Of a stretch of 64,000 bases of DNA, positions 1-64,000 are shown piece by piece. How positions within the stretch are numbered: position 1 is the stretch's first letter; every line of letters starts with the position of its first letter. Made by a program: the position numbers and the translations under genes. The stretch comes from Pseudomonadota bacterium (GTDB taxonomy: Bacteria > Pseudomonadota > Alphaproteobacteria > Reyranellales > Reyranellaceae), in assembly GCA_018242505.1 (NCBI GenBank), contig JAFEBU010000015.1, positions 62,001 through 126,000 on the forward strand, read 5' to 3'. The notes beneath the pieces were generated by a model. It was given only the letters and a program-made list of their open reading frames with translations. It was not told the origin of the DNA and did no database searches.

Positions 1-726
1 TTCGGCTGGCAGGACTTCGCCGCGGTCGATGCGTCCGCGATCCAGGCCAAGGTGACCGACACCGACGTGCCGCTCTCGGCCTGGCTCGGCGTGCTGGGCA
101 TCAACGGCCTCACCGCCTATTTCGGCCTGCTCGACGCCGGCCAGCCCAAGCCCGGCGAAACGGTCGTTGTCTCGACGGCGGCAGGATCGGTCGGCTCCTG
201 CGTCGGCCAGATCGCGCGGATCAAGGGCTGTCGCGCCGTCGGCATCGCGGGCGGCGCCACGAAAACCGCGCTCTGCCGTGACGCCTTCGGCTACAACGCC
301 GCGATCGACTACAAGTCGGGCGACCTCGATGCGGCGCTCGCGGCCGCCTGCCCCAAGGGCATCGACGTCTATTTCGACAACACCGCCGGCAAGATCAGCG
401 ATGCGGTGCTGAGGCATCTCAACGTCGGCGCCCGGGTGGTGATCTGCGGCACCGCCTCGATCGCGAGCTGGGACCCGATCCCGCTCGGTCCGCGCGTGGA
501 GCGGCATCTGCTCGTCAAGCGGGCCCGCATGCAAGGCATCCTGATTTTCGACTATGCGGCGCGCTACGGCGACGGGCGCGCCGATCTCGCCCGCTGGGTG
601 CGCGAGAGCAAGCTCCGCTATCGCGAGGACATCCTCGACGGCATCGAGCAGGCGCCGGACGCCATCGCCGGCCTCTATCGCGGCGACAATCTCGGCAAGC
701 GGTTGATCAAGATCGCCGTGCCTTGA
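1..726 (+). CDS. NADP-dependent oxidoreductase, MDR family (CurA/leukotriene B4 dehydrogenase-like), 5' truncated
   Basis: The reading frame is open from the first base, so the N-terminus lies outside the window; about 241 residues remain. A GTG at 52 is only an internal codon. The visible part has the MDR nucleotide-binding fold: the LxGINGLTAYFGL segment, then a glycine-rich STAAGSVGSCVGQIA motif, typical of zinc-independent medium-chain reductases that reduce alpha,beta-unsaturated carbonyls with NADPH. No catalytic zinc ligands are seen, as expected for this branch. It ends in TGA at 724-726 and faces the next gene convergently. Family is clear; the substrate is not. Confidence 0.85.
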   Translation, partial: FGWQDFAAVDASAIQAKVTDTDVPLSAWLGVLGINGLTAYFGLLDAGQPKPGETVVVSTAAGSVGSCVGQIARIKGCRAVGIAGGATKTALCRDAFGYNAAIDYKSGDLDAALAAACPKGIDVYFDNTAGKISDAVLRHLNVGARVVICGTASIASWDPIPLGPRVERHLLVKRARMQGILIFDYAARYGDGRADLARWVRESKLRYREDILDGIEQAPDAIAGLYRGDNLGKRLIKIAVP

Positions 727-735
727 TCGCACCAC

Positions 736-1506
736 TCAGGATATCTGCGACCGCACTGCCGTTTCAAATTGCGTCAGTACCGCGCGAAGATCGTCGGTGA
801 GATAGCCCCGAGCGGCAGCGGCAATATCGTGCGGCAGGCCATGGATCGCTTCGGCCACCGCCCCGGTGATGCAGGCCAGAGTATCCGTATCGCCACCACG
901 GCAGACGGCGGTGCGCACCGCTGATTCCCAGTCGTCGGCCTCCAGCGCTGCGGCCAGCGCCGGCGGCGTCGTACCGGCCGCCGAGACATCGAAGCCGTTG
1001 CCCACGAGCGCACGGTCCGCAACCAGATCGTAGCCGAAGGTACTGCCGAGCCGCTGACGCAGGGCTGCGCGCGGCATCCCGCGGCGCGCCAGCAGGATCG
1101 CCAGGGCGACGGCCTGCGCAGCCACAATCGCGTCCGGATGGTTGTGGGTCACCGCCGCCTGCGCTTCGGCCCATGCGCGTGCCTCGGCCTCGTCTCGGGC
1201 CAGCCAGCCGACGGCGGCCGCCCGCATCGGCGCCCCGTTGCCCCAGCTTCGGTAGGCTGGCTTGTCGTCGACAAATGCCCAACGCAGAAACATCCCGCCG
1301 TAACCGCGCCGAGGATGGCGGCGCACAAAGCTTCTCAGGCTGGCAGCAAAATCACGGGCGCCAAGGAGCGCATCGGCGACGGCGAGGCTGCAAACGGTGT
1401 CATCGGTGAAACGACAAGCGGAGTGAAACAGGGTGAAGTCGCGCGGCGGACCGGCCTCCCCCTCAAACCGTGAGCCGATGATGTCTCCTGCTATCGCTCC
1501 AAGCAT
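736..1506 (-). CDS. ADP-ribosylglycohydrolase family protein
   Basis: 256 residues starting MLGAIAGDIIGS. It has the signature motifs of the DraG/ARH family: FTDDT near residue 33 (metal-binding Asp/Thr cluster), a THNHPDA motif in the middle and GGDTDT near residue 205, which supply the two-Mg2+ site. Enzymes of this family remove ADP-ribose from arginine or other acceptors, or hydrolyse related nucleotides. It lies 6 bp downstream of the exported hydrolase gene on the same strand, so the two are probably co-transcribed. There is no nitrogenase or DraT context, so a role in nitrogenase control is not suggested. Confidence 0.88.
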   Translation of the reverse strand: MLGAIAGDIIGSRFEGEAGPPRDFTLFHSACRFTDDTVCSLAVADALLGARDFAASLRSFVRRHPRRGYGGMFLRWAFVDDKPAYRSWGNGAPMRAAAVGWLARDEAEARAWAEAQAAVTHNHPDAIVAAQAVALAILLARRGMPRAALRQRLGSTFGYDLVADRALVGNGFDVSAAGTTPPALAAALEADDWESAVRTAVCRGGDTDTLACITGAVAEAIHGLPHDIAAAARGYLTDDLRAVLTQFETAVRSQIS

Positions 1507-1512
1507 GTCGAT

Positions 1513-2880
1513 TCAGTTCGTAAACTCCGCCACCACGATGTGGTTGTCCTTCGCCGGGACGGTGCGGGTGGGGATGGTTTCGTTGTTGAACACGGCCACC
1601 ACGGTGCGTGGCTTGGCGTCGAAGGGCAGCTTGCCGGTCGAGACTGCAGGCACGCCTTCGGTGATGCCGGGCGGCACCTTGCCGTCGAGGCTGAACTTGT
1701 CACGGCCGATGCCGAAGTAGCCGCGCGGCCGGCTCATCATCACCACCGCGCCCGCGCCCTCGTCGCCCTTGTCGAAGGGCTGGGGCCTGAGATGCACGAT
1801 GTCCGACGAGCGCAGGAAGGGCGAACGGTAGATATGGGTGATCGGCCGGCCCGGCATGTGCAGCACGAACTCGTAATACGCCTCCGAATGGGCGATGAAC
1901 GGGCCCCACAGACCGTCGGCCTCGGTGGTCTTGCGGTGCACCGGGACGTTGCTCCTGCGGTCGCCGGTCTTGGGATCGATCTCGTAGATCTCGACGTCGG
2001 CGCCCGGCACGGGAAGGTTGGTGTAGACGCCCTCGGCGATGCCGCTTGCCTTGCCGTTCAGGGTCGGCCGCGGTTCCTGGGCGATGAACAGCGTGCCGGC
2101 CGGCTTGCCGACGATGAACTCGTACTGGGCGGCGAAGGCGAGCTTGTGGAATGCGGTCTCGCGATGATCGAGTCCTTCCAGGACGACGTTCTTCGCACCG
2201 CGCAGCTCGGAGGCGTCGTAGCCGACGCCGGTCGGCTTGCCGGGATGGCCGACGAAGCGGGCATCGGGCTGGGAATATTTGTCGTTCTTGTCCGACCGGA
2301 TCGCCATCATCTCGACGCCGGGAATGAGGTCGTCGGGCCCGCTGTTCAGGCGCTGCAGAAAAGGCGCCGCGCCGTTGAACTCGCTGCCGACCAGCATGGA
2401 ATCGGAGATGACGATGCCCCTGTTGGGCGTGCCGCACAGCACGGCATGGCTCACGAATTCCGCGCCGCCGCCGTTCTTCAGGTAATTGCGCACGGTGTTT
2501 CCGCCGCGCGAGGAGGCGATCAGCGCCACCTTGCGGCGGCGCGTGGCACTGCGCACCTGCGACACGAAGGCCGCCAGCTCACGCATCTGGTCATCGGTCG
2601 AGGACCGCAACGCCTGCGGCTTGGAATCGTCGGTGCGCGCCACCGGATAGGGGAAGTCGATGGCGAACAACTGGTTGCGATGGATGCCGTTGCTCTCGAA
2701 GCGCCAGAGATTGTTGATCCAGACGGCGGCGGAATCGCCGTTGCCGTGCACGAACACCACAGGCGGCGCGCCCGCGTCGTCACGCGGCGGCGCCTGGCGC
2801 TTCTGGCCGAAGGCGAGCGTCGGAGCCAGTGCCGCCGCACCCGCCAAAACGGCGCGTCGTGTCGGCTGTCCGACGATCAT
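1513..2880 (-). CDS. Tat-exported alpha/beta hydrolase (lipase-like)
   Basis: 455 residues from the ATG at 2880, preceded by GGGGGAG. The frame stays open far upstream (to about 3834), but that part is antisense to the next genes and I reject it. The N-terminus TRRAVLAGAAALAPTLAFG looks like a twin-arginine signal peptide. An alpha/beta-hydrolase core follows, with the oxyanion segment FVHGNGDSAAVW, a probable nucleophile elbow ASSRGGN (not a strict GxSxG) and a late GLDHRE histidine. The C-terminal 200 residues look like a beta-rich accessory domain. Likely a periplasmic esterase or lipase; substrate unknown. It is divergent from the DNA repair gene at 2950. Confidence 0.75.
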   Translation of the reverse strand: MIVGQPTRRAVLAGAAALAPTLAFGQKRQAPPRDDAGAPPVVFVHGNGDSAAVWINNLWRFESNGIHRNQLFAIDFPYPVARTDDSKPQALRSSTDDQMRELAAFVSQVRSATRRRKVALIASSRGGNTVRNYLKNGGGAEFVSHAVLCGTPNRGIVISDSMLVGSEFNGAAPFLQRLNSGPDDLIPGVEMMAIRSDKNDKYSQPDARFVGHPGKPTGVGYDASELRGAKNVVLEGLDHRETAFHKLAFAAQYEFIVGKPAGTLFIAQEPRPTLNGKASGIAEGVYTNLPVPGADVEIYEIDPKTGDRRSNVPVHRKTTEADGLWGPFIAHSEAYYEFVLHMPGRPITHIYRSPFLRSSDIVHLRPQPFDKGDEGAGAVVMMSRPRGYFGIGRDKFSLDGKVPPGITEGVPAVSTGKLPFDAKPRTVVAVFNNETIPTRTVPAKDNHIVVAEFTN

Positions 2881-2949
2881 GTCTTCTCCCCCGAAACCGT
2901 GGTCGCTGCATGTTGGCAAATGACCGGCCACGACGCTACGCTTTACAGC

Positions 2950-3411
2950 ATGGCCATCTGCTTCATCGACAGTCCCGTCGGACGTCTGGCGCTCGAGGCG
3001 GAGGGTGACGTGCTCTCCGCCGTGCGCTGGACAACGGCCGCCGAGAAGGCCGTCCGGAAACCATCGCCGATCCTGAAGGAAGCGGCGCGCCAGCTTGAAC
3101 GCTACTTTGCCGGCAAACTCAAGCGCTTCGATGTCCCGCTGGCCTCGCACGGCACGGAATTCCAGCGGCGCGTCTGGGCGATGATGCGCGACATTCCCTA
3201 TGGCGAGACCGCGACCTATGGCGGCATGGCGATGGCGCTGGGCTCCGGACCGCGCGCGGTCGGCATGGCCTGCGGGCGCAATCCGCTGCCGATCGTCGTG
3301 CCCTGCCATCGCGTCCTGGGCAGCGGTGGCAGCGAGGGTGGCTATTCCGGCGGACGCGGGCTGCCGACGAAGCGGCAGCTTCTCGCCCTCGAAGGCGTCG
3401 TATTGCTGTAG
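2950..3411 (+). CDS. ogt: Methylated-DNA--[protein]-cysteine S-methyltransferase
   Basis: 153 residues, MAICFIDSPVGRL at the start. It contains the suicide-cysteine motif PCHR (Cys about 119) preceded by IPYGETATYGG and the arginine-finger helix GSGPRAVGMACGRNP, then the GYSGG loop: the complete active-site domain of O6-alkylguanine transferases. The protein accepts the alkyl group from O6-alkylguanine once and is then inactive. An in-frame ATG at 2920 would add ten residues; neither start has a good ribosome site, and I chose 2950 because family members normally begin just before the ID(S/T)PVG strand. Confidence 0.9.
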   Translation: MAICFIDSPVGRLALEAEGDVLSAVRWTTAAEKAVRKPSPILKEAARQLERYFAGKLKRFDVPLASHGTEFQRRVWAMMRDIPYGETATYGGMAMALGSGPRAVGMACGRNPLPIVVPCHRVLGSGGSEGGYSGGRGLPTKRQLLALEGVVLL

Positions 3412-3471
3412 GCAGGGTGCCGTACAAAGGCGCCGCTGGAGTGGCGCCCCCCGATGGGCTACGGAGGACGC

Positions 3472-5451
3472 ATGCGCGTGCTGATCACCCGTCCGGAACG
3501 CGAGGCGATTGCGCTTGCCCAGGCACTCAGCCAGCGCGGGCACACGGCCGTGATCGCGCCGCTGTTCGAACTCCGCTTCCGCCGCCCGCCGGACGATTTC
3601 GCCGCCGCCCTGGCTGCAAGCCAGGCCGTGCTGCTCACCAGTGCGAACGGCGCGCGAGCGCTCGCCGAAGCGAGCGAGCAACGCAGCAAGCCGGTCCTCG
3701 CCGTGGGCGATATGACCGCCGCGACCGCCGAGGGGCTCGGCTTCACCTCGGTCGCCTCCGCTTCGGGCGACAGCGCCGCACTTGCAAGGCTCGTGCAGGA
3801 ACGGCTCGACCCCAAGGCCGGGCCCTTGATCCATGTCTCGGGAGTCGATGTCGTCGGCGAGCCCGCACCGAAGGACATCGTGCGCCGGTTCGCGCTCTAC
3901 GAGTCACGCGCGGTCGAGGCGTTGCCCGATTCGGCGCGCGCGGCGCTCGAAGCGCGCGCTCTCGATCTTGCGACCTTCTTCTCGCCGCGCGCTTCGGCGA
4001 CTTTCGTCAAACTGGTGACGGACGCCGGTCTCGCCGACTCCTGCCGCGGCATCACGGCCATCGCCATCAGCCCGGCCGCCGCCGAGCCTCTCGGGAACCT
4101 GCCCTTCAAGGCCACGGTGGCGGCGGCGCGGCCGACACGTCAGGCGGTGCTCGACGAGATCGACCGGCTGGCGCAAGCCAGCGTTGAAACGAGCGTGGAA
4201 ACGGCGGAGCCTGCGAGACCGATCATGAGCGACACCCCTTCTTCATCGCCGCCATTGTCGCCTCCATCCGATGCGCCCGCGGCGGAGCCGCTGGCCGCAC
4301 CGGCCATCCCAGTTGCGCCGGCACGACGCGGCCTCGGCGTCGTCGGAGCCTTCGTCGTCGGCTTGGTCGCCGCCGCGATCGTGCTGGCGGCGGCGCTGCT
4401 CTCCCTGCCCTACTGGCCGGACGAAGCGCGGACGATGTGGCGGGGACCTGCGCAGCAGGCGGCCGCCACTCCCGTTCCGGCGGCGCCCGCGATCGATGTC
4501 ACGGCCGAAATCGATGCCGCCAAGCAGGCGCTCAACGCGCGGATCGACGATCTCGACAAGCGCGTGCGGGCTTTGGCCAGCACCGTCGCCCAAGCGACCC
4601 CTCCGCCGGCAGCGCCGACGCCTGCCCCGGCGGCACCCTCTGATGAAGCGCTGAACGGCCTCAAGAGCCGGATCGAGGCGCTGGAGAATCGGCCGGCACC
4701 CCCCGCGACGGAGCCGTCCGCTCCAAGCAGCGCCGATGTCGACAAGCTCACCCAGGATATGGCGGCGCTGCGCGTCGAGATCGCCACGCTGCGCTCGGGC
4801 CTGCAGAACCTGGACCAGACGGTCTCGGGGCAGAAGGACCAGGCCAAGGCACTGGCCGCGACGATCGAGAAGACGCAGGCCGAATCGATACGCATGAGCG
4901 CCGACGAGAAGAAGGCGCTCGCCGCGGCGCGGGCATCCGCCGTGATCGGCATCGCCGCCCGCCTCAATGCGGCGCTCGAATCGGAACGGCCCTTCGCCTC
5001 GGATCTTGCCCTGCTCGGCCCTCTGGCCCAGGACGACAAGACCATCGCCGAGCAGAGCGCGGCACTGAAGCCGCTGGCCGACAAGGGCGTCGCGTCACGT
5101 GCGGGTCTCGCCGCCGACTTTCCGGCGATGGCGCGGACGGCGATGGCCGACGACCTCGCCGACGATTCCTTCGGCCAGCGGATCCTCGGCCGGCTGAAGG
5201 CGCTGGTGTCGTTGCGCCGCGTCGGCCCCGATGTGCCGGGCGATACGGTCGAGGCCAAGCTCGCGCGGGCCGAGGCGGCCCTGAAGGCGGGCGACCTCGG
5301 CCAGGCGACCGAACTCGTGAAGTCGTTGCCCGAACAAACCCGTCGCGCGAGCGCCGACTGGCTTGCCCGCGCCGAGGCGCATCTTGCCGCCCAACGCGCC
5401 GTCGATCGGCTGGCGGCCGAAGGTGTCACCTTGCTGAGCGCGGCGCGGTAG
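3472..5451 (+). CDS. hemD: Uroporphyrinogen-III synthase fused to a Mic60/mitofilin-like membrane protein
   Basis: One uninterrupted frame of 659 residues, with GGAGG 4-5 bp before the ATG at 3472. Residues 1-240 are a HemD domain (MRVLITRPE start, LLTSANGARAL, and a TFFSPRASATF motif), which cyclises hydroxymethylbilane to uroporphyrinogen III. A Pro/Ala-rich linker follows, then one membrane segment at about 288-313, a coiled coil at about 340-460 and a C-terminal alpha-helical domain like alphaproteobacterial mitofilin (COG4223), which shapes membrane curvature. In most relatives these are adjacent separate genes. A possible internal ATG at 4225 (residue 252) has only a weak ribosome site, so a second product cannot be excluded. 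hemY follows after 6 bp. hemC is not in the window. Confidence 0.85.
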   Translation: MRVLITRPEREAIALAQALSQRGHTAVIAPLFELRFRRPPDDFAAALAASQAVLLTSANGARALAEASEQRSKPVLAVGDMTAATAEGLGFTSVASASGDSAALARLVQERLDPKAGPLIHVSGVDVVGEPAPKDIVRRFALYESRAVEALPDSARAALEARALDLATFFSPRASATFVKLVTDAGLADSCRGITAIAISPAAAEPLGNLPFKATVAAARPTRQAVLDEIDRLAQASVETSVETAEPARPIMSDTPSSSPPLSPPSDAPAAEPLAAPAIPVAPARRGLGVVGAFVVGLVAAAIVLAAALLSLPYWPDEARTMWRGPAQQAAATPVPAAPAIDVTAEIDAAKQALNARIDDLDKRVRALASTVAQATPPPAAPTPAPAAPSDEALNGLKSRIEALENRPAPPATEPSAPSSADVDKLTQDMAALRVEIATLRSGLQNLDQTVSGQKDQAKALAATIEKTQAESIRMSADEKKALAAARASAVIGIAARLNAALESERPFASDLALLGPLAQDDKTIAEQSAALKPLADKGVASRAGLAADFPAMARTAMADDLADDSFGQRILGRLKALVSLRRVGPDVPGDTVEAKLARAEAALKAGDLGQATELVKSLPEQTRRASADWLARAEAHLAAQRAVDRLAAEGVTLLSAAR

Positions 5452-5457
5452 CTGGCG

Positions 5458-6819
5458 ATGACCTTCCTGCGCACACTCTTCTGGTTCGCGGTCGCGGCCG
5501 TCCTGATGTTTGGCGCGGTTTGGCTGGCCGAACGGCCGGGCGCCGTCACCGTGCAATGGCGTGGCTGGCGGCTCGACACCAGCGTCGGTGTGCTGTTCGC
5601 CGCCCTGCTGGTCGTGATCCTGCTCGCGGTGGCGCTGTGGCTGCTTTACCGCTGGATCGTGGGAGCGCCGGGGGCGCTGCTCGAGGGCTGGGGCGAGAGC
5701 CGGCGCCGACGCGGCTACCGCGCATTGACCCAGGGCCTCGCCGCCGTCGCCGCAGGCGACGCGGCCGAGGCGCAGAAGAATGCACGCAAGGCCGAGCAGC
5801 TCCTCTCCGAACCCTCGCTCACGCTGCTGCTGTCGGCGCAGGCGGCGCAGTTGAACGGCGATCGCGACGGCGCCAAGCGCGCCTTCCAGTCGATGCTCGA
5901 CGACGAGCAGATGGCCTTCCTCGGCTTGCGCGGCCTCATCACCCAGTCGCTCGGCGACGGCAACCAGGCACAGGCGCTGGACTATGCGGAACGCGCGTTC
6001 CGCTTGCGCCCGCAGACGCCGTGGGTTGTGCATTCGCTGTTCGACATGCAGGCGCAGATCGGCCGATGGCAGGCTGCACAGGAGACGCTCGAGGCCGGCT
6101 TGCGCACGCGCGTGGTGACCGCCGACAAGGGCCGCACGTTGAAGGCGTTGCTGCTGGTCGAGCGCAGCCGCGAAGTCGAACGCACCGGCAAGGACGGCGA
6201 TGCGCTTGGCCTCGCGCGCGAGGCCTTCGGGCTCGCGCCGGAACGCATTGCGGTGGCAAGCCGGCTGGCCGAGCTGCAGATCAAGGCCGGTCAAGGCGGG
6301 CGGGCCATGAAGACGCTCGAACGCGCCTGGTCGCTCGCGCCGCATCCCGATCTCGCCCAGCTCTATCTCAAGGCCTCGGGCGAGAGCGATCCGCTGAAGC
6401 GCGTCGGGCTGGTGCGCCGGCTGGTCGAGCAGAAGATCGATGATGCCGAGAGCCATATCGCCATCGCCCAGGCCGCCCTCGACGCCAGCCTGTGGGGAGA
6501 GGCACGGCGTCACCTCGAGCTGGCCGGCGGCGAGCACCCGACGGCGCGGGTCTGCCGCCTGATGGCCGATGTCGAGGAACGGTCGGGCGGCGACCCCGCC
6601 AAGGTGCATGACTGGCTGGCGCGCGCCGCCCAGGCCCCGGCCGACCGCGCGTGGCGCTGCTCGGCCTGCGGCGCGCACCACGAAGCGTGGCGTTCGGTGT
6701 GCGAGAGCTGCGGCGCCTTCGGCACCCTGCACTGGCGCGCTCCCGGCACCTACGGCCACATTCTGCCGCCAGAGGCGCAGCCCAGGCCCGCCCTGCCCGC
6801 GGCAGGCGCCAGAACCTGA
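5458..6819 (+). CDS. hemY: Heme biosynthesis HemY-type TPR membrane protein
   Basis: 453 residues. Two N-terminal membrane segments (about 4-24 and 43-65) are followed by TPR-like helices filling the cytoplasmic or periplasmic part. The C-terminus has two CxxC pairs (WRCSACG and CESCG, about residues 400-423), a rubredoxin-like metal knuckle as in LapB-type TPR proteins. HemY in this sense is not the protoporphyrinogen oxidase of Gram-positives; its exact role in haem synthesis or in membrane homeostasis is unsettled. It lies 6 bp behind the HemD-Mic60 gene, so the operon is clear. The product is slightly longer than the E. coli protein because of the metal-binding tail. Confidence 0.87.
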   Translation: MTFLRTLFWFAVAAVLMFGAVWLAERPGAVTVQWRGWRLDTSVGVLFAALLVVILLAVALWLLYRWIVGAPGALLEGWGESRRRRGYRALTQGLAAVAAGDAAEAQKNARKAEQLLSEPSLTLLLSAQAAQLNGDRDGAKRAFQSMLDDEQMAFLGLRGLITQSLGDGNQAQALDYAERAFRLRPQTPWVVHSLFDMQAQIGRWQAAQETLEAGLRTRVVTADKGRTLKALLLVERSREVERTGKDGDALGLAREAFGLAPERIAVASRLAELQIKAGQGGRAMKTLERAWSLAPHPDLAQLYLKASGESDPLKRVGLVRRLVEQKIDDAESHIAIAQAALDASLWGEARRHLELAGGEHPTARVCRLMADVEERSGGDPAKVHDWLARAAQAPADRAWRCSACGAHHEAWRSVCESCGAFGTLHWRAPGTYGHILPPEAQPRPALPAAGART

Positions 6820-6829
6820 GGAATTGCCG

Positions 6830-7846
6830 ATGTTCGAGACCACACTGGCGGGCAGCCTGCCCAAACCGTCCTGGCTTGCGACGCCCAATGTCCTGTGGGC
6901 GCCGTGGACCCTCACCGGCCGACCCTTGCAGGAGGCAAAGGAGGATGCGACCGCGCTCGCCATCCGACGGCAGGAGCAGGCCGGCATCGACATCGTGAGC
7001 GACGGCGAGCAGGCGCGGCAGCATTTCGTCCATGGCTTCCTCGCCGAAGTGGAGGGCGTGGACTTCGACAAGAAGGTGCGCATGGGCATCCGCAACAACC
7101 GCTACGAAGCGGATTGTCCCACCGTCACCGCACCGCTCAGGCGCCGCAGGTTCGTGCACGAGAAGGAGGCGCGGGTGGCGCGGGCTTCAACCGCGCGCAA
7201 GCTCAAGTTCACCCTGCCCGGCCCGATGACACTGATCGACACCCTGGCCGACGGCCACTACGGCGATCGCGTGAAGATGGCCTTCGCCTTCGCCGAGCTC
7301 CTGAACCAGGAGGCGAAGGATCTGGAGAAGCTCGGCGTCGATGTGATCCAGTTCGACGAGCCGGCCTTCAACGTCTATCTCGCCGAAACCGTCGAGTGGG
7401 GCGTGCCGGCGCTCGAGAAGGCGGCCGAGGGGCTGAAGTGCGCGACAGCCGTGCACATCTGCTACGGCTACGGCATCGAGGCCAACATCAAGTGGAAAGG
7501 GACCCTGGGCGAAAGCTGGCGGCAATACGAGCAGACCTTCCCGGCGCTCGACCGCAGCCGGATCCAGCAGGTGTCGCTGGAATGCCGGCAGAGCCATGTG
7601 CCGCCGGAGCTGATGAAGCTCCTGAAGACGAAGACCGTGCTGGTGGGCGCAATCGACGTCGCCTCGGAGAAGGTCGAGACGCCCGAGGAAGTCGCGGCGA
7701 CGCTGAAGCTCGCCACTGAATTCGTCGATCCCGAGCGCATACAGGCCTGCACCAACTGCGGCATGGCGCCGATGACGCTCGGCGCCGCCTACGCCAAGCT
7801 GCGCGCGCTCACCCAGGGCGCGGCGCTGGCGCGAAAGACGCTCTGA
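6830..7846 (+). CDS. MetE C-terminal-domain-like methyltransferase (core methionine synthase family)
   Basis: 338 residues, corresponding only to the C-terminal catalytic barrel of cobalamin-independent methionine synthase. Conserved elements: AGSLPKP at the start, SDGEQAR, QFDEPAF, and the zinc ligands in VHICYG (His and Cys), SLECRQ (Glu) and TNCGMAP (Cys). The N-terminal half of MetE is absent, so this is a 'core-MetE' type protein; such proteins transfer methyl groups to homocysteine or other thiols, with a methyl donor that differs between clades. It starts 10 bp after hemY and may be read from that operon. A role in methionine synthesis is likely but the donor is unproven. Confidence 0.78.
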   Translation: MFETTLAGSLPKPSWLATPNVLWAPWTLTGRPLQEAKEDATALAIRRQEQAGIDIVSDGEQARQHFVHGFLAEVEGVDFDKKVRMGIRNNRYEADCPTVTAPLRRRRFVHEKEARVARASTARKLKFTLPGPMTLIDTLADGHYGDRVKMAFAFAELLNQEAKDLEKLGVDVIQFDEPAFNVYLAETVEWGVPALEKAAEGLKCATAVHICYGYGIEANIKWKGTLGESWRQYEQTFPALDRSRIQQVSLECRQSHVPPELMKLLKTKTVLVGAIDVASEKVETPEEVAATLKLATEFVDPERIQACTNCGMAPMTLGAAYAKLRALTQGAALARKTL

Positions 7847-7905
7847 AACATTCCCGTCACGCAATCAGGCTAATGCCAGCCTGACTCGCGGAAAGAGGAT
7901 GTCCG

Positions 7906-9717
7906 ATGCGCTCGCTGATTGCCGCCGCCCTGTTGGGAAGCCTGGCGCTTCCCGCCCTTGCCCAGACGCAACCGCACAATATGATCCTGTTCGTGGCCGA
8001 TGGGCTGAGACCCGGCATGGTGAACGAGCAGACCGCGCCCGCCATGACCGCGCTGATGAAACGGGGCGTGCGCTTCGCCAACACGCATTCGCTGTTCCCG
8101 ACCTTCACCACCGCCAATGCCTCGGGGATGGCGACCGGACACTTGCTGGGCGATACCGGCGATTTCAGCAACACGATCTATACCGGCTTCGCCGTGCCGG
8201 GTGCCGGCGGCAGCCTGACGCCGTTCCTGGAGAGCGATCCTGTGCTCGGCGACGTCGACTCCCACTTCGCCGGCGATTACCTGAACGAAGAAACGATCCT
8301 GAAAGCCGCGCGCGCGGCCGGCCTGTCCACCGCGACCATCGGCAAGCTCGGACCGGCGCTGATCTTCGACCACACCGACCGGACCGGGCAGAATACCGTC
8401 GTGGTCGACGATTCGACCGGCCGCAAGGGTGGCATCCCACTGTCGGAAGAACTGGCCAAGCGCCTGGCGGCGGCCGAGCTGCCGGCCGAGGCGCTGACGC
8501 GCGGCAACAATGCCAAGGCCGGCAACGCGAAGACGCCGGGCACGTCGGTCGCCAATGTCGACCAGCAGCGGTACTTCGTCGATGTCGCGACCAAGGCGGT
8601 GCTGCCGATGTTCAAGGACCGCAGCAAGCCGTTCGCGATCGTGTTCTGGTCGCGCGATCCCGACGGCACCCAGCATAACCAGGGCGACAGCCTTGGCCGC
8701 CTGGTGCCGGGCATCAACGGTCCGACCTCGCTCGCCTCCATCAAGAATGCCGACGACAATCTTGCGGCGCTCGAAGCGGCCCTGGAACAGCAGGGGCTCG
8801 CTTCGACGACCGACATCCTTCTCACCTCGGACCACGGCTTCTCGACCATCTCCAAGGAAAGCGCCACGAGCTGGGCGGCCAGCCGAGCCTACGCCGACGT
8901 CCCGCCGAGCCAGTTGCCGCCCGGCTTCCTGGTAATCGACGTCGCCCATGCACTCGACCTGCCGCTCGCCGATCCAGACGCCAAGGCAGCCCCTGTGCCG
9001 GATGGCGCCCATCCCAAGCGCGGCAACGGGCTGATCGGCGACGATCCCGCCCATCCGCAGGTGGTCGTCGCGTCCAACGGCGGCTCCGATCTCGTCTATC
9101 TGCCGACGGGCGACAAAGCACTGGCGGCCAGGATCGTCGCCGCCCTTTCGCGTCAGGACTATGTCAGCGGCCTGTTCGTCGACGACGCGCTGGGCAAGAT
9201 TCCGGGCACGCTTCCGCTCTCGGCGATCGCACTGAAAGGCACGGCGGTGACGCCGATGCCGGCCATCGTCGTCAACTTCCGTTCCTTCTCGACCGGCTGC
9301 AACGATCCCACGACCTGCGGCGTCGAGGTGGCCGACACCGGCCTGCAGCAAGGCCAGGGCATGCACGGCTCGTTCTCGCGCGCCGATACGCGCAACATCA
9401 TGGGCGCCGCCGGCCCCAGCTTTCGCACCCGGTTCGAAGACGGCGCGCCGGCGAGCAACGCCGATCTCGGCATGACCATCGCCCATCTGCTGCAGCTCAA
9501 GATTCCCGGGAAAGGCACGCTGGTCGGCCGCGTGCTCGGCGAGGCGCTGCCCAACGGCGCGATGCCGACCGTGCAAAAGCTCACGTTGCGCTCCGAACCC
9601 GACGCGACCGGACTGCGCACCGTGGTCGTGACCCAGACGGTGGGCGGGACACGCTATTTCGACGCCGCCGGCTACCCGGGCCGCACCCTCGGCCTGCCGG
9701 CGGACACGGCGGAATGA
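7906..9717 (+). CDS. Exported alkaline-phosphatase-superfamily phosphodiesterase/nucleotide pyrophosphatase
   Basis: 603 residues with a signal peptide (MRSLIAAALLGSLALPALAQ). The mature part has the metal-ligand motifs of type I phosphodiesterase/nucleotide pyrophosphatases: FVADGLRPG, a nucleophile threonine in FPTFTTANASG, WSRDPDGTQHNQG, TSDHGFS and a late MHGSFSRADTRN. The enzyme would act in the periplasm on phosphate diesters or related esters. A ribosome site (AGAGGA) precedes the ATG. It stands alone between metE-like and the gene-poor stretch. Superfamily is sure, substrate is not. Confidence 0.83.
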   Translation: MRSLIAAALLGSLALPALAQTQPHNMILFVADGLRPGMVNEQTAPAMTALMKRGVRFANTHSLFPTFTTANASGMATGHLLGDTGDFSNTIYTGFAVPGAGGSLTPFLESDPVLGDVDSHFAGDYLNEETILKAARAAGLSTATIGKLGPALIFDHTDRTGQNTVVVDDSTGRKGGIPLSEELAKRLAAAELPAEALTRGNNAKAGNAKTPGTSVANVDQQRYFVDVATKAVLPMFKDRSKPFAIVFWSRDPDGTQHNQGDSLGRLVPGINGPTSLASIKNADDNLAALEAALEQQGLASTTDILLTSDHGFSTISKESATSWAASRAYADVPPSQLPPGFLVIDVAHALDLPLADPDAKAAPVPDGAHPKRGNGLIGDDPAHPQVVVASNGGSDLVYLPTGDKALAARIVAALSRQDYVSGLFVDDALGKIPGTLPLSAIALKGTAVTPMPAIVVNFRSFSTGCNDPTTCGVEVADTGLQQGQGMHGSFSRADTRNIMGAAGPSFRTRFEDGAPASNADLGMTIAHLLQLKIPGKGTLVGRVLGEALPNGAMPTVQKLTLRSEPDATGLRTVVVTQTVGGTRYFDAAGYPGRTLGLPADTAE

Positions 9718-9854
9718 ACCGATTGTCATCGCGAGCACGGGGTCGCGAAGGCACCTTCATCGTTATCCTGAATCGCGCGAAGTAACGCCCGCGCTGAAGC
9801 GAGGGACCTCGCGCTATCGACAGAGTCGCCGATCGTAGCGGCAGATCCCTGGCT

Positions 9855-9880
9855 GCAGCGCAGGGATAACCCTGCGCTGC
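9855..9880. terminator. Perfect 11-bp hairpin
   Basis: GCAGCGCAGGG and CCCTGCGCTGC pair perfectly around an ATAA loop. There is no T-run on either side, so it is either a factor-dependent bidirectional terminator between convergent genes or part of a repeat element. It sits immediately after the stop codon of the GIY-YIG remnant. Confidence 0.5.
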
Positions 9881-10180
9881 TCAGGACGACAGATTATCTC
9901 TGGCCGAGAGGAGTGACGGCGGAGGCATCCAGTCGCGGAACTCCGGCTTGATCGTTCGAACAAGCTCATTTTTGCGGTCTCGCCGCCCATCCTTGAGCTG
10001 CTTCTCTCTCACAATGGCGTCGCCAGGATTGTCATATTCTTCCATGTGGACCAGGCGCGTCGCTTAATACTTCTTCGCGGACTGGCTGCCATCCCGTTGC
10101 GGTGTTCCGATATCCTATTTTCGAGATTGTTCGGGGTGCCGATATACATCGCATTCCCAGACTCGTCAGAATATGCATCC
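9881..10180 (-). pseudogene. GIY-YIG nuclease family pseudogene (UPF0213-like)
   Basis: Read on the minus strand, one frame gives AMYIGTPNNLENRISEHRNG, matching the YIG-xTNNLxxRxxEHxNG half of small GIY-YIG proteins. A different frame then gives ATRLVHMEEYDNPGDAIVRE and KQLKDGRRDRKNELVRTIKP, ending FRDW and a TGA at 9881, matching the rest of the family. The frames are joined only by a shift, a TAA precedes the second part, and the first GIY strand is missing or altered. The gene is therefore broken at least twice. Confidence 0.72.
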
Positions 10181-10269
10181 AGACCAGGACTGACGATTAC
10201 TCATCAAGTGAGAGAGCCGCGTTGATCGTGAGGTCAGGTCTTTCGCGGTGCCCGGGACGACAAGAACAG

Positions 10270-12966
10270 CTACGCCTTTTCGATCTTGGCGCGCAGCGCG
10301 TAGAGGAGGTCCAGCGCCTCGCGCGGCGAGAGCTCGTCGGGATTGACCGCCGCCAATGCGGCTTCGACCTCCGATGGGTTGGGCTTCGCAAGACCGCTTG
10401 CCGGCCGGCCGGGCGCCGCCGCGAACAGCGGCAAATCGTCGGCGAGCCGGGTCACCGCGCCCGACTGCTCGCCCTTCTCGAGCACGGCCAGCACCTCTTC
10501 CGCGCGCGACACGACGGCGGCCGGAAGGCCGGCGAGCTGGGCGACATGGATGCCGTAGGAACGGTCGGCGGCGCCCGGCGCCACCTCGTGCAGGAACACG
10601 ACCTCGTTCTGCCATTCCTTGACGCGCATGGTGTAGGGCGCGAGCGCGGCCAGCCTCTCCTTGAGTGCGCCCAGCTCATGATAGTGGGTGGCGAACAGCG
10701 CGCGGCACCTGTTGACCTCGTGCAGGTGCTCGAGCGTCGCCCAGGCGATGGACAGGCCATCGAAGGTCGCCGTGCCGCGGCCGATCTCGTCCAGGATGAC
10801 GAGGCTCTGCGCCGTCGCCTGGTTCAGGATCGCCGCCGTCTCGACCATCTCGACCATGAAGGTCGAGCGGCCGCGCGCCAGATCGTCGGCCGCACCGACG
10901 CGGCTGAACAGGCGATCGACGATACCGAGATGCGCCTCCCTGGCCGGAACGAACGAGCCCGCCTGCGCCAGGATCGCGATCAGGGCGTTCTGGCGCAGGA
11001 AGGTCGACTTGCCGGCCATGTTGGGGCCGGTCAGCAACCAGAGCCGCCGGTCGGGTCCGAGCTCGCAATCGTTAGGCACGAAGGCCGTTCCACCCTGGCG
11101 CAGCAGCGCCGCTTCGACCACCGGGTGTCGGCCGCCGACGATGGTGAAGACCGGCTCGTCGGCAAGCGTGGGGCGCACATAATTGGCGCTGGTCGCAAGC
11201 TCGGCGAGCGACGCCGCGACATCGAGCGTGGCGAGCGCCCGGCCGGCGGCCGCGACCGCCGCCGACACGGCCATCACTTCGGTCACCAGCGCGTCGAAGA
11301 TCGCAAGCTCGAGCGCCAGCGCCTGGTCGGCGGCGCGGCCGATGCGGGTTTCGAGATCGGCGAGCTCGGCCGTGCTGAAGCGTGTCGCATTGGCCATCGA
11401 CTGGCGGCGCGTGAAGCCCAGCGCCGCAAGATCAAGCTTGTCGACGTGCGTGGCCGTCACCTCGATGTGATAGCCGATCATGTTGTTGTGCCGGATTTTC
11501 AATGACGGCACGCCCGAGGCGGTCCGGTATTTCGCTTCGAGCGCCGCCACCGTCTTGCGGCTGTCGTCGCGCAAGGTGCGTTGCTCGTCGAGCTCGGCGC
11601 GGTAACCCATGCGAATGAAGCCGCCATCCCGCGCCAGGAGCGGCGGCTCATCGGCCAGCGCCGCAGCGAGCGACTCGATCAGCGGCCGATGGTTGGACGC
11701 CGCCGTTATTATTCCAGCGAGCGGCGCGGGCGACGGTGACAGTGCTTCGCGCTCGGCCCCGAGAACGGCCGCCAGAGCTTCGGCCGAGTCGAGTCCGTCG
11801 CGCAGGGCGGCAAGGTCGCGCGGACCGCCGCGGCCAACCGAAAGGCGCTGCAGGGCGCGCTCGATGTCGGGCGTGCGCTTCAGCGTTTCGCGCACGCGCT
11901 CGCGCAGGGTCGGACGCTCGACGAAGAACTGCACCAGATCGAGGCGGTGCTCGATCTCGCCGCGATCGGTGAGCGGCGCCCCCAGCCACTCGGCCAGGAG
12001 GCGCGCGCCGGGCCCCGTCAGGGTGCGGTCGATCGTGGCCAGCAGGCTGCCGTCGCGCCGGCCGTCGAGGCTTTTCACCAGCTCGAGATTGCGCCGCGTC
12101 GCCGGGTCGATCTCCATCGTGCCGTCGGATCGTTCGCGGCGCGGCGGCGGGAGGGCGGGCGTCTTGCCGGCCTGCGTGAGCTCGACATAATCGAGCAACG
12201 CGCCGCAGGCTGCGACCTCGGCGCGCGAGAAGGCGCCGAAGCTGTCGAGCGCTGCGACCTGAAACGCCTGTTGCAGGCGCTTGCGGGCATTGTCCGAATC
12301 GAAGCGCGCCGAGGGCAGCGGCGTCAGCACGGCGTTCCAGTCCTCCAACGCCGCCTTGACGCCGTCGCGGGCAAGCAGTCGATCCGGCACCAGGAGTTCG
12401 CCAGGCGCAAGACGCGCCAGCGCCGCCGCGAGCTGGCCCGCGCCGAGCGGCTGGGCGGCGAAATCGGCGGTCGAAAGATCGAGCCAGGCCAGGGCCAACT
12501 CGCCCTGCGCTTCGGCGACCGCGGCGAGGTAGTTGTGGCTGCGCGCATCGAGCAGCGCATCCTCGGTGAGCGTGCCCGGCGTGATGACGCGCACCACGGC
12601 ACGCTCGACGACCGACTTGGCGCCGCGCTTCTTGGCCTCGGCCGGATCTTCGGTCTGCTCGCACACCGCGACCTTGAAGCCCCGGCGGATCAGGCGCGAC
12701 AGATAGGCCTCGTGGCTGTGCACGGGCACGCCGCACATCCTGATATCCTCGCCCAGGTGCTGGCCGCGCTTGGTGAGCGCGATGTCGAGTGCGGCCGAAG
12801 CCTTGACCGCGTCGTCGAAGAACAGCTCGTAGAAATCGCCCATCCGGTAGAATACCAGATGGTCGGGATGCGCCGCCTTGATCGCGAGATACTGGCGCAT
12901 CATCGGCGTGGCATCGGCCGGCACCGAAGGAGGAGGGGAACTGTCGGGCACGCCTCGGCTTAACAT
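10270..12966 (-). CDS. mutS: DNA mismatch repair protein MutS
   Basis: 898 residues. The N-terminal mismatch-binding domain has the hallmark [15 protein letters not shown] (containing the Phe-x-Glu mismatch reader is expected in this region), and the C-terminal ATPase has [13 protein letters not shown] near residue 646, FMVEM, the Walker-[10 protein letters not shown] and ATHYHEL. It recognises mismatches and recruits MutL. I chose the ATG at 12966; the frame also allows a GTG at 12987 and ATGs near residue 22, just before the conserved [13 protein letters not shown]. The MFS gene diverges upstream. In many alphaproteobacteria mutS lies beside maeB and glnD; here maeB is 2.5 kb away and glnD is near the origin. 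Confidence 0.96.
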
Positions 12967-13091
12967 GCACCGGCGGCCCCTCGCCACGGCCGGTGATCCC
13001 CGCTTTCAACAAGGGCCGGCCGGGAATCCGTCGAAGCGTGGCGGCCCTTGAGGGTGAGACGATCCCAGCGCAAGCTTCCCCCACGCCCCCG

Positions 13092-14360
13092 ATGCAGCCG
13101 CCGTCCCTGCCTCGACTGCTCGCCCCGCGCCTGCCGTTCTTCTATGGCTGGGTGGTGCTGGGCTGCGTCTGCCTTGCCGGCTTTGCCCGCCAGGGACCGT
13201 CCGTCGCGGTGCTGTCGATCTTCATCGCGCCGATGACCGGCGAATTCGGCTGGTCGCGCACGGCGATGGGCGGCGCGGTGTCGCTGGGCGGCCTGTTGGC
13301 CGCGATCATCTCGCCGGCGATCGGTCCCCTGCTCGACCGTCGCGGCGCGCGGCTCGTGCTGTGCGCCGCGGTGCTGACGACCGGGATCGCGGCCATGGCG
13401 CTCTCGCTCACGCAGTCGCTGGTGATGTTCTACCTGCTGTTCTGCGTCGCGCGCATGAACTGGGCGGGCCCGTTCGAGCTGGGTCTCTTCGGCGCGGTGA
13501 ACAATTGGTTCGTGGCCCGGCGCGTGCGCGCCACCTCGATCGCCACTCTGGCGCAGATGTCCGGCCTGGTGGTGCTGCCGTTCCTCGCCCAGGTCTCGAT
13601 GCAGGGCGGCGACTGGCGCACGGGCTGGCTGGCGGTGGGCGCCACAGTGCTGATCGTGGGGTTCGTGCCGTGCTGGCTGTTGCTGGTGCGCCGCCCGGAG
13701 GATCTCGGGCTGGAACCGGACCGGCTGGCGGCGAAGGACGGCCGCGCCATTGCCGAACCCCGTTTCAGCCGCAGCCAGGCCATGCGCACGCGGGCCTTCT
13801 GGCTGCTGTCGCTCTACACGGTTCTGCTCTTCCCGGTGCAGGCCGGTGTCAGCCTCTATCAGGCCCCACATCTGATCGAGCGCGGCCTGTCGCCGATCGC
13901 CGCCGCCACAGTGATCAGCTTCTTCTCGGCCATGTCCGCCGCTGCGAGCTTCGGTGTGGGCTTCGCACCGCGGCGCTGGCCGGTGTGTTACGGCCTGTTG
14001 CTGGCCGCGGTCCTGATGGGGACTGGCACCCTCGCCCTGATCGGCGTCGCCACGCTGCCGACGGCTTGCCTGGCCGCCGGCACGTTCGGGCTCGGCATCG
14101 GCGGCATCATGACTCTGCTGCCGATGGCCTGGGCCGATTACTTCGGACGCGAGAGTTACGGGGCCATCCGCGGTGTCGCCCTGCCGCTGCAGGTGCTGGC
14201 GCAAGCAGCCGGCCCGTTGCTGTCGGGCGCCCTGCGGGACTGGAGCGGCACCTATACCGACTCGCTTCTTCTGTTCGGCGTTCTGGCCGCCCTGGCCGCC
14301 ATCGCCGCGCTGTCGGCCCGAGCGCCGGCCATCCAAACGCCAGCCGGCGCGGCGTCATGA
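13092..14360 (+). CDS. MFS transporter
   Basis: 422 residues from the ATG at 13092, with about twelve hydrophobic segments beginning at FFYGWVVLGCVCLAG. Loop 2-3 carries GPLLDRRGAR, the MFS signature, and there is a basic central loop around residue 200 (RRPEDLGLEPDR), which resembles monocarboxylate/oxalate-formate antiporter-like carriers. The frame is open upstream to an ATG at 12993, which would add 33 polar residues before helix 1; no good ribosome site distinguishes the two. It is divergent from mutS. Substrate cannot be told. Confidence 0.82.
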   Translation: MQPPSLPRLLAPRLPFFYGWVVLGCVCLAGFARQGPSVAVLSIFIAPMTGEFGWSRTAMGGAVSLGGLLAAIISPAIGPLLDRRGARLVLCAAVLTTGIAAMALSLTQSLVMFYLLFCVARMNWAGPFELGLFGAVNNWFVARRVRATSIATLAQMSGLVVLPFLAQVSMQGGDWRTGWLAVGATVLIVGFVPCWLLLVRRPEDLGLEPDRLAAKDGRAIAEPRFSRSQAMRTRAFWLLSLYTVLLFPVQAGVSLYQAPHLIERGLSPIAAATVISFFSAMSAAASFGVGFAPRRWPVCYGLLLAAVLMGTGTLALIGVATLPTACLAAGTFGLGIGGIMTLLPMAWADYFGRESYGAIRGVALPLQVLAQAAGPLLSGALRDWSGTYTDSLLLFGVLAALAAIAALSARAPAIQTPAGAAS

Positions 14361-14490
14361 CCACTCTCGTACCGCTTGCACACATCCATCCCCCGCAGGT
14401 TTTCGGCAGTCCGAAAGATGCTGCACCGTCCGGCGTTGCTGTGCGACGCGATCGACCCCAAGCCCCGGACAACGCTGATCGCCGAACCGG

Positions 14491-15318
14491 TCACGCCCTG
14501 AGGAGATCGGCGGTCTCGTCGACCAGGGCCGACAGGACAGCGAGGCCGGCCGCGCCAGCCCCCAGCGCCTGGCCGACGCGAGCGGCGAAATCCGCCGGTT
14601 TCACCGCGAGCCGGTCGATGCCCGCCACCGCGCCCTTCTCGTTCAGGAGATAGTGGTGGTTCAGCGCAAACAGCGTCTGGCAAAGGCAGGCGATCGAGCG
14701 AAAGCCGCAGCCCGCGACATAGGCGGGATCGTCGCGACCGCGGCCATGGGCTGCGTTGTCGAGCGCGAAGCGCGCCTCCCAGAAGAAGGTGCGGATCAGC
14801 GCCTCGGCGAGCGCCGGCGGATAGGGATCGCACCGCCGCCGCAGCGACGTCAGCACCGACTCGGGATCCCATAGCACTCGGCACTGGGCAACCTCGCCCA
14901 TGTAGATTGCCGAGACGAAGGCGTGCGGATGGCCGGGCTGGTAGACCCGTTCGATGCGGCCGGCGCGGCAAGCGCCGATCACGTCCAGCACCTTGCCAAG
15001 GTCGCGATAGAGGAGATCGACGCGCCGACCGTCGATCGTGAGCCAGGCGCCGCCGTTGATCCATGGCCCCCATTCGCCGATCGCCGTCACCGACGAGCTT
15101 GCGGCGCCGGGCAGCAGGACCGCCGCCTTGGCGAGCCGTCCGACATCGATCGGATTGTCCGGCTCGTAGTAGAGGCCGATATCGTAATCGGAGTGCGCCG
15201 CCCCCTCGTCGCGGGCCCGCGAACCGCCCAACACGATGGCGCGGATGCCCGGCACGCCGCCGAAAGCGCGCACCAGACGGTCCAGAAGCGCCTCGTCGTT
15301 CGGATGTGCGTCGGCCAT
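14491..15318 (-). CDS. Nucleotidyltransferase-fold protein (aminoglycoside nucleotidyltransferase-like)
   Basis: 275 residues. The N-terminus has the polymerase-beta nucleotidyltransferase signature GGSRARDEG followed by SDYDIGLY, supplying the two catalytic aspartates, and a third acidic position in RRVDLLYRD. The C-terminal half is helical, as in standalone nucleotidyltransferases such as aminoglycoside- or antitoxin-type enzymes. No partner HEPN gene is adjacent, which argues against a MNT/HEPN toxin-antitoxin pair. The ATG at 15318 was chosen over 15339. Target of nucleotide transfer unknown. Confidence 0.75.
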   Translation of the reverse strand: MADAHPNDEALLDRLVRAFGGVPGIRAIVLGGSRARDEGAAHSDYDIGLYYEPDNPIDVGRLAKAAVLLPGAASSSVTAIGEWGPWINGGAWLTIDGRRVDLLYRDLGKVLDVIGACRAGRIERVYQPGHPHAFVSAIYMGEVAQCRVLWDPESVLTSLRRRCDPYPPALAEALIRTFFWEARFALDNAAHGRGRDDPAYVAGCGFRSIACLCQTLFALNHHYLLNEKGAVAGIDRLAVKPADFAARVGQALGAGAAGLAVLSALVDETADLLRA

Positions 15319-15436
15319 CGTTATCACACCGTTATGCAATTCGGCCTTTCACCGCCACGTTGCAGCGCGGCATGGCCGGCTGGTCCCGCCGCGGGATTGC
15401 CGCCAATATGCGGGCTCAATCGGGAGAGAAACGAAT

Positions 15437-17737
15437 ATGGCGAGCATGAGCTCGGAAGCAATGGTCAATGAAATGGGCGATCTCGATGGCGATTCGCTGC
15501 GGATGCACAGGTCCGGGCGCCCGGGCAAGATCGAAATCATCGCCACCAAGCCGCTGGTGACGCAGCGCGACCTTGCGCTTGCCTATTCTCCTGGCGTCGC
15601 CGCGCCCTGCCTCGAAATCGCCAAGGATCCGTCCACCGCCTACGATTACACGGCCAAAGGCAACCTGGTAGCGGTGATCTCCAACGGCACCGCCGTCCTG
15701 GGCCTCGGAGACCTCGGAGCACTGGGCGGCAAGCCGGTCATGGAAGGCAAGGCCGTCCTCTTCAAGCGGTTTGCCGATGTCGACTGCATGGACCTCGAGG
15801 TCGACACCAAGGATGTCGACGAGTTCGTCAACTGCGTGCGCTTCCTCGGCCCCACCTTCGGCGGCATCAATCTCGAGGACATCAAGGCGCCGGAATGCTT
15901 CATCATCGAGCAGCGCCTGCGCGAGCTCATGGATATCCCGATCTTCCATGACGACCAGCATGGCACCGCGATCGTCTCCGCCGCCGGTCTGATCAACGCC
16001 TTGCATCTCACCGGCCGCAACATCAAGGACATCCGGATGGTGGTGAACGGCGCCGGCGCCGCCTCGATCGCCTGCATCGAGCTCGTGAAAGCGATGGGCA
16101 TGCCGCACGAGAACGCCATCCTCTGCGACACCAAGGGCGTGATCTACCAGGGCCGCACCGAGGGCATGAACCAGTGGAAGAGCGCCCATGCCGTGCGCAC
16201 CAAGGCGCGATCGCTCGCCGAGGCGATCAAGGGCGCCGATGTGTTCTTCGGCCTCTCGGTCAAGGGCGCGGTCACCAAGGACATGGTGAAATCGATGGCC
16301 GACAAGCCGATCATCTTCGCGATGGCCAATCCCGATCCCGAGATCACGCCCGAGGACGTGCGCTCGGTGCGTGCGGACGCCATCATCGCCACCGGCCGCA
16401 GCGACTATCCCAACCAGATCAATAATGTCCTGGGCTTCCCCTACATCTTCCGCGGCGCGCTCGATGTGCGCGCCACGACGATCAACGAGGAGATGAAGAT
16501 CGCGGCCGCCGAGGCGCTGGCCAAGCTCGCGCGCGAGGATGTGCCGGACGAAGTCGATCGCGCCTATTCCGGCCGTCGCCTGCGCTACGGTCCGGAATAC
16601 GTGATGCCCGTGCCGTTCGATCCGCGGCTGATCTCGGCCGTCTCCACCGCAGTCGCCGAGGCGGCGATGAAGTCGGGCGTCGCGCGCAAGCCGATCGCCA
16701 ACATGGAAGACTACCGGCGCTCGCTCTCCGGCCGCCTCGATCCCACCAGCCACTGGCTGCAGAGCCTGTTCGAGCAGGTGAAGGCCAACCCGCAGCGCAT
16801 CGTGTTCGCCGAGGGCGAGGAGGAACGCACCATCCGCGCCGCCATGGTGTTCCGCGACAACGGCTACGGGACCCCGGTCCTGATCGGGCGCGAGGAGCAG
16901 GTGCGCGAGGCCATGAAGGGGCTCGGCATCACCAACACCAACGGCATCGAGATCCACAACGCGCGGCTCTCGACACGCAACACGCCCTACACCGACATGG
17001 TCTACAAGCGCCTGCAGCGCGACGGCTTCCTGCGCCGCGACGTGCAGCGCATGGTGAACCAGGGCCGCAACGTCTTCGGCGCCTGCATGGTGGCGATGGG
17101 CGATGCCGACGGCATGGTGACCGGCATCACGCGCCGCTTCCCCGAGTGCTACGGCGACATCAAGCGCGTAATCGACGTCGAGCCCGACAAGGTGCCGATG
17201 GGCTATTCGATCGTGGTGGCGCGCCACGGCACGGTGTTCCTGGCCGACACCTCGATCAACGAGACGCCGACGCCCGAGCAACTCGCCACCATCGCCCGCC
17301 AGATGGCGACCAATGCGCGGACGATGGGCCATCACCCGCGCGTGGCCTTCGCCTCGTTCACCAATTTCGGCAGCCGCGAGATCGATCGCATCGACCGCAT
17401 CCGCAAGGCGATCCGCATCCTCGACGCCGAGCAGGTCGACTTCGAATATGATGGCGAGATGCAGGCCGACATGGCGCTCGACCATGCGCTCCTGAAATCG
17501 ACCTACCCGTTCTGCCGCCTCACCGGGCCGGCCAACGTGCTGGTGATGCCGGGCCTGCATTCGGCGCACATCTCCTCGCGCCTGGTACAGAGCCTGGGCG
17601 GCGTGACGGTGATCGGCCCGGTGATCGACGGGCTGCAGAAGCCGATGCAGATCGTGCAGATGGGCGCTACCGTGAGCGACCTCGTCAATCACGCCGCCCT
17701 TGCCGCCTACGGAGCGCTCAGCCGACGGAGGTCCTGA
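15437..17737 (+). CDS. maeB: NADP-dependent malic enzyme with phosphotransacetylase-like domain
   Basis: 766 residues. Residues 1-430 form the malic enzyme: the catalytic-tyrosine segment LAYSPGVAAPC, DDQHGTA, and VNGAGAASIAC as the nucleotide-binding loop. Residues about 440-766 are a phosphate acetyltransferase-type domain, the hallmark of MaeB, where it acts in regulation (acetyl-CoA sensing) rather than catalysis. It decarboxylates malate to pyruvate with NADP. The ATG at 15437 has GGGAGAG 8 bp upstream; the longer open frame before it is not coding. Its TGA overlaps the next ATG (TGATG). Confidence 0.95.
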   Translation: MASMSSEAMVNEMGDLDGDSLRMHRSGRPGKIEIIATKPLVTQRDLALAYSPGVAAPCLEIAKDPSTAYDYTAKGNLVAVISNGTAVLGLGDLGALGGKPVMEGKAVLFKRFADVDCMDLEVDTKDVDEFVNCVRFLGPTFGGINLEDIKAPECFIIEQRLRELMDIPIFHDDQHGTAIVSAAGLINALHLTGRNIKDIRMVVNGAGAASIACIELVKAMGMPHENAILCDTKGVIYQGRTEGMNQWKSAHAVRTKARSLAEAIKGADVFFGLSVKGAVTKDMVKSMADKPIIFAMANPDPEITPEDVRSVRADAIIATGRSDYPNQINNVLGFPYIFRGALDVRATTINEEMKIAAAEALAKLAREDVPDEVDRAYSGRRLRYGPEYVMPVPFDPRLISAVSTAVAEAAMKSGVARKPIANMEDYRRSLSGRLDPTSHWLQSLFEQVKANPQRIVFAEGEEERTIRAAMVFRDNGYGTPVLIGREEQVREAMKGLGITNTNGIEIHNARLSTRNTPYTDMVYKRLQRDGFLRRDVQRMVNQGRNVFGACMVAMGDADGMVTGITRRFPECYGDIKRVIDVEPDKVPMGYSIVVARHGTVFLADTSINETPTPEQLATIARQMATNARTMGHHPRVAFASFTNFGSREIDRIDRIRKAIRILDAEQVDFEYDGEMQADMALDHALLKSTYPFCRLTGPANVLVMPGLHSAHISSRLVQSLGGVTVIGPVIDGLQKPMQIVQMGATVSDLVNHAALAAYGALSRRRS

Positions 17738-19455
17738 TGTCTGATTTCGTTATTCGCGGCGCCACCATCGTCGACGGGCTGGGCTATGAGCCGCGGCGCG
17801 CCGATCTCGCGGTCAAGGATGGTCGCATCGAGGCGATCGGCGAGCTCAAGGGCAACGGCGCGCGAACGATCGACGCCGGCGGCCTTGTCCTGTCGCCCGG
17901 CATCGTCGACGTCCATACCCATTACGATGCCCAGGTCACCTGGGACTCCACCCTGTCGCCTTCGCCCTCGCTCGGCGTCACCACGGCAGTGATCGGCAAT
18001 TGCGGCTTCGGCATCGTGCCGGCGCCGCCCGTGGCGCGCGACCTCGTGATCCGCAACCTCTCGGTCGTCGAGGGCATGGACCTCGACGCGCTCCGCACCG
18101 GCATTCGTTGGGAGTTCGAAAGCTTCGGCGACTATATGGACATGCTGCGCCGGCGGCCGGCTTACGCCAATGTCGCGGTGCTGGCCGGCCATTCGACCAT
18201 CCGCACCGCGGTGATGGGCGAGGCGGCATCGCAGCGCACCGAAGCAACACCGGAAGAGCTCGCGCGGATGAAGGCGATGGTCGCCGACGCCATGGACAAG
18301 GGCGCGATCGGGCTGGGCGCCTCCTATTCGCTCAACCACTCGGGTTACGGCGGCGTGCCGATGCCGTCGACCATCGCCCCCATGTCGGAGCTGGACGCAC
18401 TGGTCGGCGCCATGGGCCCGCGTGGCCGCGGCGTGGTCGCCATCGCCTCGGGCGTGAAGACGCCGGAAGAGCTGGAGCCGATGGCCGCCAAACATGGCCG
18501 GCCGTTCTTCCAGGGCACCGGCATGGCAATGTACAACGAGCAGGAACCCGAGCGCGCGCTGCGCATCTTCGATGCCTGCGCGGCGGCACTGCGCCGCGGC
18601 AACGGCCTTTATGTCCAGATCCCCTGCCAGCCGTTGTCCTTCGATTTCACGATGGCCAACGCCTATCCGTTCTACAGCCATTCGGCTTTCGATCCGATCA
18701 AGGCCTACACGCCGGATCAGCTGAAGGCGGTGTTCCGCGATCCGCCGTGGCGCGCCAAGTTCCGCGACAATGCGAAGAACCCGCGGCCAGGCATGATCTT
18801 CCAGGGCAACTGGGAGCGCGTGATGGTGGCGGTGGCGCAGAAGCCGGCCAATGCGAAATACGTAAACCGCTACCTCGACGAGATCGCCACGGCCGAGAAC
18901 CGCGATCCGCTCGACGTGATGCTCGATCTCGCGCTCGACGAGAATCTCGAGACTGCCTTCCTCGGCCGCTTCCTCAATGTCGGCGACGAGGGAGTGGCGC
19001 GGCTGTTGAAGCACGAGGCGGGCGTGGTGGCGCTGTCGGATGCCGGCGCGCACCTGATCTACATGTGCGACGCCGGATTTGGCCTGCATTTCCTGGCGCA
19101 CTGGGTGCGCGAGCGCGGCGATTTCGATCTCGCCGAAGGCGTCCGCCGCCTCACCAGCCATCCCGCCGATCTCTATGGCATCCAGAATCGCGGCCGCATC
19201 GCGGTCGGCGCCCAGGCCGACTTGCTGCTGTTCGACCCGGCCAGCGTGGGGGTCTCGCCGGCCGAGCGCGTGGCCGATCTGCCGGGCGGCGGACGGCGCA
19301 CCATCCGTCGACCGACCGGCGTGCACGGCGTGTTCTGCAACGGCGTGATGACCTTCGACGGCAAGAACTACGTCGAGCACGCGAAGGCGCCAGGTCATGT
19401 GCTGGACCGGTTCAACGCATCGCAGGGCGGACATAGCGCGATCGCAGCACAGTAA
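17737..19455 (+). CDS. N-acyl-D-amino-acid deacylase family amidohydrolase
   Basis: 572 residues of the COG3653 D-aminoacylase family. Metal-binding motif VDVHTHYDAQ (His 60 and His 62), the conserved cysteine in GNCGFG, AGHST, and the late SDAGAH aspartate are all present. Such enzymes release D-amino acids from N-acyl derivatives in the cytoplasm. Translation is coupled to maeB (TGATG) with a GGAGG inside the end of maeB. A complete TRAP transporter begins about 100 bp downstream on the same strand, which suggests uptake and deacylation of an acylated amino acid or similar acid. The exact substrate is an inference only. Confidence 0.83.
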   Translation: MSDFVIRGATIVDGLGYEPRRADLAVKDGRIEAIGELKGNGARTIDAGGLVLSPGIVDVHTHYDAQVTWDSTLSPSPSLGVTTAVIGNCGFGIVPAPPVARDLVIRNLSVVEGMDLDALRTGIRWEFESFGDYMDMLRRRPAYANVAVLAGHSTIRTAVMGEAASQRTEATPEELARMKAMVADAMDKGAIGLGASYSLNHSGYGGVPMPSTIAPMSELDALVGAMGPRGRGVVAIASGVKTPEELEPMAAKHGRPFFQGTGMAMYNEQEPERALRIFDACAAALRRGNGLYVQIPCQPLSFDFTMANAYPFYSHSAFDPIKAYTPDQLKAVFRDPPWRAKFRDNAKNPRPGMIFQGNWERVMVAVAQKPANAKYVNRYLDEIATAENRDPLDVMLDLALDENLETAFLGRFLNVGDEGVARLLKHEAGVVALSDAGAHLIYMCDAGFGLHFLAHWVRERGDFDLAEGVRRLTSHPADLYGIQNRGRIAVGAQADLLLFDPASVGVSPAERVADLPGGGRRTIRRPTGVHGVFCNGVMTFDGKNYVEHAKAPGHVLDRFNASQGGHSAIAAQ

Positions 19456-19552
19456 CATTGCCGCAGAACGACCGATCGACGCGTCGGATGCTTTGCGCTG
19501 CTCTCCCTGCGGTATAGGCTCGCCGCAACAAATTCGCTTGGGAGGGCGCTCG

Positions 19553-20587
19553 ATGTCGACCATCATGAAGATCAGCAGCCGGCATTTGCCGGCGTTGCAC
19601 CGCCGCAGCCTCGTGAAGGGCGGCATGGCCGGCCTGCTGGCAAGCGGCCTCGCGCCGACGATCGCCCGCGCCGCGCCCATCAAGCTGGTGATGGCGCATA
19701 TCAATGCCGTGCCGGAATCGGCAGCCGTCGCCTTCGACTGGCAGGCCCAGGAGGTGCGCAAGCGTTCCAATGGCGAGCTCGACATGCAGTTCTTCGGCTC
19801 GACGCTGATGAGCAAGGAACTCGACATCATGAACGCGGTGAAGTCGGGCAACATCGCCATCGGCAATCCCGCCGGCGCCGCGGCGACGATCTTCCCCGAG
19901 ATGGGCGTGTTCCTCGTGCCCTATCTCGTGCGGAGCTACGACCAGGCCTACAAGATGTTCAACGGCCAGATCGGTGACCATCTCGATAAGGTTTTCCAGG
20001 AGAAGTACAAGCTGAAGACGCTGTGCTTCTTCGACTATGGCTTCCGCCATTTCTGGACCAGCAAGAAGCCGATCGTCGAACCCAAGGACTTGCGCGGCGC
20101 CAAGATTCGCGTGCAGCAGGCCAAGGTGTTCGCCGATACCATCAACGGGCTGGGCGGCAACGCCGTGCCGCTCGCCTGGGGCGAAGTGATCTCGGCCGCC
20201 AAGTCGGGCGTCATCGACGGCGGCGACCTGCCCATCGTCAATCAGATCGCGCTCAAGATCTACGAGGTCTCGAAATACTGCTCGATGACCTTCCACAACT
20301 ACGGGCCGACGCTCAACACCATGAATCTCGGCATCTGGGAGAGCCTCAGCCCGGCACACAAGAAGATCATGCTCGACACCAGTCGCGAGGCGCAGGCCAA
20401 GTGCCGCGAGCTCACCGAATCGGTCGATAATTTCGACGCCGCCAAGAAGGCGCTCGAGCCCAAGGGCATGACCGTGGTCAAGGGCGACCTCGAATCTTTC
20501 CGCAAGGTCGCCGAGGCCAAGATCTGGCCGGCATACAAGAAGCAGTACGCGGAACTCTGGGACACGATTGCGAATTTCAAGGCATGA
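19553..20587 (+). CDS. TRAP transporter substrate-binding protein, DctP family
   Basis: 344 residues from the ATG at 19553 with GGGAGG upstream. The N-terminus has HRRSLVKGGMAGLLASG, a twin-arginine-type signal. The mature protein has the DctP fold landmarks: VAFDWQAQEVRKRSNGELDM, FFDYGFRHFWTSKKPI, DLRGAKIRVQ (carboxylate-binding arginine) and DGGDLPIVN. It binds an organic acid in the periplasm and delivers it to the DctQM permease encoded next. The longer open frame starting at 19397 is rejected because it lies inside the end of the deacylase gene. Confidence 0.92.
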   Translation: MSTIMKISSRHLPALHRRSLVKGGMAGLLASGLAPTIARAAPIKLVMAHINAVPESAAVAFDWQAQEVRKRSNGELDMQFFGSTLMSKELDIMNAVKSGNIAIGNPAGAAATIFPEMGVFLVPYLVRSYDQAYKMFNGQIGDHLDKVFQEKYKLKTLCFFDYGFRHFWTSKKPIVEPKDLRGAKIRVQQAKVFADTINGLGGNAVPLAWGEVISAAKSGVIDGGDLPIVNQIALKIYEVSKYCSMTFHNYGPTLNTMNLGIWESLSPAHKKIMLDTSREAQAKCRELTESVDNFDAAKKALEPKGMTVVKGDLESFRKVAEAKIWPAYKKQYAELWDTIANFKA

Positions 20588-21075
20588 CCCTCATCGCCCG
20601 CATTCCCAAGTTCGTCGTCTCGCTCCTGCTGATCGCCGCCATCCTGAACCTGCTGGTGGGCGTGTTCCTGCGCTACGTCATGATCCCGGTGACGGACTGG
20701 CTCGACCTCGACCCGATCCCCTTCACCTGGGTCGAGGAGGTCGGCGAGATGATGCTGGCCTACCTCACCCTGATCGGCGCGGCGATCGGCGTGCGCGAGC
20801 GGGCGCACTTCACCCTGCACGTGCTGAAGCTCACGCCGCGCGGGCGCCTGCTGGTCGACCGCATTCATTTTGCCTTGGTGGCGGTCGTGGGCCTGCTGGT
20901 CGCCTGGTTCGGCGTCCGGCTCTGCATCCTGAACAGCACCCTGACCACGCCGGGACTGCAGATCAACCTCGCCGTGCTTTATGGCTCCGCCGTTGCCGGT
21001 GGCCTGTTGCTGGCTGTCTATGCGATCTCGATGATCGTGGCGCCGCCGCGACAAGAGATCGACCTGTTGCACTGA
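20584..21075 (+). CDS. TRAP transporter small permease, DctQ family
   Basis: 163 residues with four hydrophobic segments and the WVEEVGEMMLAYLTLIGAA motif of DctQ small subunits in the second. It pairs with the large permease in the inner membrane. Its ATG overlaps the stop of the binding protein (ATGA), showing translational coupling. Confidence 0.9.
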   Translation: MTLIARIPKFVVSLLLIAAILNLLVGVFLRYVMIPVTDWLDLDPIPFTWVEEVGEMMLAYLTLIGAAIGVRERAHFTLHVLKLTPRGRLLVDRIHFALVAVVGLLVAWFGVRLCILNSTLTTPGLQINLAVLYGSAVAGGLLLAVYAISMIVAPPRQEIDLLH

Positions 21076-21091
21076 ACGAGGACCGTCCGGC

Positions 21092-22375
21092 ATGCTGCTG
21101 CTTCTCGTCGCCGCGATCTTCGTCGTCCTGATCGTCTTCTCCATGCCCATCGTCTTCGCCCTTGGCGTCTCGGCCGTGGCGGGACTCTGGATCGGCGGCT
21201 ACGACATGCAGGTCCTGTCCTCGAGCCTGGTTTCGGGCTCCCAGAGCTGGGTCCTGCTTGCCATCCCGGCCTTCGTCTTCGCCGGCGGCTTGATGGAGCG
21301 CTGCGGCATGAGCCACACGCTGGTCGATTTTGCCCGCGCGCTGGTCGGCTGGGTCAAGGGCGGGCTTGGCATGTCGGTGATCCTGGTCGCCTATTTCTTT
21401 TCCGACATCTGCGGCTCCAAGATGGCCGAGGTCTCCGCCCTTGGCTCGACGCTGATGCCGCCGCTGACCAAGGCGGGCTACAAACGCGAGGATTCGGCCT
21501 CGCTGATCGCGGCGGGCACGGCGATGGGCATGCTGGTGCCGCCCGCCATCTTCATGATCGTGATCGCCCAGGTCACCAACACCTCGGCGGTGGCGCTCTT
21601 CCTCGCGGGCTTCGTGCCGGCCGCGGTCATCATGCTGTGCCTGATGGCGCTCATCTGGTATCGCGCGCGCAAGTTCGACTGGCCGGTCGACACCCGGCCG
21701 AGCGCGACGCTGCTGGTCGCCACGGCGCGGCGCGCGAGTGTGCCATTGGTGATCCCGATCGTGATCCTGGCCGGCTTCATCGGCGGCGTGTTCACCGCGA
21801 CCGAGGCCGGCGCGGTGGTCGCGGCCTATGCCTTCGTCGCCGCGCGGTTCTACTACCGCAACGTCTCCTTCGCCGAGATCGGCAAGCTCGCCTATGAGAG
21901 CGCGATCCTGACCGCCTCGGTGATCTTCCTGCTCGCGGTGGCGTCGGTCTTCCAGTACCTGATGGGCGTCTCGGGCGTGCCGGTATTGCTCGCCGAGGTG
22001 CTGTCGCCCCTGAAGTCCATGCCGTGGCTGTTCCTCGCCTGCACCGCAGTCATCACCATGATGTTCGGCATGGTGCTGGAAGGCCTGCCGGCCGCAGTGG
22101 TGCTGATCCCGGTGGTCTTTCCGATCGCCGAGAAGATGAACATCAACCCCTACCACTTCAACATCGTGCAGACCGCGGCTGTCGGCATCGGCCTTTTCCT
22201 GCCGCCGATGGGCGTGGGGCTCCTGATGGCGCTCAAGTTCGCCGACCTCACGGTCGGACAACATTGGCGCACGTATCTGCCCTACATCGGCGCCCTGTTG
22301 CTGGGGCTGCTGCTGATCATCCTGTTCCCGCAGATCTCGCTCTTCCTGCCGCGGGCGGTGGGCGCGCTCAATTGA
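21092..22375 (+). CDS. TRAP transporter large permease, DctM family
   Basis: 427 residues, about twelve membrane segments. Landmarks of DctM: AIPAFVFAGGLMERCGM, YFFSDICGSKMAEVSALG, MPPLTKAGYKREDSA, and FLPPMGVGL near the end. It is the sodium-coupled channel of the tripartite system. Ribosome site GAGGA lies before the ATG, 16 bp after dctQ. This closes the operon; rnk follows convergently. Confidence 0.93.
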   Translation: MLLLLVAAIFVVLIVFSMPIVFALGVSAVAGLWIGGYDMQVLSSSLVSGSQSWVLLAIPAFVFAGGLMERCGMSHTLVDFARALVGWVKGGLGMSVILVAYFFSDICGSKMAEVSALGSTLMPPLTKAGYKREDSASLIAAGTAMGMLVPPAIFMIVIAQVTNTSAVALFLAGFVPAAVIMLCLMALIWYRARKFDWPVDTRPSATLLVATARRASVPLVIPIVILAGFIGGVFTATEAGAVVAAYAFVAARFYYRNVSFAEIGKLAYESAILTASVIFLLAVASVFQYLMGVSGVPVLLAEVLSPLKSMPWLFLACTAVITMMFGMVLEGLPAAVVLIPVVFPIAEKMNINPYHFNIVQTAAVGIGLFLPPMGVGLLMALKFADLTVGQHWRTYLPYIGALLLGLLLIILFPQISLFLPRAVGALN

Positions 22376-22391
22376 ACGTCGCCGGCACCGT

Positions 22392-22805
22392 TCAGGACGC
22401 CTTGGCCGGTGCCGTGACCTTGGTCACAGTCAGACGATGCTGCTTGCCGTCACGCCCGGGCCAGGAGATCGATTGACCGACGCCGAGCCCGATCAAAGCG
22501 GCGCCGATCGGCGTCATCACCGAGATGCGATGCTGGTCGAGGCTTTCGTCCACAGGATAGACAAGCGTCATGGTCCGCGTCTGGCCGTCGTCGGACTTGA
22601 AGGTGACGGTCGAGCCCATACGCACGACGTCGGCCGGCACGGCATCGCCGTCCACGATCTGTGCGCGGTCGAGTTCGTCCAGCAGCTCTTGTGCCACGTC
22701 CGGCAGCCGCTGCAGCGAGGCATTCGCCAGGTCGCTCAGCCGATCATAGTCGGCGTTGCTGATGATGATCTGGGGAACCGACCGGCTCCGCACGACGTCC
22801 CGCAT
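22392..22805 (-). CDS. rnk: Nucleoside diphosphate kinase regulator (Rnk), GreA/GreB-like
   Basis: 137 residues. A short N-terminal coiled-coil-like region (IIISNADYDRLSDLANAS) is followed by the GreA/GreB C-terminal FKBP-like domain with MGSTVTFKSDDG, YPVDESLD, ISVMTPIGAALIGL. The long Gre coiled coil with its catalytic acidic tip is missing, as in Rnk. Rnk binds RNA polymerase near the secondary channel and affects nucleotide pools in model species. It lies downstream of the panE-like gene on the same strand, with a 137-bp gap. Confidence 0.87.
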   Translation of the reverse strand: MRDVVRSRSVPQIIISNADYDRLSDLANASLQRLPDVAQELLDELDRAQIVDGDAVPADVVRMGSTVTFKSDDGQTRTMTLVYPVDESLDQHRISVMTPIGAALIGLGVGQSISWPGRDGKQHRLTVTKVTAPAKAS

Positions 22806-22925
22806 CGAGAAGGCCTTTCAAACAAACGCGGATTGGAAGCGAAAAAGAGCGCGCATGAGCACGCGAACGCTGGGCGACGCCAAGGCCGCACACTTGGAAA
22901 CGTAAGGAGGTGAGGCCGGGATTTC

Positions 22926-22944
22926 AACCGGCCTGCAGCCGGTT
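22926..22944 (-). terminator. Hairpin over the stop codon of the panE-like gene
   Basis: AACCGGC and GCCGGTT pair perfectly around a CTGCA loop, and the last arm overlaps the TAA of the upstream gene. There is no T-run, so this is a weak candidate for a terminator or for an mRNA-stabilising stem. Confidence 0.35.
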
Positions 22945-23890
22945 AAAGCGCCGGTTTGCCGATCCCGCCGCGCGCCCGCCGGGCGAGATAAACCTGCAGA
23001 TGGGCATAAGCCAGGCGCAGGTTGGGCACGGCAATTCCCGCCTTGCGCCCCCGGGTGATCATATCGCCCACGACATGGTCGGCCTCGACCATGGCGCCCT
23101 TCTCGAGATCGTGCAGCATGGACGCGGCAAAGCGCGAGCCCTTTTGCGTGAGGTAGGAGCGCACATTCTGCATGCCCTTCTCGCCCGGGTCGCAGCCCGC
23201 GGCGGCCGCGACCTTGCGGCACTCCTCGACTGTCTCCAGCACGATCGCCTGACCCTCGTCGGCTTCCAGGATATCGCCCGACGTGCCGCGCATCAGGCAG
23301 CACATCGAGGCAAGCGTGCACAGCATGATCCATTTGTCCCACAGGTCCTGCACGATGTTTTTGTGCAGGCCCCCGTCGATTCCCGCCTTCTTGATCGCCG
23401 CGTCGAGCTCGACCAGCGCCTTGCGCGGCGGCTTGCCGTCGCGCTCGCCAAAGGAGATGGCTGCAAACGGACTGGTGTGGAGGATCTCGCCCGTGGCCGA
23501 GAGCGCGACGCCGACTCGGGCGAGACCGCCCACGACCCTCTCTTCACCGAACCGGCCGGCCAGGACGTCGATGTGGCGCATGCCGTTCAGCAGCGGCACC
23601 ACGGTGGTGTCGGGCCCGATCGCCGGCGTCACGGCCGCGATCGCCGAGTCGAGATCGTAGGCCTTGCAGGTCAGCATCACGACATTGTAGGGCCCGCCCT
23701 CGGCGCCGCCGAGCACCGTCTTCACTTTTTGAGTGATGTCACCCTTGGGACTCTTGATGACGAGTCCGTCGCGCTGCAGCGCCGTGTGACGGGCCTGGCG
23801 GACCAGGAAGGTGACGTCCGCGCCGCTCTGATGCATGCGGCCGCCGACATAGCCGCCGATTGCACCGGCCCCCAGGATCAGGGTCTTCAT
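22943..23890 (-). CDS. panE: 2-dehydropantoate 2-reductase family (PanE/ApbA)
   Basis: 315 residues from the ATG at 23890. It begins MKTLILGAGAIGGYVGGRM, the NADP-binding Rossmann loop, and includes VMLTCKAYDLDSAI, PLLNGMRH, and a C-terminal helical domain with ANAL-region equivalent (LWDKWIMLCTLASMCC, containing the catalytic lysine). PanE reduces ketopantoate to pantoate for coenzyme A. Several paralogues act on other 2-keto acids, so the pantothenate role is not certain. It overlaps the HAD gene by 4 bp (ATGA). Confidence 0.85.
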   Translation of the reverse strand: MKTLILGAGAIGGYVGGRMHQSGADVTFLVRQARHTALQRDGLVIKSPKGDITQKVKTVLGGAEGGPYNVVMLTCKAYDLDSAIAAVTPAIGPDTTVVPLLNGMRHIDVLAGRFGEERVVGGLARVGVALSATGEILHTSPFAAISFGERDGKPPRKALVELDAAIKKAGIDGGLHKNIVQDLWDKWIMLCTLASMCCLMRGTSGDILEADEGQAIVLETVEECRKVAAAAGCDPGEKGMQNVRSYLTQKGSRFAASMLHDLEKGAMVEADHVVGDMITRGRKAGIAVPNLRLAYAHLQVYLARRARGGIGKPAL

Positions 23891-24570
23891 TTGCGTGCAC
23901 TCCTCTGAGCGACCCAATCGGCGAGCCAGATCGCCAGGTCGTCGGTCTGATGATGGATATGGTCGAGATCGATGCCGGCCGCGCGCTTCACGCTCTCCTC
24001 GGTGCGGATCCACACCGTGCGCATGCCCATGTCGCTGGCGGGCTTGAGGTTGATCGCGATGTCGTCGGCCATGGCGGCACGGCGCGGATCGACGCCGTGC
24101 TTCAGCACCAGCTTGTCGTAGATCGCCTGATGGGGCTTGGGCCAATAATCGCCGGCCACGATGTCGAAGACCGCCTCGAAGTGATGGGCAACGCCCAGCC
24201 GCTCCATGACCCGCTCGGCGTGCGGCACGTCGCCGGCGGTGAAGATGATCTTGCGGCCGGGGAGCGCCGCCAGCGCGGCATCGAGCGCCGGCGCAGCCAG
24301 CACCGGCGAATAATCGATATCGTGCACATAGGAAAGCATGTGCCTGGGATCGACGCCGTGCAGGGTCATCAGGCCGCGCATCGAGGTGCCGTGTTCGCGC
24401 CAGTACTGCTTCTGCATGCGCCGCGCTTCTTCGAGATCGACCTTGAGGCGGTCGGCGATGTAGCGGCCGATACGCACGTCGATCTGGGCAAAGAGGTTGC
24501 AGTGCGCCGGATAGAGCGTGTTGTCGAGATCGAACAGCCAGACGTCGGGATCGTGCAGCGGAGGTGCCAT
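23887..24570 (-). CDS. HAD-IA family hydrolase, pyrimidine 5'-nucleotidase type
   Basis: 227 residues. The N-terminus has the HAD nucleophile motif FDLDNTLYPA; motif II is FTAGD (Thr), motif III lysine is in WPKPHQAIYDK, and motif IV is ADDIAIN. The sequence around motif I and the small helical cap match bacterial and yeast pyrimidine 5'-nucleotidases (Sdt1/PynE-like) that dephosphorylate UMP, CMP or modified nucleotides. It is the first gene of a two-gene operon with the panE-like reductase and is divergent from rmuC. Confidence 0.83.
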   Translation of the reverse strand: MAPPLHDPDVWLFDLDNTLYPAHCNLFAQIDVRIGRYIADRLKVDLEEARRMQKQYWREHGTSMRGLMTLHGVDPRHMLSYVHDIDYSPVLAAPALDAALAALPGRKIIFTAGDVPHAERVMERLGVAHHFEAVFDIVAGDYWPKPHQAIYDKLVLKHGVDPRRAAMADDIAINLKPASDMGMRTVWIRTEESVKRAAGIDLDHIHHQTDDLAIWLADWVAQRSARK

Positions 24571-24633
24571 TTGGGGATTTTGCTTAATCGCCGTTCGTGC
24601 GCTTGTCGAGCCGCGAGCTTATAAGGGACGGCA

Positions 24634-25680
24634 ATGGATATCCTCCTCTATGCCCTCCTGGGGCTGATCGCCCTGCTGGTCGTCGGGCTAATCGCCCTGT
24701 TGCTGCGCCGCGGCGACAACCGCGAGACGGAGACGGTGCGGCGACACCTCGAAATGGCGCTGAGCCAGCAGGCGGAGACCGTGCAACGGGTCGAGCGCTC
24801 GCTGCGCGAACAGGAGCAGGCGCTGAGCAAGGTCGTGAGCGAACGCCTCGACCGCAGCGAGAAGGCGACCGGCCAGGTGGTGACCGACCTGCGCGAGCGG
24901 CTGGCCCGCATCGACGAGGCGCAGAAGAAGATCGGCGAGCTGTCGACCCAGGTGGTCGGCCTGCAGGAGATCCTGTCCAACAAGCAGGCGCGCGGTGCCT
25001 TCGGCGAGGTGCAGCTGAACGACCTGGTGCAGAATGCGCTGCCGCCGTCGGCCTACGCGTTCCAGTGCAGCCTCGGCAACGGCGCCCGCGTCGACTGCCT
25101 GCTGAAGCTCCCCAACCCGCCGGGCTCGATCGCGATCGACGCCAAGTTTCCGCTCGAAAGCTACCGTCTGCTGCGTGCCGTCGCGCCGGGCGATGCGCAG
25201 GGCCTCGCAGCCGCGCAGCGCGCCTTCCAGCAGGCGATGCGCAAGCACATCAACGACATCCGCGACAAGTACATCGTTTCCAACGAGACCGCCGAATCGG
25301 CGCTGCTGTTCCTGCCGTCGGAAGCGATCTATGCCGAGCTGCATGCCAACTTCGCCTCGGTGGTCGACGAATCCTACAAGGCGCGGGTCTGGATCGTCTC
25401 GCCCACCACCATGATGGCGACGCTGAACACGGTGCGCGCCGTGCTGAAGGATGTGCGCATGCGCGAGCAGGCAGGCGAGATCCAGAAGGAGGTCGGGCGG
25501 ATGCTGGACGACGTACGCCGGCTCGACGAGCGGGTCGACAATCTCCGCAAGCACTTCGCGCAAACCGAAAAGGACCTGCGTGAGATCGACATCTCGACCG
25601 ACCGCATCACCAAGCGCGGCGAGCGCATCCTCGACACCGACCTGGGCGAGAGCCCGACGCCGCTGCTACCGAAGGTTTAA
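24634..25680 (+). CDS. rmuC: DNA recombination protein RmuC
   Basis: 348 residues. One N-terminal membrane anchor (about 4-25), a coiled coil (about 35-115), then the nuclease-like RmuC domain with GAFGEVQLNDLVQNALP, IAIDAKFPLESY, and STTMMATLNTVRAV-type segment (SPTTMMATLNTVRAV). RmuC limits inversions at short inverted repeats and is linked to phage and mobile-DNA defence in some bacteria. It is a little shorter than the E. coli protein. A TATAAG sequence lies 8 bp before the ATG, compatible with a leaderless transcript. Confidence 0.93.
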   Translation: MDILLYALLGLIALLVVGLIALLLRRGDNRETETVRRHLEMALSQQAETVQRVERSLREQEQALSKVVSERLDRSEKATGQVVTDLRERLARIDEAQKKIGELSTQVVGLQEILSNKQARGAFGEVQLNDLVQNALPPSAYAFQCSLGNGARVDCLLKLPNPPGSIAIDAKFPLESYRLLRAVAPGDAQGLAAAQRAFQQAMRKHINDIRDKYIVSNETAESALLFLPSEAIYAELHANFASVVDESYKARVWIVSPTTMMATLNTVRAVLKDVRMREQAGEIQKEVGRMLDDVRRLDERVDNLRKHFAQTEKDLREIDISTDRITKRGERILDTDLGESPTPLLPKV

Positions 25681-25702
25681 CCCAAGAGGACTTGGAATCG
25701 GC

Positions 25703-26440
25703 GTGTTGGACTGCTGCCCTGATACGTTACGAGATATTGTCGATGAACGATACGAATGGGCAAAACTAATTCTGTCCTGTCGTGCTTTGGCAATTGCTGT
25801 GCCGATGATGGCTTTTTCGTCGTCGACCCAAGCCCAACAACCTTTGCCAATGTCGCCAGAGCTGAAAGCCTTCCTGACTCGACCGGAAGAGCAACGGCAG
25901 TTTGGTGGCATGATGAACAATGTCTGGCGGTCGGTCGTCGAGAATTGCCCTTCTCCAACGGCCCGCGGCATGAACGTCAATGTCGATGTTCCCCCGACAT
26001 TCGATTCAGCCTGGATGCCCATGTCGGGTCAGTGGACCGTCATCGGTCGGTTCGAAGGATGCGGGAAGTTCCGCATTCTGAGAGTCGTCTATCAGCTTGG
26101 CCCCAACAATCGCATGAGGCGCGTGGCGTTGCTGCCTGGAACGACGCGAAGCGATCTAAGGCTTGCGCAAGACGCCACCCTGCATGCTGTCGTGGCTATG
26201 GTGCAAATTGCTCCAAAAGACTGCAAGAGCACGAAGATAATCAATACCGAATACATCGGATTCGATGGCGGCAAAACTCCACCAACGGCAGAACTGACGC
26301 GCACACCCTGGGCAGAAGAGTGGACGGTAAGGGCCTGTGCCATCGTGGGCGTCGTCGACATGCACTTTGTTCCGAACTCGAACGGGATCGGAACGACGAT
26401 CATTGCTCAGTTGAACCGATCGAAGGTGGCGAAACCCTGA
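25703..26440 (+). CDS. Exported protein of unknown function with conserved-looking cysteines
   Basis: About 245 residues if it starts at the GTG at 25703 (AGAGGA upstream). Residues 20-50 look like a signal peptide (WAKLILSCRALAIAVPMMA then SSSTQAQQ). The mature part has cysteines in ENCPSP, EGCGKF, KDCKST and RACAIVG, suggesting two disulfides, and otherwise matches nothing I recognise. Base composition is visibly less GC-rich than its neighbours, which may point to a later arrival. The gene stands between rmuC and the convergent htpX. The start is uncertain; an ATG at about 25805 would remove the signal. Confidence 0.6.
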   Translation: MLDCCPDTLRDIVDERYEWAKLILSCRALAIAVPMMAFSSSTQAQQPLPMSPELKAFLTRPEEQRQFGGMMNNVWRSVVENCPSPTARGMNVNVDVPPTFDSAWMPMSGQWTVIGRFEGCGKFRILRVVYQLGPNNRMRRVALLPGTTRSDLRLAQDATLHAVVAMVQIAPKDCKSTKIINTEYIGFDGGKTPPTAELTRTPWAEEWTVRACAIVGVVDMHFVPNSNGIGTTIIAQLNRSKVAKP

Positions 26441-26473
26441 CGCCATTCCGAGGTTGCCGCCATGGGTTCGAGG

Positions 26474-27403
26474 TTACCCCCACGGGCCGCGGTCGCCGGT
26501 CTGCGGGACCGAGCCGCCCGCGCGGGTGCGCACCGGTTCGGAGGCAGACGGCATCGCCTGCGCGGCCATCGCCCGCAGGCGCGCGATGCGCTCCTCCATC
26601 GGCGGATGGGTCGAGAACAGGCTGGCCATGCCGCCGGCCGACAGCGGATTGTCGATATAAAGGTGCGCCGTGCCGGGATTGGCCTGGGCTGTGGCGTTGG
26701 GGATCGCCTGCGTGCCGGCATGCAGGCGGGCCAGCGCCGAGGCCAGCCACTCGGGATGGCCGGAGATCTGCGCGCCCATGCGGTCGGCCTCGAACTCTCG
26801 GCTGCGGCTGATCGCCATCTGGATCAACGACGCCGCGATCGGGGCCACGATCATGGCGAGGATGCTCAGGATCGGGTTGCCGACCGGCCGGCCGTTCTCG
26901 TCGCGGCCGCCGCCGAAGAAGAAACCGAAGCTTGCCAGCATGCCGATGGCCCCCGAGAGCGTCGCCGCCACTGTCATGGTGAGGGTGTCGCGGTTCTTCA
27001 CATGGCCGAGCTCGTGGCTCAGCACGCCGATGATCTCCTCGCGGCTGAGATGGGTCAGCAGGCCGGTGTTCACCGCGATCGCCGCATGCTCGGGGCTGCG
27101 GCCAGTGGCGAAGGCGTTGGGCTGGTCCTCGTCGATGATATAGACGCGCGGCATCGGCAGGCCGGCGCGTTCGGTAAGCTGCCGCACGATGCCGTAAAGC
27201 TCGGGCGCCTCCTGCGGCCCGACCTCGCGCGCATTGCTCATGCGCAGCACCATGCGGTCGGAGTTCCAGTAGGCGAAGAGGTTGGTGCCCAGCGCCACCA
27301 CCAGCGCGATCAGGAGGCCATGCCGGCCGCCCAGCAGATAGCCGATGACAAGAAAGAAGGCCGTCAATGCCGCAAGCAGCAGGGCGGTACGAAAATAGTT
27401 CAT
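26474..27403 (-). CDS. htpX: Membrane zinc metalloprotease HtpX
   Basis: 309 residues with two N-terminal membrane segments, the zinc motif [10 protein letters not shown] at about residue 130, two further membrane helices (about 145-165 and 178-200), and the third ligand region [11 protein letters not shown]. HtpX degrades misfolded inner-membrane proteins together with FtsH. It is divergent from the SdhAF4 gene, a common arrangement partner in alphaproteobacteria. The C-terminal tail is proline/glycine-rich. Confidence 0.95.
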
Positions 27404-27461
27404 GTCCGAAAGATGGCCTGGGACTGTGGCGAATCAAGGCGTGGGGCGGCATCATGGGTCC

Positions 27462-27644
27462 ATGGTTGACACTGAAAAACCCGCGCCGGCCGCAGCCGGC
27501 CCCAAGCCGGAGACGGACCAGCCCGCCGCGCCCGGGACCCCGCCCGAAAAGCCCAAGAAGGTCGAGGAGATCGGCGGTCCACCCGGCCCCGAGCCGACCC
27601 GCTACGGCGACTGGCAGTTCAACGGCAAGGTGACTGACTTTTGA
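27462..27644 (+). CDS. SdhAF4 family protein (DUF1674), succinate dehydrogenase assembly factor
   Basis: 60 residues. The N-terminal half is a Pro/Ala/Lys-rich flexible stretch; the C-terminal half EEIGGPPGPEPTRYGDWQ followed by GKVTDF is the diagnostic block of DUF1674. The mitochondrial homologue Sdh8/SDHAF4 binds flavinylated SdhA and protects it before assembly. The ATG at 27462 was chosen; an upstream TTG/GTG is unlikely. Its TGA overlaps the TTG start of the FAD-dependent oxidoreductase by 2 bp, so the two are translated together. Confidence 0.88.
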   Translation: MVDTEKPAPAAAGPKPETDQPAAPGTPPEKPKKVEEIGGPPGPEPTRYGDWQFNGKVTDF

Positions 27645-28969
27645 GGCCCGGCGACATCTTCCACCCCGACTTCAAGGCGCGGCCGTGGTGGTGGGAAGCG
27701 TGGACGCCGAACAACGCGCTGAGCCAGGACCCGCCCGCGAAGACGGATGTGGCGATCGTCGGCGCGGGCTATGGCGGGCTATCGACCGCCCTGGAATTGC
27801 GCCGCAACGGCATCGACGCGGTCGTCCTGGAGCGGGGCGACTTCGGTGTCGGTGCCTCGACCCGCAATGGCGGCATGATCTCGGGCGGCGTCAACCTCGG
27901 CAAGGGCCTGGGCGGCAAGAACCAGGCGGCGGAGGAGTTCGCCCGCCGCAAGGGTGAATTCCTGGCCGCCGGCGCCGATTCGCTCACTGTCCTCGAGGAC
28001 ATCCTCGCGCGCGAGAAGATCGAGTGTGGCGTGATCAGGAAAGGCCGCTTCGTCGGCGCCTGGACGCCCCGGCACTATGACGAGCAGGCCGCCAAGATCG
28101 AGACGTTCAACAAATACGCCGATACCGGCGCCGAGATGATCCCGCGCGAACGCCAGCGCGAGATGATCGCCTCGGACTACTATTTCGGCGGCATGTACGC
28201 GCGGCGCTCGGGCCATCTCCATCCGGCGCTCTACTACAAGGGCCTCCTGGAAGCGGCCCATCGCGCCGGCGCCATTCTCTGCGCCAACGTCGAAGCCGAG
28301 CGCATCGAGAAGGCGGGCAACGGTTGGCGCATCCTGACGGCCAAGGGACCGGTCCAGTGCCGCGAGGTGGTGATCGCGACCAACGGCTATACGGGCGATC
28401 TGACGCCCCGACTGAAGCGCCGTGTCGTGCCGGTCGCCAGCCATATCATTGCGACCGAGCCGCTGCCGATGCCGGCAACGGAGCTGATCCCCGAATTGCG
28501 CTCGATCGCCGACACCAAGCGGGTGCTCACCTATTACCGGCCCTCGCCCGACGGCAAGCATCTCATCTTCGGCGGCCGCGCCCGCTTCACTGCGGCGCCG
28601 CCGGAAGTCAGTGCGCCGGTGCTCTACCGGTATATGATCGACCGCTTCCCGCAGTTGAAAGGCATCCGCATCACCCATGTCTGGACCGGCAACGTCGCTT
28701 TCGCCCTCGATTACATGCCGCATATGGGCACCGACCAGGGCCTGCATTATCTGCTCGCCTGCAACGGCAACGGGGTGGCGATGATGACCTATCTCGGCAC
28801 CCAGACGGCGAAGAAGATCGCCGGCGGCGCCAATGCGCCGGTCAATCCGCTCGACGGCCGCGACTTCCCGGACAGCCCGTTCTACAACGGCGATCCAAGC
28901 TGGTTCCTGCCGATGATCGGCGCCTGGTATCGCACGCGCGACTGGATCGATCGGCGCCGGGCCGCGTGA
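27641..28969 (+). CDS. FAD-dependent oxidoreductase (DAO superfamily, gamma-glutamylputrescine oxidase-like)
   Basis: 442 residues starting at a TTG that overlaps the previous stop (TTGA). The start gives RPGDIFHPDFKARPWWWEAW, an N-terminal aromatic block typical of PuuB-like oxidases, then the FAD loop VAIVGAGYGGLSTALEL (residues 38-54) and a C-terminal MPHMGTDQGLHYLLACNGNG segment. Such enzymes oxidise secondary or primary amines with FAD. The next gene, threonine deaminase, overlaps by 1 bp (TGATG). An alternative ATG start is not available near the N-terminus, which supports the TTG. Confidence 0.85.
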   Translation: MRPGDIFHPDFKARPWWWEAWTPNNALSQDPPAKTDVAIVGAGYGGLSTALELRRNGIDAVVLERGDFGVGASTRNGGMISGGVNLGKGLGGKNQAAEEFARRKGEFLAAGADSLTVLEDILAREKIECGVIRKGRFVGAWTPRHYDEQAAKIETFNKYADTGAEMIPRERQREMIASDYYFGGMYARRSGHLHPALYYKGLLEAAHRAGAILCANVEAERIEKAGNGWRILTAKGPVQCREVVIATNGYTGDLTPRLKRRVVPVASHIIATEPLPMPATELIPELRSIADTKRVLTYYRPSPDGKHLIFGGRARFTAAPPEVSAPVLYRYMIDRFPQLKGIRITHVWTGNVAFALDYMPHMGTDQGLHYLLACNGNGVAMMTYLGTQTAKKIAGGANAPVNPLDGRDFPDSPFYNGDPSWFLPMIGAWYRTRDWIDRRRAA

Positions 28970-30195
28970 TGAGCACTCTTCCGGTTACGCTTGCCGATGT
29001 GCAAGCGGCTGCCGCGCGTCTCAAGGGCGCCGTCGTGCGCACACCCTGCCTGCGCAGCGAGACGCTCTCGCACATCGCCAAAGCCGATGTCTGGATCAAG
29101 TTCGAGAACCTGCAGTTCACCGCCTCGTTCAAGGATCGTGGCGCACTGAACACGCTGCTGCAATTGACCGACGCCGAACGGCGGCGCGGCGTCATCGCCA
29201 TGTCGGCCGGCAACCATGCCCAGGGCGTCGCCTACCACGCCGGCCGGCTGGGCATTCCCGCCACCATCGTGATGCCGTCCTTCACGCCCAACACCAAGGT
29301 GACCCACACACGCGGCCACGGGGCACGGGTGGTGCTGCACGGCGACACGCTGGCCGAGGCCGGAGCCGAGGCCCATCGTCTGGCCGCGGCCGAACAGCTC
29401 GTCTTCGTGCATCCCTACGACGATCCGCGCATCATCGCAGGCCAGGGTACGATCGCCCTCGAGATGCTGCAGGACGCGCCGGAGCTCGACACGCTGGTAG
29501 CGCCGGTCGGCGGCGGTGGCATGATCGCGGGCTGCGCGATCGCGGCACATGGGCTCAAGTCCGATATCAAGGTGATAGGCGTCGAGACCACGGCCTTCTC
29601 GGCAATGCGCCAGCTCCTCGCCGGAGAGCCGGTCACGGCCGGAGGCGACACGATCGCCGAAGGCATCGCTGTCCGCGACATCGGCAAGCTGCCGCTGGCA
29701 ATCGCCAGGAGCCTGCTCGATCGCGTGCTGTCGGTCGAGGAGGTGGCGGTCGAGCGGGCGATCTCGCTCTTCATCGAGGTCGAGAAGACGGTGGCCGAAG
29801 GCGCAGGGGCCGCCGGCCTCGCGGCGCTGCTGGTCTATCCGGAGATCTTCCGAGGCCGGAAGGTCGGGCTGGTGTTGAGCGGCGGCAACATCGACACCCG
29901 CCTCCTGGCTTCGGTGCTGCTGCGCGGGCTGGTGCGAGATGGTCGCATCGTGCGGCTGCGCGTCATGATCAACGACTTGCCGGGCCAGCTCTCGCGCGTC
30001 GCCGGCCGGATCGGCGAGGCCGGCGGCAACATCGTCGAGGTGCAGCACCAGCGGCTGTTCGGCGGCGTGGTCGCCAAGCGGGCCGGTCTCGACGTGACCG
30101 TCGAGACCCGCGACCGCCTGCATGTGCGCGAACTGGTGAAGGCGCTGGAAGGCGACGGCTTCATCGTGCGCGTCCTGGAGGGCGCGGAAGGCTAG
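28969..30195 (+). CDS. ilvA: Threonine ammonia-lyase (PLP-dependent threonine dehydratase) with C-terminal ACT domain
   Basis: 408 residues. The PLP lysine is in SFKDRGA (Lys 55), followed by [10 protein letters not shown] and the phosphate-binding VGGGGMIAG. Residues about 325-408 form an ACT domain ([19 protein letters not shown]). It deaminates threonine to 2-oxobutanoate, with possible serine activity. With one ACT domain and 408 residues it resembles the shorter 'catabolic/TdcB-ACT' form rather than E. coli IlvA with two ACT-like domains, so isoleucine synthesis versus threonine breakdown is open. Translation is coupled to the FAD oxidoreductase. Confidence 0.93.
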
Positions 30196-30274
30196 CGAAA
30201 CGCTTCGGCCAAACCCGAAACATGTGCCCAGCCGCCTGGTCGAACATGCCGGCTTCCCATCCCAGGAGGCCGCC

Positions 30275-30580
30275 ATGGCGATCACCGTCTTCATTCGCTA
30301 CCAACTCGATCCCTTCAAGCGCGATGCCTTTGAGGCTTATGCCAAGCGTTGGAGCACGATCATCCCGCGCTGCGGTGGCGATCTGGTGGGCTATTGGATG
30401 CCGCATGAGGGCACCAACACCATCGCCCAGGCGCTGATCACCTTCGAAAGCCTCGCCGCCTATGAAGCCTACCGGGCCCGCCTGCGCGAGGATGCCGAGG
30501 GCATGGCGAACTTCCGTTCGGCCGAGGAAGGACGCTTCATCCTGGCCGAGGAACGGACCTTCTTGCGTCCGGTTGCGTAG
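30275..30580 (+). CDS. NIPSNAP family protein
   Basis: 101 residues from the ATG at 30275 with GGAGG 6 bp upstream. The sequence [34 protein letters not shown] and a central Tyr/Arg-rich helix match the small ferredoxin-like NIPSNAP fold (dimeric alpha-beta barrel). Function in bacteria is not defined. It stands between ilvA and purH on the same strand. Confidence 0.82.
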
Positions 30581-30611
30581 CGCCAAAGCGCCGCTTACAT
30601 CCAACCGGGGT

Positions 30612-30633
30612 GCGGGCTAAAAGACCCGCCATG
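30612..30633 (+). promoter_or_regulatory. purH leader element
   Basis: A small hairpin GCGGG/CCCGC encloses CTAAAAGA directly before the ATG. The string TAAAAGACCCGCCATGTC is shared in 17 of 18 positions with the mnmG start (57629-57646). TAAAAG lies 7-8 bp before the ATG, where a -10 element of a leaderless transcript would be. Confidence 0.35.
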
Positions 30634-32244
30634 TCCGCCCCTGCCGCCTATACTCCGTCACCCACGCCCGATCTGGCCCGGATCGAACGGGCCTTGATCT
30701 CCGTCTCCGACAAGGCAGGGCTTGCCGAGCTCGGGCGGGCCTTGGCAGGGCATGGGGTCGAGATCCTGTCAACCGGCGGTTCGGCCAAGGCGCTGCGTGA
30801 GGCCGGCCTCAAGGTGGTCGAGGTGAGCGACCACACCGGCTTCCCCGAGATCATGGACGGCCGCGTGAAGACGCTGCAGCCCTCGATCCATGGCGGAATC
30901 CTGGCGCGCCGCACCGATGCCGGCCACAAGAAGGCGATGGCCGACCACGGGATCGCCGGCATCGATCTCGTGGTGGTGAACCTCTATCCCTTCGAGGCGA
31001 CGGTCGCGCGTGGCGCCGATTTCCCGACCTGTGTGGAGAACATCGATATCGGCGGTCCGGCGCTGATCCGCGCCTCGGCCAAGAACCACGATTTCGTGAC
31101 CGTGGTCGTCGATCCGGTCGACTATGCCGAGATGCTGGCCGAGCTCGCCGCCCACAAAGGCGCCACGACATTGGCGCTCCGGCGCAAGTTCGCGGCCAAG
31201 GCCTATGCCCGCACTGCCGCCTACGACTCGGCGATCGCCGGCTGGTTTGCCCGCGAGCAGGGCGAGGTCTTTCCCGAGCAGCTGACGCTCGCCGCCAAGC
31301 GCGTGCAGATCCTGCGCTACGGCGAGAACCCGCACCAGCAAGCGGCCTTCTACACCGACGGCAGCGATCGGCCGGGCGTTGCGACGGCGCGCATGGTCCA
31401 GGGCAAGGAACTCTCCTACAACAACATCGGCGACACCGAGGCGGCCTATGAGTGCGTCGCCGAGTTCACCGAGCCGGCGGTCGTGGTCGTGAAGCACGCC
31501 AATCCCTGCGGCGTGGCGATCGGCAAGGACCAGTACAGCGCCTATCTCAAGGCCTATGCCTGCGATCCGGTGTCGATCTATGGCGGTATCGTCGCGGTTA
31601 ACCGCACGCTGGAGGCGGTGACGGCCACCGATCTGGCCAAGCGCTTCCTGGAGGTCGTGATCGCGCCCGACGCCACGCCCGAGGCGCTGGAGATCCTGGC
31701 CCGCCGCAAGGATGTGCGGGTGCTGCTGGCCGGCGCGCTGCCCGATCCGGCCAGCGCCGGCATGACCTTGAAGAGCGTGGCCGGCGGCTACCTTCTGCAG
31801 AGCCGGGATAACGGACGCCTGGTGAAGACGGACCTCAAGGTCGTGACCAAGCGCGCCCCGACCGGCCAAGAGATCGAGGACCTGCTGTTCGCCTTCACGG
31901 TGTGCAAGCACGTGAAGTCGAACGCGATCGTCTATGCCAAGGACGGCGCCACAGTGGGAGTCGGCGCGGGACAGATGAACCGCCGCGACAGCTCGCGCAT
32001 CGCCGCCATTCGCGCCGCCGAATCAGGTGAGATCGCAAAGCTGCCGCAAAGCCCCGCCATCGGCAGCGTGGTCGCGTCCGACGCCTTTTTTCCCTTCCCC
32101 GACGGCTTGCTCGCCGCCGCGGAAGCAGGCGCGACGGCTATTATCCAGCCCGGCGGCTCGATCCGCGATCAAGCCGTGATTGACGCCGCCAACGATGCCG
32201 ATCTGGCGATGGTCTTCACGGGCATGCGCCACTTTCGCCACTGA
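30631..32244 (+). CDS. purH: Bifunctional AICAR formyltransferase/IMP cyclohydrolase
   Basis: 537 residues. Residues 1-195 are the MGS-like IMP cyclohydrolase domain ([40 protein letters not shown]), the rest is the AICAR transformylase domain with the catalytic KHANPCG motif and the C-terminal [11 protein letters not shown]. It performs the last two steps of de novo purine synthesis. The ATG at 30631 has no classical ribosome site; see the leader entry. It is the second purine gene here, with purT 0.7 kb away on the opposite strand. Confidence 0.97.
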
Positions 32245-32344
32245 GCGACGACGCCCCTGCCGCCCCGGAGGGACCAGGGCGGCCCTTGTTCGCGCGGCAG
32301 CCGCAAGGGACTGTGGCGCGGGAAGCCTCAAGCCGACAACGCGG

Positions 32345-32728
32345 CTAGGCGTACTCCGGCATCTTGCCGGTGACCTTGGAGATGTCGATCAGCTCTGCGT
32401 CGGAGCCCAGCAGCACGGCCGTCAGGCCGCGATCGAGCCTTTGCAACGACACCTCGGTTCCATTGGAAAACCTGACGGCATCCTTGTGCGGCCCACTCTC
32501 GAGGCGGGTCATGACGACTTCCTCGATCGGTCCGACGCCGTAGGCCTTCTGGACAGTCTCACCGATGCCTTCCAAGCGCAGTTGGCTGTCGGCTGCTACG
32601 CATACCGCCAGATCACAGGCGGGTCCTGAGGTAAATCCCATTGAGCCACTTGGAAAGCGCTCAAGGGTGAGTTTCTCACCGATTGCGGCAGGTCGTGACT
32701 GATACGCTTCGAGTGAATAATCACACAT
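32345..32728 (-). CDS. Conserved hypothetical protein beginning MCDYSL
   Basis: 127 residues, MCDYSLEAYQSRPAAIGEK start. I recall similar small proteins with the same MCDYSL start across alphaproteobacteria, but no function. It has no signal peptide or membrane segment and is mostly predicted beta structure with a C-terminal SLQRLDRGLTAVLLG. A full-consensus AAGGAGG lies 5 bp before the ATG, the strongest ribosome site in the window, and a perfect 12-bp palindrome lies just upstream, so expression is probably high and regulated. Confidence 0.75.
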   Translation of the reverse strand: MCDYSLEAYQSRPAAIGEKLTLERFPSGSMGFTSGPACDLAVCVAADSQLRLEGIGETVQKAYGVGPIEEVVMTRLESGPHKDAVRFSNGTEVSLQRLDRGLTAVLLGSDAELIDISKVTGKMPEYA

Positions 32729-32747
32729 ATCGACCTCCTTGTTAGTA

Positions 32748-32759
32748 AGACTCGAGTCT
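32748..32759. promoter_or_regulatory. Perfect 12-bp palindrome AGACTCGAGTCT
   Basis: It sits 20 bp before the start of the MCDYSL gene, just above its AAGGAGG ribosome site. A dyad in this place is a candidate operator or the base of a leader hairpin. Short palindromes do occur by chance, so this is only suggestive. Confidence 0.35.
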
Positions 32760-32948
32760 CAAGTGGTGCGTGCAACACCTTGGTCAAGGTGCAACTCGAC
32801 CCGTCTAGGAACACGCAAGATCCACACCAAGTTGCTTCACCAGCGTGTACCCGCCAGCAATTAACGGCGGGAAGAGGAGGAGGCTGCTGTTCTTGCTCGC
32901 GCCACCATTTCGTCGCAGCAGTTCCGGTGGCTGGCTGGTGGGAGCAGT

Positions 32949-34133
32949 CTACCACACCTTGATCTTCTTTGCCGCTGTTAGCGCTTTTTGCCGGGCATCT
33001 TTGACGCTCCGGCCAGTCGCCAGGGTAACGGCCATGCGACGGTGGCCTTTGACCTCGGGCTTGCCGAAAATGCGCACCGACGTGCCCGCCTGGGCCAGGG
33101 CCTTGTCGATGCCGGTGTAGGTTGGATTGTCGATCTCGCCGTCCGCGAGAACGGGCACCGATGCGCCCGGCCGGCAGACGATCTCGGGAATGGGAAGGCC
33201 GAGGATGGCGCGCACATGCAGTTCCATCTCGCTCATGTTTTGCGAGACCATGGTCACCATGCCGGTGTCGTGCGGCCTGGGCGACAGCTCGGAGAACCAG
33301 ACCCGATCGCCCTTCACGAACAGCTCCACACCGAAGACGCCGCGACCCTTGGCGCCGCAGAGATCATCCACGACCTTGCGCGCAACCGCCCGCGCCTTCC
33401 TGAGCGCACGGGCGGACATGGGATGCGGCTGCCAGCTTTCGCGATAGTCGCCGTCGATCTGGAGGTGCCCGATCGGGGCGCAGAAGGCGAAGCCCTTGGC
33501 ATGCCGGACCGTAAGCTGGGTGATCTCGTAGTCGAAATCGATGGCGCCCTCGACGATCACCATCCCGGTATCCACACGCGAGCCCTCCACGGCATGGCGC
33601 CAGCTCTTTGCGATGTCGGTCGATTTGCGGGCCACGCTCTGGCCGTGACCGGAGGAGGACATTGTGGGCTTTATGAAGCAGGGAAACCCGACGGCGCGCG
33701 CCCCTTCCTCCAGCTCCGCCAGGCTCGACGCAAAGCGATAGGAAGACGTGGGCAGGCGGAGCTTCTCCGCGGCGAGCTTGCGGATGCCGCGACGATCCAT
33801 GGTGAGGCGCGTGGCGCGCGCCGTCGGGATCACCGTCCAGCCTTCCTTCTCGAGCTCGACCAGCGTGTCGGTCGCAATGGCTTCGATCTCGGGCACGATG
33901 AAATGGGGTCGCTCGCGCTCGACCACGCGCCGCAACGCCGAACCATCCCGCATGTTGAAGACATGCGCCCGGTTGGCGACCAGCATGGCCGGCGCATTGT
34001 CGTATCGGTCGCAGGCGATCACTTCGACGCCGAGCCGCATCGCCTCGATGGCGACTTCCTTGCCGAGTTCGCCCGAACCCAACAGCATGATCTTGATGGC
34101 CGACGGCTTGAGAGGGGTTCCGAATGTCTTCAT
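32949..34133 (-). CDS. purT: Formate-dependent phosphoribosylglycinamide formyltransferase
   Basis: 394 residues from the ATG at 34133. ATP-grasp enzyme: [19 protein letters not shown] at the start, [11 protein letters not shown], FVKPxMSSSGHG-like segment ([15 protein letters not shown]), [17 protein letters not shown], and the metal ligands in [10 protein letters not shown] and [15 protein letters not shown]. It formylates GAR with formate and ATP, the folate-independent route. The frame runs open upstream to 34436 but that part belongs to a decayed diacylglycerol kinase gene and is not part of PurT. Confidence 0.96.
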
Positions 34134-34142
34134 GCCGGAGAT

Positions 34143-34558
34143 CCTATCATTGGCCGTCCTTCCCGCCGACCTGGCGGGCGCGAGGCAGGACCACGATCTC
34201 GAGCGGCAGGCGCCCGACCGTCGCCTTCGGCTTCGACCCGCGTGTCGACGTCGGATTGAAAAGGACAAGCGGCCGTGGTTCATGCTTACTTTCAAAGGAT
34301 CGACGTGCGCGCCGTTATAGACCTTGGGCAGGACGGCTGTGGGCATGCCGAGCCGTGATACGTCGTCCATCTTCACGCGATCGAGCAGGCCGTCGTCGAA
34401 CAGCGCGCCTGGGGCCGAGCCTGATGCCGCCGCCATCTTCAGTGGCGACCATCGCCGTCAAGATCGGGCGGGTCTCGGGCGCTTGGCCGTGCCGCCTTTG
34501 CGTGCCGCCGGATTGACGATCACGGCTTTCTCCGGACGTTCCCCATTCGCGTTCAATA
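34143..34558 (-). pseudogene. Diacylglycerol kinase (YegS/DagK-like lipid kinase) pseudogene with internal deletion
   Basis: On the minus strand, the 5' part reads NANGERPEKAVIVNPAARKG, the first strand of lipid kinases (the IVNPAARKG motif), and stops soon after. About 70 bp further, another frame reads [20 protein letters not shown] and then [15 protein letters not shown], the C-terminal block of the same family, and a third frame continues [15 protein letters not shown], the final beta strands. The central catalytic 200 residues are missing and at least one frameshift is present. The C-terminal piece runs in frame into purT. Confidence 0.75.
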
Positions 34559-34577
34559 CTGACAGTTCTTGGCAGCA
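34559..34577. promoter_or_regulatory. Putative WYL-regulator operator, copy 1
   Basis: Read on the minus strand: TGCTGCCAAGAACTGTCAG. It matches 16 of 19 bases of the site at 35311-35329, in opposite orientation, and lies 39 bp before the WYL gene start. Each copy holds two CTGnCAR half-sites 10 bp apart. A CTGACA at 34559 with TGCTAC at 34583 could be the -35/-10 of the regulator gene. Confidence 0.55.
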
Positions 34578-34615
34578 ATAGATGCTACCGTCTCTTGCGC
34601 AGGAGAGGAGCGAAC

Positions 34616-35305
34616 GTGTCGCGCGCGCAACGTCTATTGGATCTGATCCAGGTCTTGCGGCGGCATCGCCAGCCGGTGAGCGGCGCGCGCCTCGCCGAGG
34701 CGACCGGCGTGTCGCTGCGCACCCTCTATCGCGACATCGAGACCCTGAAGGCCGAAGGCGCACATATCGACGGCGAGGCCGGCGTGGGCTTCGTGTTGCG
34801 GCCGGGCTTCATGCTGCCGCCACTGATGTTCAGCGAAGAGGAGATCGAGGCGATCGTGCTGGGCTCGCGTTGGGTCCACCAACGGGCCGACCGCGCACTC
34901 GCCGAGGCGGCGGCCAACGTGATGGCCAAGATCGGTGCCGTCCTGCCCAAGGATCTGCGCGACACGCTGGACGATTCCGGCCTGCTGATCGCGCCCGGCG
35001 AGCCGATCGCAGCCGGCGATTCGCAACTGCCGAAGATCCGCCAGGCCATCCGCAGCGAACGCAAGCTCGGCATCTCCTATCGTGACAAGGACGGAGCTGC
35101 CAGCCGGCGCACGGTTTGGCCGTTCGCACTCGGCTTCTTCGACAAGGTGCGCGTGGTCATGGCGTGGTGCGAACTGCGCCAGGACTATCGCCACTTCCGC
35201 ACCGACCGCATCGTCACGCTTGCCGTCACCGACAAGCGCTATCCGCGGCGGCGCCAGGCGATGCTGAAGGAATGGCGGGAGCGCGAGGGCCTGACCGAAG
35301 GCTGA
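34616..35305 (+). CDS. WYL-domain transcriptional regulator (YafY-like)
   Basis: 229 residues from the GTG at 34616 with GGAGAGGAG upstream. An N-terminal HTH (SRAQRLLDLIQVLRRHRQPV then SLRTLYRDIETLKAEGA) is followed by the WYL region (about 130-215), here with RRTVWPFALGFFDKVRVVMA and WCELRQDYRHFRTDRI in place of the strict W-Y-L order. Such proteins bind ligands or nucleic acids through the WYL fold and repress or activate nearby genes. The repeated operator before this gene and before the EVE gene downstream suggests it controls both. Confidence 0.85.
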   Translation: MSRAQRLLDLIQVLRRHRQPVSGARLAEATGVSLRTLYRDIETLKAEGAHIDGEAGVGFVLRPGFMLPPLMFSEEEIEAIVLGSRWVHQRADRALAEAAANVMAKIGAVLPKDLRDTLDDSGLLIAPGEPIAAGDSQLPKIRQAIRSERKLGISYRDKDGAASRRTVWPFALGFFDKVRVVMAWCELRQDYRHFRTDRIVTLAVTDKRYPRRRQAMLKEWREREGLTEG

Positions 35306-35310
35306 TCGAC

Positions 35311-35329
35311 TGCTGCCAGAAACTGACAG
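35311..35329. promoter_or_regulatory. Putative WYL-regulator operator, copy 2
   Basis: TGCTGCCAGAAACTGACAG on the plus strand, 44 bp before the EVE gene and 6 bp after the WYL stop. The half-sites CTGCCAG and CTGACAG are 10 bp apart, one helical turn. A TATTAA at 35337-35342 could be the -10 of the EVE promoter, so bound regulator would cover the -35 area. Confidence 0.55.
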
Positions 35330-35372
35330 CATGACGTATTAAACTGCGACTCGATCAAACGAGGAGAATCCC

Positions 35373-35813
35373 ATGCGCAACTGGCTGGCTGTCGCTTCCG
35401 CCGACCATGTCCGTCTCGGCCGCAGGCTGGGCTTCGTGCAGATCAGCCACGGCCGTGCCGCGCCGCTTCGGCGCGTGCAGCCGGGCGATCGCATCGTCTG
35501 CTACTCGCCGACCGATTCCTTCCGCGGCAATGATCGGCTGCAGGCCTTCACCGCGATCGGCACCGTGCGCGCCGGCGCGATCTATCAGGCCGAGACTCCT
35601 GGCGGCTTCCGCCCCCACCGCCGCGCCGTCGACTGGCACGACGCGACCGAGATACCGGTCGCTGTCGTACAGAACGGCCTCGAATTCAGCCGGGGCAAGA
35701 ACTGGGGATATCGGCTCCGCAGCGGGCTGGCCGAGATCAGCGACCGCGACATGGCCATGATCGCCGAGGCCATGTTCACAGCCGCGGCGCCACCTCATCG
35801 GCAAGCAGCCTGA
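35373..35813 (+). CDS. EVE domain-containing protein (PUA-like)
   Basis: 146 residues, [16 protein letters not shown] start. This is the EVE/UPF0310 pattern: [28 protein letters not shown], and a C-terminal [20 protein letters not shown] domains bind modified bases in DNA or RNA. Ribosome site GAGGAG precedes the ATG. It follows the WYL regulator, and its 3' end overlaps the convergent flavin monooxygenase gene by 38 bp. Confidence 0.87.
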
Positions 35814-36771
35814 ACGTCTCGCGGCTGAGCGGCGCGCACATCAGATAGTTGAGGCCGATCTCCTCCTCGAGGGCGGCGATCTGGTCGACGACGGCAGCCG
35901 GCGTGCCGTGCAGGATGACGCTGTCGACATAGTGTTGCGCGGGGTCCTTGCCGTCGTAGCTGCGCGCCATTTGCATCGACTTGCGGTGCGCATGCTGCGG
36001 ACCGGCATAGGCGTCGACCAGCCATTGCGCGCCGCGACGGGCGACCTCGGCCGCTTCGGCCTTGGTCGGGGCCAGCGCCAGTAGCCGCGCTATCGGGATG
36101 TCGCGGCCTTTGTCCGAGAAGCCGGCTTCGGCGAGCCTCTGCGCGTAACGCCGCCGCTTGGTCCCCAGGTCGCGCAAGGAAGCGTGCGGATCCATCAGGA
36201 TCGAAAAGCCGCGGCTGGCGGCCCAGTCGATCGCTCCCTCCGACGTCGCCGCCACCCACACCGGCGGATGCGGCTGCTGCAGAGGTCGCGGCAGCACCTC
36301 GACATCTTCGAAGCTGAAATACCGCCCCTGGTAACTCAGCCGCTCCTCGGTCCAAGCCTTGAGCACGATCTCGACGGCTTCGCGGAATCGGTCGGCGCTT
36401 TCCTCGGCCGGCACGCCGAAGGCGGCGAACTCGGAATGGGCAAAGCCGCGGCCAGCTCCCCAGTTTACCCGTCCGCCCGACAGCATATCGAGCAGCGCAA
36501 CCTCCTCCGCGAGTCGCAGGGGGTGGTAGAGCGCCGCCAACGAAACCGCCGTGCCGATCCGCAGGCGCTTGGTGCGGGCGGCCGCCAGCACGCCCAACAT
36601 GTGCACCGAAGGGCAGACGCTGAAGGTGGTAAAATGATGCTCGGCCAGCCAGACCGCATCGAAGCCGCCGCGATCCATGATCTCGACGCGCTCGAGCGCC
36701 CGGGCATAGACCTCACCGAGTGGCCCATGCCGACTGGGCCAACTGAAGAACTGAAGCACGCCGAGCTTCAT
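35776..36771 (-). CDS. LLM-class flavin-dependent oxidoreductase (bacterial luciferase family)
   Basis: 331 residues. TIM-barrel luciferase-like protein: [66 protein letters not shown], and [12 protein letters not shown]. It uses reduced flavin (FMNH2 or F420 in the superfamily) to monooxygenate an organic substrate. No flavin reductase is adjacent, so reduced flavin must be supplied elsewhere. The last 38 bp overlap the convergent EVE gene. Substrate unknown. Confidence 0.88.
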
Positions 36772-36930
36772 TGCGTCCCCCGTCGATGGCTTTGTCCGCC
36801 ATCAGGCGAGGCCGATCCGGCAAAGTCAATGTCATGGCCAAGCCGCACGGAATGAGCGCGAATGCACGACCGATGAAGGTCGACAGCCGTACATCGCAGC
36901 CCCTATCCTCCGACACAAGGAGGAAAGCTC

Positions 36931-37299
36931 ATGCCAGACGCCATCGACGATCTGTTCCGCCGCTTCGGCAAGGCCTTCAACAAGGCCGACGTGGAGGAAA
37001 TCGCTGCCTGCGTGACCGATGATTTCGAATGGCGCCTCGCGTCGGGCGCACGGCCTTCAGGCACGGTGTTGAAGGGCAAGGACGACCTGCGGCGCTATTT
37101 CGGCGACAAGAGCCAGGCCCATCGCGAGGCGCGCTATTCCGAGGCGCGTATCCACCGCGCCGGCGACAAGCTGTTCGGCACTTTCCGGGTCACCGGCATT
37201 GACGCCAAGGGCCAGCCCTTCGATCGCTACGGCATCGATCTCTATGAATTGCGCGACGGCAAGATCGCGCTCAAAGACAGCTACCTCAAGGTCGATTGA
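36931..37299 (+). CDS. NTF2-like (SnoaL/ketosteroid isomerase-type) protein
   Basis: 122 residues with a strong AAGGAGG site. DLFRRFGKAFNKADVEEIAA then TDDFEWRL and GKDDLRRYFG match the cone-shaped NTF2 fold, often an isomerase, hydratase or binding pocket. It is translationally coupled to the enoyl-CoA hydratase (its TGA overlaps the TTG at 37296), suggesting action on the same CoA or carboxylic substrate. Confidence 0.8.
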   Translation: MPDAIDDLFRRFGKAFNKADVEEIAACVTDDFEWRLASGARPSGTVLKGKDDLRRYFGDKSQAHREARYSEARIHRAGDKLFGTFRVTGIDAKGQPFDRYGIDLYELRDGKIALKDSYLKVD

Positions 37300-38090
37300 A
37301 CGTGAACGACACAGTCCTCTGGAGCGTCGACCGCCGCGGTGTGGCGACCATCACGCTGAACCGGCCGCAAGTCAACAATGCCTACAACGGCGATCTCATT
37401 GCCGGCCTCCATGCAGCCATGGATGCGCTGGAGCGCCAGCACGGCCTGCGCATCGTGGTGCTGAAGGGCAACGGCCGACATTTCCAGGCCGGCGCCGATC
37501 TCACCTGGATCCGCGCGGTCGCCCAACAGGGATCTGCAGAGAATCGGGACGTGAGCCGCCTCACCGCCGAGGCGATCCGCCGGCTCGATACCTGTCCGGT
37601 GCCGACCCTCGCCCTGATCCAGGGCGGCTGCTTCGGCGGCGGGACGGGCATCGCCGCCGCCTGCGATATCGTGATCGCGGCCGAGAATGCGATCTTCTCC
37701 ATCAGCGAGACACGCTGGGGCCTCATGGCCGGGATCATCCTACCGCAACTTTGCCGTGCCATGGGCGTGCGCCAGGTTCGCCGCTATGCGCTGAGCGGTG
37801 AACGCTTCGATGCGGCGGAAGCACGACGGATCGGCTTCGTACATGAAATCTGCCCGGCCGACGGGCTCGAGGCCGCGGGCGAGAAGGTGGTGGAGGCTGT
37901 GCTGATGAACGCGCCCGAAGCGACGACGGCGACCAAGCTGCGCACCCTGTCGGCAGCGCGCGCCTTCGTGGATGACGGCGAGTGGCGCGACCTCGTCGAG
38001 GAGCATGCGCGCACGCGCCAGCAAGCCGAGGCCACCGAAGGGTTGGCAAGTTTCCAGGAGAAGCGCAAACCGGCGTGGTATCCCGTCTGA
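37296..38090 (+). CDS. Enoyl-CoA hydratase/isomerase family protein
   Basis: 264 residues. Crotonase fold: VATITLNRPQVNNAYN, FQAGADLTWI (oxyanion hole), QGGCFGGGTGIAAACDIVIA, and the catalytic acidic position in ISETRWGLMAG. The overall pattern is close to methylglutaconyl-CoA hydratases of leucine breakdown, but no other leucine-pathway gene is nearby. The start is either the TTG at 37296, which overlaps the previous stop and has AAGG 5 bp upstream, or the GTG at 37302. Its TGA overlaps the ATG of the membrane protein (TGATG). Confidence 0.88.
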   Translation: MNVNDTVLWSVDRRGVATITLNRPQVNNAYNGDLIAGLHAAMDALERQHGLRIVVLKGNGRHFQAGADLTWIRAVAQQGSAENRDVSRLTAEAIRRLDTCPVPTLALIQGGCFGGGTGIAAACDIVIAAENAIFSISETRWGLMAGIILPQLCRAMGVRQVRRYALSGERFDAAEARRIGFVHEICPADGLEAAGEKVVEAVLMNAPEATTATKLRTLSAARAFVDDGEWRDLVEEHARTRQQAEATEGLASFQEKRKPAWYPV

Positions 38091-38134
38091 TGGCCCGCTC
38101 CGCGATGGCTCAATCCGGGATGGCCCAATCCGGG
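38090..38134 (+). repeat. Three 15-bp tandem repeat units at a gene start
   Basis: Units begin ATGGCCCGCTCC, ATGGCTCAATCC and ATGGCCCAATCC; the last two differ at one base in 15. Each unit starts with an in-frame ATG, so the repeat multiplies possible start codons of the membrane protein. Confidence 0.8.
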
Positions 38135-39532
38135 ATGGATCGAACGGACAAGGCGTTGCTGGCGGCCTTTCTCGTGGCTGCCGGGCTCGGCATCTGGACG
38201 CAGTGCCTGATGAATGAGGATGGCGCGATCATCCTGGCGGCCGGCTGGCTGGGCAGTTTCTGGGATCTCTACGCGAGCCAGATCCCCGACCGCGCGATCG
38301 CCGTGCTGGTCCAGCATGGACCAGCCTGGGCAGCGCGCGCCGCGTTCGGGCTCCACTCCGGCACCTATGTCGTCCTGGCCCACGCACTCTATTTCGCCGT
38401 GCCGTTCGGGTTGTGGTTGCTGCTGCGTACGGTCGAGCGCGATCGCCTGTTCTCGCGCCTTTACCTCGCGATCATCCTGCCGATGCTCTATTTCCCGACC
38501 GAGCTGATCTTCGGCGTCGGTGTGTGGATGATCTGGCTGGCGCTGGCGAGCGATCCGGCCCGGTCGACGGCGAGTGTCATTCTGGTCACGCTTCTGCTGG
38601 GCATCGTGATGGTGTTCAGCCATGCCGTGCTCGCGCTGATGGGGCTGATGTTCGTCATGGCAGGCATCGCCCTGCCGCTCGTCGGCCAGCGGCTGCCGAT
38701 GCGCCTCCTGCTCGCTGCGGCCCTGCTTTCGATCGCGATATTGGCGGCGCACTTCGCGATGGACCATTGGGCACCGCCGGTCAATCCGACCGACGGCGCC
38801 TCGCACGAGGTCAATCGCCTCGCCTATATCAATCCCCTCTGGATGCTGAAGACGATCGCGTACTTCCCGGTGCTTGCCGCCCTGTGGTTCCTGCTGCTGG
38901 TGCCGGCAGCCGGCCTGCTGGGGTTGCGCTGGCGGTTCCTGCCGGCAATCACACTTGCCATCGCGGCCGCCGGACTGTGGTTCGCCTTGGCCGGGACGAC
39001 TCTGAAGATGGAGACGTGGTCACGCCATACGGGAGTCTACGTGCTGACCCTGGCACTCGTGTTTGCCCTGCCGGCGCCGGCAACATGGCTGAAGGCGGCC
39101 CAGCGGCCGTTGATCCTGTTCGCTGCCGTCGCCGCACTGAGTGCCGTTTCCTTCAATGTCGATGTCTGGCTGTTCGGCCGCTACATCGACCGCGAGATGA
39201 AGCCGGGCGTGGTCGATGCTGCGACGCTCGACCATCCCTGGCCCTCCAAGCGGCCGACGCCGGCAGCGCTGCTTGCCTTCTTCAAGTATGGCGCAGGCCA
39301 GGATTACGTGCGCGACGTGGTCATGCCGATCTACGACTTCTCGCGTGTGCCGCTGGCCTTCTACAGCTTCTTCCGCTCCGACCGCCGGAGCGTGCTGTTC
39401 CATCCGCTGGGCGGCGGTGCCGAATGGAAGCCCTACCGATGCCCTGCCGTCAACCGTGCCCTCGACCATGCCCACGACGCAAAGGACCGGATGTTCCTCA
39501 AGTTCATCGCCCGGGATTACTGCACATACTAA
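38090..39532 (+). CDS. Polytopic membrane protein of unknown function
   Basis: 480 residues with about ten hydrophobic segments (first near residues 20-36) and a hydrophilic C-terminal 120 residues rich in aromatic and charged positions. I do not recognise the family. The N-terminus is a tandem repeat: four in-frame ATGs at 38090, 38105, 38120 and 38135, spaced 15 bp, giving MARSA-MAQSG-MAQSG-MDRTD. Any could be the start; 38090 overlaps the hydratase stop. The long open frame before it is antisense-like and rejected. Third gene of the NTF2/hydratase operon. Confidence 0.7.
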   Translation: MARSAMAQSGMAQSGMDRTDKALLAAFLVAAGLGIWTQCLMNEDGAIILAAGWLGSFWDLYASQIPDRAIAVLVQHGPAWAARAAFGLHSGTYVVLAHALYFAVPFGLWLLLRTVERDRLFSRLYLAIILPMLYFPTELIFGVGVWMIWLALASDPARSTASVILVTLLLGIVMVFSHAVLALMGLMFVMAGIALPLVGQRLPMRLLLAAALLSIAILAAHFAMDHWAPPVNPTDGASHEVNRLAYINPLWMLKTIAYFPVLAALWFLLLVPAAGLLGLRWRFLPAITLAIAAAGLWFALAGTTLKMETWSRHTGVYVLTLALVFALPAPATWLKAAQRPLILFAAVAALSAVSFNVDVWLFGRYIDREMKPGVVDAATLDHPWPSKRPTPAALLAFFKYGAGQDYVRDVVMPIYDFSRVPLAFYSFFRSDRRSVLFHPLGGGAEWKPYRCPAVNRALDHAHDAKDRMFLKFIARDYCTY

Positions 39533-40022
39533 GGGCGAACGATTTCAGGGCGCTGACGTCGATCCGGTGGCAACGTGCGAGAGCATTACGCCTCAGTGCT
39601 GTGTGCGGTTTGTAGATGTATATGACGCGCTTCTCCGGCCGAGCAAGAGAAACAGCGCCTGTTCGGATGGACTATGCTCGCTCGAAACTGGTCGGCAAAC
39701 TGCGCGGCTCTGGCCGGCTTCTGCACCGCGCTGTGCGTGATGCGTACCGATGGTCAGTGTAGGCGCCAGCAATAGTGCCACTGCCATGAGAATGAAAACC
39801 GGCGCAGGACTGCCGCAAGACACTTCGCCAAACTGCGATCGCCCTCGCCAGTCGAGTCGTTGCAAGTGCATCGAAGCGATTCTTATCAACTCGACGCGGA
39901 TACAAAGAATGCCGTCCTGGAATTGCTCAGAGCGAATCAAGCCGCTCAGGTAAAGTCCGGTGGCGAGGAACGGCTGATCTGCCGGATCGGCGCCGGCAAC
40001 GAAGCCGACCAGCGATGAAGAG
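39533..40022. other. 490-bp stretch without a convincing gene
   Basis: Base composition is lower in GC than both neighbours. A minus-strand frame (39593-39940) contains a hydrophobic run PVFILMAVALLLAPT, but it has no ribosome site and no recognisable family. I saw no tRNA, hairpin or insertion-sequence end. It may be degraded DNA between convergent operons. Confidence 0.4.
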
Positions 40023-41171
40023 CTATTCCGCCGCCTGCTTCTGCGCGGTGCGGTCGGGGGTGAGCGTGTAGGTCGTGAAGCGGCGGTTGAGAGCGGGCAT
40101 GGGGCAGGCTTCGAGATAGCCTTCGCCCGGGCGCATCAGGATCATGGCAGCGGTGGCGACCAGCGCGCCACGGTTGTTCGGTCGGGGCGGGCGGCAAACC
40201 GACCAGGGTGAGGCGTAGTCGTCGAAGAAGGCGCGGCGGAAATGATCGAGGACGAGCCGGCCACGATCGGGGCCAAGCTGCTCGCGCACACGCTTGTCGC
40301 GATAGATCGAGCACGGCGTTTCGGCAAGCCCGGTGTCCTTCACCTTGGCGCGCGCTGAGTCGGAGATCCAGTGGTTGGCGTGCACGTAGAGGCCACGATC
40401 GGGCGCCAGCCAGAAGGTCTCGTCGGGTGCACATTCGAAGCCGAAGGCCTCGCCGCCGCCGCCATGGAGCACGGCATGACTCACCGCCATGTGGTTGGAG
40501 CCGAGCTTGGGCGTCGAGAAGATCGTGCGCACCGCCTCGGCAAGAAACGCGCTTTCCAGCACCTTGCGGCGGATGAAGGGCAGCGGCACGCCCGGCCCGC
40601 GGCGGTAGTCGCGGTCGCACTCCAGCGCATTGGCGGTCAATCCGACGCCGGCCGAATTCAATCCCGAACGCGCGAGCCCGCCCGCCTCGGTGAAGGTGAG
40701 GACATCGGGCCCATCCTCGCGGCGGATCCGCAGCAGCACGCCCGTCTCGGCACAGTCGGCGCGCCAGTCCCAGTTCTGGCCATGCAGCAGCACGCCGTCC
40801 GCGGTCGCCTCGGGCAGAGCCAGCGCCGCCGTGCAGCCGTCGGGCACGGATCGGTCCGCAGCCTTGCGCGCGCCCACCACCATCTCGGTGCGGGCGTTCA
40901 TCAGCACGATGCCGGCGAAGGGGACACCTGCGCCCTCGGCAATGCCGCGCATCTCCTCGACATAAGCTGAATCGAACGTCTCGATCGTGGGCACCAGCGC
41001 TCCGGCGCGCCGCTCGAGCTCCGGCCAGTCGACGCCCGCCTTCAGGAGTGACTCGGCGTACATGGCAATGCCGCGCTTGATGCGGTCGGGCACGGCGCGG
41101 CCATGCTGCAGGCCGCGCTCGTGGGCGCTGCCAGACAGGTCGATCAAGGGGAACGGCGCAAAGTCCATCAT
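40023..41171 (-). CDS. C45 family autoproteolytic acyltransferase/hydrolase
   Basis: 382 residues of the isopenicillin-N acyltransferase (AAT) family. The family's Ntn nucleophile is Cys 112 in DGCTAALALPE, where the precursor would cleave itself; flanking landmarks are GIAEGAGVPFAGIVLMNART, LLHGQNWDW and GLNSAGVGLTANAL. Products hydrolyse or transfer acyl groups on amides such as acylated amino acids or lactam-type compounds. It overlaps the TPP decarboxylase beta gene by 4 bp (start ATG at 41171 or 41168), so the three genes form one operon. Confidence 0.85.
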   Translation of the reverse strand: MMDFAPFPLIDLSGSAHERGLQHGRAVPDRIKRGIAMYAESLLKAGVDWPELERRAGALVPTIETFDSAYVEEMRGIAEGAGVPFAGIVLMNARTEMVVGARKAADRSVPDGCTAALALPEATADGVLLHGQNWDWRADCAETGVLLRIRREDGPDVLTFTEAGGLARSGLNSAGVGLTANALECDRDYRRGPGVPLPFIRRKVLESAFLAEAVRTIFSTPKLGSNHMAVSHAVLHGGGGEAFGFECAPDETFWLAPDRGLYVHANHWISDSARAKVKDTGLAETPCSIYRDKRVREQLGPDRGRLVLDHFRRAFFDDYASPWSVCRPPRPNNRGALVATAAMILMRPGEGYLEACPMPALNRRFTTYTLTPDRTAQKQAAE

Positions 41172-41782
41172 GGCCTCCCGAGCAGAGCCTGGCGGAAACG
41201 ATCCTTGAGATGGGCACCATCCTGCGGCGGCATGACGAAGTCGAGCTTCTCGACCATCACCTTGACGACACGGAAGACCGGGCCTGCTTTCGTGCGCAGG
41301 TCCTTCACCAGCTGGGCAACCTCGCTTTGATCGCGCACGATACCGCTATCGGCGATGCCGCAGCCCCTGGCGATCAGGCTGAAATCGGTGCCGGCGCCCG
41401 ATTCGGTCGGGCCGTTGTTGCGCGGACTGGTATGGGTGGCCTGATTGCCGGTCTCGCCGAACTTCTCGTTGTCGAGCACGCAGATCGCGAGATTGTCCGG
41501 CTGCTGGGTCGCCACGGTGGCGAGTGATCCCATGCCCATCAGCATGTCGCCGTCGCCCGTGATCACCAGCACCCGCTTGGTCGGCTGGGCCAGCGCAAGG
41601 CCAAGCCCCATCGCGACAGTGGCGCCCATCGCGCCCCACAGCGGCATGTTGAGCGGCCGGTCGCCGGCATTGGTGATGTCCCAATTGGCCGAGCCCAGGC
41701 CGGCCAGCACCAGGAGATTGTCGTCTGCGCCTTCGAGTATCTTCTTCACCAAGGGGCGGCGCTGCAGCGTTGGCTTGCTCAT
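41168..41782 (-). CDS. TPP-dependent decarboxylase, C-terminal/beta subunit (sulfopyruvate or phosphonopyruvate decarboxylase-like)
   Basis: 204 residues. It has the TPP-pyrophosphate-binding motif GDGDMLMGMGSLATVATQQP followed by LDNEKFGETGNQ, the GDG-N pattern, and MPLWGAMGATVAMGLGLALA. Alone it lacks the pyrimidine-binding domain, which is the product of the next gene upstream. This split matches ComE of the archaeal sulfopyruvate decarboxylase ComDE. The start at 41782 is 1 bp after the alpha gene. Confidence 0.85.
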   Translation of the reverse strand: MSKPTLQRRPLVKKILEGADDNLLVLAGLGSANWDITNAGDRPLNMPLWGAMGATVAMGLGLALAQPTKRVLVITGDGDMLMGMGSLATVATQQPDNLAICVLDNEKFGETGNQATHTSPRNNGPTESGAGTDFSLIARGCGIADSGIVRDQSEVAQLVKDLRTKAGPVFRVVKVMVEKLDFVMPPQDGAHLKDRFRQALLGRP

Positions 41783-41783
41783 G

Positions 41784-42299
41784 TCACTTCTTCCCAAAGT
41801 TCTTGATGCCGATCAGCTTCTGGCGCAGCAGCACGGCCACCGCCTGGCCGCCATTGAACGCCGAGCGCGTCGCGGCATCGACCGTGGCTTTGACTTCCTC
41901 GGCTTTGTCGACCGAGTAGAGCAGCACGCCCATCGCCTCGAGCACCTTGGGCGTGCCCTGGCCCATCGGATATTGCCAGGAGTTGAACTCGCCATAATCG
42001 CCGCGCATGGTGATCAGCGTCAGGAAGGGGAAGCGCAGCGTCTTGGTGAGGCCCATCAGGTTGATGGTGTTGCCCACGCCCGAACTCTGCATCAGGAGCA
42101 CCGAGCGCTGGCCGCCCAGCCACGCGCCGGCGGCCAGCGCCACACCCTCTTCCTCCGTCGTGAGCGCCAAAGTGCGGATGGAGTTGGAGGTCTGGCAAGC
42201 CTCGATCAGGCGCGAATGGCCGGCATCGGGAACGTGATAGACTTGCTTGATGTCATGGTCCTGCAGGACTGTGAAAATATCGTCGCGCCAATCGCTCAT
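41784..42299 (-). CDS. TPP-dependent decarboxylase, N-terminal/alpha subunit (sulfopyruvate decarboxylase-like)
   Basis: 171 residues. It carries the pyrimidine-binding domain: VYHVPDAGHSRLIEACQ, the catalytic glutamate in LTTEEEGVALAAGAWLGG, and LLMQSSGVGNTINLM, as in ComD. It forms the active site with the beta subunit. Substrate may be sulfopyruvate, phosphonopyruvate or another 2-keto acid. The longer frame to 42449 is rejected; ATG at 42299 begins MSDWRDDIF. Confidence 0.85.
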   Translation of the reverse strand: MSDWRDDIFTVLQDHDIKQVYHVPDAGHSRLIEACQTSNSIRTLALTTEEEGVALAAGAWLGGQRSVLLMQSSGVGNTINLMGLTKTLRFPFLTLITMRGDYGEFNSWQYPMGQGTPKVLEAMGVLLYSVDKAEEVKATVDAATRSAFNGGQAVAVLLRQKLIGIKNFGKK

Positions 42300-42523
42300 G
42301 GAACCTGCGTCGTTTCTGCTGTCTGCGAAGCGGCGAGTGTAGCCGCGCACTGCGCACGCACCATAGCGTACGGGTTCAAGCTGCGCTGCGTTTTGAGCGG
42401 ATGACGGTGAGAGCGACGGCCGGCAGCGCTCGTTTCTCATCTTTCTCATCGCTTTCTCACTTGGTGAGAAGCCTCCGATGCCGATGGCATCGGCCTTTTA
42501 GGTCACTTTATCATTTTCTCGCC

Positions 42524-43000
42524 TCACCCCTGATTGGTGTTCGATGCACCAGCCAGCTCGCCGATCCGCACCATCATGGTTTCGCCAGGGCCCAGGAGAC
42601 GGCCGTCGCTGGCGCGCACTTCAAGCTTGCGCACCGGACGGCGATGCTCGCGATCGACCATGATCATGCGGCTGCCGGCCGGTGCCGCGGCGTTCTCGTG
42701 GCCCCATTGCCCCAGCGCCACCAGCACCTGGAACAGGCTTCGGCCCTTGGCGGTCAGGCGATATTCCCGATAGGCGCTTCCATCGGCTGCCGGCGCAGTC
42801 TCCAGAATGCCTTGCCTGACGAGGGCGTGCAGACGGCGTGTCAGGATGTTCTTCGACACCCCCAGGCTCTTCTCGAACTCGCTGAAGCGGCGCATGCCGC
42901 GCAGGGCATCGCGCACGATCAGGAGCGACCACCAGTCACCGATCACGTCGAGCGTGCGTGCGATCGGACACGCCGCCCCTGAAAGACTCTTCCGTCGCAT
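42524..43000 (-). CDS. HxlR-family winged-helix transcriptional regulator
   Basis: 158 residues from the ATG at 43000 (AGGA upstream). MRRKSLSGAACPIARTLDVI then GDWWSLLIVRDALRG is the HxlR signature, with CPI cysteine, and FEKSLGVSKNILTRRLHAL the recognition helix, followed by GSAYREYRLTAKG, the wing. HxlR proteins respond to electrophiles, oxidants or small molecules. It is divergent from the MATE gene across a 90-bp region holding two palindromes, so it probably controls that transporter and itself. Confidence 0.9.
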   Translation of the reverse strand: MRRKSLSGAACPIARTLDVIGDWWSLLIVRDALRGMRRFSEFEKSLGVSKNILTRRLHALVRQGILETAPAADGSAYREYRLTAKGRSLFQVLVALGQWGHENAAAPAGSRMIMVDREHRRPVRKLEVRASDGRLLGPGETMMVRIGELAGASNTNQG

Positions 43001-43022
43001 GAGATATCCTCGTGCAAGATCG

Positions 43023-43037
43023 GTTGCATCATAGAAC
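43023..43037. promoter_or_regulatory. HxlR operator candidate 1
   Basis: GTTGCATCATAGAAC, near-palindromic (GTT...AAC). On the minus strand it reads GTTCTATGATGCAAC and matches the second copy in 13 of 15 bases. It lies 23 bp upstream of the HxlR start. Confidence 0.55.
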
Positions 43038-43060
43038 AAGTCCGCCGTAGGCTTCATCTA

Positions 43061-43075
43061 GTTCCATAATAGAAC
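43061..43075. promoter_or_regulatory. HxlR operator candidate 2
   Basis: GTTCCATAATAGAAC, an imperfect palindrome (GTTC-N7-GAAC), 38 bp from the first copy and 16 bp before the MATE start. Position over the ribosome-site/promoter area of the transporter fits a repressor site. Confidence 0.6.
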
Positions 43076-43090
43076 CTGTGGGAGTTACCG

Positions 43091-44512
43091 ATGTCCGACA
43101 TCACTGCTTCGGCCCGCGGTCGAGACGTCGTGGCCAGACCGGCCGTCAGGGGAGCCGAGCGCAAGGCGCGGATGCGGGCCGTCATGCTCGAAGGACCCGT
43201 CGTCTCGACTTTGATGACCCTTGCCTGGCCCACCATCAGCGTGATGGTGGCGCAGTCGATGGTGGGCATTGTCGAAACTTATTATCTCGGCTTTCTGGGC
43301 ACCGATGTGCTGGCGGGCGTAGCCCTCGTATTCCCGATCTTCATGCTGATGATGACCATGTCGAATGGCGGCATGGGCAGCGGCGTCGCCTCCGCGGTCG
43401 CGCGCGCGATCGGTGCCGGCCGGCAGCAGGATGCTGACGCACTGGTGTTCCACTCGGTTGTGCTGGCAGTCATCGTCGGCGCACTGTTCATGGTCGGCAT
43501 CCTGTGCGGCGGCCCTGCCCTTTATGCCGCCCTCGGCGGCCATGACGAGGCGCTGCAGTCTGCCGTGCGTTATTCCGGCTGGCTGTTTGCCGGCGCCATT
43601 CCCGTCTGGATCGTCAGCCTGATGGCCTCCGCCCTGCGTGGTTCGGGCAACGTCAAGGTGCCAGCGCTGGTGACCCTTGTCGGTGCGATCGTGCTGATTC
43701 CCACCTCGCCAGCCCTGATCTTCGGCTTCGGGCCGATCCCGCGGCTGGGCATCGCCGGCGCCGGCATCGCCTTCAGCCTTTACTATGTCGGCGCGATGCT
43801 GGTGCTGGTGCGCTACCTGCATTCCGGTCGATCCGGCCTCACGCTTGGCGTCATGCGGCTCGAAGGTCGGCTGTTCGCCGACATCCTGAAGGTCGGCTTG
43901 CCGACCGCGATCAACGCCTTACAAACCAATCTCTGCACGATCCTGGTGACGGGCGCGGTCGGGCTGTTCGGCACGGCGGCGCTCGCAGGCTATGGCATCG
44001 CCTCTCGCCTCGATTACCTGATGATCCCGATCCTGTTCGGGCTTTCCTCGGCTGTCTTGACGATGGTCGGCATCAATATCGGCGCCGGCAACGGATCGCG
44101 TGCGCGCCACATTGCCTGGATCGGCAACCTGGTCGGAATCGGCATCACCGAGACGATGGGCCTCATAGCGGCGATCGCACCCATGATGTGGCTCGGGCTG
44201 TTCACCGATGATCCGGCCGTTCTGGGGCCAGGCTCGACCTACCTGCGCATCGTCGGTCTGGCTTACGGCCTGTTCGGCTTTGGTTTCGTGACCGCCTTCG
44301 CGGGCCAGGGTGCCGGAGCGGTGTTATGGCCATCCGTCGCCGTCACCGCCCGGCTGATCGTCGCCGCCGGACTCGGCTGGATCGCGGTCAAGTTCCTGGG
44401 GGGCGGACTGCCGATGCTCTCGGCCATCGTCGCCCTGTCCTACCTCGTCTATGCCGCCATCGCCGCACTGGTGCTGCTCACCCGATCGGCCTGGCAGCCT
44501 AGAACGGCTTGA
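43091..44512 (+). CDS. MATE family efflux transporter
   Basis: 473 residues with about twelve hydrophobic segments. Landmarks: LAWPTISVMVAQSMVGIVET at the start of helix 1, SNGGMGSGVASAVARAIGAG, and a mirrored second half with GLFGTAALAGYGIASR and GINIGAGNGSRARH. It exports toxic organic cations or drugs using a Na+ or H+ gradient. GGGAG precedes the ATG. The last 14 bp overlap hemJ on the other strand. Confidence 0.92.
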   Translation: MSDITASARGRDVVARPAVRGAERKARMRAVMLEGPVVSTLMTLAWPTISVMVAQSMVGIVETYYLGFLGTDVLAGVALVFPIFMLMMTMSNGGMGSGVASAVARAIGAGRQQDADALVFHSVVLAVIVGALFMVGILCGGPALYAALGGHDEALQSAVRYSGWLFAGAIPVWIVSLMASALRGSGNVKVPALVTLVGAIVLIPTSPALIFGFGPIPRLGIAGAGIAFSLYYVGAMLVLVRYLHSGRSGLTLGVMRLEGRLFADILKVGLPTAINALQTNLCTILVTGAVGLFGTAALAGYGIASRLDYLMIPILFGLSSAVLTMVGINIGAGNGSRARHIAWIGNLVGIGITETMGLIAAIAPMMWLGLFTDDPAVLGPGSTYLRIVGLAYGLFGFGFVTAFAGQGAGAVLWPSVAVTARLIVAAGLGWIAVKFLGGGLPMLSAIVALSYLVYAAIAALVLLTRSAWQPRTA

Positions 44513-44924
44513 GCACTGCCAAAAACACGATGGCGATCATCAGGAGCGTCGGCACCTCGTTCCACCAGCGATAGAAACGCGCCGGCCGGGTGTTGCGGTC
44601 GGCGGCGAAGTCCTTGCGCCAGCGCGCATAGACGTGATGCACCAAGGTGAGGCCGATCACGAGGAAGAACTTCGCCTGCCACCAGCCGGCGTGCCACCAG
44701 TTGCCCTGCCAGGCAAGCAGCAGGCCGAACACCCAGACCGCGCTCATGGCCGGATTCATGATTCCGCGCAGCAGGCGGCGCTCCATCACCTTGAAGGTCT
44801 CGCTCTGCACCGAGCCCTTCTCTGACTCGGCGTGGTAAACGAACAGGCGCGGCAGGTAGAGCATGCCCGCCATCCAGGCGATGACCGAGACGATGTGCAG
44901 AGCCTTCAGGACATCATAAAGCAT
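44499..44924 (-). CDS. hemJ: Protoporphyrinogen IX oxidase HemJ
   Basis: 141 residues with four membrane segments, start MLYDVLKALHIVSVIAWMAG (the conserved histidine in KALHI), MLYLPRLFVYH, RRLLRGIMNP and VHHVYARW. It oxidises protoporphyrinogen to protoporphyrin in the inner membrane, replacing HemG/HemY-type oxidases. Its ATG overlaps the stop of hemH (TGATG). The long open frame upstream lies antisense in hemH and was rejected. Confidence 0.92.
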   Translation of the reverse strand: MLYDVLKALHIVSVIAWMAGMLYLPRLFVYHAESEKGSVQSETFKVMERRLLRGIMNPAMSAVWVFGLLLAWQGNWWHAGWWQAKFFLVIGLTLVHHVYARWRKDFAADRNTRPARFYRWWNEVPTLLMIAIVFLAVLKPF

Positions 44925-45883
44925 CACGCGACCTTCGACGGTTCGAGAAGAGCGGCTCTCACCAGCCCGGCCAAGCCCTGAATGAACAGCGGATGCGTCC
45001 CCACCGTGGGAACGCGCACATAGACCGGGACGCCCGAATCGGCGGCAAGACGGCGATAGTCGATATCGAGTTCGACGAGCGTCTCGGAATGTTCCGAGAC
45101 GAACGATAGTGGATAGAGCACGATGCCGACCTTGTCGCGGGCCGCGCGCTCGATCTCCACCTGCGTCGGCGGGCCGATCCATTTCAGCGGCCCGACACGG
45201 CTTTGGTAGCAAACCGCATGATCGATACCGCCGATCCCTGCCACGATCGCGGCAGCCGTCTGCTCGACCTGCCGTTGATAGGGATCGCCGGCCTTGATGA
45301 TCTTCTCCGGCAAACCATGGGCAGAGAACAGCACGCGCTTCGGCCCGGATCCCGCTTCCGCCAGACCCTGCTTCACCAGCTCGACCGAGGCGGCAATGAA
45401 GCCTGTCTCGGTCGGATAGCTGTCGATCGCGACTGTTCCAGCGTTGAAGTGAGCCGCCTGATTCCAGCTCTTCATCGAAGAGCCCGTCGTCGTGGTCGAG
45501 AATTGCGGATAGAGCGGCAGCAGAACGATGCGGTCGGGTCCGAAACGCTGCACCGATCGCACCACGGCCTCCGTCAGGGGATGCCAGTAGCGCATGCAGA
45601 CGTAGCCGCGCCATTCATCGCTGTTGCCCGCACTCAATGTCTCCTCGAGCGCGCGCGCCTGTGCCTCGGTCTGGCCCACGATCGGCGAACTGCCGCCGAT
45701 CTGCTCATAGATCCGGCATGCCTTGGGCGCCCGACGGGCGGCGATGAACCGCGCCAGCGGCAGGCGCAGCCAGCTCGGCAGGCCAATGATCGCCGGATCG
45801 CTGAAGAGATTGCGCAGGAAGGGCTGCACCGCCTCCAGGGAATCGGGCCCGCCGAGATTGAACAGGATGATCGCGATCTTCAC
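44924..45883 (-). CDS. hemH: Ferrochelatase
   Basis: 319 residues from a GTG at 45883. Begins VKIAIILFNLGGPDSLEAV, with SSPIVGQTEAQA, LLPLYPQFSTTTTGS, the catalytic histidine motif LFSAHGLPE and the downstream glutamate region FVSEHSETLVELD. It inserts iron into protoporphyrin IX. It is 10 bp downstream of hemE, and hemJ overlaps its stop, so hemE-hemH-hemJ form one operon leading away from the probable origin. Confidence 0.95.
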   Translation of the reverse strand: MKIAIILFNLGGPDSLEAVQPFLRNLFSDPAIIGLPSWLRLPLARFIAARRAPKACRIYEQIGGSSPIVGQTEAQARALEETLSAGNSDEWRGYVCMRYWHPLTEAVVRSVQRFGPDRIVLLPLYPQFSTTTTGSSMKSWNQAAHFNAGTVAIDSYPTETGFIAASVELVKQGLAEAGSGPKRVLFSAHGLPEKIIKAGDPYQRQVEQTAAAIVAGIGGIDHAVCYQSRVGPLKWIGPPTQVEIERAARDKVGIVLYPLSFVSEHSETLVELDIDYRRLAADSGVPVYVRVPTVGTHPLFIQGLAGLVRAALLEPSKVA

Positions 45884-45893
45884 GGCAGATCCA

Positions 45894-46937
45894 TCACGCC
45901 AATGACGGCGTCCATTGCCGTACGGTTTCGACCAGCTCGGCCACATGCTCGGGCGGCGTCTGCTGCAGCACGCCATGGCCAAGATTGAAGATGAAGGAAC
46001 CGTGGGCGAGCTTGTCGAGGATGCGCCGGGCTTCGCGCTTCATCGCCGCACCGCCCGCGACCAGCATCATCGGATCGAGATTGCCCTGCAGACAGATATG
46101 CGGCTGCAGTTCCTGCGCCGCCCAATGGGCGCCGATACCCGTGTCGATCGACAAGGCGGCAAAGGCATCCGGACGGCGGTACATCAACGCGGCAGGCCCG
46201 ACGGCGCGCGGAAAGGCGATGACGGGCACCATTGGATGACGCGCCTTGAGCGCCTGGGCGATCCGCACCATCGGCTCCAGGGACCAGCGAAAAAGCTGCT
46301 CCTCCGGCAGGAGACCGGCCCAGGAATCGAAGAGCTGCACGGCGTCAGCGCCTGCCTCCACCTGGTAGGCGAGATGATCGACGACCGATTCGGCCAGAAG
46401 ATCGATCAGCAAACCGAAAGAATCGGGATGGCGATAGGCCCAGAGCTTGACCTTGGCGAAGTCGCGGCTGCCGCTGCCCTCGATCATGTAACAGGCGAGT
46501 GTGAAAGGGGCGCCGGCGAAACCCAGCAACGCCGTCTCCTGCGGCAAGGCGGCGCGGGCCAGCGCAATGGCGCGATAGACCGGCGCAAGGTGCTCGATGA
46601 GACGCACGCGGGAAAGCCGGCCAAACTGGGCGGGATCGGTGAGCGGCTCGAGTTTCGGTCCTTCGCCTTCCTCGAACCAGACTTTCTGCCCGAGTGCATC
46701 CGGCACGACCAGGATATCGGAAAAGATGATCGCCGCGTCGAGGCCGAAGCGCCGGACCGGCTGCAGCGTCACCTCGACCGCCTTCTCGGGCGTATAACAG
46801 AAATCGAGAAAGGAACGCGTCGTTGCGCGCACCGCCCGATATTCCGGCAGGTAGCGCCCGGCCTGGCGCATCAGCCAGACCGGGGGTGTCGGGAAGCGCG
46901 TCCCGCCAAGCGTTGCCAGGAATTTTCCGGCGCTCAA
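45894..46937 (-). CDS. hemE: Uroporphyrinogen decarboxylase
   Basis: 347 residues, starting at a TTG at 46937 with AGGGGA 5-6 bp upstream. PPVWLMRQAGRYLPEYR near residue 21 is the URO-D signature, with FSDILVVPDALGQ (catalytic Asp), GFAGAPFTLACYMIEG and LGHGVLQQTPPEHV. It decarboxylates uroporphyrinogen III to coproporphyrinogen III. It is the first gene of the hemEHJ operon and borders the candidate oriC. Confidence 0.96.
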   Translation of the reverse strand: MSAGKFLATLGGTRFPTPPVWLMRQAGRYLPEYRAVRATTRSFLDFCYTPEKAVEVTLQPVRRFGLDAAIIFSDILVVPDALGQKVWFEEGEGPKLEPLTDPAQFGRLSRVRLIEHLAPVYRAIALARAALPQETALLGFAGAPFTLACYMIEGSGSRDFAKVKLWAYRHPDSFGLLIDLLAESVVDHLAYQVEAGADAVQLFDSWAGLLPEEQLFRWSLEPMVRIAQALKARHPMVPVIAFPRAVGPAALMYRRPDAFAALSIDTGIGAHWAAQELQPHICLQGNLDPMMLVAGGAAMKREARRILDKLAHGSFIFNLGHGVLQQTPPEHVAELVETVRQWTPSLA

Positions 46938-47258
46938 TACAATCCCCTCATGTCCTCCTCTTACCCTTTCATAGAAGGTTGTAGGAGTCGTTGAGCGTGT
47001 GGAGCACGGGGATGAGCGTGATTAGACTCCCGTCCCCAGCTGCCTGTGGATCGGAAAGGCGCGATTCATCGGCATCGATGATATCGAGTCCCACTTCCCA
47101 TACCGTTCCTTCCGATTTGTCCGGAGAGGATGGCGGTCGGGACCGGTGCCGGGAAACGGGTCCTGAATCGGGAGATCCGGCAGAAAGCCGGGAGCTGTCC
47201 CCGGTTTGCCACGACCATTCCGATTTTCTCCCCCGTGCACTGTGGGCTAGATTGGGAC
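46938..47258. other. Candidate chromosomal replication origin (oriC) between hemE and the PEP-synthase regulatory gene
   Basis: In Caulobacter and Rickettsia oriC lies between hemE and the homologue of this regulatory gene (CC_0001/RP001). The gap here is 321 bp, large for this compact region, and its left part (46930-46990) is less GC-rich. Two motifs on one strand, TGCTCCACA (46998-47006) and CGATCCACA (47045-47053), each differ at one base from the Caulobacter DnaA G-box TGATCCACA, and a W-box TCCCCA lies at 47033-47038. No perfect TTATCCACA box or CtrA site was seen. Genes on both sides point away from it. Confidence 0.6.
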
Positions 47259-48107
47259 GTGGCGAATCGAAACTTCCACGTCCATCTCGTTTCCGACTCC
47301 ACCGGTGAGACGGTGTCGAGCGTCGCCCGTGCCTGTCTCGTGCAATATGAAGGCATCTTCGTGCAGGAGCATGTCTGGTCCCTGGTGCGGACTCGCGGCC
47401 AGATGGAAAAGGTGATGCAGGCGGTCGAGCGCGATCGCGGGCCGGTACTCTACACGCTGGTCGATCCGGACCTGCGCGACTGCGTGCGCGACCACTGCCG
47501 CCGCCTGCAGCTTCCCTGCGTCGGTGTGCTCGACCAGGTGATGAGCGTGCTGGCGGTGCACTTCCATTCCAAGAGCGAGCAGTGGCCCGGCCGCCAGCAT
47601 CAGCTCGACGACGGCTATTTCGACCGCATCGACGCCATGCATTACACGCTGGCCCACGATGACGGCCAATCGACCCACGACCTTGACGATGCCGACGTGA
47701 TTCTGGTCGGTCCGTCGCGTACGTCGAAGACGCCGACCTGCGTCTATCTCGCCAACCGTGGCGTGCGCGCGGCCAACGTACCGTTGATCCCCGCCGTGCC
47801 GCCACCGCCGGAGCTCGAGACGGCGACGCGACCCCTGGTGGTGGGGCTGATCACCGACCCCGAGCGGCTGGTCCAGATCCGCATGAACCGCCTGCGCCTC
47901 CTGCAGCAGGATGTCGAGACCGAATACACCGACATGGACGGCGTCCAGCGCGAGATCCAGGAGGCGCGGCGCCTCTATGCTCGCCGCAAGTGGGTGACGA
48001 TCGATGTCACGCGCCGCTCGATCGAAGAAACGGCAGCCTCGATCCTGCAGATGTTGACGGTGCGCCGCGAACAGCGCATGCAAGCGAGAGAAACCTCGAC
48101 AGGCTGA
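47259..48107 (+). CDS. Pyruvate, phosphate/water dikinase regulatory protein (DUF299, PPSR family)
   Basis: 282 residues if it starts at the GTG at 47259, which gives VANRNFHVHLVSDSTGETVS, the conserved N-terminus. A P-loop-like VGPSRTSKTPTCVYLANRG lies at about residue 150. The family both phosphorylates (with ADP) and dephosphorylates PEP synthase or pyruvate phosphate dikinase. In relatives it is followed by maf, aroE, coaE and dnaQ; none of these is here. The longer frame from 47130 crosses the candidate origin and was rejected. Confidence 0.9.
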   Translation: MANRNFHVHLVSDSTGETVSSVARACLVQYEGIFVQEHVWSLVRTRGQMEKVMQAVERDRGPVLYTLVDPDLRDCVRDHCRRLQLPCVGVLDQVMSVLAVHFHSKSEQWPGRQHQLDDGYFDRIDAMHYTLAHDDGQSTHDLDDADVILVGPSRTSKTPTCVYLANRGVRAANVPLIPAVPPPPELETATRPLVVGLITDPERLVQIRMNRLRLLQQDVETEYTDMDGVQREIQEARRLYARRKWVTIDVTRRSIEETAASILQMLTVRREQRMQARETSTG

Positions 48108-48118
48108 GGGAGGCGGCC

Positions 48119-48553
48119 ATGCGGCGCAGTCTCGTTCCCGGTCTTCTGCCAAGTCTTCTGATCGTGTCGGGTATCCTTGTGTCGATGAGGGCATTCGCTG
48201 CCCAGCCGGGCATCGAGGTCCATCGCGGCGACGACGGCTTGGTATTCGGCAGTTGCGTGCCGAGCCTGGTGGCGGAGAACAAGTCTGGCGAAACCGTCGA
48301 TTTCCTGCAGGTCGATGTCCTGTTCACGCTGTCGAACGGCGAGCAGCGCGATATCGAACTGCAGTCGGCCTATCGCGACGGCATCCTCTATCCGATTGCG
48401 CCCGGTGGCAAAGCCCTGCTGAAGCAGCATCTCGACCTGTCACGGGCCTTGGGCGTGCCGTGCGACCAGGTGAAAAGCCGCAGAGTCCAGCGCGTGCTGT
48501 GCCAGGCTTCCGGCGGCGGGACCTGCAGCTCGCCGGTCTCTGCCGAGCCGTAG
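48119..48553 (+). CDS. Exported protein of unknown function
   Basis: 144 residues from the ATG at 48119, with GGGAGG upstream. A signal peptide (residues about 5-28, ending FAAQ) precedes a mature domain with GLVFGSCVPSLVAENKSGE, a beta-rich pattern, and cysteines at GSC, VPCDQ, VLCQ and GTCSS. I know no function. It follows the regulatory gene by 11 bp and occupies the place where maf normally stands. Confidence 0.68.
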   Translation: MRRSLVPGLLPSLLIVSGILVSMRAFAAQPGIEVHRGDDGLVFGSCVPSLVAENKSGETVDFLQVDVLFTLSNGEQRDIELQSAYRDGILYPIAPGGKALLKQHLDLSRALGVPCDQVKSRRVQRVLCQASGGGTCSSPVSAEP

Positions 48554-48565
48554 CCCGGATCCATG

Positions 48566-49360
48566 TTATCGCCAGTGGCCGCGGGCAGCGGTATGGCGGC
48601 GCAGCAGTTGGTCCACCACGCGGCGCACGGTATTCACCGGGATGGCGAAGCCGATACCGACATTGGCGCCGCTCGGCCCGATGATCATGGTGTTGATGCC
48701 GACCAGCGTGCCGTTCATATCGACCAGCGCTCCACCGGAATTGCCGGGATTGATGGCAGCGTCGGTCTGTAGGAAATTCTCGCGGGAATCGTCGCCGATG
48801 CCGCTTCGCCGCACGGCGCTGATGATGCCGTGTGTCACCGTCTGGCCGATGCCGAACGGATTGCCGATAGCAATGACATAGTCGCCGACCTGCAGAGCGT
48901 TGGCGTTGCCCATGGGGATCGTCGCAAGGCCGCCCACCGGAACCTGGATCAGGGCGACGTCGCTCTCGGGATCGGCGCCGAGCTTGCGTGCCATGAGCTG
49001 GCGACCGTCGGCCAGGGTCACTGCGATCTGGTCGGCATGTTCGACTACATGGGCGTTGGTGACGATCAGCCCCTCGCGCGGATCGATGATGACGCCCGAG
49101 CCCGCCGCCTGGATCTCGCGCTCGATCGGCCCCTGCGGAATGCCGAAGAACTGGCGAAAGAAGGGATCGTTGAAGAGCGGGTTCTGCTCCATCGCGATCC
49201 GACCCTTGATGGCGATGCTCACAACCGCCGGCGCCACGCGACGGACCAGCGGAGCGAGGGTTGGCGGCGACAGGGTCTGGGCAACGGCTGGCGGCGTATT
49301 GGTGATCGTCGTGGCAGCCAGGGAGAGCAGAGCGGCAAACAGAAGAGCCAATAAGCGCAT
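48566..49360 (-). CDS. S1C-family (HtrA/DegP-type) serine protease lacking PDZ domains
   Basis: 264 residues from the ATG at 49360 with GGAGG 6 bp upstream. Signal peptide, then the protease domain with all three catalytic residues: His in TNAHVVEHAD, Asp in ESDVALIQVP and Ser in NPGNSGGALVD. The gene ends right after the protease fold (PVNTVRRVVDQLL), with no PDZ domain, whereas HtrA proteins usually have one or two. It is a short periplasmic protease or a truncated copy. It follows glnD on the same strand. Confidence 0.85.
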   Translation of the reverse strand: MRLLALLFAALLSLAATTITNTPPAVAQTLSPPTLAPLVRRVAPAVVSIAIKGRIAMEQNPLFNDPFFRQFFGIPQGPIEREIQAAGSGVIIDPREGLIVTNAHVVEHADQIAVTLADGRQLMARKLGADPESDVALIQVPVGGLATIPMGNANALQVGDYVIAIGNPFGIGQTVTHGIISAVRRSGIGDDSRENFLQTDAAINPGNSGGALVDMNGTLVGINTMIIGPSGANVGIGFAIPVNTVRRVVDQLLRRHTAARGHWR

Positions 49361-49422
49361 GGCATTCCTCCAAACGAGCGCCACAACACTCGGTCGCAAT
49401 TGTGGCACTCGGTTGGCGGAAC

Positions 49423-52218
49423 CTACTCCGCCGCAGCCCGGGGCACCGGATCGAAGCGGGCGTCGAACTCGCGGATCGCTTTCTCGACCTCGGCCGCGAT
49501 CTGTTTCAGCTTGTCCTGGTTGACGATCTTCAGGCCGAACAGGTCCTTGACGTAGAACACATCGACGGCGCGCTCGCCGTAGGTCGTGATGTGCGCGGTG
49601 GCGATCTGCAGGTTCATGCGGGTCAGCGCGCGCGTCACGACATGCAGGAAGCCCGGCCGGTCGCGGCCGTTGACCTCGATCACGGTGAAGGTGTCGGAGG
49701 CGTTGTTGTTCGGCAGCACGCGCGGCTCGACCGTGAAGATGAGGTCGCGCTGGGGCCAGGAATTGCGCTGGTTGTCGAGTTCGCGCGTGATGTCGAGGCG
49801 GTTGCTGAGCGCGATCTCGACGCGTGCGGCCAGGCGGGCCAGCCGCTGCGGTCCGTCGAACGGCTTGCCCTCGAGGTCCTGCAGCCAGAAGGTGTCAAGC
49901 GCCATGCCGTTGGCCATGGTGAAGATCTTGGCATCGACGATGTTGGCGCCGCTGATCGCCATGGCGCCGGCGAGCCGTGCGAACAGGCCGTGTGTGTCGA
50001 GCGTGTAGATCGTGACCTCGGTCACCGAGCGGTCGGCGTCGATGCGATGCTCGATGGCGAGCGGCTGGTGATCGTGTTCGGCGCGCCGCACCAGCTCGGC
50101 CTGGCGAACCAGCGTGTCGGGCGGAAAAGACAGCCAATAGGAGGGATAGCCGCGGGCGAAGTGTTCCTCTTTCTCCGCTTCCGTCCAGCCGGGGAGTCGC
50201 TGGGCCACTTCGGCCTGCACGGCCTTGATGCGCTCGCCGCGGCCACCCGACAGCGTGCCGCCGGACAGGATATGCTCGGTGGCATGATAGAGCTGGCGCA
50301 GCAGCGCCGCCTTCCAGCCGTTCCAGACATTGGGTCCGACGGCACGGATGTCGCAGGCGGTAAGCACCAGCAGCAACTTCAGCCGCTCGGGCGATTGCAC
50401 CAGGGCGGCGAAGCTCTCGATGGTCTTGGGATCCATCAGGTCGCGCTGGAAGGCGGTCGCCGACATGGCGAGGTGGTGGCGCACCAGCCAGGCGACGGTT
50501 TCGGTTTCGGCGGCGCTCAGGCCCAGCCGCGGGCAGAGTTGCATCGCCACCTCCGCACCCAGCACCGAGTGATCGCCGCCGCGGCCCTTGGCGATGTCGT
50601 GCAACAGCACGCCGAGATAGAGCACTGCCCGCGACAGGATCTGATGCACGACGTCGGTCGAGACCGGAAGGTCCTCCTTCAGCGTACTGTTCTCGATGTT
50701 GGCGAGCATGCCGATCGCCCGGATCGTGTGCTCGTCGACGGTGTAGGTGTGATACATGTCGTATTGGGTCTGTGCCACGACACGGCCGAAATCGGGAATG
50801 AAGCGGCCGAACACGCCGGCCTCGTTCAGTCGTCGCAACGTCGTCTCGGGATCGTGCCGCGACGTCAGCATCTCCATGAACAGCTGGTTGGCCTCGGGAT
50901 CGTTGCGCAGCCGGTCAACCAGCCGGATGTTCTGCGTGATCTGCCGCAGCGACGCCGGGTGGATGTCGAGATCGTTTTCCTGCGCCACATGGAACAGGCG
51001 CAGGATGTTGACCGGATCCTTCTCGAACGCGTCGGGCGTGGCGGCCGCAAGGCGCTCGCCGTCGAGGCGGAATCCACCGAGCTGGCGCGGTCGCAGCGTC
51101 TGCCAGAGCGCGGCGAGCCTGGGCTTGCGTCGGTGGCTGTCTTCCAGGGCTGCGACGAAGATGCGGGTGAGGTCGCCCACCGTCTTGGCGTGCAGATAAT
51201 AATGCTTCATGAAGCGCTCGACGCCGCGGCTGCCCGGCCTGTCCTGGTAGCCCAGCCGCGACGCGATCTCGCGCTGCAGGTCGAATGAGAGTCGATCGTC
51301 GACCCGTCCGGTAAGATAGTGGATGTGGCAGCGTACAGTGGTCAGGAACCGCTCGGCGCGTTCGAAGTGGCGTGCCTCACCCTCCGTCAATACGCCCTTG
51401 GCCACCAACTCGGCCGGCTTGGTGACACGGTAAAGGTACTTCGCGATCCAGAACAGCGTGTGCAGGTCGCGCAGCCCGCCCTTGCCCTCCTTGACGTTGG
51501 GTTCGACGACATAGCGCGAATCGCCCATGCGCAGGTGCCGCTGGTCGCGCTCGCCGAGCTTGGCTTCGACGAAGTCGCGGCCGTCGCCGCCACCGAATTT
51601 CTGGGCGAAGCCCTTCATCAGCTCGTCGCACAGCACCTGATCGCCCCAGAGGTAGCGCGCCTCCAGGAGTGCGGTGCGGATCGTGTGGTCGCGCTCGGCG
51701 TAGCGCAGGCTCTCCTCGACCGTGCGCGTCGCGTGCCCCACCTTCAGTCCAAGGTCCCATAGGAGATAGAGCATGTACTCGACGATCTGCTCGCCACGCG
51801 GCGTCTGCTTGTAGGGGCGCAGGAACAGGAGATCGAGGTCGCTGAGCGGAGCGAGTTCGCCGCGGCCGAAGCCGCCTGTCGCCATCAGACCCAGGCGCTC
51901 GGCGGCGCTGGGATTGGCGGCGGGAAAGACCCGGGTGTCGGCGAAGTCGAAGATCACCCGAACCAGCTGGTCCATCAGGAACGAGGTGGCGGCCAGCACC
52001 ATCGGCCCGTCGTTGCGAAGCGGCCCCGGCTCCTCGAAGCGGCGGCGAATCTCGGATCGCCCGGCCGTCAGGGCGACGCGCAGGAGCGTGAGCACCTGCG
52101 GGCGCGATGGCTCGTTGCCGGTCGGCAGGTCCTCGACCAGCCTGGCCAAGGCCTCCTCCAGCGCCCGGCGACGAATGATCGCGCGACGGTCCGGAATATG
52201 GTCGTAGGGCGTGGCCAT
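49423..52218 (-). CDS. glnD: [Protein-PII] uridylyltransferase/uridylyl-removing enzyme
   Basis: 931 residues. Nucleotidyltransferase domain with GGFGRGELAPLSDLDLLFL, a PII-UR-specific glutamine-synthetase adenylyltransferase-like region, an HD domain (VDEHTIRAIGML then LLHDIAKGRGGDHS), and two C-terminal ACT domains (about 730-800 and 845-915). It senses glutamine and modifies the PII nitrogen signalling proteins. The ATG at 52218 gives MATPYDHIPDRRAII. In many relatives it is next to mutS/maeB, here 35 kb away. Confidence 0.96.
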   Translation of the reverse strand: MATPYDHIPDRRAIIRRRALEEALARLVEDLPTGNEPSRPQVLTLLRVALTAGRSEIRRRFEEPGPLRNDGPMVLAATSFLMDQLVRVIFDFADTRVFPAANPSAAERLGLMATGGFGRGELAPLSDLDLLFLRPYKQTPRGEQIVEYMLYLLWDLGLKVGHATRTVEESLRYAERDHTIRTALLEARYLWGDQVLCDELMKGFAQKFGGGDGRDFVEAKLGERDQRHLRMGDSRYVVEPNVKEGKGGLRDLHTLFWIAKYLYRVTKPAELVAKGVLTEGEARHFERAERFLTTVRCHIHYLTGRVDDRLSFDLQREIASRLGYQDRPGSRGVERFMKHYYLHAKTVGDLTRIFVAALEDSHRRKPRLAALWQTLRPRQLGGFRLDGERLAAATPDAFEKDPVNILRLFHVAQENDLDIHPASLRQITQNIRLVDRLRNDPEANQLFMEMLTSRHDPETTLRRLNEAGVFGRFIPDFGRVVAQTQYDMYHTYTVDEHTIRAIGMLANIENSTLKEDLPVSTDVVHQILSRAVLYLGVLLHDIAKGRGGDHSVLGAEVAMQLCPRLGLSAAETETVAWLVRHHLAMSATAFQRDLMDPKTIESFAALVQSPERLKLLLVLTACDIRAVGPNVWNGWKAALLRQLYHATEHILSGGTLSGGRGERIKAVQAEVAQRLPGWTEAEKEEHFARGYPSYWLSFPPDTLVRQAELVRRAEHDHQPLAIEHRIDADRSVTEVTIYTLDTHGLFARLAGAMAISGANIVDAKIFTMANGMALDTFWLQDLEGKPFDGPQRLARLAARVEIALSNRLDITRELDNQRNSWPQRDLIFTVEPRVLPNNNASDTFTVIEVNGRDRPGFLHVVTRALTRMNLQIATAHITTYGERAVDVFYVKDLFGLKIVNQDKLKQIAAEVEKAIREFDARFDPVPRAAAE

Positions 52219-52293
52219 GCGCGCCGATACTACAGGCGGTTCGGGCCATAAAATAGAGAGGCCGTCCCGGGCCCGCCGATGCTAGGAAAAGGC

Positions 52294-52644
52294 ATGGCTC
52301 CTGCTGCCGTTCGTCCCTTGTTCCGCCTTGCGCTCCTGTCGATCCTGATGCTGCCGCTCACCGGGCCGGCAGGAGCGCAGACCCGCCCGGCGCCGGCCGC
52401 CCCCGCGGCCAGCCTGATCGACCTCAACTCGGCCAGCCGCGACACCCTCATGGAGCTTGAGGGGATCGGCGAGGTTCGGGCCGATGCCATCATCCGCTCC
52501 CGCCCGTTCAAGACCAAGGCCGATCTGGTCGAGCGTTGGATTGTGCCCGAGGAGCTCTACGAGAAGATCGCCGGCAAAGTGACCGTGCGCCCGATCGCCA
52601 CGCCAGCCGCGCCTACCCGACCGACGACGCCCCCGAAACGCTGA
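52294..52644 (+). CDS. Exported ComEA-like helix-hairpin-helix protein
   Basis: 116 residues from the ATG at 52294 (AGGAAAAGG just upstream; an ATG at 52279 is the alternative). A signal peptide ends near GPAGAQ, then one HhH repeat: SLIDLNSASRDTLMELEGIG and EVRADAIIRSRPFKTKADLV. The fold binds DNA backbone non-specifically, as in competence protein ComEA, but the protein is short and no other competence gene is nearby. Its stop overlaps the mnmE start (TGATG). Confidence 0.82.
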   Translation: MAPAAVRPLFRLALLSILMLPLTGPAGAQTRPAPAAPAASLIDLNSASRDTLMELEGIGEVRADAIIRSRPFKTKADLVERWIVPEELYEKIAGKVTVRPIATPAAPTRPTTPPKR

Positions 52645-54023
52645 TGGACACTGCCACGATCTATGCGTTGGGCACGCCTGCGCCGTCGCGAATCCAGCCC
52701 GGCGCGCTGGCCGTCATTCGCCTCAGCGGCCCGCGCGCCGCCGACGCGCTGATCTTCCTCACCGAGCCTCACGCCTTCGAGCGCGGCACCTCGGCGCGCG
52801 AGCCGGCACTTCCGGAACCGCGCCGCATGACGGTGCGCACCCTCGTCGATCCCACGACGGGGGAGGAGATCGATCGCGGCCTTGTCGTCTGGTTCGAGGC
52901 GCCGCATTCGGAGACCGGCGAGACCATGGCCGAGCTGCATCTCCACGGCGGCCGGGCGGTCGTGAATGCGGCCGTGGGGGCGATCCAGAAGCTCGGTTTT
53001 TGCCGCCTGGCCGAGCCGGGTGAATTCACCCGCCGCGCCTTCGAGCACAACAAGCTAGACCTCACCAAGGCTGAAGCCATCGCCGACCTCGTCGCGGCCG
53101 AAACCGACCAGCAGCGCCGCCAGGCATTGCAGCAGATGGATGGCGCCTTGCATCGCCTCTACGAGGATTGGCGCACGCTCGGCCTCGGGGCGCTGGCCCA
53201 TCTCGAGGCCGCCATCGACTTTCCCGACGAGGATTTGCCGGCGGGCATCGGCGAGGCGGTGCGCGCCTCGATCCTGCATCTCGAGGCCGAGATCGCGGGC
53301 CATCTCGACGACAAGCGCGGCGAGCGCCTGCGCGAGGGGCTCGGTATTGCCATCATCGGTCCGCCCAACGCCGGCAAGTCCTCCCTGCTCAACCTGCTGG
53401 CGCGGCGCGATGCCGCCATCGTGTCGGAGACTGCTGGCACCACCCGCGACGTGATCGAGGTCCACCTCGATCTTGGCGGCTGGCCGGTGGTGCTGGCCGA
53501 TACTGCCGGCTTGCGCGAGACCGGCGACGCGATCGAGCAGGAGGGCGTGCGCCGGGCGCTGGCGCGCGCGGAAGCCGCCGACCTGCGTCTTCTGGTGCTC
53601 GATGCCACGACCGACTGGAAGGCAGCGATGGCCGGTCTGACGGCTGGCGCGTCCTGGGATGCGACACACGACATCGTGGTGGTGAACAAGGTCGATCTGC
53701 AGCCTGCCGACGCTGTGGGCGTGGTGGCGCTTTCGACCAAATCGGGTGCGGGCCTGCCCGAGCTGCTGAACCGCCTGCAACGCTCCGCCGGCCTCTTGAT
53801 GGAGCAGGGTGCGGCCGCCGTCCCGCCCCTCACCCGGGCGCGGCATCGCGAGGCGCTCGTCGAGGCCAAGGCCGCGCTCGCTCGCTCGCTCGGGGCGCCC
53901 GAAATCGCATTGGCTGCCGAGGACCTGCGTTTGGCCATGCGCGCGCTCGGCCGCATCACGGGCACGGTTCGTATCGATGAGCTCCTGGACGTGATCTTCC
54001 GCGACTTCTGCATTGGCAAATGA
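52644..54023 (+). CDS. mnmE: tRNA modification GTPase MnmE
   Basis: 459 residues. N-terminal tetrahydrofolate-binding domain ([13 protein letters not shown] and the [10 protein letters not shown] segment), helical domain, then an inserted GTPase with GPPNAGKSS near residue 239, DTAGLRET and NKVD, and the conserved C-terminal FCIGK carrying the reactive Cys. With MnmG it makes the 5-carboxymethylaminomethyl modification at wobble uridine. It is normally next to mnmG; here ligD and ku separate them. The upstream open frame from 52536 was rejected. Confidence 0.97.
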
Positions 54024-54078
54024 GGGGAACCGGGCTACGCGCCCTCTCGTTCACCTGACTGTGCCGCCGAGGTCTTCG

Positions 54079-56712
54079 ATGCCCAGGGACAGCCTGGCCC
54101 CTTATCGGGCCAAACGCGATTTCAGCCATACCGCCGAACCGTCCGGCAAGACGGCGGTGCCTGCCGCCGAGCAACTGCGCTTCGTCATCCAGCGCCACGA
54201 CGCCACGCGTCTGCACTATGATTTCCGGCTCGAGCTGGACGGTGTCTTCAAGTCCTGGGCCATCACTAGAGGCCCCTCTCTCGATCCGCGCGACAAGCGG
54301 CTCGCTGTCGAGGTCGAGGACCACCCGCTCGACTATGGCGATTTCGAGGGCACCATTCCCGAGAACCAATATGGCGGCGGCACGGTGCAGCTCTGGGACC
54401 GCGGTTACTGGCTGCCCGAGGGCGATCCGCATGAAGGGCTGAAGCGCGGGGATCTCAAGTTCACCCTGGTGGGCGAGCGGCTCAGTGGGAGCTGGGTACT
54501 GGTGCGGATGAAGTGGGATCGCGAACGTGGCCGCGGCAAGCGCACTAACTGGCTGCTGATCAAGCATCGCGACCAGGCGGCCGTCGATGGCGAGGGCGAC
54601 CGGATCCTGAAGGAGGATACGTCGGTCGCGTCCGGGCGCACCCTGAAGGAGATCGCACTCGGCACCGGGAAGGCCCCGACGCCGTTCATGACCGCCAAGC
54701 GCCGCTCCGCCGGCGCGGTCTGGGAAAGCAACAAGAAGGGCGGCGGCAGGAAGGCAGCCTTGCCGGAGACGACGGTGAAGGCGAAGAAGGTCCGTGCCAT
54801 CCCGACCTTTGTCGAGCCGCAGCTCTGCAAGCTCGTCGAGCAGGCGCCGTCGGGCCAAGGCTGGGCCCACGAGGTCAAGTTCGACGGCTATCGCCTGCAA
54901 CTGCGCGTCGTGGGCGGCAAGGCGACGCTGCGTACGCGCAAAGGCCTCGATTGGACGGACAAGTTTTCGGCGATCGCCAAGGCAGCGGAGAAGCTGCCCG
55001 ATTGCATGATCGACGGCGAGGCCGTGGCGCTCGACGCCAGGGGCGCACCCGACTTCGGCGCCCTGCAGGCCGCCCTCTCCGAGGGCAAGTCGGACAAGCT
55101 GGTCTTCTTTGCCTTCGACCTGCTCTTCGCCGAAGGCGAGGATCTGCGGTCGCTGCCGTTGCGCGACCGCAAGGCACGGCTGCAGGACCTCGTGTCGCGC
55201 CTCAAGGGCAAGCATCCGCTGATCCGCTATGTCGATCACTTCGAGACCTCGGGCGACACCGTGCTCGAATCGGCGCGCCGGATGAACTTCGAAGGCATCG
55301 TTTCCAAGGAGCTCGACGCGCCCTATCGCTCGGACCGCCGGGGAAGCTGGACCAAGACGAAATGTCGAGCCGGTCAGGAAGTGATCATCGGTGGCTGGAC
55401 CATGACGGGCGCCAAGCTGCGCTCGCTGCTGGCCGGCGCCTATCGCGGCAAGAAGCTGGTCTATGTCGGCCGTGTCGGCACCGGCTTCAGCCAGGAGGTG
55501 ATGCGCAAGCTCCTGCCGCAGCTCAAGGCCGTGGAGAGCAAGACCAGCCCCTTTGCGCCAGGCGCGAGCCCGCCGAAGGAAAGCAACATGCATTGGATGC
55601 GGCCCGAGCTGGTGGCCGAGATCGAATTCGCCGGCTGGACCCAGGACGGCAACGTACGGCAGGCCGCCTTCAAGGGGTTGCGCCGCGACAAGCCGGCAAG
55701 GGAGGTGAAGGTCGAGGAGCCGGTGAAACCGGCCGACACCGAGCTTGCCGAGCCCAAGCCAAGGGCTCGCAAGGGGCGACAGAGTGGGGCAGCCTCCCGC
55801 GCCGGCGGATCGAACACGGTCATGGGTGTGTCGATCTCGCATCCCGACAAGGCCCTGTGGCCGGACGAGACGCCACCCATCACCAAGCTCGAGCTCGCCC
55901 ACTACTACGAGACCGTCGGCGACGAGTTGCTGGAGCACATCAAGGGCAGGCCCTGCTCGATCGTGCGCACACCCGACGGTATCCACGGCGAGCAGAAGTT
56001 CTTCCAGCGTCATGCGATGCCGGGCGGTTCGGATCTCATCACCGAGGTCGAGGTGCGTGGTGATCGCAAGCCTTACCTGCAGATCGATCGTGTCGAGGCG
56101 TTGGCGGCAATCGCGCAGATCGGCGCCACCGAGCTGCACCCCTGGAATTGCCAACCCGATGTGCCGGATCTTCCCGGCCGGCTGGTATTCGATCTCGATC
56201 CCGCGCCGGATGTCGGATTTGATGAGGTGATCAAGGGCGCGCAGGCGGTGCGGCGGAGTCTCGAGAAGCTGGGTCTGGTGCCGTTCTGCAAGACCACCGG
56301 CGGCAAGGGGCTGCATGTCGTGGTGCCCCTCACCTCCGACAAGAAGAGCCCGGACTGGGACGCGGCCAAGATGTTCGCCAAGGAGATCTGCCGTCGGCTG
56401 GCCGACGAAGAGCCCGAGCGCTACGTGCTGAACATGGCGAAGAAGGAACGCGGGGGCCGCATCTTCCTCGACTATCTGCGCAACGACCGAACGTCGACCG
56501 CGGTGGCGCCGCTTTCTCCGCGGGCCCGCGACGGCGCTCCCGTCTCGATGCCGATCGACTGGAGCCGTGTGAAGGCGGGCCTCGATCACAGGCGCTACAC
56601 TATCCGCACGGCACCGGCGCTCCTCAAGAAGGAGAAGCCCTGGGGCAGCTACGCCAAGGCGGCGCGGTCGTTGCGGACTGCCATCGAGGCGTTGGTGAAC
56701 GGTAAGGATTAG
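54079..56712 (+). CDS. ligD: DNA ligase D (NHEJ phosphoesterase-ligase-polymerase)
   Basis: 877 residues from the ATG at 54079 (GAGG upstream). Domain order: 3'-phosphoesterase (about 20-170; [32 protein letters not shown]), ATP-dependent ligase (about 235-520; nucleophile lysine about 267 in [29 protein letters not shown]), polymerase/primase (about 590-860; [22 protein letters not shown]). It repairs double-strand breaks with Ku. It starts about 56 bp after mnmE and is 4 bp before ku, between genes that are normally neighbours. Confidence 0.96.
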
Positions 56713-56716
56713 TTTC

Positions 56717-57598
56717 ATGGCCAAAGGACAACGCCGCGCGCTTCGGCCCACCTGGGAGGGCCATCTCCGTCTGTCCCTCGTCACCTGCCCTGTCGCGCTC
56801 TACACCGCGACCGAACGTGGCGCCGACATCCATTTCAACCTGATCAATCCAAAGACCCACAACCGCATTCACATGCAGACGGTGGATGCCGGCACCGGTA
56901 AGCCGGTCGATCGCTCGGAACTGGTGCGTGGCTTCGCTGTCGCCAAGAACAAGTACGTCCTGCTCGACAAGGAAGAGCTGGATGCGGTGAAGCTCGAATC
57001 GACACGTCTGATCGACATCGATCACTTCGTCGATGCCGATGCGATCGACCGCATCTATTGGGACGAACCCTACTATCTCGCGCCGTCGGGCAAGACCGGT
57101 GTCGAGGCCTTTGCCGTGATCCGCGCGGGCATGGAGAAGCGAAACAAGGTGGCACTGGGCCGCCTGGTGCTGCATCAGCGCGAACGCCTGTGCGCTCTCG
57201 AACCGCGCGACAGCGGCATCTTGCTCACCACCTTGCGCAGCCACGACGAGATCCGCAGCAGCGACGCGGTGTTCGATCGCCATTTGCCCAAGCCCGACGC
57301 ACGCATGCTGGAGATCGCCGAGAAGATCATCGATCAGCAGGAGGCCAAGTTCGATCCGAGCGAATTCAAGGATCGCTACGAGGATGCCCTGCGCGATCTG
57401 ATCGCGCGTAAGAAGAAGGGCGAAACGCTGGTCGCGGCCGAGCCAGAGGAGCCCGAGGGCAAGGTCGTCGACCTGATGGACGCGCTGCGGCGCAGCCTCA
57501 AAGGCGGTGGCGGACGGGAAAAAGCAGAGCGCTTCATGGCGGCGCATCACAAAAAGATCCGGACGCGAAGCCGCAAGGGCCGCAAACGCGCCGCATAG
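56717..57598 (+). CDS. ku: Bacterial Ku protein
   Basis: 293 residues. [57 protein letters not shown] and [18 protein letters not shown] are the core beta-barrel of bacterial Ku, which encircles DNA ends and recruits LigD. The C-terminal tail is lysine/arginine-rich ([17 protein letters not shown]) as in DNA-sliding Ku forms. It is 4 bp downstream of ligD. Confidence 0.96.
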
Positions 57599-57629
57599 GC
57601 CATCTGGACCGCCGGCCGCCGGCAAGCGT

Positions 57630-57655
57630 AAAAGGCCCGCCATGTCGGGCCTTTT
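57630..57655 (+). promoter_or_regulatory. Terminator-like hairpin containing the mnmG start codon
   Basis: AAAAGGCCCG and CGGGCCTTTT pair perfectly (10 bp) around the loop CCATGT, which holds the mnmG ATG at 57642-57644. The form is that of an intrinsic terminator with a T-run, yet it lies over the start of mnmG. It may end ligD-ku transcripts, limit mnmG translation, or both. Confidence 0.6.
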
Positions 57656-59546
57656 CTATGACGTGATCGTGGTGGGCGGCGGCCATGCCGGCTGCGAAGC
57701 CGCGGCGGCCGCCGCGCGGCTCGGCGCGCGCACCCTGCTCCTGACCCATCGCCTCGACACGATCGGCGAGATGTCCTGCAATCCCGCTATCGGCGGATTG
57801 GGCAAGGGTCATCTGGTGCGCGAGATCGATGCGCTGGATGGCGTCATGGGTCGCGCCATCGACCGCGCCGGGATCCAGTTCCGCACCCTCAATCTCTCCA
57901 AGGGTCCGGCCGTGCGTGGCCCACGCGCCCAGGCCGATCGCAAGCTCTACCGGCAGGCCATGCAGGCGTTTCTGTCCGAGCAGAGAAATCTGGAAATACG
58001 CGCAGAAAGTGTATCTGATATCTTGCTGGATACACGTGATAATTGTGGCGGTGTCGTAACGGAGTGTGGCGAGGAGATCGCATCGGGCCGCGTGATCCTG
58101 ACCACAGGCACCTTCCTTCGAGGCCTGATCCATTTAGGTGAAATCAAGATCCCTGCGGGTCGTGCACAAGGCCAGCGCAGCGGTGTGCCAGACGATCTTT
58201 CGTCGAAAGCGGTCGAGCCGCCATCCACCAGACTCGCGCTCAGGTTGCAGGTCCTCGGGTTCGCGCTGGGGCGACTCAAGACCGGCACGCCGGCGCGACT
58301 CGACGGCCGCACGATCGACTATGCCGGCCTCGATCGCCAGGAAGGCGATGACCCGCCGCGACCCTTTTCGACCCTGACGCGCGAGATCACGACGCCGCAG
58401 GTCGCTTGCCATATCACCGAGACGACGCCCGCTACGCACGCGATCATCCGTGCCAATCTGCATCGTGCGCCGATGTATTCCGGGCAGATCGACAGTGTGG
58501 GTCCGCGCTATTGTCCATCCATCGAAGACAAGATCGTGCGGTTTGCCGATCGTGACCGACACCAGATCTTTCTTGAGCCGGAGGGACTCGACGACCCGAC
58601 GGTCTATCCCAACGGCATCTCGACCTCGCTGCCGCGTGAAGTCCAGCTCGCCTTGGTGCAGACGATTCCTGGCCTGGAACGGGCAGTCATGCTCCGGCCT
58701 GGATATGCCATCGAGTATGATCATATCGACCCGCGCGAGCTTCACGTCACTCTGGAGACCAAACGGCTTCCAGGTCTCTACATGGCGGGCCAGATCAATG
58801 GGACGACGGGTTACGAGGAGGCGGCGGCCCAGGGGCTGGTCGCCGGGCTGAATGCGGCTTTGGCGGCGGCCGGGTCGGCGCCGTTCCAGGTCGACCGCGC
58901 CGATGGGTATCTCGGTGTGCTGGTCGACGATCTGGTCGGCCTGGGTGTCACCGAGCCCTATCGGATGTTCACGTCGCGGGCGGAGTATCGCCTGTGGCTC
59001 CGAGCCGACAACGCGGATCAGCGTTTGACTCCCAAGGGCATCGCGATCGGATGCGTCGGCAGCGAGCGAGCAAAGGCGTTTCACGTGAAACGTCAGGCCC
59101 TGGATCAGGCGCACGATCTCGCGTGCCATCTGACGGCCAGTCCGTCGGCTTTGGCCAAATGGGGTGTGGCAATCAACCAGGATGGCGTCCGGCGATCGGC
59201 CCTCGATCTGCTGGCCTATCCGGACATGGACTGGGCCCGGCTGTCGTCGCTCTGGCCGGCCTTGGCGTCGGTGCCTGCCGAGATCGCCGAACAGCTTGTA
59301 ATCGACGCGCGCTATGAAGGCTACCTGGCTCGGCAGCGCCAGGACATCGTGGCCTACCGGCGCGACGAGGCCCTGGTTCTGCCGGCCGACCTCGACTACG
59401 CGACAGTCGGCGGTCTCAGTAACGAGGTGCGCCAGAAGCTTCTGGCTCACCGGCCGGCAACGTTGGGCCAGGCGGCCAGGATCTCGGGAGTCACGCCGGC
59501 CGCCCTGGTGGCCCTGCTGAAATACGTCCGCCGCCGGGCGGCTTAG
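57642..59546 (+). CDS. mnmG: tRNA uridine 5-carboxymethylaminomethyl modification enzyme MnmG
   Basis: 634 residues. FAD-binding start [20 protein letters not shown], then [35 protein letters not shown] and the late [14 protein letters not shown], all hallmarks of GidA. It works with MnmE. No ordinary ribosome site is seen; the start codon is in a hairpin. One parS site lies inside the gene (59078-59091). The frame before the ATG, from 57507, overlaps ku and was rejected. Confidence 0.97.
59078..59091. promoter_or_regulatory. parS: parS site 1 (ParB-binding centromere)
   Basis: GTTTCACGTGAAAC, a perfect 14-bp palindrome identical to the core of the bacterial parS consensus, with C and G flanks making a 16-bp palindrome. 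It lies in the coding region of mnmG, 1.1 kb before parA. Confidence 0.9.
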
Positions 59547-59550
59547 ATCG

Positions 59551-60210
59551 GTGGTCGGCCTTGACGTCGATCGGCGGCGTTTCCGGGAGGAAATGCTTCG
59601 GCTGGGGATTCTTGTTTCACGTGAAACCGAGACTCGCCTGGAGCTTTTGGTCCAGACCCTTGAGCGCTGGCAAAAGGCGATCAACCTGATCGGTCGGGCG
59701 ACGCTTCGGGATGTCTGGGTCCGCCATGTTCTGGACTCGGCCCAGCTTGCACCTTTGATCCCGTCCGAAGCGCGGAGCCTGATCGACCTGGGAAGCGGCG
59801 GCGGCTTTCCGGGGTTGGTGCTGGCAGCTCTGCGGCCCGATCTCGATGTCTCCCTGATTGATTCCGACGCCCGCAAAGGCGCTTATCTCGCGGAAGCTGG
59901 CCGTCGAATGGGCCTTCCGAAAGCACCGAAAATCATGATCGGCCGTATCGAAACCGTGGAGTCAGCCAAGGCCGATATCATTACCGCCCGAGCGCTCGCG
60001 CCACTCGACCAGCTGCTTGGGTGGGCGGACCGTTATCGGAACGATCCCGCTATTTGCCTTTTCCACAAGGGAAAAGGATGGCGGGATGAATTGACCGCAG
60101 CCCATAATAATTGGGACATTGAAGTAACGCCGCTTCCCAGCGTAACGGATCGTGACGCCGTCCTCCTCCGCATTGCCTCCTACCGGGCCAAAGATCTTCG
60201 CGATCGCTAA
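59551..60210 (+). CDS. rsmG: 16S rRNA (guanine527-N7)-methyltransferase RsmG
   Basis: 219 residues from a GTG at 59551. SAM-binding DLGSGGGFPGLVLA at about residue 79, ERWQKAINLIGR before it and ITARALAPLDQLL after. It methylates G527 of 16S rRNA. It follows mnmG by 4 bp and its last 59 bp overlap the start of parA. A second parS site is inside the gene (59614-59627). Confidence 0.95.
   Translation: MVGLDVDRRRFREEMLRLGILVSRETETRLELLVQTLERWQKAINLIGRATLRDVWVRHVLDSAQLAPLIPSEARSLIDLGSGGGFPGLVLAALRPDLDVSLIDSDARKGAYLAEAGRRMGLPKAPKIMIGRIETVESAKADIITARALAPLDQLLGWADRYRNDPAICLFHKGKGWRDELTAAHNNWDIEVTPLPSVTDRDAVLLRIASYRAKDLRDR
59614..59627. promoter_or_regulatory. parS: parS site 2 (ParB-binding centromere)
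   Basis: GTTTCACGTGAAAC again, flanked by T and C (15 of 16 bases of the 16-mer consensus). It lies 536 bp from site 1 and inside the 5' part of rsmG. Confidence 0.9.
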
Positions 60211-61009
60211 CCAGAAAGGCGGCGTCGGTAAGACCACGACCGCCATCAACCTTGCGACCGCCCTTGCCGCAGTCGGTGAACGGGTGCTGCTGATCGATCT
60301 CGACCCACAAGGGAATGCCTCTACCGGTCTCGGCATTGCCCGAAACGAACGTTCCCCCGGAGCCTATGAGTTCCTGCTGGGGCTGGCCTCGCTGTCCGAT
60401 GCCGTGCGTCTCTCGCAAATCCCCGGCCTGTCGGTCATGCCGGCCTCGGTGTCGCTCGCCGGTGCCGAGATCGAGCTGATCGACATGGAACGGCGCGAGC
60501 ATCGACTGGCCGAAGCGTTGTCCCGCCCCGAGGACGACGCCCGCGGCCGATGGGACATCATCCTGATCGACTGCCCACCGTCGCTTGGCCTTGTCACCTT
60601 GAACGCCCTGGTTGCCGTCGACGCTGTGCTGGTCCCCTTGCAGGCCGAGTTCCTGGCGCTCGAGGGCATCGGTGCCTTGTCCAATACCGTCGACCGGGTG
60701 AAGAAGGTTCTCAACCCAAAGTTGCATATCGCCGGGGTCATCCTGACCATGGTCGACCGCCGCATGACCCTCAGCCAGCAGGTCGAGGCCGATGTGCGCG
60801 CACATTTCGGCGAGCTCGTGTTCGGCACCACCATCCCGCGCAATGTGCGCATTGCTGAGGCGCCGTCGCATGGCCTGCCGGTCCTGATCTACGACAATGC
60901 CTGTGCCGGATCGCAGGCCTATATCCTGCTGGCGAGCGAATTCATTCGTCGCCGGCGCACCGCCGCAGAAGCGGCCCAGCAACAGGTCCCCCATGAACCT
61001 GCCACCTAA
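60152..61009 (+). CDS. parA: Chromosome partitioning ATPase ParA
   Basis: 285 residues from a GTG at 60152. Deviant Walker A NQKGGVGKTT at about residues 20-29, LIDLDPQGNASTGLG, and LIDCPPSLGLVTLNAL. It drives origin segregation by interaction with ParB. The start overlaps rsmG by 59 bp; an N-terminal 13-residue Ser/Pro-rich piece precedes KIFAIANQKGG. The next gene overlaps its end by 17 bp. Confidence 0.96.
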   Translation: MTPSSSALPPTGPKIFAIANQKGGVGKTTTAINLATALAAVGERVLLIDLDPQGNASTGLGIARNERSPGAYEFLLGLASLSDAVRLSQIPGLSVMPASVSLAGAEIELIDMERREHRLAEALSRPEDDARGRWDIILIDCPPSLGLVTLNALVAVDAVLVPLQAEFLALEGIGALSNTVDRVKKVLNPKLHIAGVILTMVDRRMTLSQQVEADVRAHFGELVFGTTIPRNVRIAEAPSHGLPVLIYDNACAGSQAYILLASEFIRRRRTAAEAAQQQVPHEPAT

Positions 61010-61922
61010 ATCGCGCGGCCTTGGCCGCGGACTTTCCGCTCTCCTGGGGGACGACGACGTCGCCGCGACCGTCGCGCCACCGCCGGCCGCCGGTGGCGAC
61101 AGTCCACGACCGACCCCTGCCCAGCGCACACCCTTCACGCTGCCGATCGCACATCTGCGCCCCGGCCGGTTCCAGCCGCGCACTGTCTTCCCGGACAAGG
61201 ACGGGCTGGTCGAGTCGGTCCGCCAGTTCGGACTTTTGCAACCTATCCTTGTGCGCCCCCTGGATGGCGAGCCCGATGCCTACGAGATCGTCGCCGGCGA
61301 GCGGCGCTGGCGGGCGGCGCAAAAGGCGCAGTTGCATGAGGTGCCCGTCGTCGTCCGCAGCATGGACGATATCGACGCCCTGCAGCTTGCCTTGATCGAG
61401 AACCTGCAGCGCACCGATCTGTCGCCCATCGACGAAGCCATGGGATATCGCCGCCTGGTCGAGCAGTTCCATCAGACCCAGGAGGAAGTGGCGGAGACGA
61501 TGGGGCGCAGCCGACCCCACATCGCCAACACCTTGCGCCTTCTCGACCTGCCCGAGGAGGTCCGGAGCATGGTCCAGCGGCAGGAACTGAGTGCGGGCCA
61601 GGCGCGCACGTTGCTGAGCTTTGCCAATCCGGCGGCGATGGCCGAGCGCGTGGTCAAGGAGAAGCTCAGCGTCCGCGAACTGGAACGGCTGGCGGCTGGC
61701 GAGAAGTCCGGAGGCAAGGCGGGAAAAGCCGGCAAGCGCGGAGGGACCGGCGACGGTACCAAGACCGCCGACACCAAGGCGCTGGAGCGCCGCATCGAGG
61801 AAGCGCTGGGCCTGAAGGCGTCTCTGGTCCTGCGCGGACTCGGCGAGCAGAGCGTGATGACGCTCGAGATCCGCGACTACGACCAGCTCGACCTCGTCGT
61901 CGAGCGCCTGACGCGACGTTGA
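60993..61922 (+). CDS. parB: Chromosome partitioning protein ParB
   Basis: 309 residues. RGLGRGLSALLGD start, the CTP-binding motif GERRWRAA, the LIENLQRTDLSPIDEA segment, an HTH (QEEVAETMGRSRPHIANTLR) and the Gly/Lys linker before the C-terminal dimerisation domain. It loads at parS sites and spreads as a clamp. Two parS sites lie 1.4-1.9 kb upstream. The gene ends at a strong hairpin. Confidence 0.96.
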   Translation: MNLPPKSRGLGRGLSALLGDDDVAATVAPPPAAGGDSPRPTPAQRTPFTLPIAHLRPGRFQPRTVFPDKDGLVESVRQFGLLQPILVRPLDGEPDAYEIVAGERRWRAAQKAQLHEVPVVVRSMDDIDALQLALIENLQRTDLSPIDEAMGYRRLVEQFHQTQEEVAETMGRSRPHIANTLRLLDLPEEVRSMVQRQELSAGQARTLLSFANPAAMAERVVKEKLSVRELERLAAGEKSGGKAGKAGKRGGTGDGTKTADTKALERRIEEALGLKASLVLRGLGEQSVMTLEIRDYDQLDLVVERLTRR

Positions 61923-61954
61923 CCTCTTCCTCCCCAGGCTGGGGAGGAAGAGGT
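61922..61954. terminator. Strong 14-bp hairpin after parB
   Basis: ACCTCTTCCTCCCC and GGGGAGGAAGAGGT pair perfectly around an AGGCT loop. It begins at the last base of the parB stop codon and lies between convergent parB and the LysR gene, so it can serve both strands as terminator. There is no long T-run. Confidence 0.75.
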
Positions 61955-62044
61955 CTTGACCACGACGGGAGGGAGTGGAGGCTCGTGATCCACTGTAGGC
62001 GTATGATGCCGACACCTCGCTTTGGGTGAGGGAAGAAGTGGGCC

Positions 62045-63019
62045 CTAATGCAACCGCTTCGACGCCCGCGCGAGCAGGCTGCGGAACCAGCTGTGGCCAC
62101 GCTTGCTGCTGGCGGCCAGGCTCCAATAGGCGTCGATCATCAGTCGGCGATGCGGATAGGCGAGCTCGACGATGCGCAACCGACGCGAACGGATCAGCTC
62201 CTGCGCCACCTTGCGCGGAACAAGGGCCGTGCAATCGGCCTGTTCGACCACGGCACCGATCACCAGGAAATTGGGCGTGGTGCAAACCAGCGACGTTTCG
62301 AGCGCCGAGGTCGGCTGAAGCTGCAGGCGGACATCCGGCGGAACGCCCGGGGCGGACTTCATGCCGACCTGGCGGCTTTGCTGAAACTGCTCGGCCGTGA
62401 TGCGCCCGGGAATGGTGCGATTGGCCTCGGCGGCGATGCAGACGATGTCGTCGCGCCACAGTGGCATCGCGCCCACCCGCTTGCCCAGCCGCTCGCCGAA
62501 GGCGCGCGGACCGATCAGGAAATCGATGCGTGCAAGATCGTCTGGACTGCGCAGTCGTGCCGCGTCTGTGAACTCCAGGACGACGTTCGGCGCTTCGGTG
62601 GCGCAAATCTCCGTCAGCAACGGCGCCAGCAGCAGGCTCACATAGTCGGCGGTGGTGACGACGAAATGCACGGCCTCGGTGGCGGGATCAAACGGATTGG
62701 TCGAATCGAGCAGGAGGCCGATCTCGACCAGTGCGCGATGCAGCGGATCGATCAGCGCCTCGGCCCGGTGGGTGAGCTGCGCGTCGCGGCCGATCGGCAC
62801 CAACAACTGGTCTTCGAAGATGGCGCGCAACTGACGCAGGACGCGGCTGACGCCCGGCTGCGTCATGCCGAACGCGCGCGCTGTCCGCGTGACGCTCCGG
62901 GTGCGCAGAAGCTCGTGCAGGATCGGCAGCGTGTCGAGGTTCACCCGATGCAGCCGCGCCACAAGTTCGCGCGCATCGGAGACCTGGACGGCATCGACTG
63001 CCCGGCGCGATCTGGCCAT
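62045..63019 (-). CDS. LysR-family transcriptional regulator
   Basis: 324 residues from the ATG at 63019 with GGGAGGG before it. N-terminal HTH: NLDTLPILHELLRTRSVTRT then AFGMTQPGVSRVLRQLR, then a NodD/LinR-like effector domain (about 110-320; HFVVTTADYVSLLLAPLL). It is divergent from the HpaB-family monooxygenase gene, with a T-N11-A box in the 113-bp gap, so it likely regulates that gene. The effector may be an aromatic compound. Confidence 0.88.
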   Translation of the reverse strand: MARSRRAVDAVQVSDARELVARLHRVNLDTLPILHELLRTRSVTRTARAFGMTQPGVSRVLRQLRAIFEDQLLVPIGRDAQLTHRAEALIDPLHRALVEIGLLLDSTNPFDPATEAVHFVVTTADYVSLLLAPLLTEICATEAPNVVLEFTDAARLRSPDDLARIDFLIGPRAFGERLGKRVGAMPLWRDDIVCIAAEANRTIPGRITAEQFQQSRQVGMKSAPGVPPDVRLQLQPTSALETSLVCTTPNFLVIGAVVEQADCTALVPRKVAQELIRSRRLRIVELAYPHRRLMIDAYWSLAASSKRGHSWFRSLLARASKRLH

Positions 63020-63030
63020 GGAGCCCTCCC

Positions 63031-63045
63031 ATAACAAATTGTCAT
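63031..63045. promoter_or_regulatory. LysR box candidate
   Basis: ATAACAAATTGTCAT, a near-perfect palindrome (6 of 7 arm pairs around a central A) containing the T-N11-A pattern of LysR sites. It lies 12 bp before the LysR start and 88 bp before the monooxygenase start. Confidence 0.55.
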
Positions 63046-63132
63046 ACGTTCTATTTTCTCTTTGGCCGTTCCGGCAAGGGCGCCCCCTGACTAGCCTTTC
63101 GATCAAATGAAGATTCGTCCCGGGAGGATTGG

Positions 63133-64000
63133 ATGGCGGCACGGACCGGTGAGCAATTCCTGCGCGGCCTGAAGGATGACCGCGAGGTATGGGTCGGCGG
63201 CGAGCGGGTGCGTTCGATCGTCGATCATCCGGCCCTGAGCGGCGCGGCCCAGGCGCTGGCCGAGGTCTTCGACCTGCAGCATCGCCATGCCGACGATTGC
63301 CTGATGCCCGATCCGGAGACGGGCGAGCCGATCAATATCAGCCATATGATTCCGAAGAGCCGCGAGGATCTTTTGCGGCGGCATCGCGGGCTGGAGCGGG
63401 TGGCCGAGTTCTCGGTCGGCCTGATGGGGCGCACGCCGGACTATATGAACGTCACCTACGCGGGCTTCGCCGGCCGCCGCGACGAGTGGTCCGTCAACGG
63501 CGGAGAGGAAGGCGCGGACAACCTGGTGCGCTACCAGAAGAAGCTCGCGCGCGAGGACATTTCCCTCACCCATACCATCGTGCATTCCACGGTCGATCTC
63601 GCGAAGGGCAAGTATCCGGTGGGCTTCGACCCGGTGCAGCTCCACAAGGTCGAAAACACATCGGGCGGCATCCTGGTACGTGGCTCGCGCGTGCTGGCGA
63701 CACTTGCGCCGTTCGCCGACGAGCTTGCCGTCTATCCGGGCGGCATGATGCCGAATGCCGCCGACGTGCATGCGCTCTCGTTCTGTATCCCCATGGATAC
63801 GCCCGGCCTGAAGTTCATCTGCCGCGACAGCGTGGCGGTGAATACCAATCGGTTCGAGCACCCGCTGTCGAGCCGCTTCGACGAGCAGGATGCGTTCGTG
63901 ATCTTCGACGACGTCGAGGTGCCGCGTGAGCGGCTGTTCATCGACGCCAACCTCGAAGCCTACAACACCGTCATGAAGACGAGCTGGTGGCGCAACATTC
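63133..64000 (+). CDS. 4-hydroxyphenylacetate 3-monooxygenase oxygenase subunit family (HpaB), 3' truncated
   Basis: The 289 codons visible begin at the ATG at 63133 with GGGAGG upstream; the rest lies outside the window. MAARTGEQFLRGLKDDREVWVGGERV and LMGRTPDYMNVTYAGFA match the HpaB/TftD group of two-component flavin monooxygenases that hydroxylate phenols with FADH2 from a reductase. HSTVDLAKG and FDDVEVPRERLF fit the acyl-CoA dehydrogenase-like fold. The exact substrate cannot be told. The LysR regulator faces it. Confidence 0.9.
   Translation, partial: MAARTGEQFLRGLKDDREVWVGGERVRSIVDHPALSGAAQALAEVFDLQHRHADDCLMPDPETGEPINISHMIPKSREDLLRRHRGLERVAEFSVGLMGRTPDYMNVTYAGFAGRRDEWSVNGGEEGADNLVRYQKKLAREDISLTHTIVHSTVDLAKGKYPVGFDPVQLHKVENTSGGILVRGSRVLATLAPFADELAVYPGGMMPNAADVHALSFCIPMDTPGLKFICRDSVAVNTNRFEHPLSSRFDEQDAFVIFDDVEVPRERLFIDANLEAYNTVMKTSWWRNI

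Follow-up and report, generated by a model that had tools for sequence, protein, structure and literature searches.

The hemE–ppsR gap as a very probable chromosomal replication origin in a Reyranella-type bacterium, with a DnaA-trio array that is decayed in its sub-clade

The published chromosomal origins of Caulobacter and Rickettsia lie between hemE and a COG1806 gene (PMC1914354). The in silico origins of Wolbachia, Ehrlichia, and Anaplasma (hemE-COG1253) share with the locus described here a hemE flank, a short A+T-richer gap, and few DnaA sites; they differ in the right-hand gene, and in that CtrA and IHF sites are reported there (PMC1914354) and were not found here. Another published arrangement is the basal unwinding system (BUS), in which box-bound DnaA loads onto a strand of 3'-GAT-5' trios (PMC6669920, PMC8287927). 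A search of an open collection of papers gave none on the replication origin of Reyranella.

The window analyzed here is a stretch of 64,000 nucleotides, bases 62001-126000 of a 128.6-kb contig (C6) in a 91%-complete MAG of 85 contigs and 5.79 Mb, whose closest relatives are Reyranella and Enhydrobacter aerosaccus. An earlier note, made from the letters alone, had proposed that replication starts in the 321-bp gap between divergent hemE (TTG start) and the DUF299 gene, here ppsR; we recover that gap at 46938-47258, with hemE starting at TTG as described. The gap is very probably the chromosomal oriC of this Reyranella-type bacterium. The proposal is upheld by a skew switch on the contig, by parS and parAB nearby, by box columns kept in 56 relatives, and by the hemE-COG1806 rule (PMC1914354). 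As that rule would have it, the gap is flanked by hemE and a COG1806/DUF299 gene, its A+T is above that of the window, and it holds a conserved cluster of DnaA-type boxes, though these are weak variants; the GC skew changes sign there on the organism's own contig, and is ambiguous at chromosome scale in a complete relative. A location beside hemE is the expected place for an origin in this class; the origin is ordinary in kind and well supported. An RNA element in the gap was considered and set aside, as positions 46000-48200 have no Rfam match; a single-stranded DNA fold gives z = -2.2. The window has no tRNA that could serve as a landmark. The features are collected in Table 1.

Table 1. Coordinates of the features in and around the hemE–ppsR gap (window numbering).
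Feature	Position	Strand	Details
hemE, left flank	45894..46937	-	TTG start, first base 46937; TIGR01464 389 bits; PF01208
Candidate oriC gap	46938..47258		321 bp; GC 0.58 vs 0.66 for the window
A+T-richer stretch adjoining the boxes, candidate unwinding element	46940..46999		40-bp windows reach as low as 45% GC, among the lowest ~1% in the window
DnaA-trio array T5-T1	46979..46993	+	genus TAG TAG C/GAG TAG TAG; window TTG TAG GAG TCG TTG (decayed)
Spacer between trios and box, 4 bp	46994..46997		AGCG here; GGCC, GGGG, AGGG, or AGCC in most relatives
Five GANTC (CcrM) sites	46985..47169		starts 46985, 47025, 47063, 47086, 47165
Weak DnaA box 1, adjoining the trios	46998..47006	-	TGCTCCACA at 47006-46998; one-mismatch G-box; TGTGG at column 46998 in 41/56 gaps
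Tandem box 2, W-box-like	47007..47015	-	TCATCCCCG here, GCATCCCCA in most of the genus; GGGGA at column 47008 in 56/56 gaps
W-box TCCCCA	47033..47038	+	TCCCC at 47033 in 54/56 gaps
G-box-like DnaA box	47045..47053	-	CGATCCACA here, CGGTCCACA in many relatives; TGTGG at 47045 in 56/56 gaps
Conserved TGTCCCCG, possible further W-type site	47196..47203	+	TCCCC at 47198 in 55/56 gaps
Conserved TGTGGGGTA (here TGTGGGCTA)	47241..47249		~10 bp before ppsR; TGTGG in 50/56 gaps
ppsR/COG1806 (DUF299), right flank	47259..48107	+	GTG start; PF03618, NF003742
parS-like CGTTTCACGTGAAACG	59077..59092		inside mnmG
parS-like TGTTTCACGTGAAACC	59613..59628		inside rsmG
parA-like and parB genes	60152..61922	+	ORFs 60152-61009 and 60897-61922

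The cumulative GC skew of the contig reaches its minimum at position 45714 of the window, 1.2 kb from the gap, and then rises. The best change point, using 1-kb bins, is at 46000; block permutation gives a p of about 0.01, and the bootstrap spans 25-54 kb. The mean (G-C) per base goes from -0.009 on its left to +0.0115 on its right. The whole-chromosome skew of this genome cannot be put in order, because the genome is an 85-contig MAG. In a complete relative, G015 (ppsR 95% identical), we sampled 37% of the chromosome in 100 stretches. There the gap is at 1.999 Mb, the sampled chromosome-scale minimum at ~1.74-1.85 Mb (0.15-0.25 Mb away from the gap), and the maximum at ~4.83 Mb; the 100 stretches themselves put the minimum near 1.74-1.78 Mb. 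At a finer scale, the skew of G015 falls steeply between 1.985 and 1.999 Mb (mean skew -0.038) and rises after 2.003 Mb, which leaves a local minimum no more than 4 kb from the gap. On the ppsR side, ~0.2 Mb (C1:1775000-1985000) show a near-zero, slightly positive skew, possibly from a recent local inversion in G015; an inversion of about that length would account for the offset minimum. The GC-skew check that the earlier note had suggested comes out favorably on the organism's own contig, and ambiguously on the chromosome of G015.

Could replication start elsewhere nearby, either beside dnaA, or ~0.2 Mb off on the ppsR side where the sampled minimum of G015 would place it? The dnaA gene is on another contig here; in two single-contig assemblies its distance from the gap is 136 kb (G015) and 145 kb (G021). 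However, in five genomes there are no DnaA-box matches around dnaA, which speaks against an origin beside that gene, and dnaA sits on the hemE side, opposite to the skew offset of G015. Moreover, the contig itself switches skew within ~1 kb of the gap. The two arms of G015 measured from the gap to the skew maximum are nearly equal (~2.83 and 2.61 Mb, vs. 3.1 and 2.4 Mb when measured from the coarse minimum), and the gap therefore fits a balanced chromosome. We consider a start elsewhere highly improbable, and retain the gap as the origin. Two parS-like palindromes and parAB are found 12-15 kb from it. On the same side, between mnmE and mnmG, there is also a complete NHEJ pair, ligD and ku (54013-57598), 7-10 kb from the candidate origin.

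For the comparative analysis we aligned 56 distinct Reyranella-type hemE-ppsR gaps. Their lengths remain within 321-346 bp, even though most of the hemE proteins share just 80-90% identity with that of the window. Against the window, mean identity is 62% in the gap and 79% in hemE; in the divergent glnD-mnmE gap that these loci also contain, a control scored as identity to the window since some relatives carry an extra ~0.9 kb there, it is 29%. (That control gap, 52219-52643, is ~425 bp here vs. ~1.29 kb in several relatives, which suggests that an extra gene has been gained or lost.) Alignment with relatives, another check put forward beforehand, places TGTGG, GGGGA, and TCCCC in the same columns in nearly all of the 56 gaps, and the GTG start of ppsR is at the same place in 55 of them. 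Two one-mismatch G-boxes in 321 bp clearly exceed the 0.11 expected from the rate in the window itself, where such boxes are twice as frequent as in shuffled sequence (22 vs. 10.7). The conservation of alignment columns is stronger proof against chance than G-box counts in the window.

How similar is this origin to Caulobacter crescentus Cori and to the oriC of Rickettsia prowazekii? It shares with them the flanking genes, a similar size, weak G- and W-type DnaA boxes, and several GANTC sites (PMC1914354, PMC4468827, PMC3973325). The two G-box-like sequences that had been pointed out, one mismatch each on the minus strand, and the W-box between them, are all in place, and perfect DnaA boxes are indeed absent; neither a perfect nor a one-mismatch TTATNCACA occurs in the gap. 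Unlike in Caulobacter and Rickettsia, none of the 56 Reyranella gaps has the exact G-box TGATCCACA, the CtrA pair TTAA-N7-TTAA, or the IHF consensus WATCAANNNNTTR (the last searched as consensus only, which a diverged site would escape), and GcrA was not found in the organism's own 91%-complete MAG (G000). From the set of Cori elements, the gap has the W-box TCCCCA and lacks an exact G-box, CtrA sites, and the IHF consensus. DnaA binding of the Caulobacter kind, as had been proposed, is thus sustained in part: the conserved W-box-type TCCCC and the CGATCCACA/CGGTCCACA variant speak for it, whereas the absence of an exact G-box and of a CtrA pair in the 56 gaps speaks against it.

The GANTC sites are about 4-fold enriched, with 4.9 per gap vs. 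1.15 in shuffles over the 56 gaps, and of the column pair 47086/47093 (GATTCCCGATTC), the first is kept in 47 and the second in 52 of the 56 gaps. Intergenic GANTC is raised in the class generally (PMC3973325), and therefore the enrichment in the gap is by itself no proof of a role. The genome encodes a CcrM-like protein with a RAMA domain (607 bits to NF050803, under the strict cut-off of 830). That GcrA is missing despite a CcrM-like methyltransferase means either that it is absent from the lineage, or that it was lost in the incomplete MAG.

The best-conserved part of the gap, a trio array with a tandem box, had been overlooked in the motif list of the earlier note. To the left of the first box, the genus core reads TAG-G-TAG-TAG-(C/G)AG-TAG-TAG; four bases, mostly G/C, and TGTGGCAYN-TGGGGATGC follow. 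The fixed tandem TGTG-N6-GGGGAT of the genus amounts to a weak DnaA box plus a W-box, and TGTGGNNNNNGGGGATG has a single occurrence in the entire 5.8-Mb genome, inside this gap. Read on the other strand, the core gives a W-type box, a weak box, a 4-bp spacer, and (CTA)n, which is the order of a BUS. In this the genus consensus is like the incC BUS of Bacillus subtilis (DnaA-boxes 6/7, spacer, DnaA-trios; PMC6669920, PMC8287927): its two boxes abut, a spacer of 4 bp follows, and the predicted strand carries five trios of the 3'-GAT-5' type. It is unlike it in that the Reyranella boxes are about three mismatches off the consensus, the distal one being W-type CCCCA, and in that the trios are decayed in the window's clade. 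Under the loose published rule (at least 3 consecutive trios and a DnaA box within 16 bp, with up to 3 mismatches), 54 of the 56 gaps qualify, vs. ~0.5 matches per gap by chance; when at least 5 trios are asked for, 42 of 56 do, vs. 0.03 by chance. All five trios keep their middle A in 39 of the 56 gaps. We find it likely that origins in the genus open by a BUS-like route.

One may ask instead whether the gap serves only as the promoter region between divergent hemE and ppsR, its conserved blocks being promoter and regulator sites. The gap does sit between divergent genes, and the conserved TGTGGGGTAAAA ~10 bp before ppsR could be a promoter; the third TGTGGGGTA(AAA) block is either a DnaA box or part of a ppsR promoter with a short-leader mRNA. 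But promoters alone would leave aside the skew switch, the nearby parS, the DnaA-type boxes in fixed columns, the trio array beside a box, and a tandem unique in the genome, and the glnD-mnmE gap, likewise divergent and from these loci, is conserved much less (29% vs. 62%) and has no GANTC in its 425 bp. We regard a promoter-only role as very unlikely.

The tandem of the proposed origin extends beyond the genus. TGTG-N6-GGGGAT is kept in the outgroup hemE gaps L094, L098, L101 (Tistrella), and L114; across ~263 kb of loci from 22 relatives, it and the pattern Trio4+TGTG are confined to the gaps. A class-wide search with the pattern ATCCCC-N6-CACA-N1-6-CTA shows no overall enrichment over the reversed control, and for its matches only adjacency to hemE is informative: hemE is beside the match in 6 of 30 loci, five of them outside Reyranella and one Reyranella itself. 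Separately, the public MAGs L067, L075, and L091 bear the names Rhizobium sp. Q54 and Asaia bogorensis, but their ppsR and oriC sequences place them with Reyranella; the names look wrong.

From the location, skew switch, conservation, site geometry, and GANTC enrichment described above, we infer how binding, opening, and timing might proceed. DnaA, encoded elsewhere, would bind weak CCACA/CCCCA boxes, two or three in number. Starting at the tandem boxes at 46998-47015, a DnaA filament would extend onto the adjacent trio strand at 46979-46993 and open the A+T-richer DNA toward hemE, where the helicase could be loaded much as in a BUS. Forks would then depart both ways, with ParB/parS 12 kb off separating the origins, and CcrM methylation of the clustered GANTC sites may time or mark initiation. 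Counting against an oriC in this gap are the offset minimum of G015, the window's own trios, which fall outside the BUS rule, and the absence of any perfect DnaA, G-box, CtrA, or IHF site. Neither a distant skew minimum nor a loss of the motifs in relatives was cleanly found, with G015 as one warning.

The window's own gap falls outside the loose rule, and L032 is one other such genome. The window's sub-clade has five members (L001, L015, L016, L017, and L046; support 100/98 on the ppsR tree), and every one has lost two or three of the middle A's; such losses at trio 1 or 2 are seen again in other parts of Reyranella. L017 belongs to genome G010, and the hemE and ppsR figures are the same for L055, from Enhydrobacter aerosaccus ATCC 27094; the decay thus occurs in a cultured strain and is no artefact of a MAG. 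We also considered an adaptation of DnaA to the decayed trios and rejected it: comparing the clade with the rest, the AAA+ and DNA-binding domains have no clade-specific change, and only residues 4 and 125, outside both domains, differ consistently.

The decay is one small surprise in an otherwise ordinary origin, in a repeat that is nearly constant in the genus. In the clade of the window and E. aerosaccus, trios 1, 2, and often 5 have lost their middle A and the boxes are kept, and it is conceivable, if somewhat doubtful, that a BUS-type origin is shifting there to opening without canonical DnaA-trios beside the box. As the trios are degenerate in the sub-clade, opening there would have to depend more on the boxes, the A+T-rich DNA that remains, or a DnaA able to accept trios without the middle A. 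The alignment yields a compact, testable alphaproteobacterial origin, a fixed TGTG-N6-GGGGAT beside DnaA-trios that other genera of the class also have at their hemE origins. Trios that are intact in most species and decayed in others of the same genus, with DnaA nearly the same, offer a clean comparison of the trio requirement. If the shift is real, the clade would amount to a natural experiment on how a BUS-type origin changes its opening mechanism.
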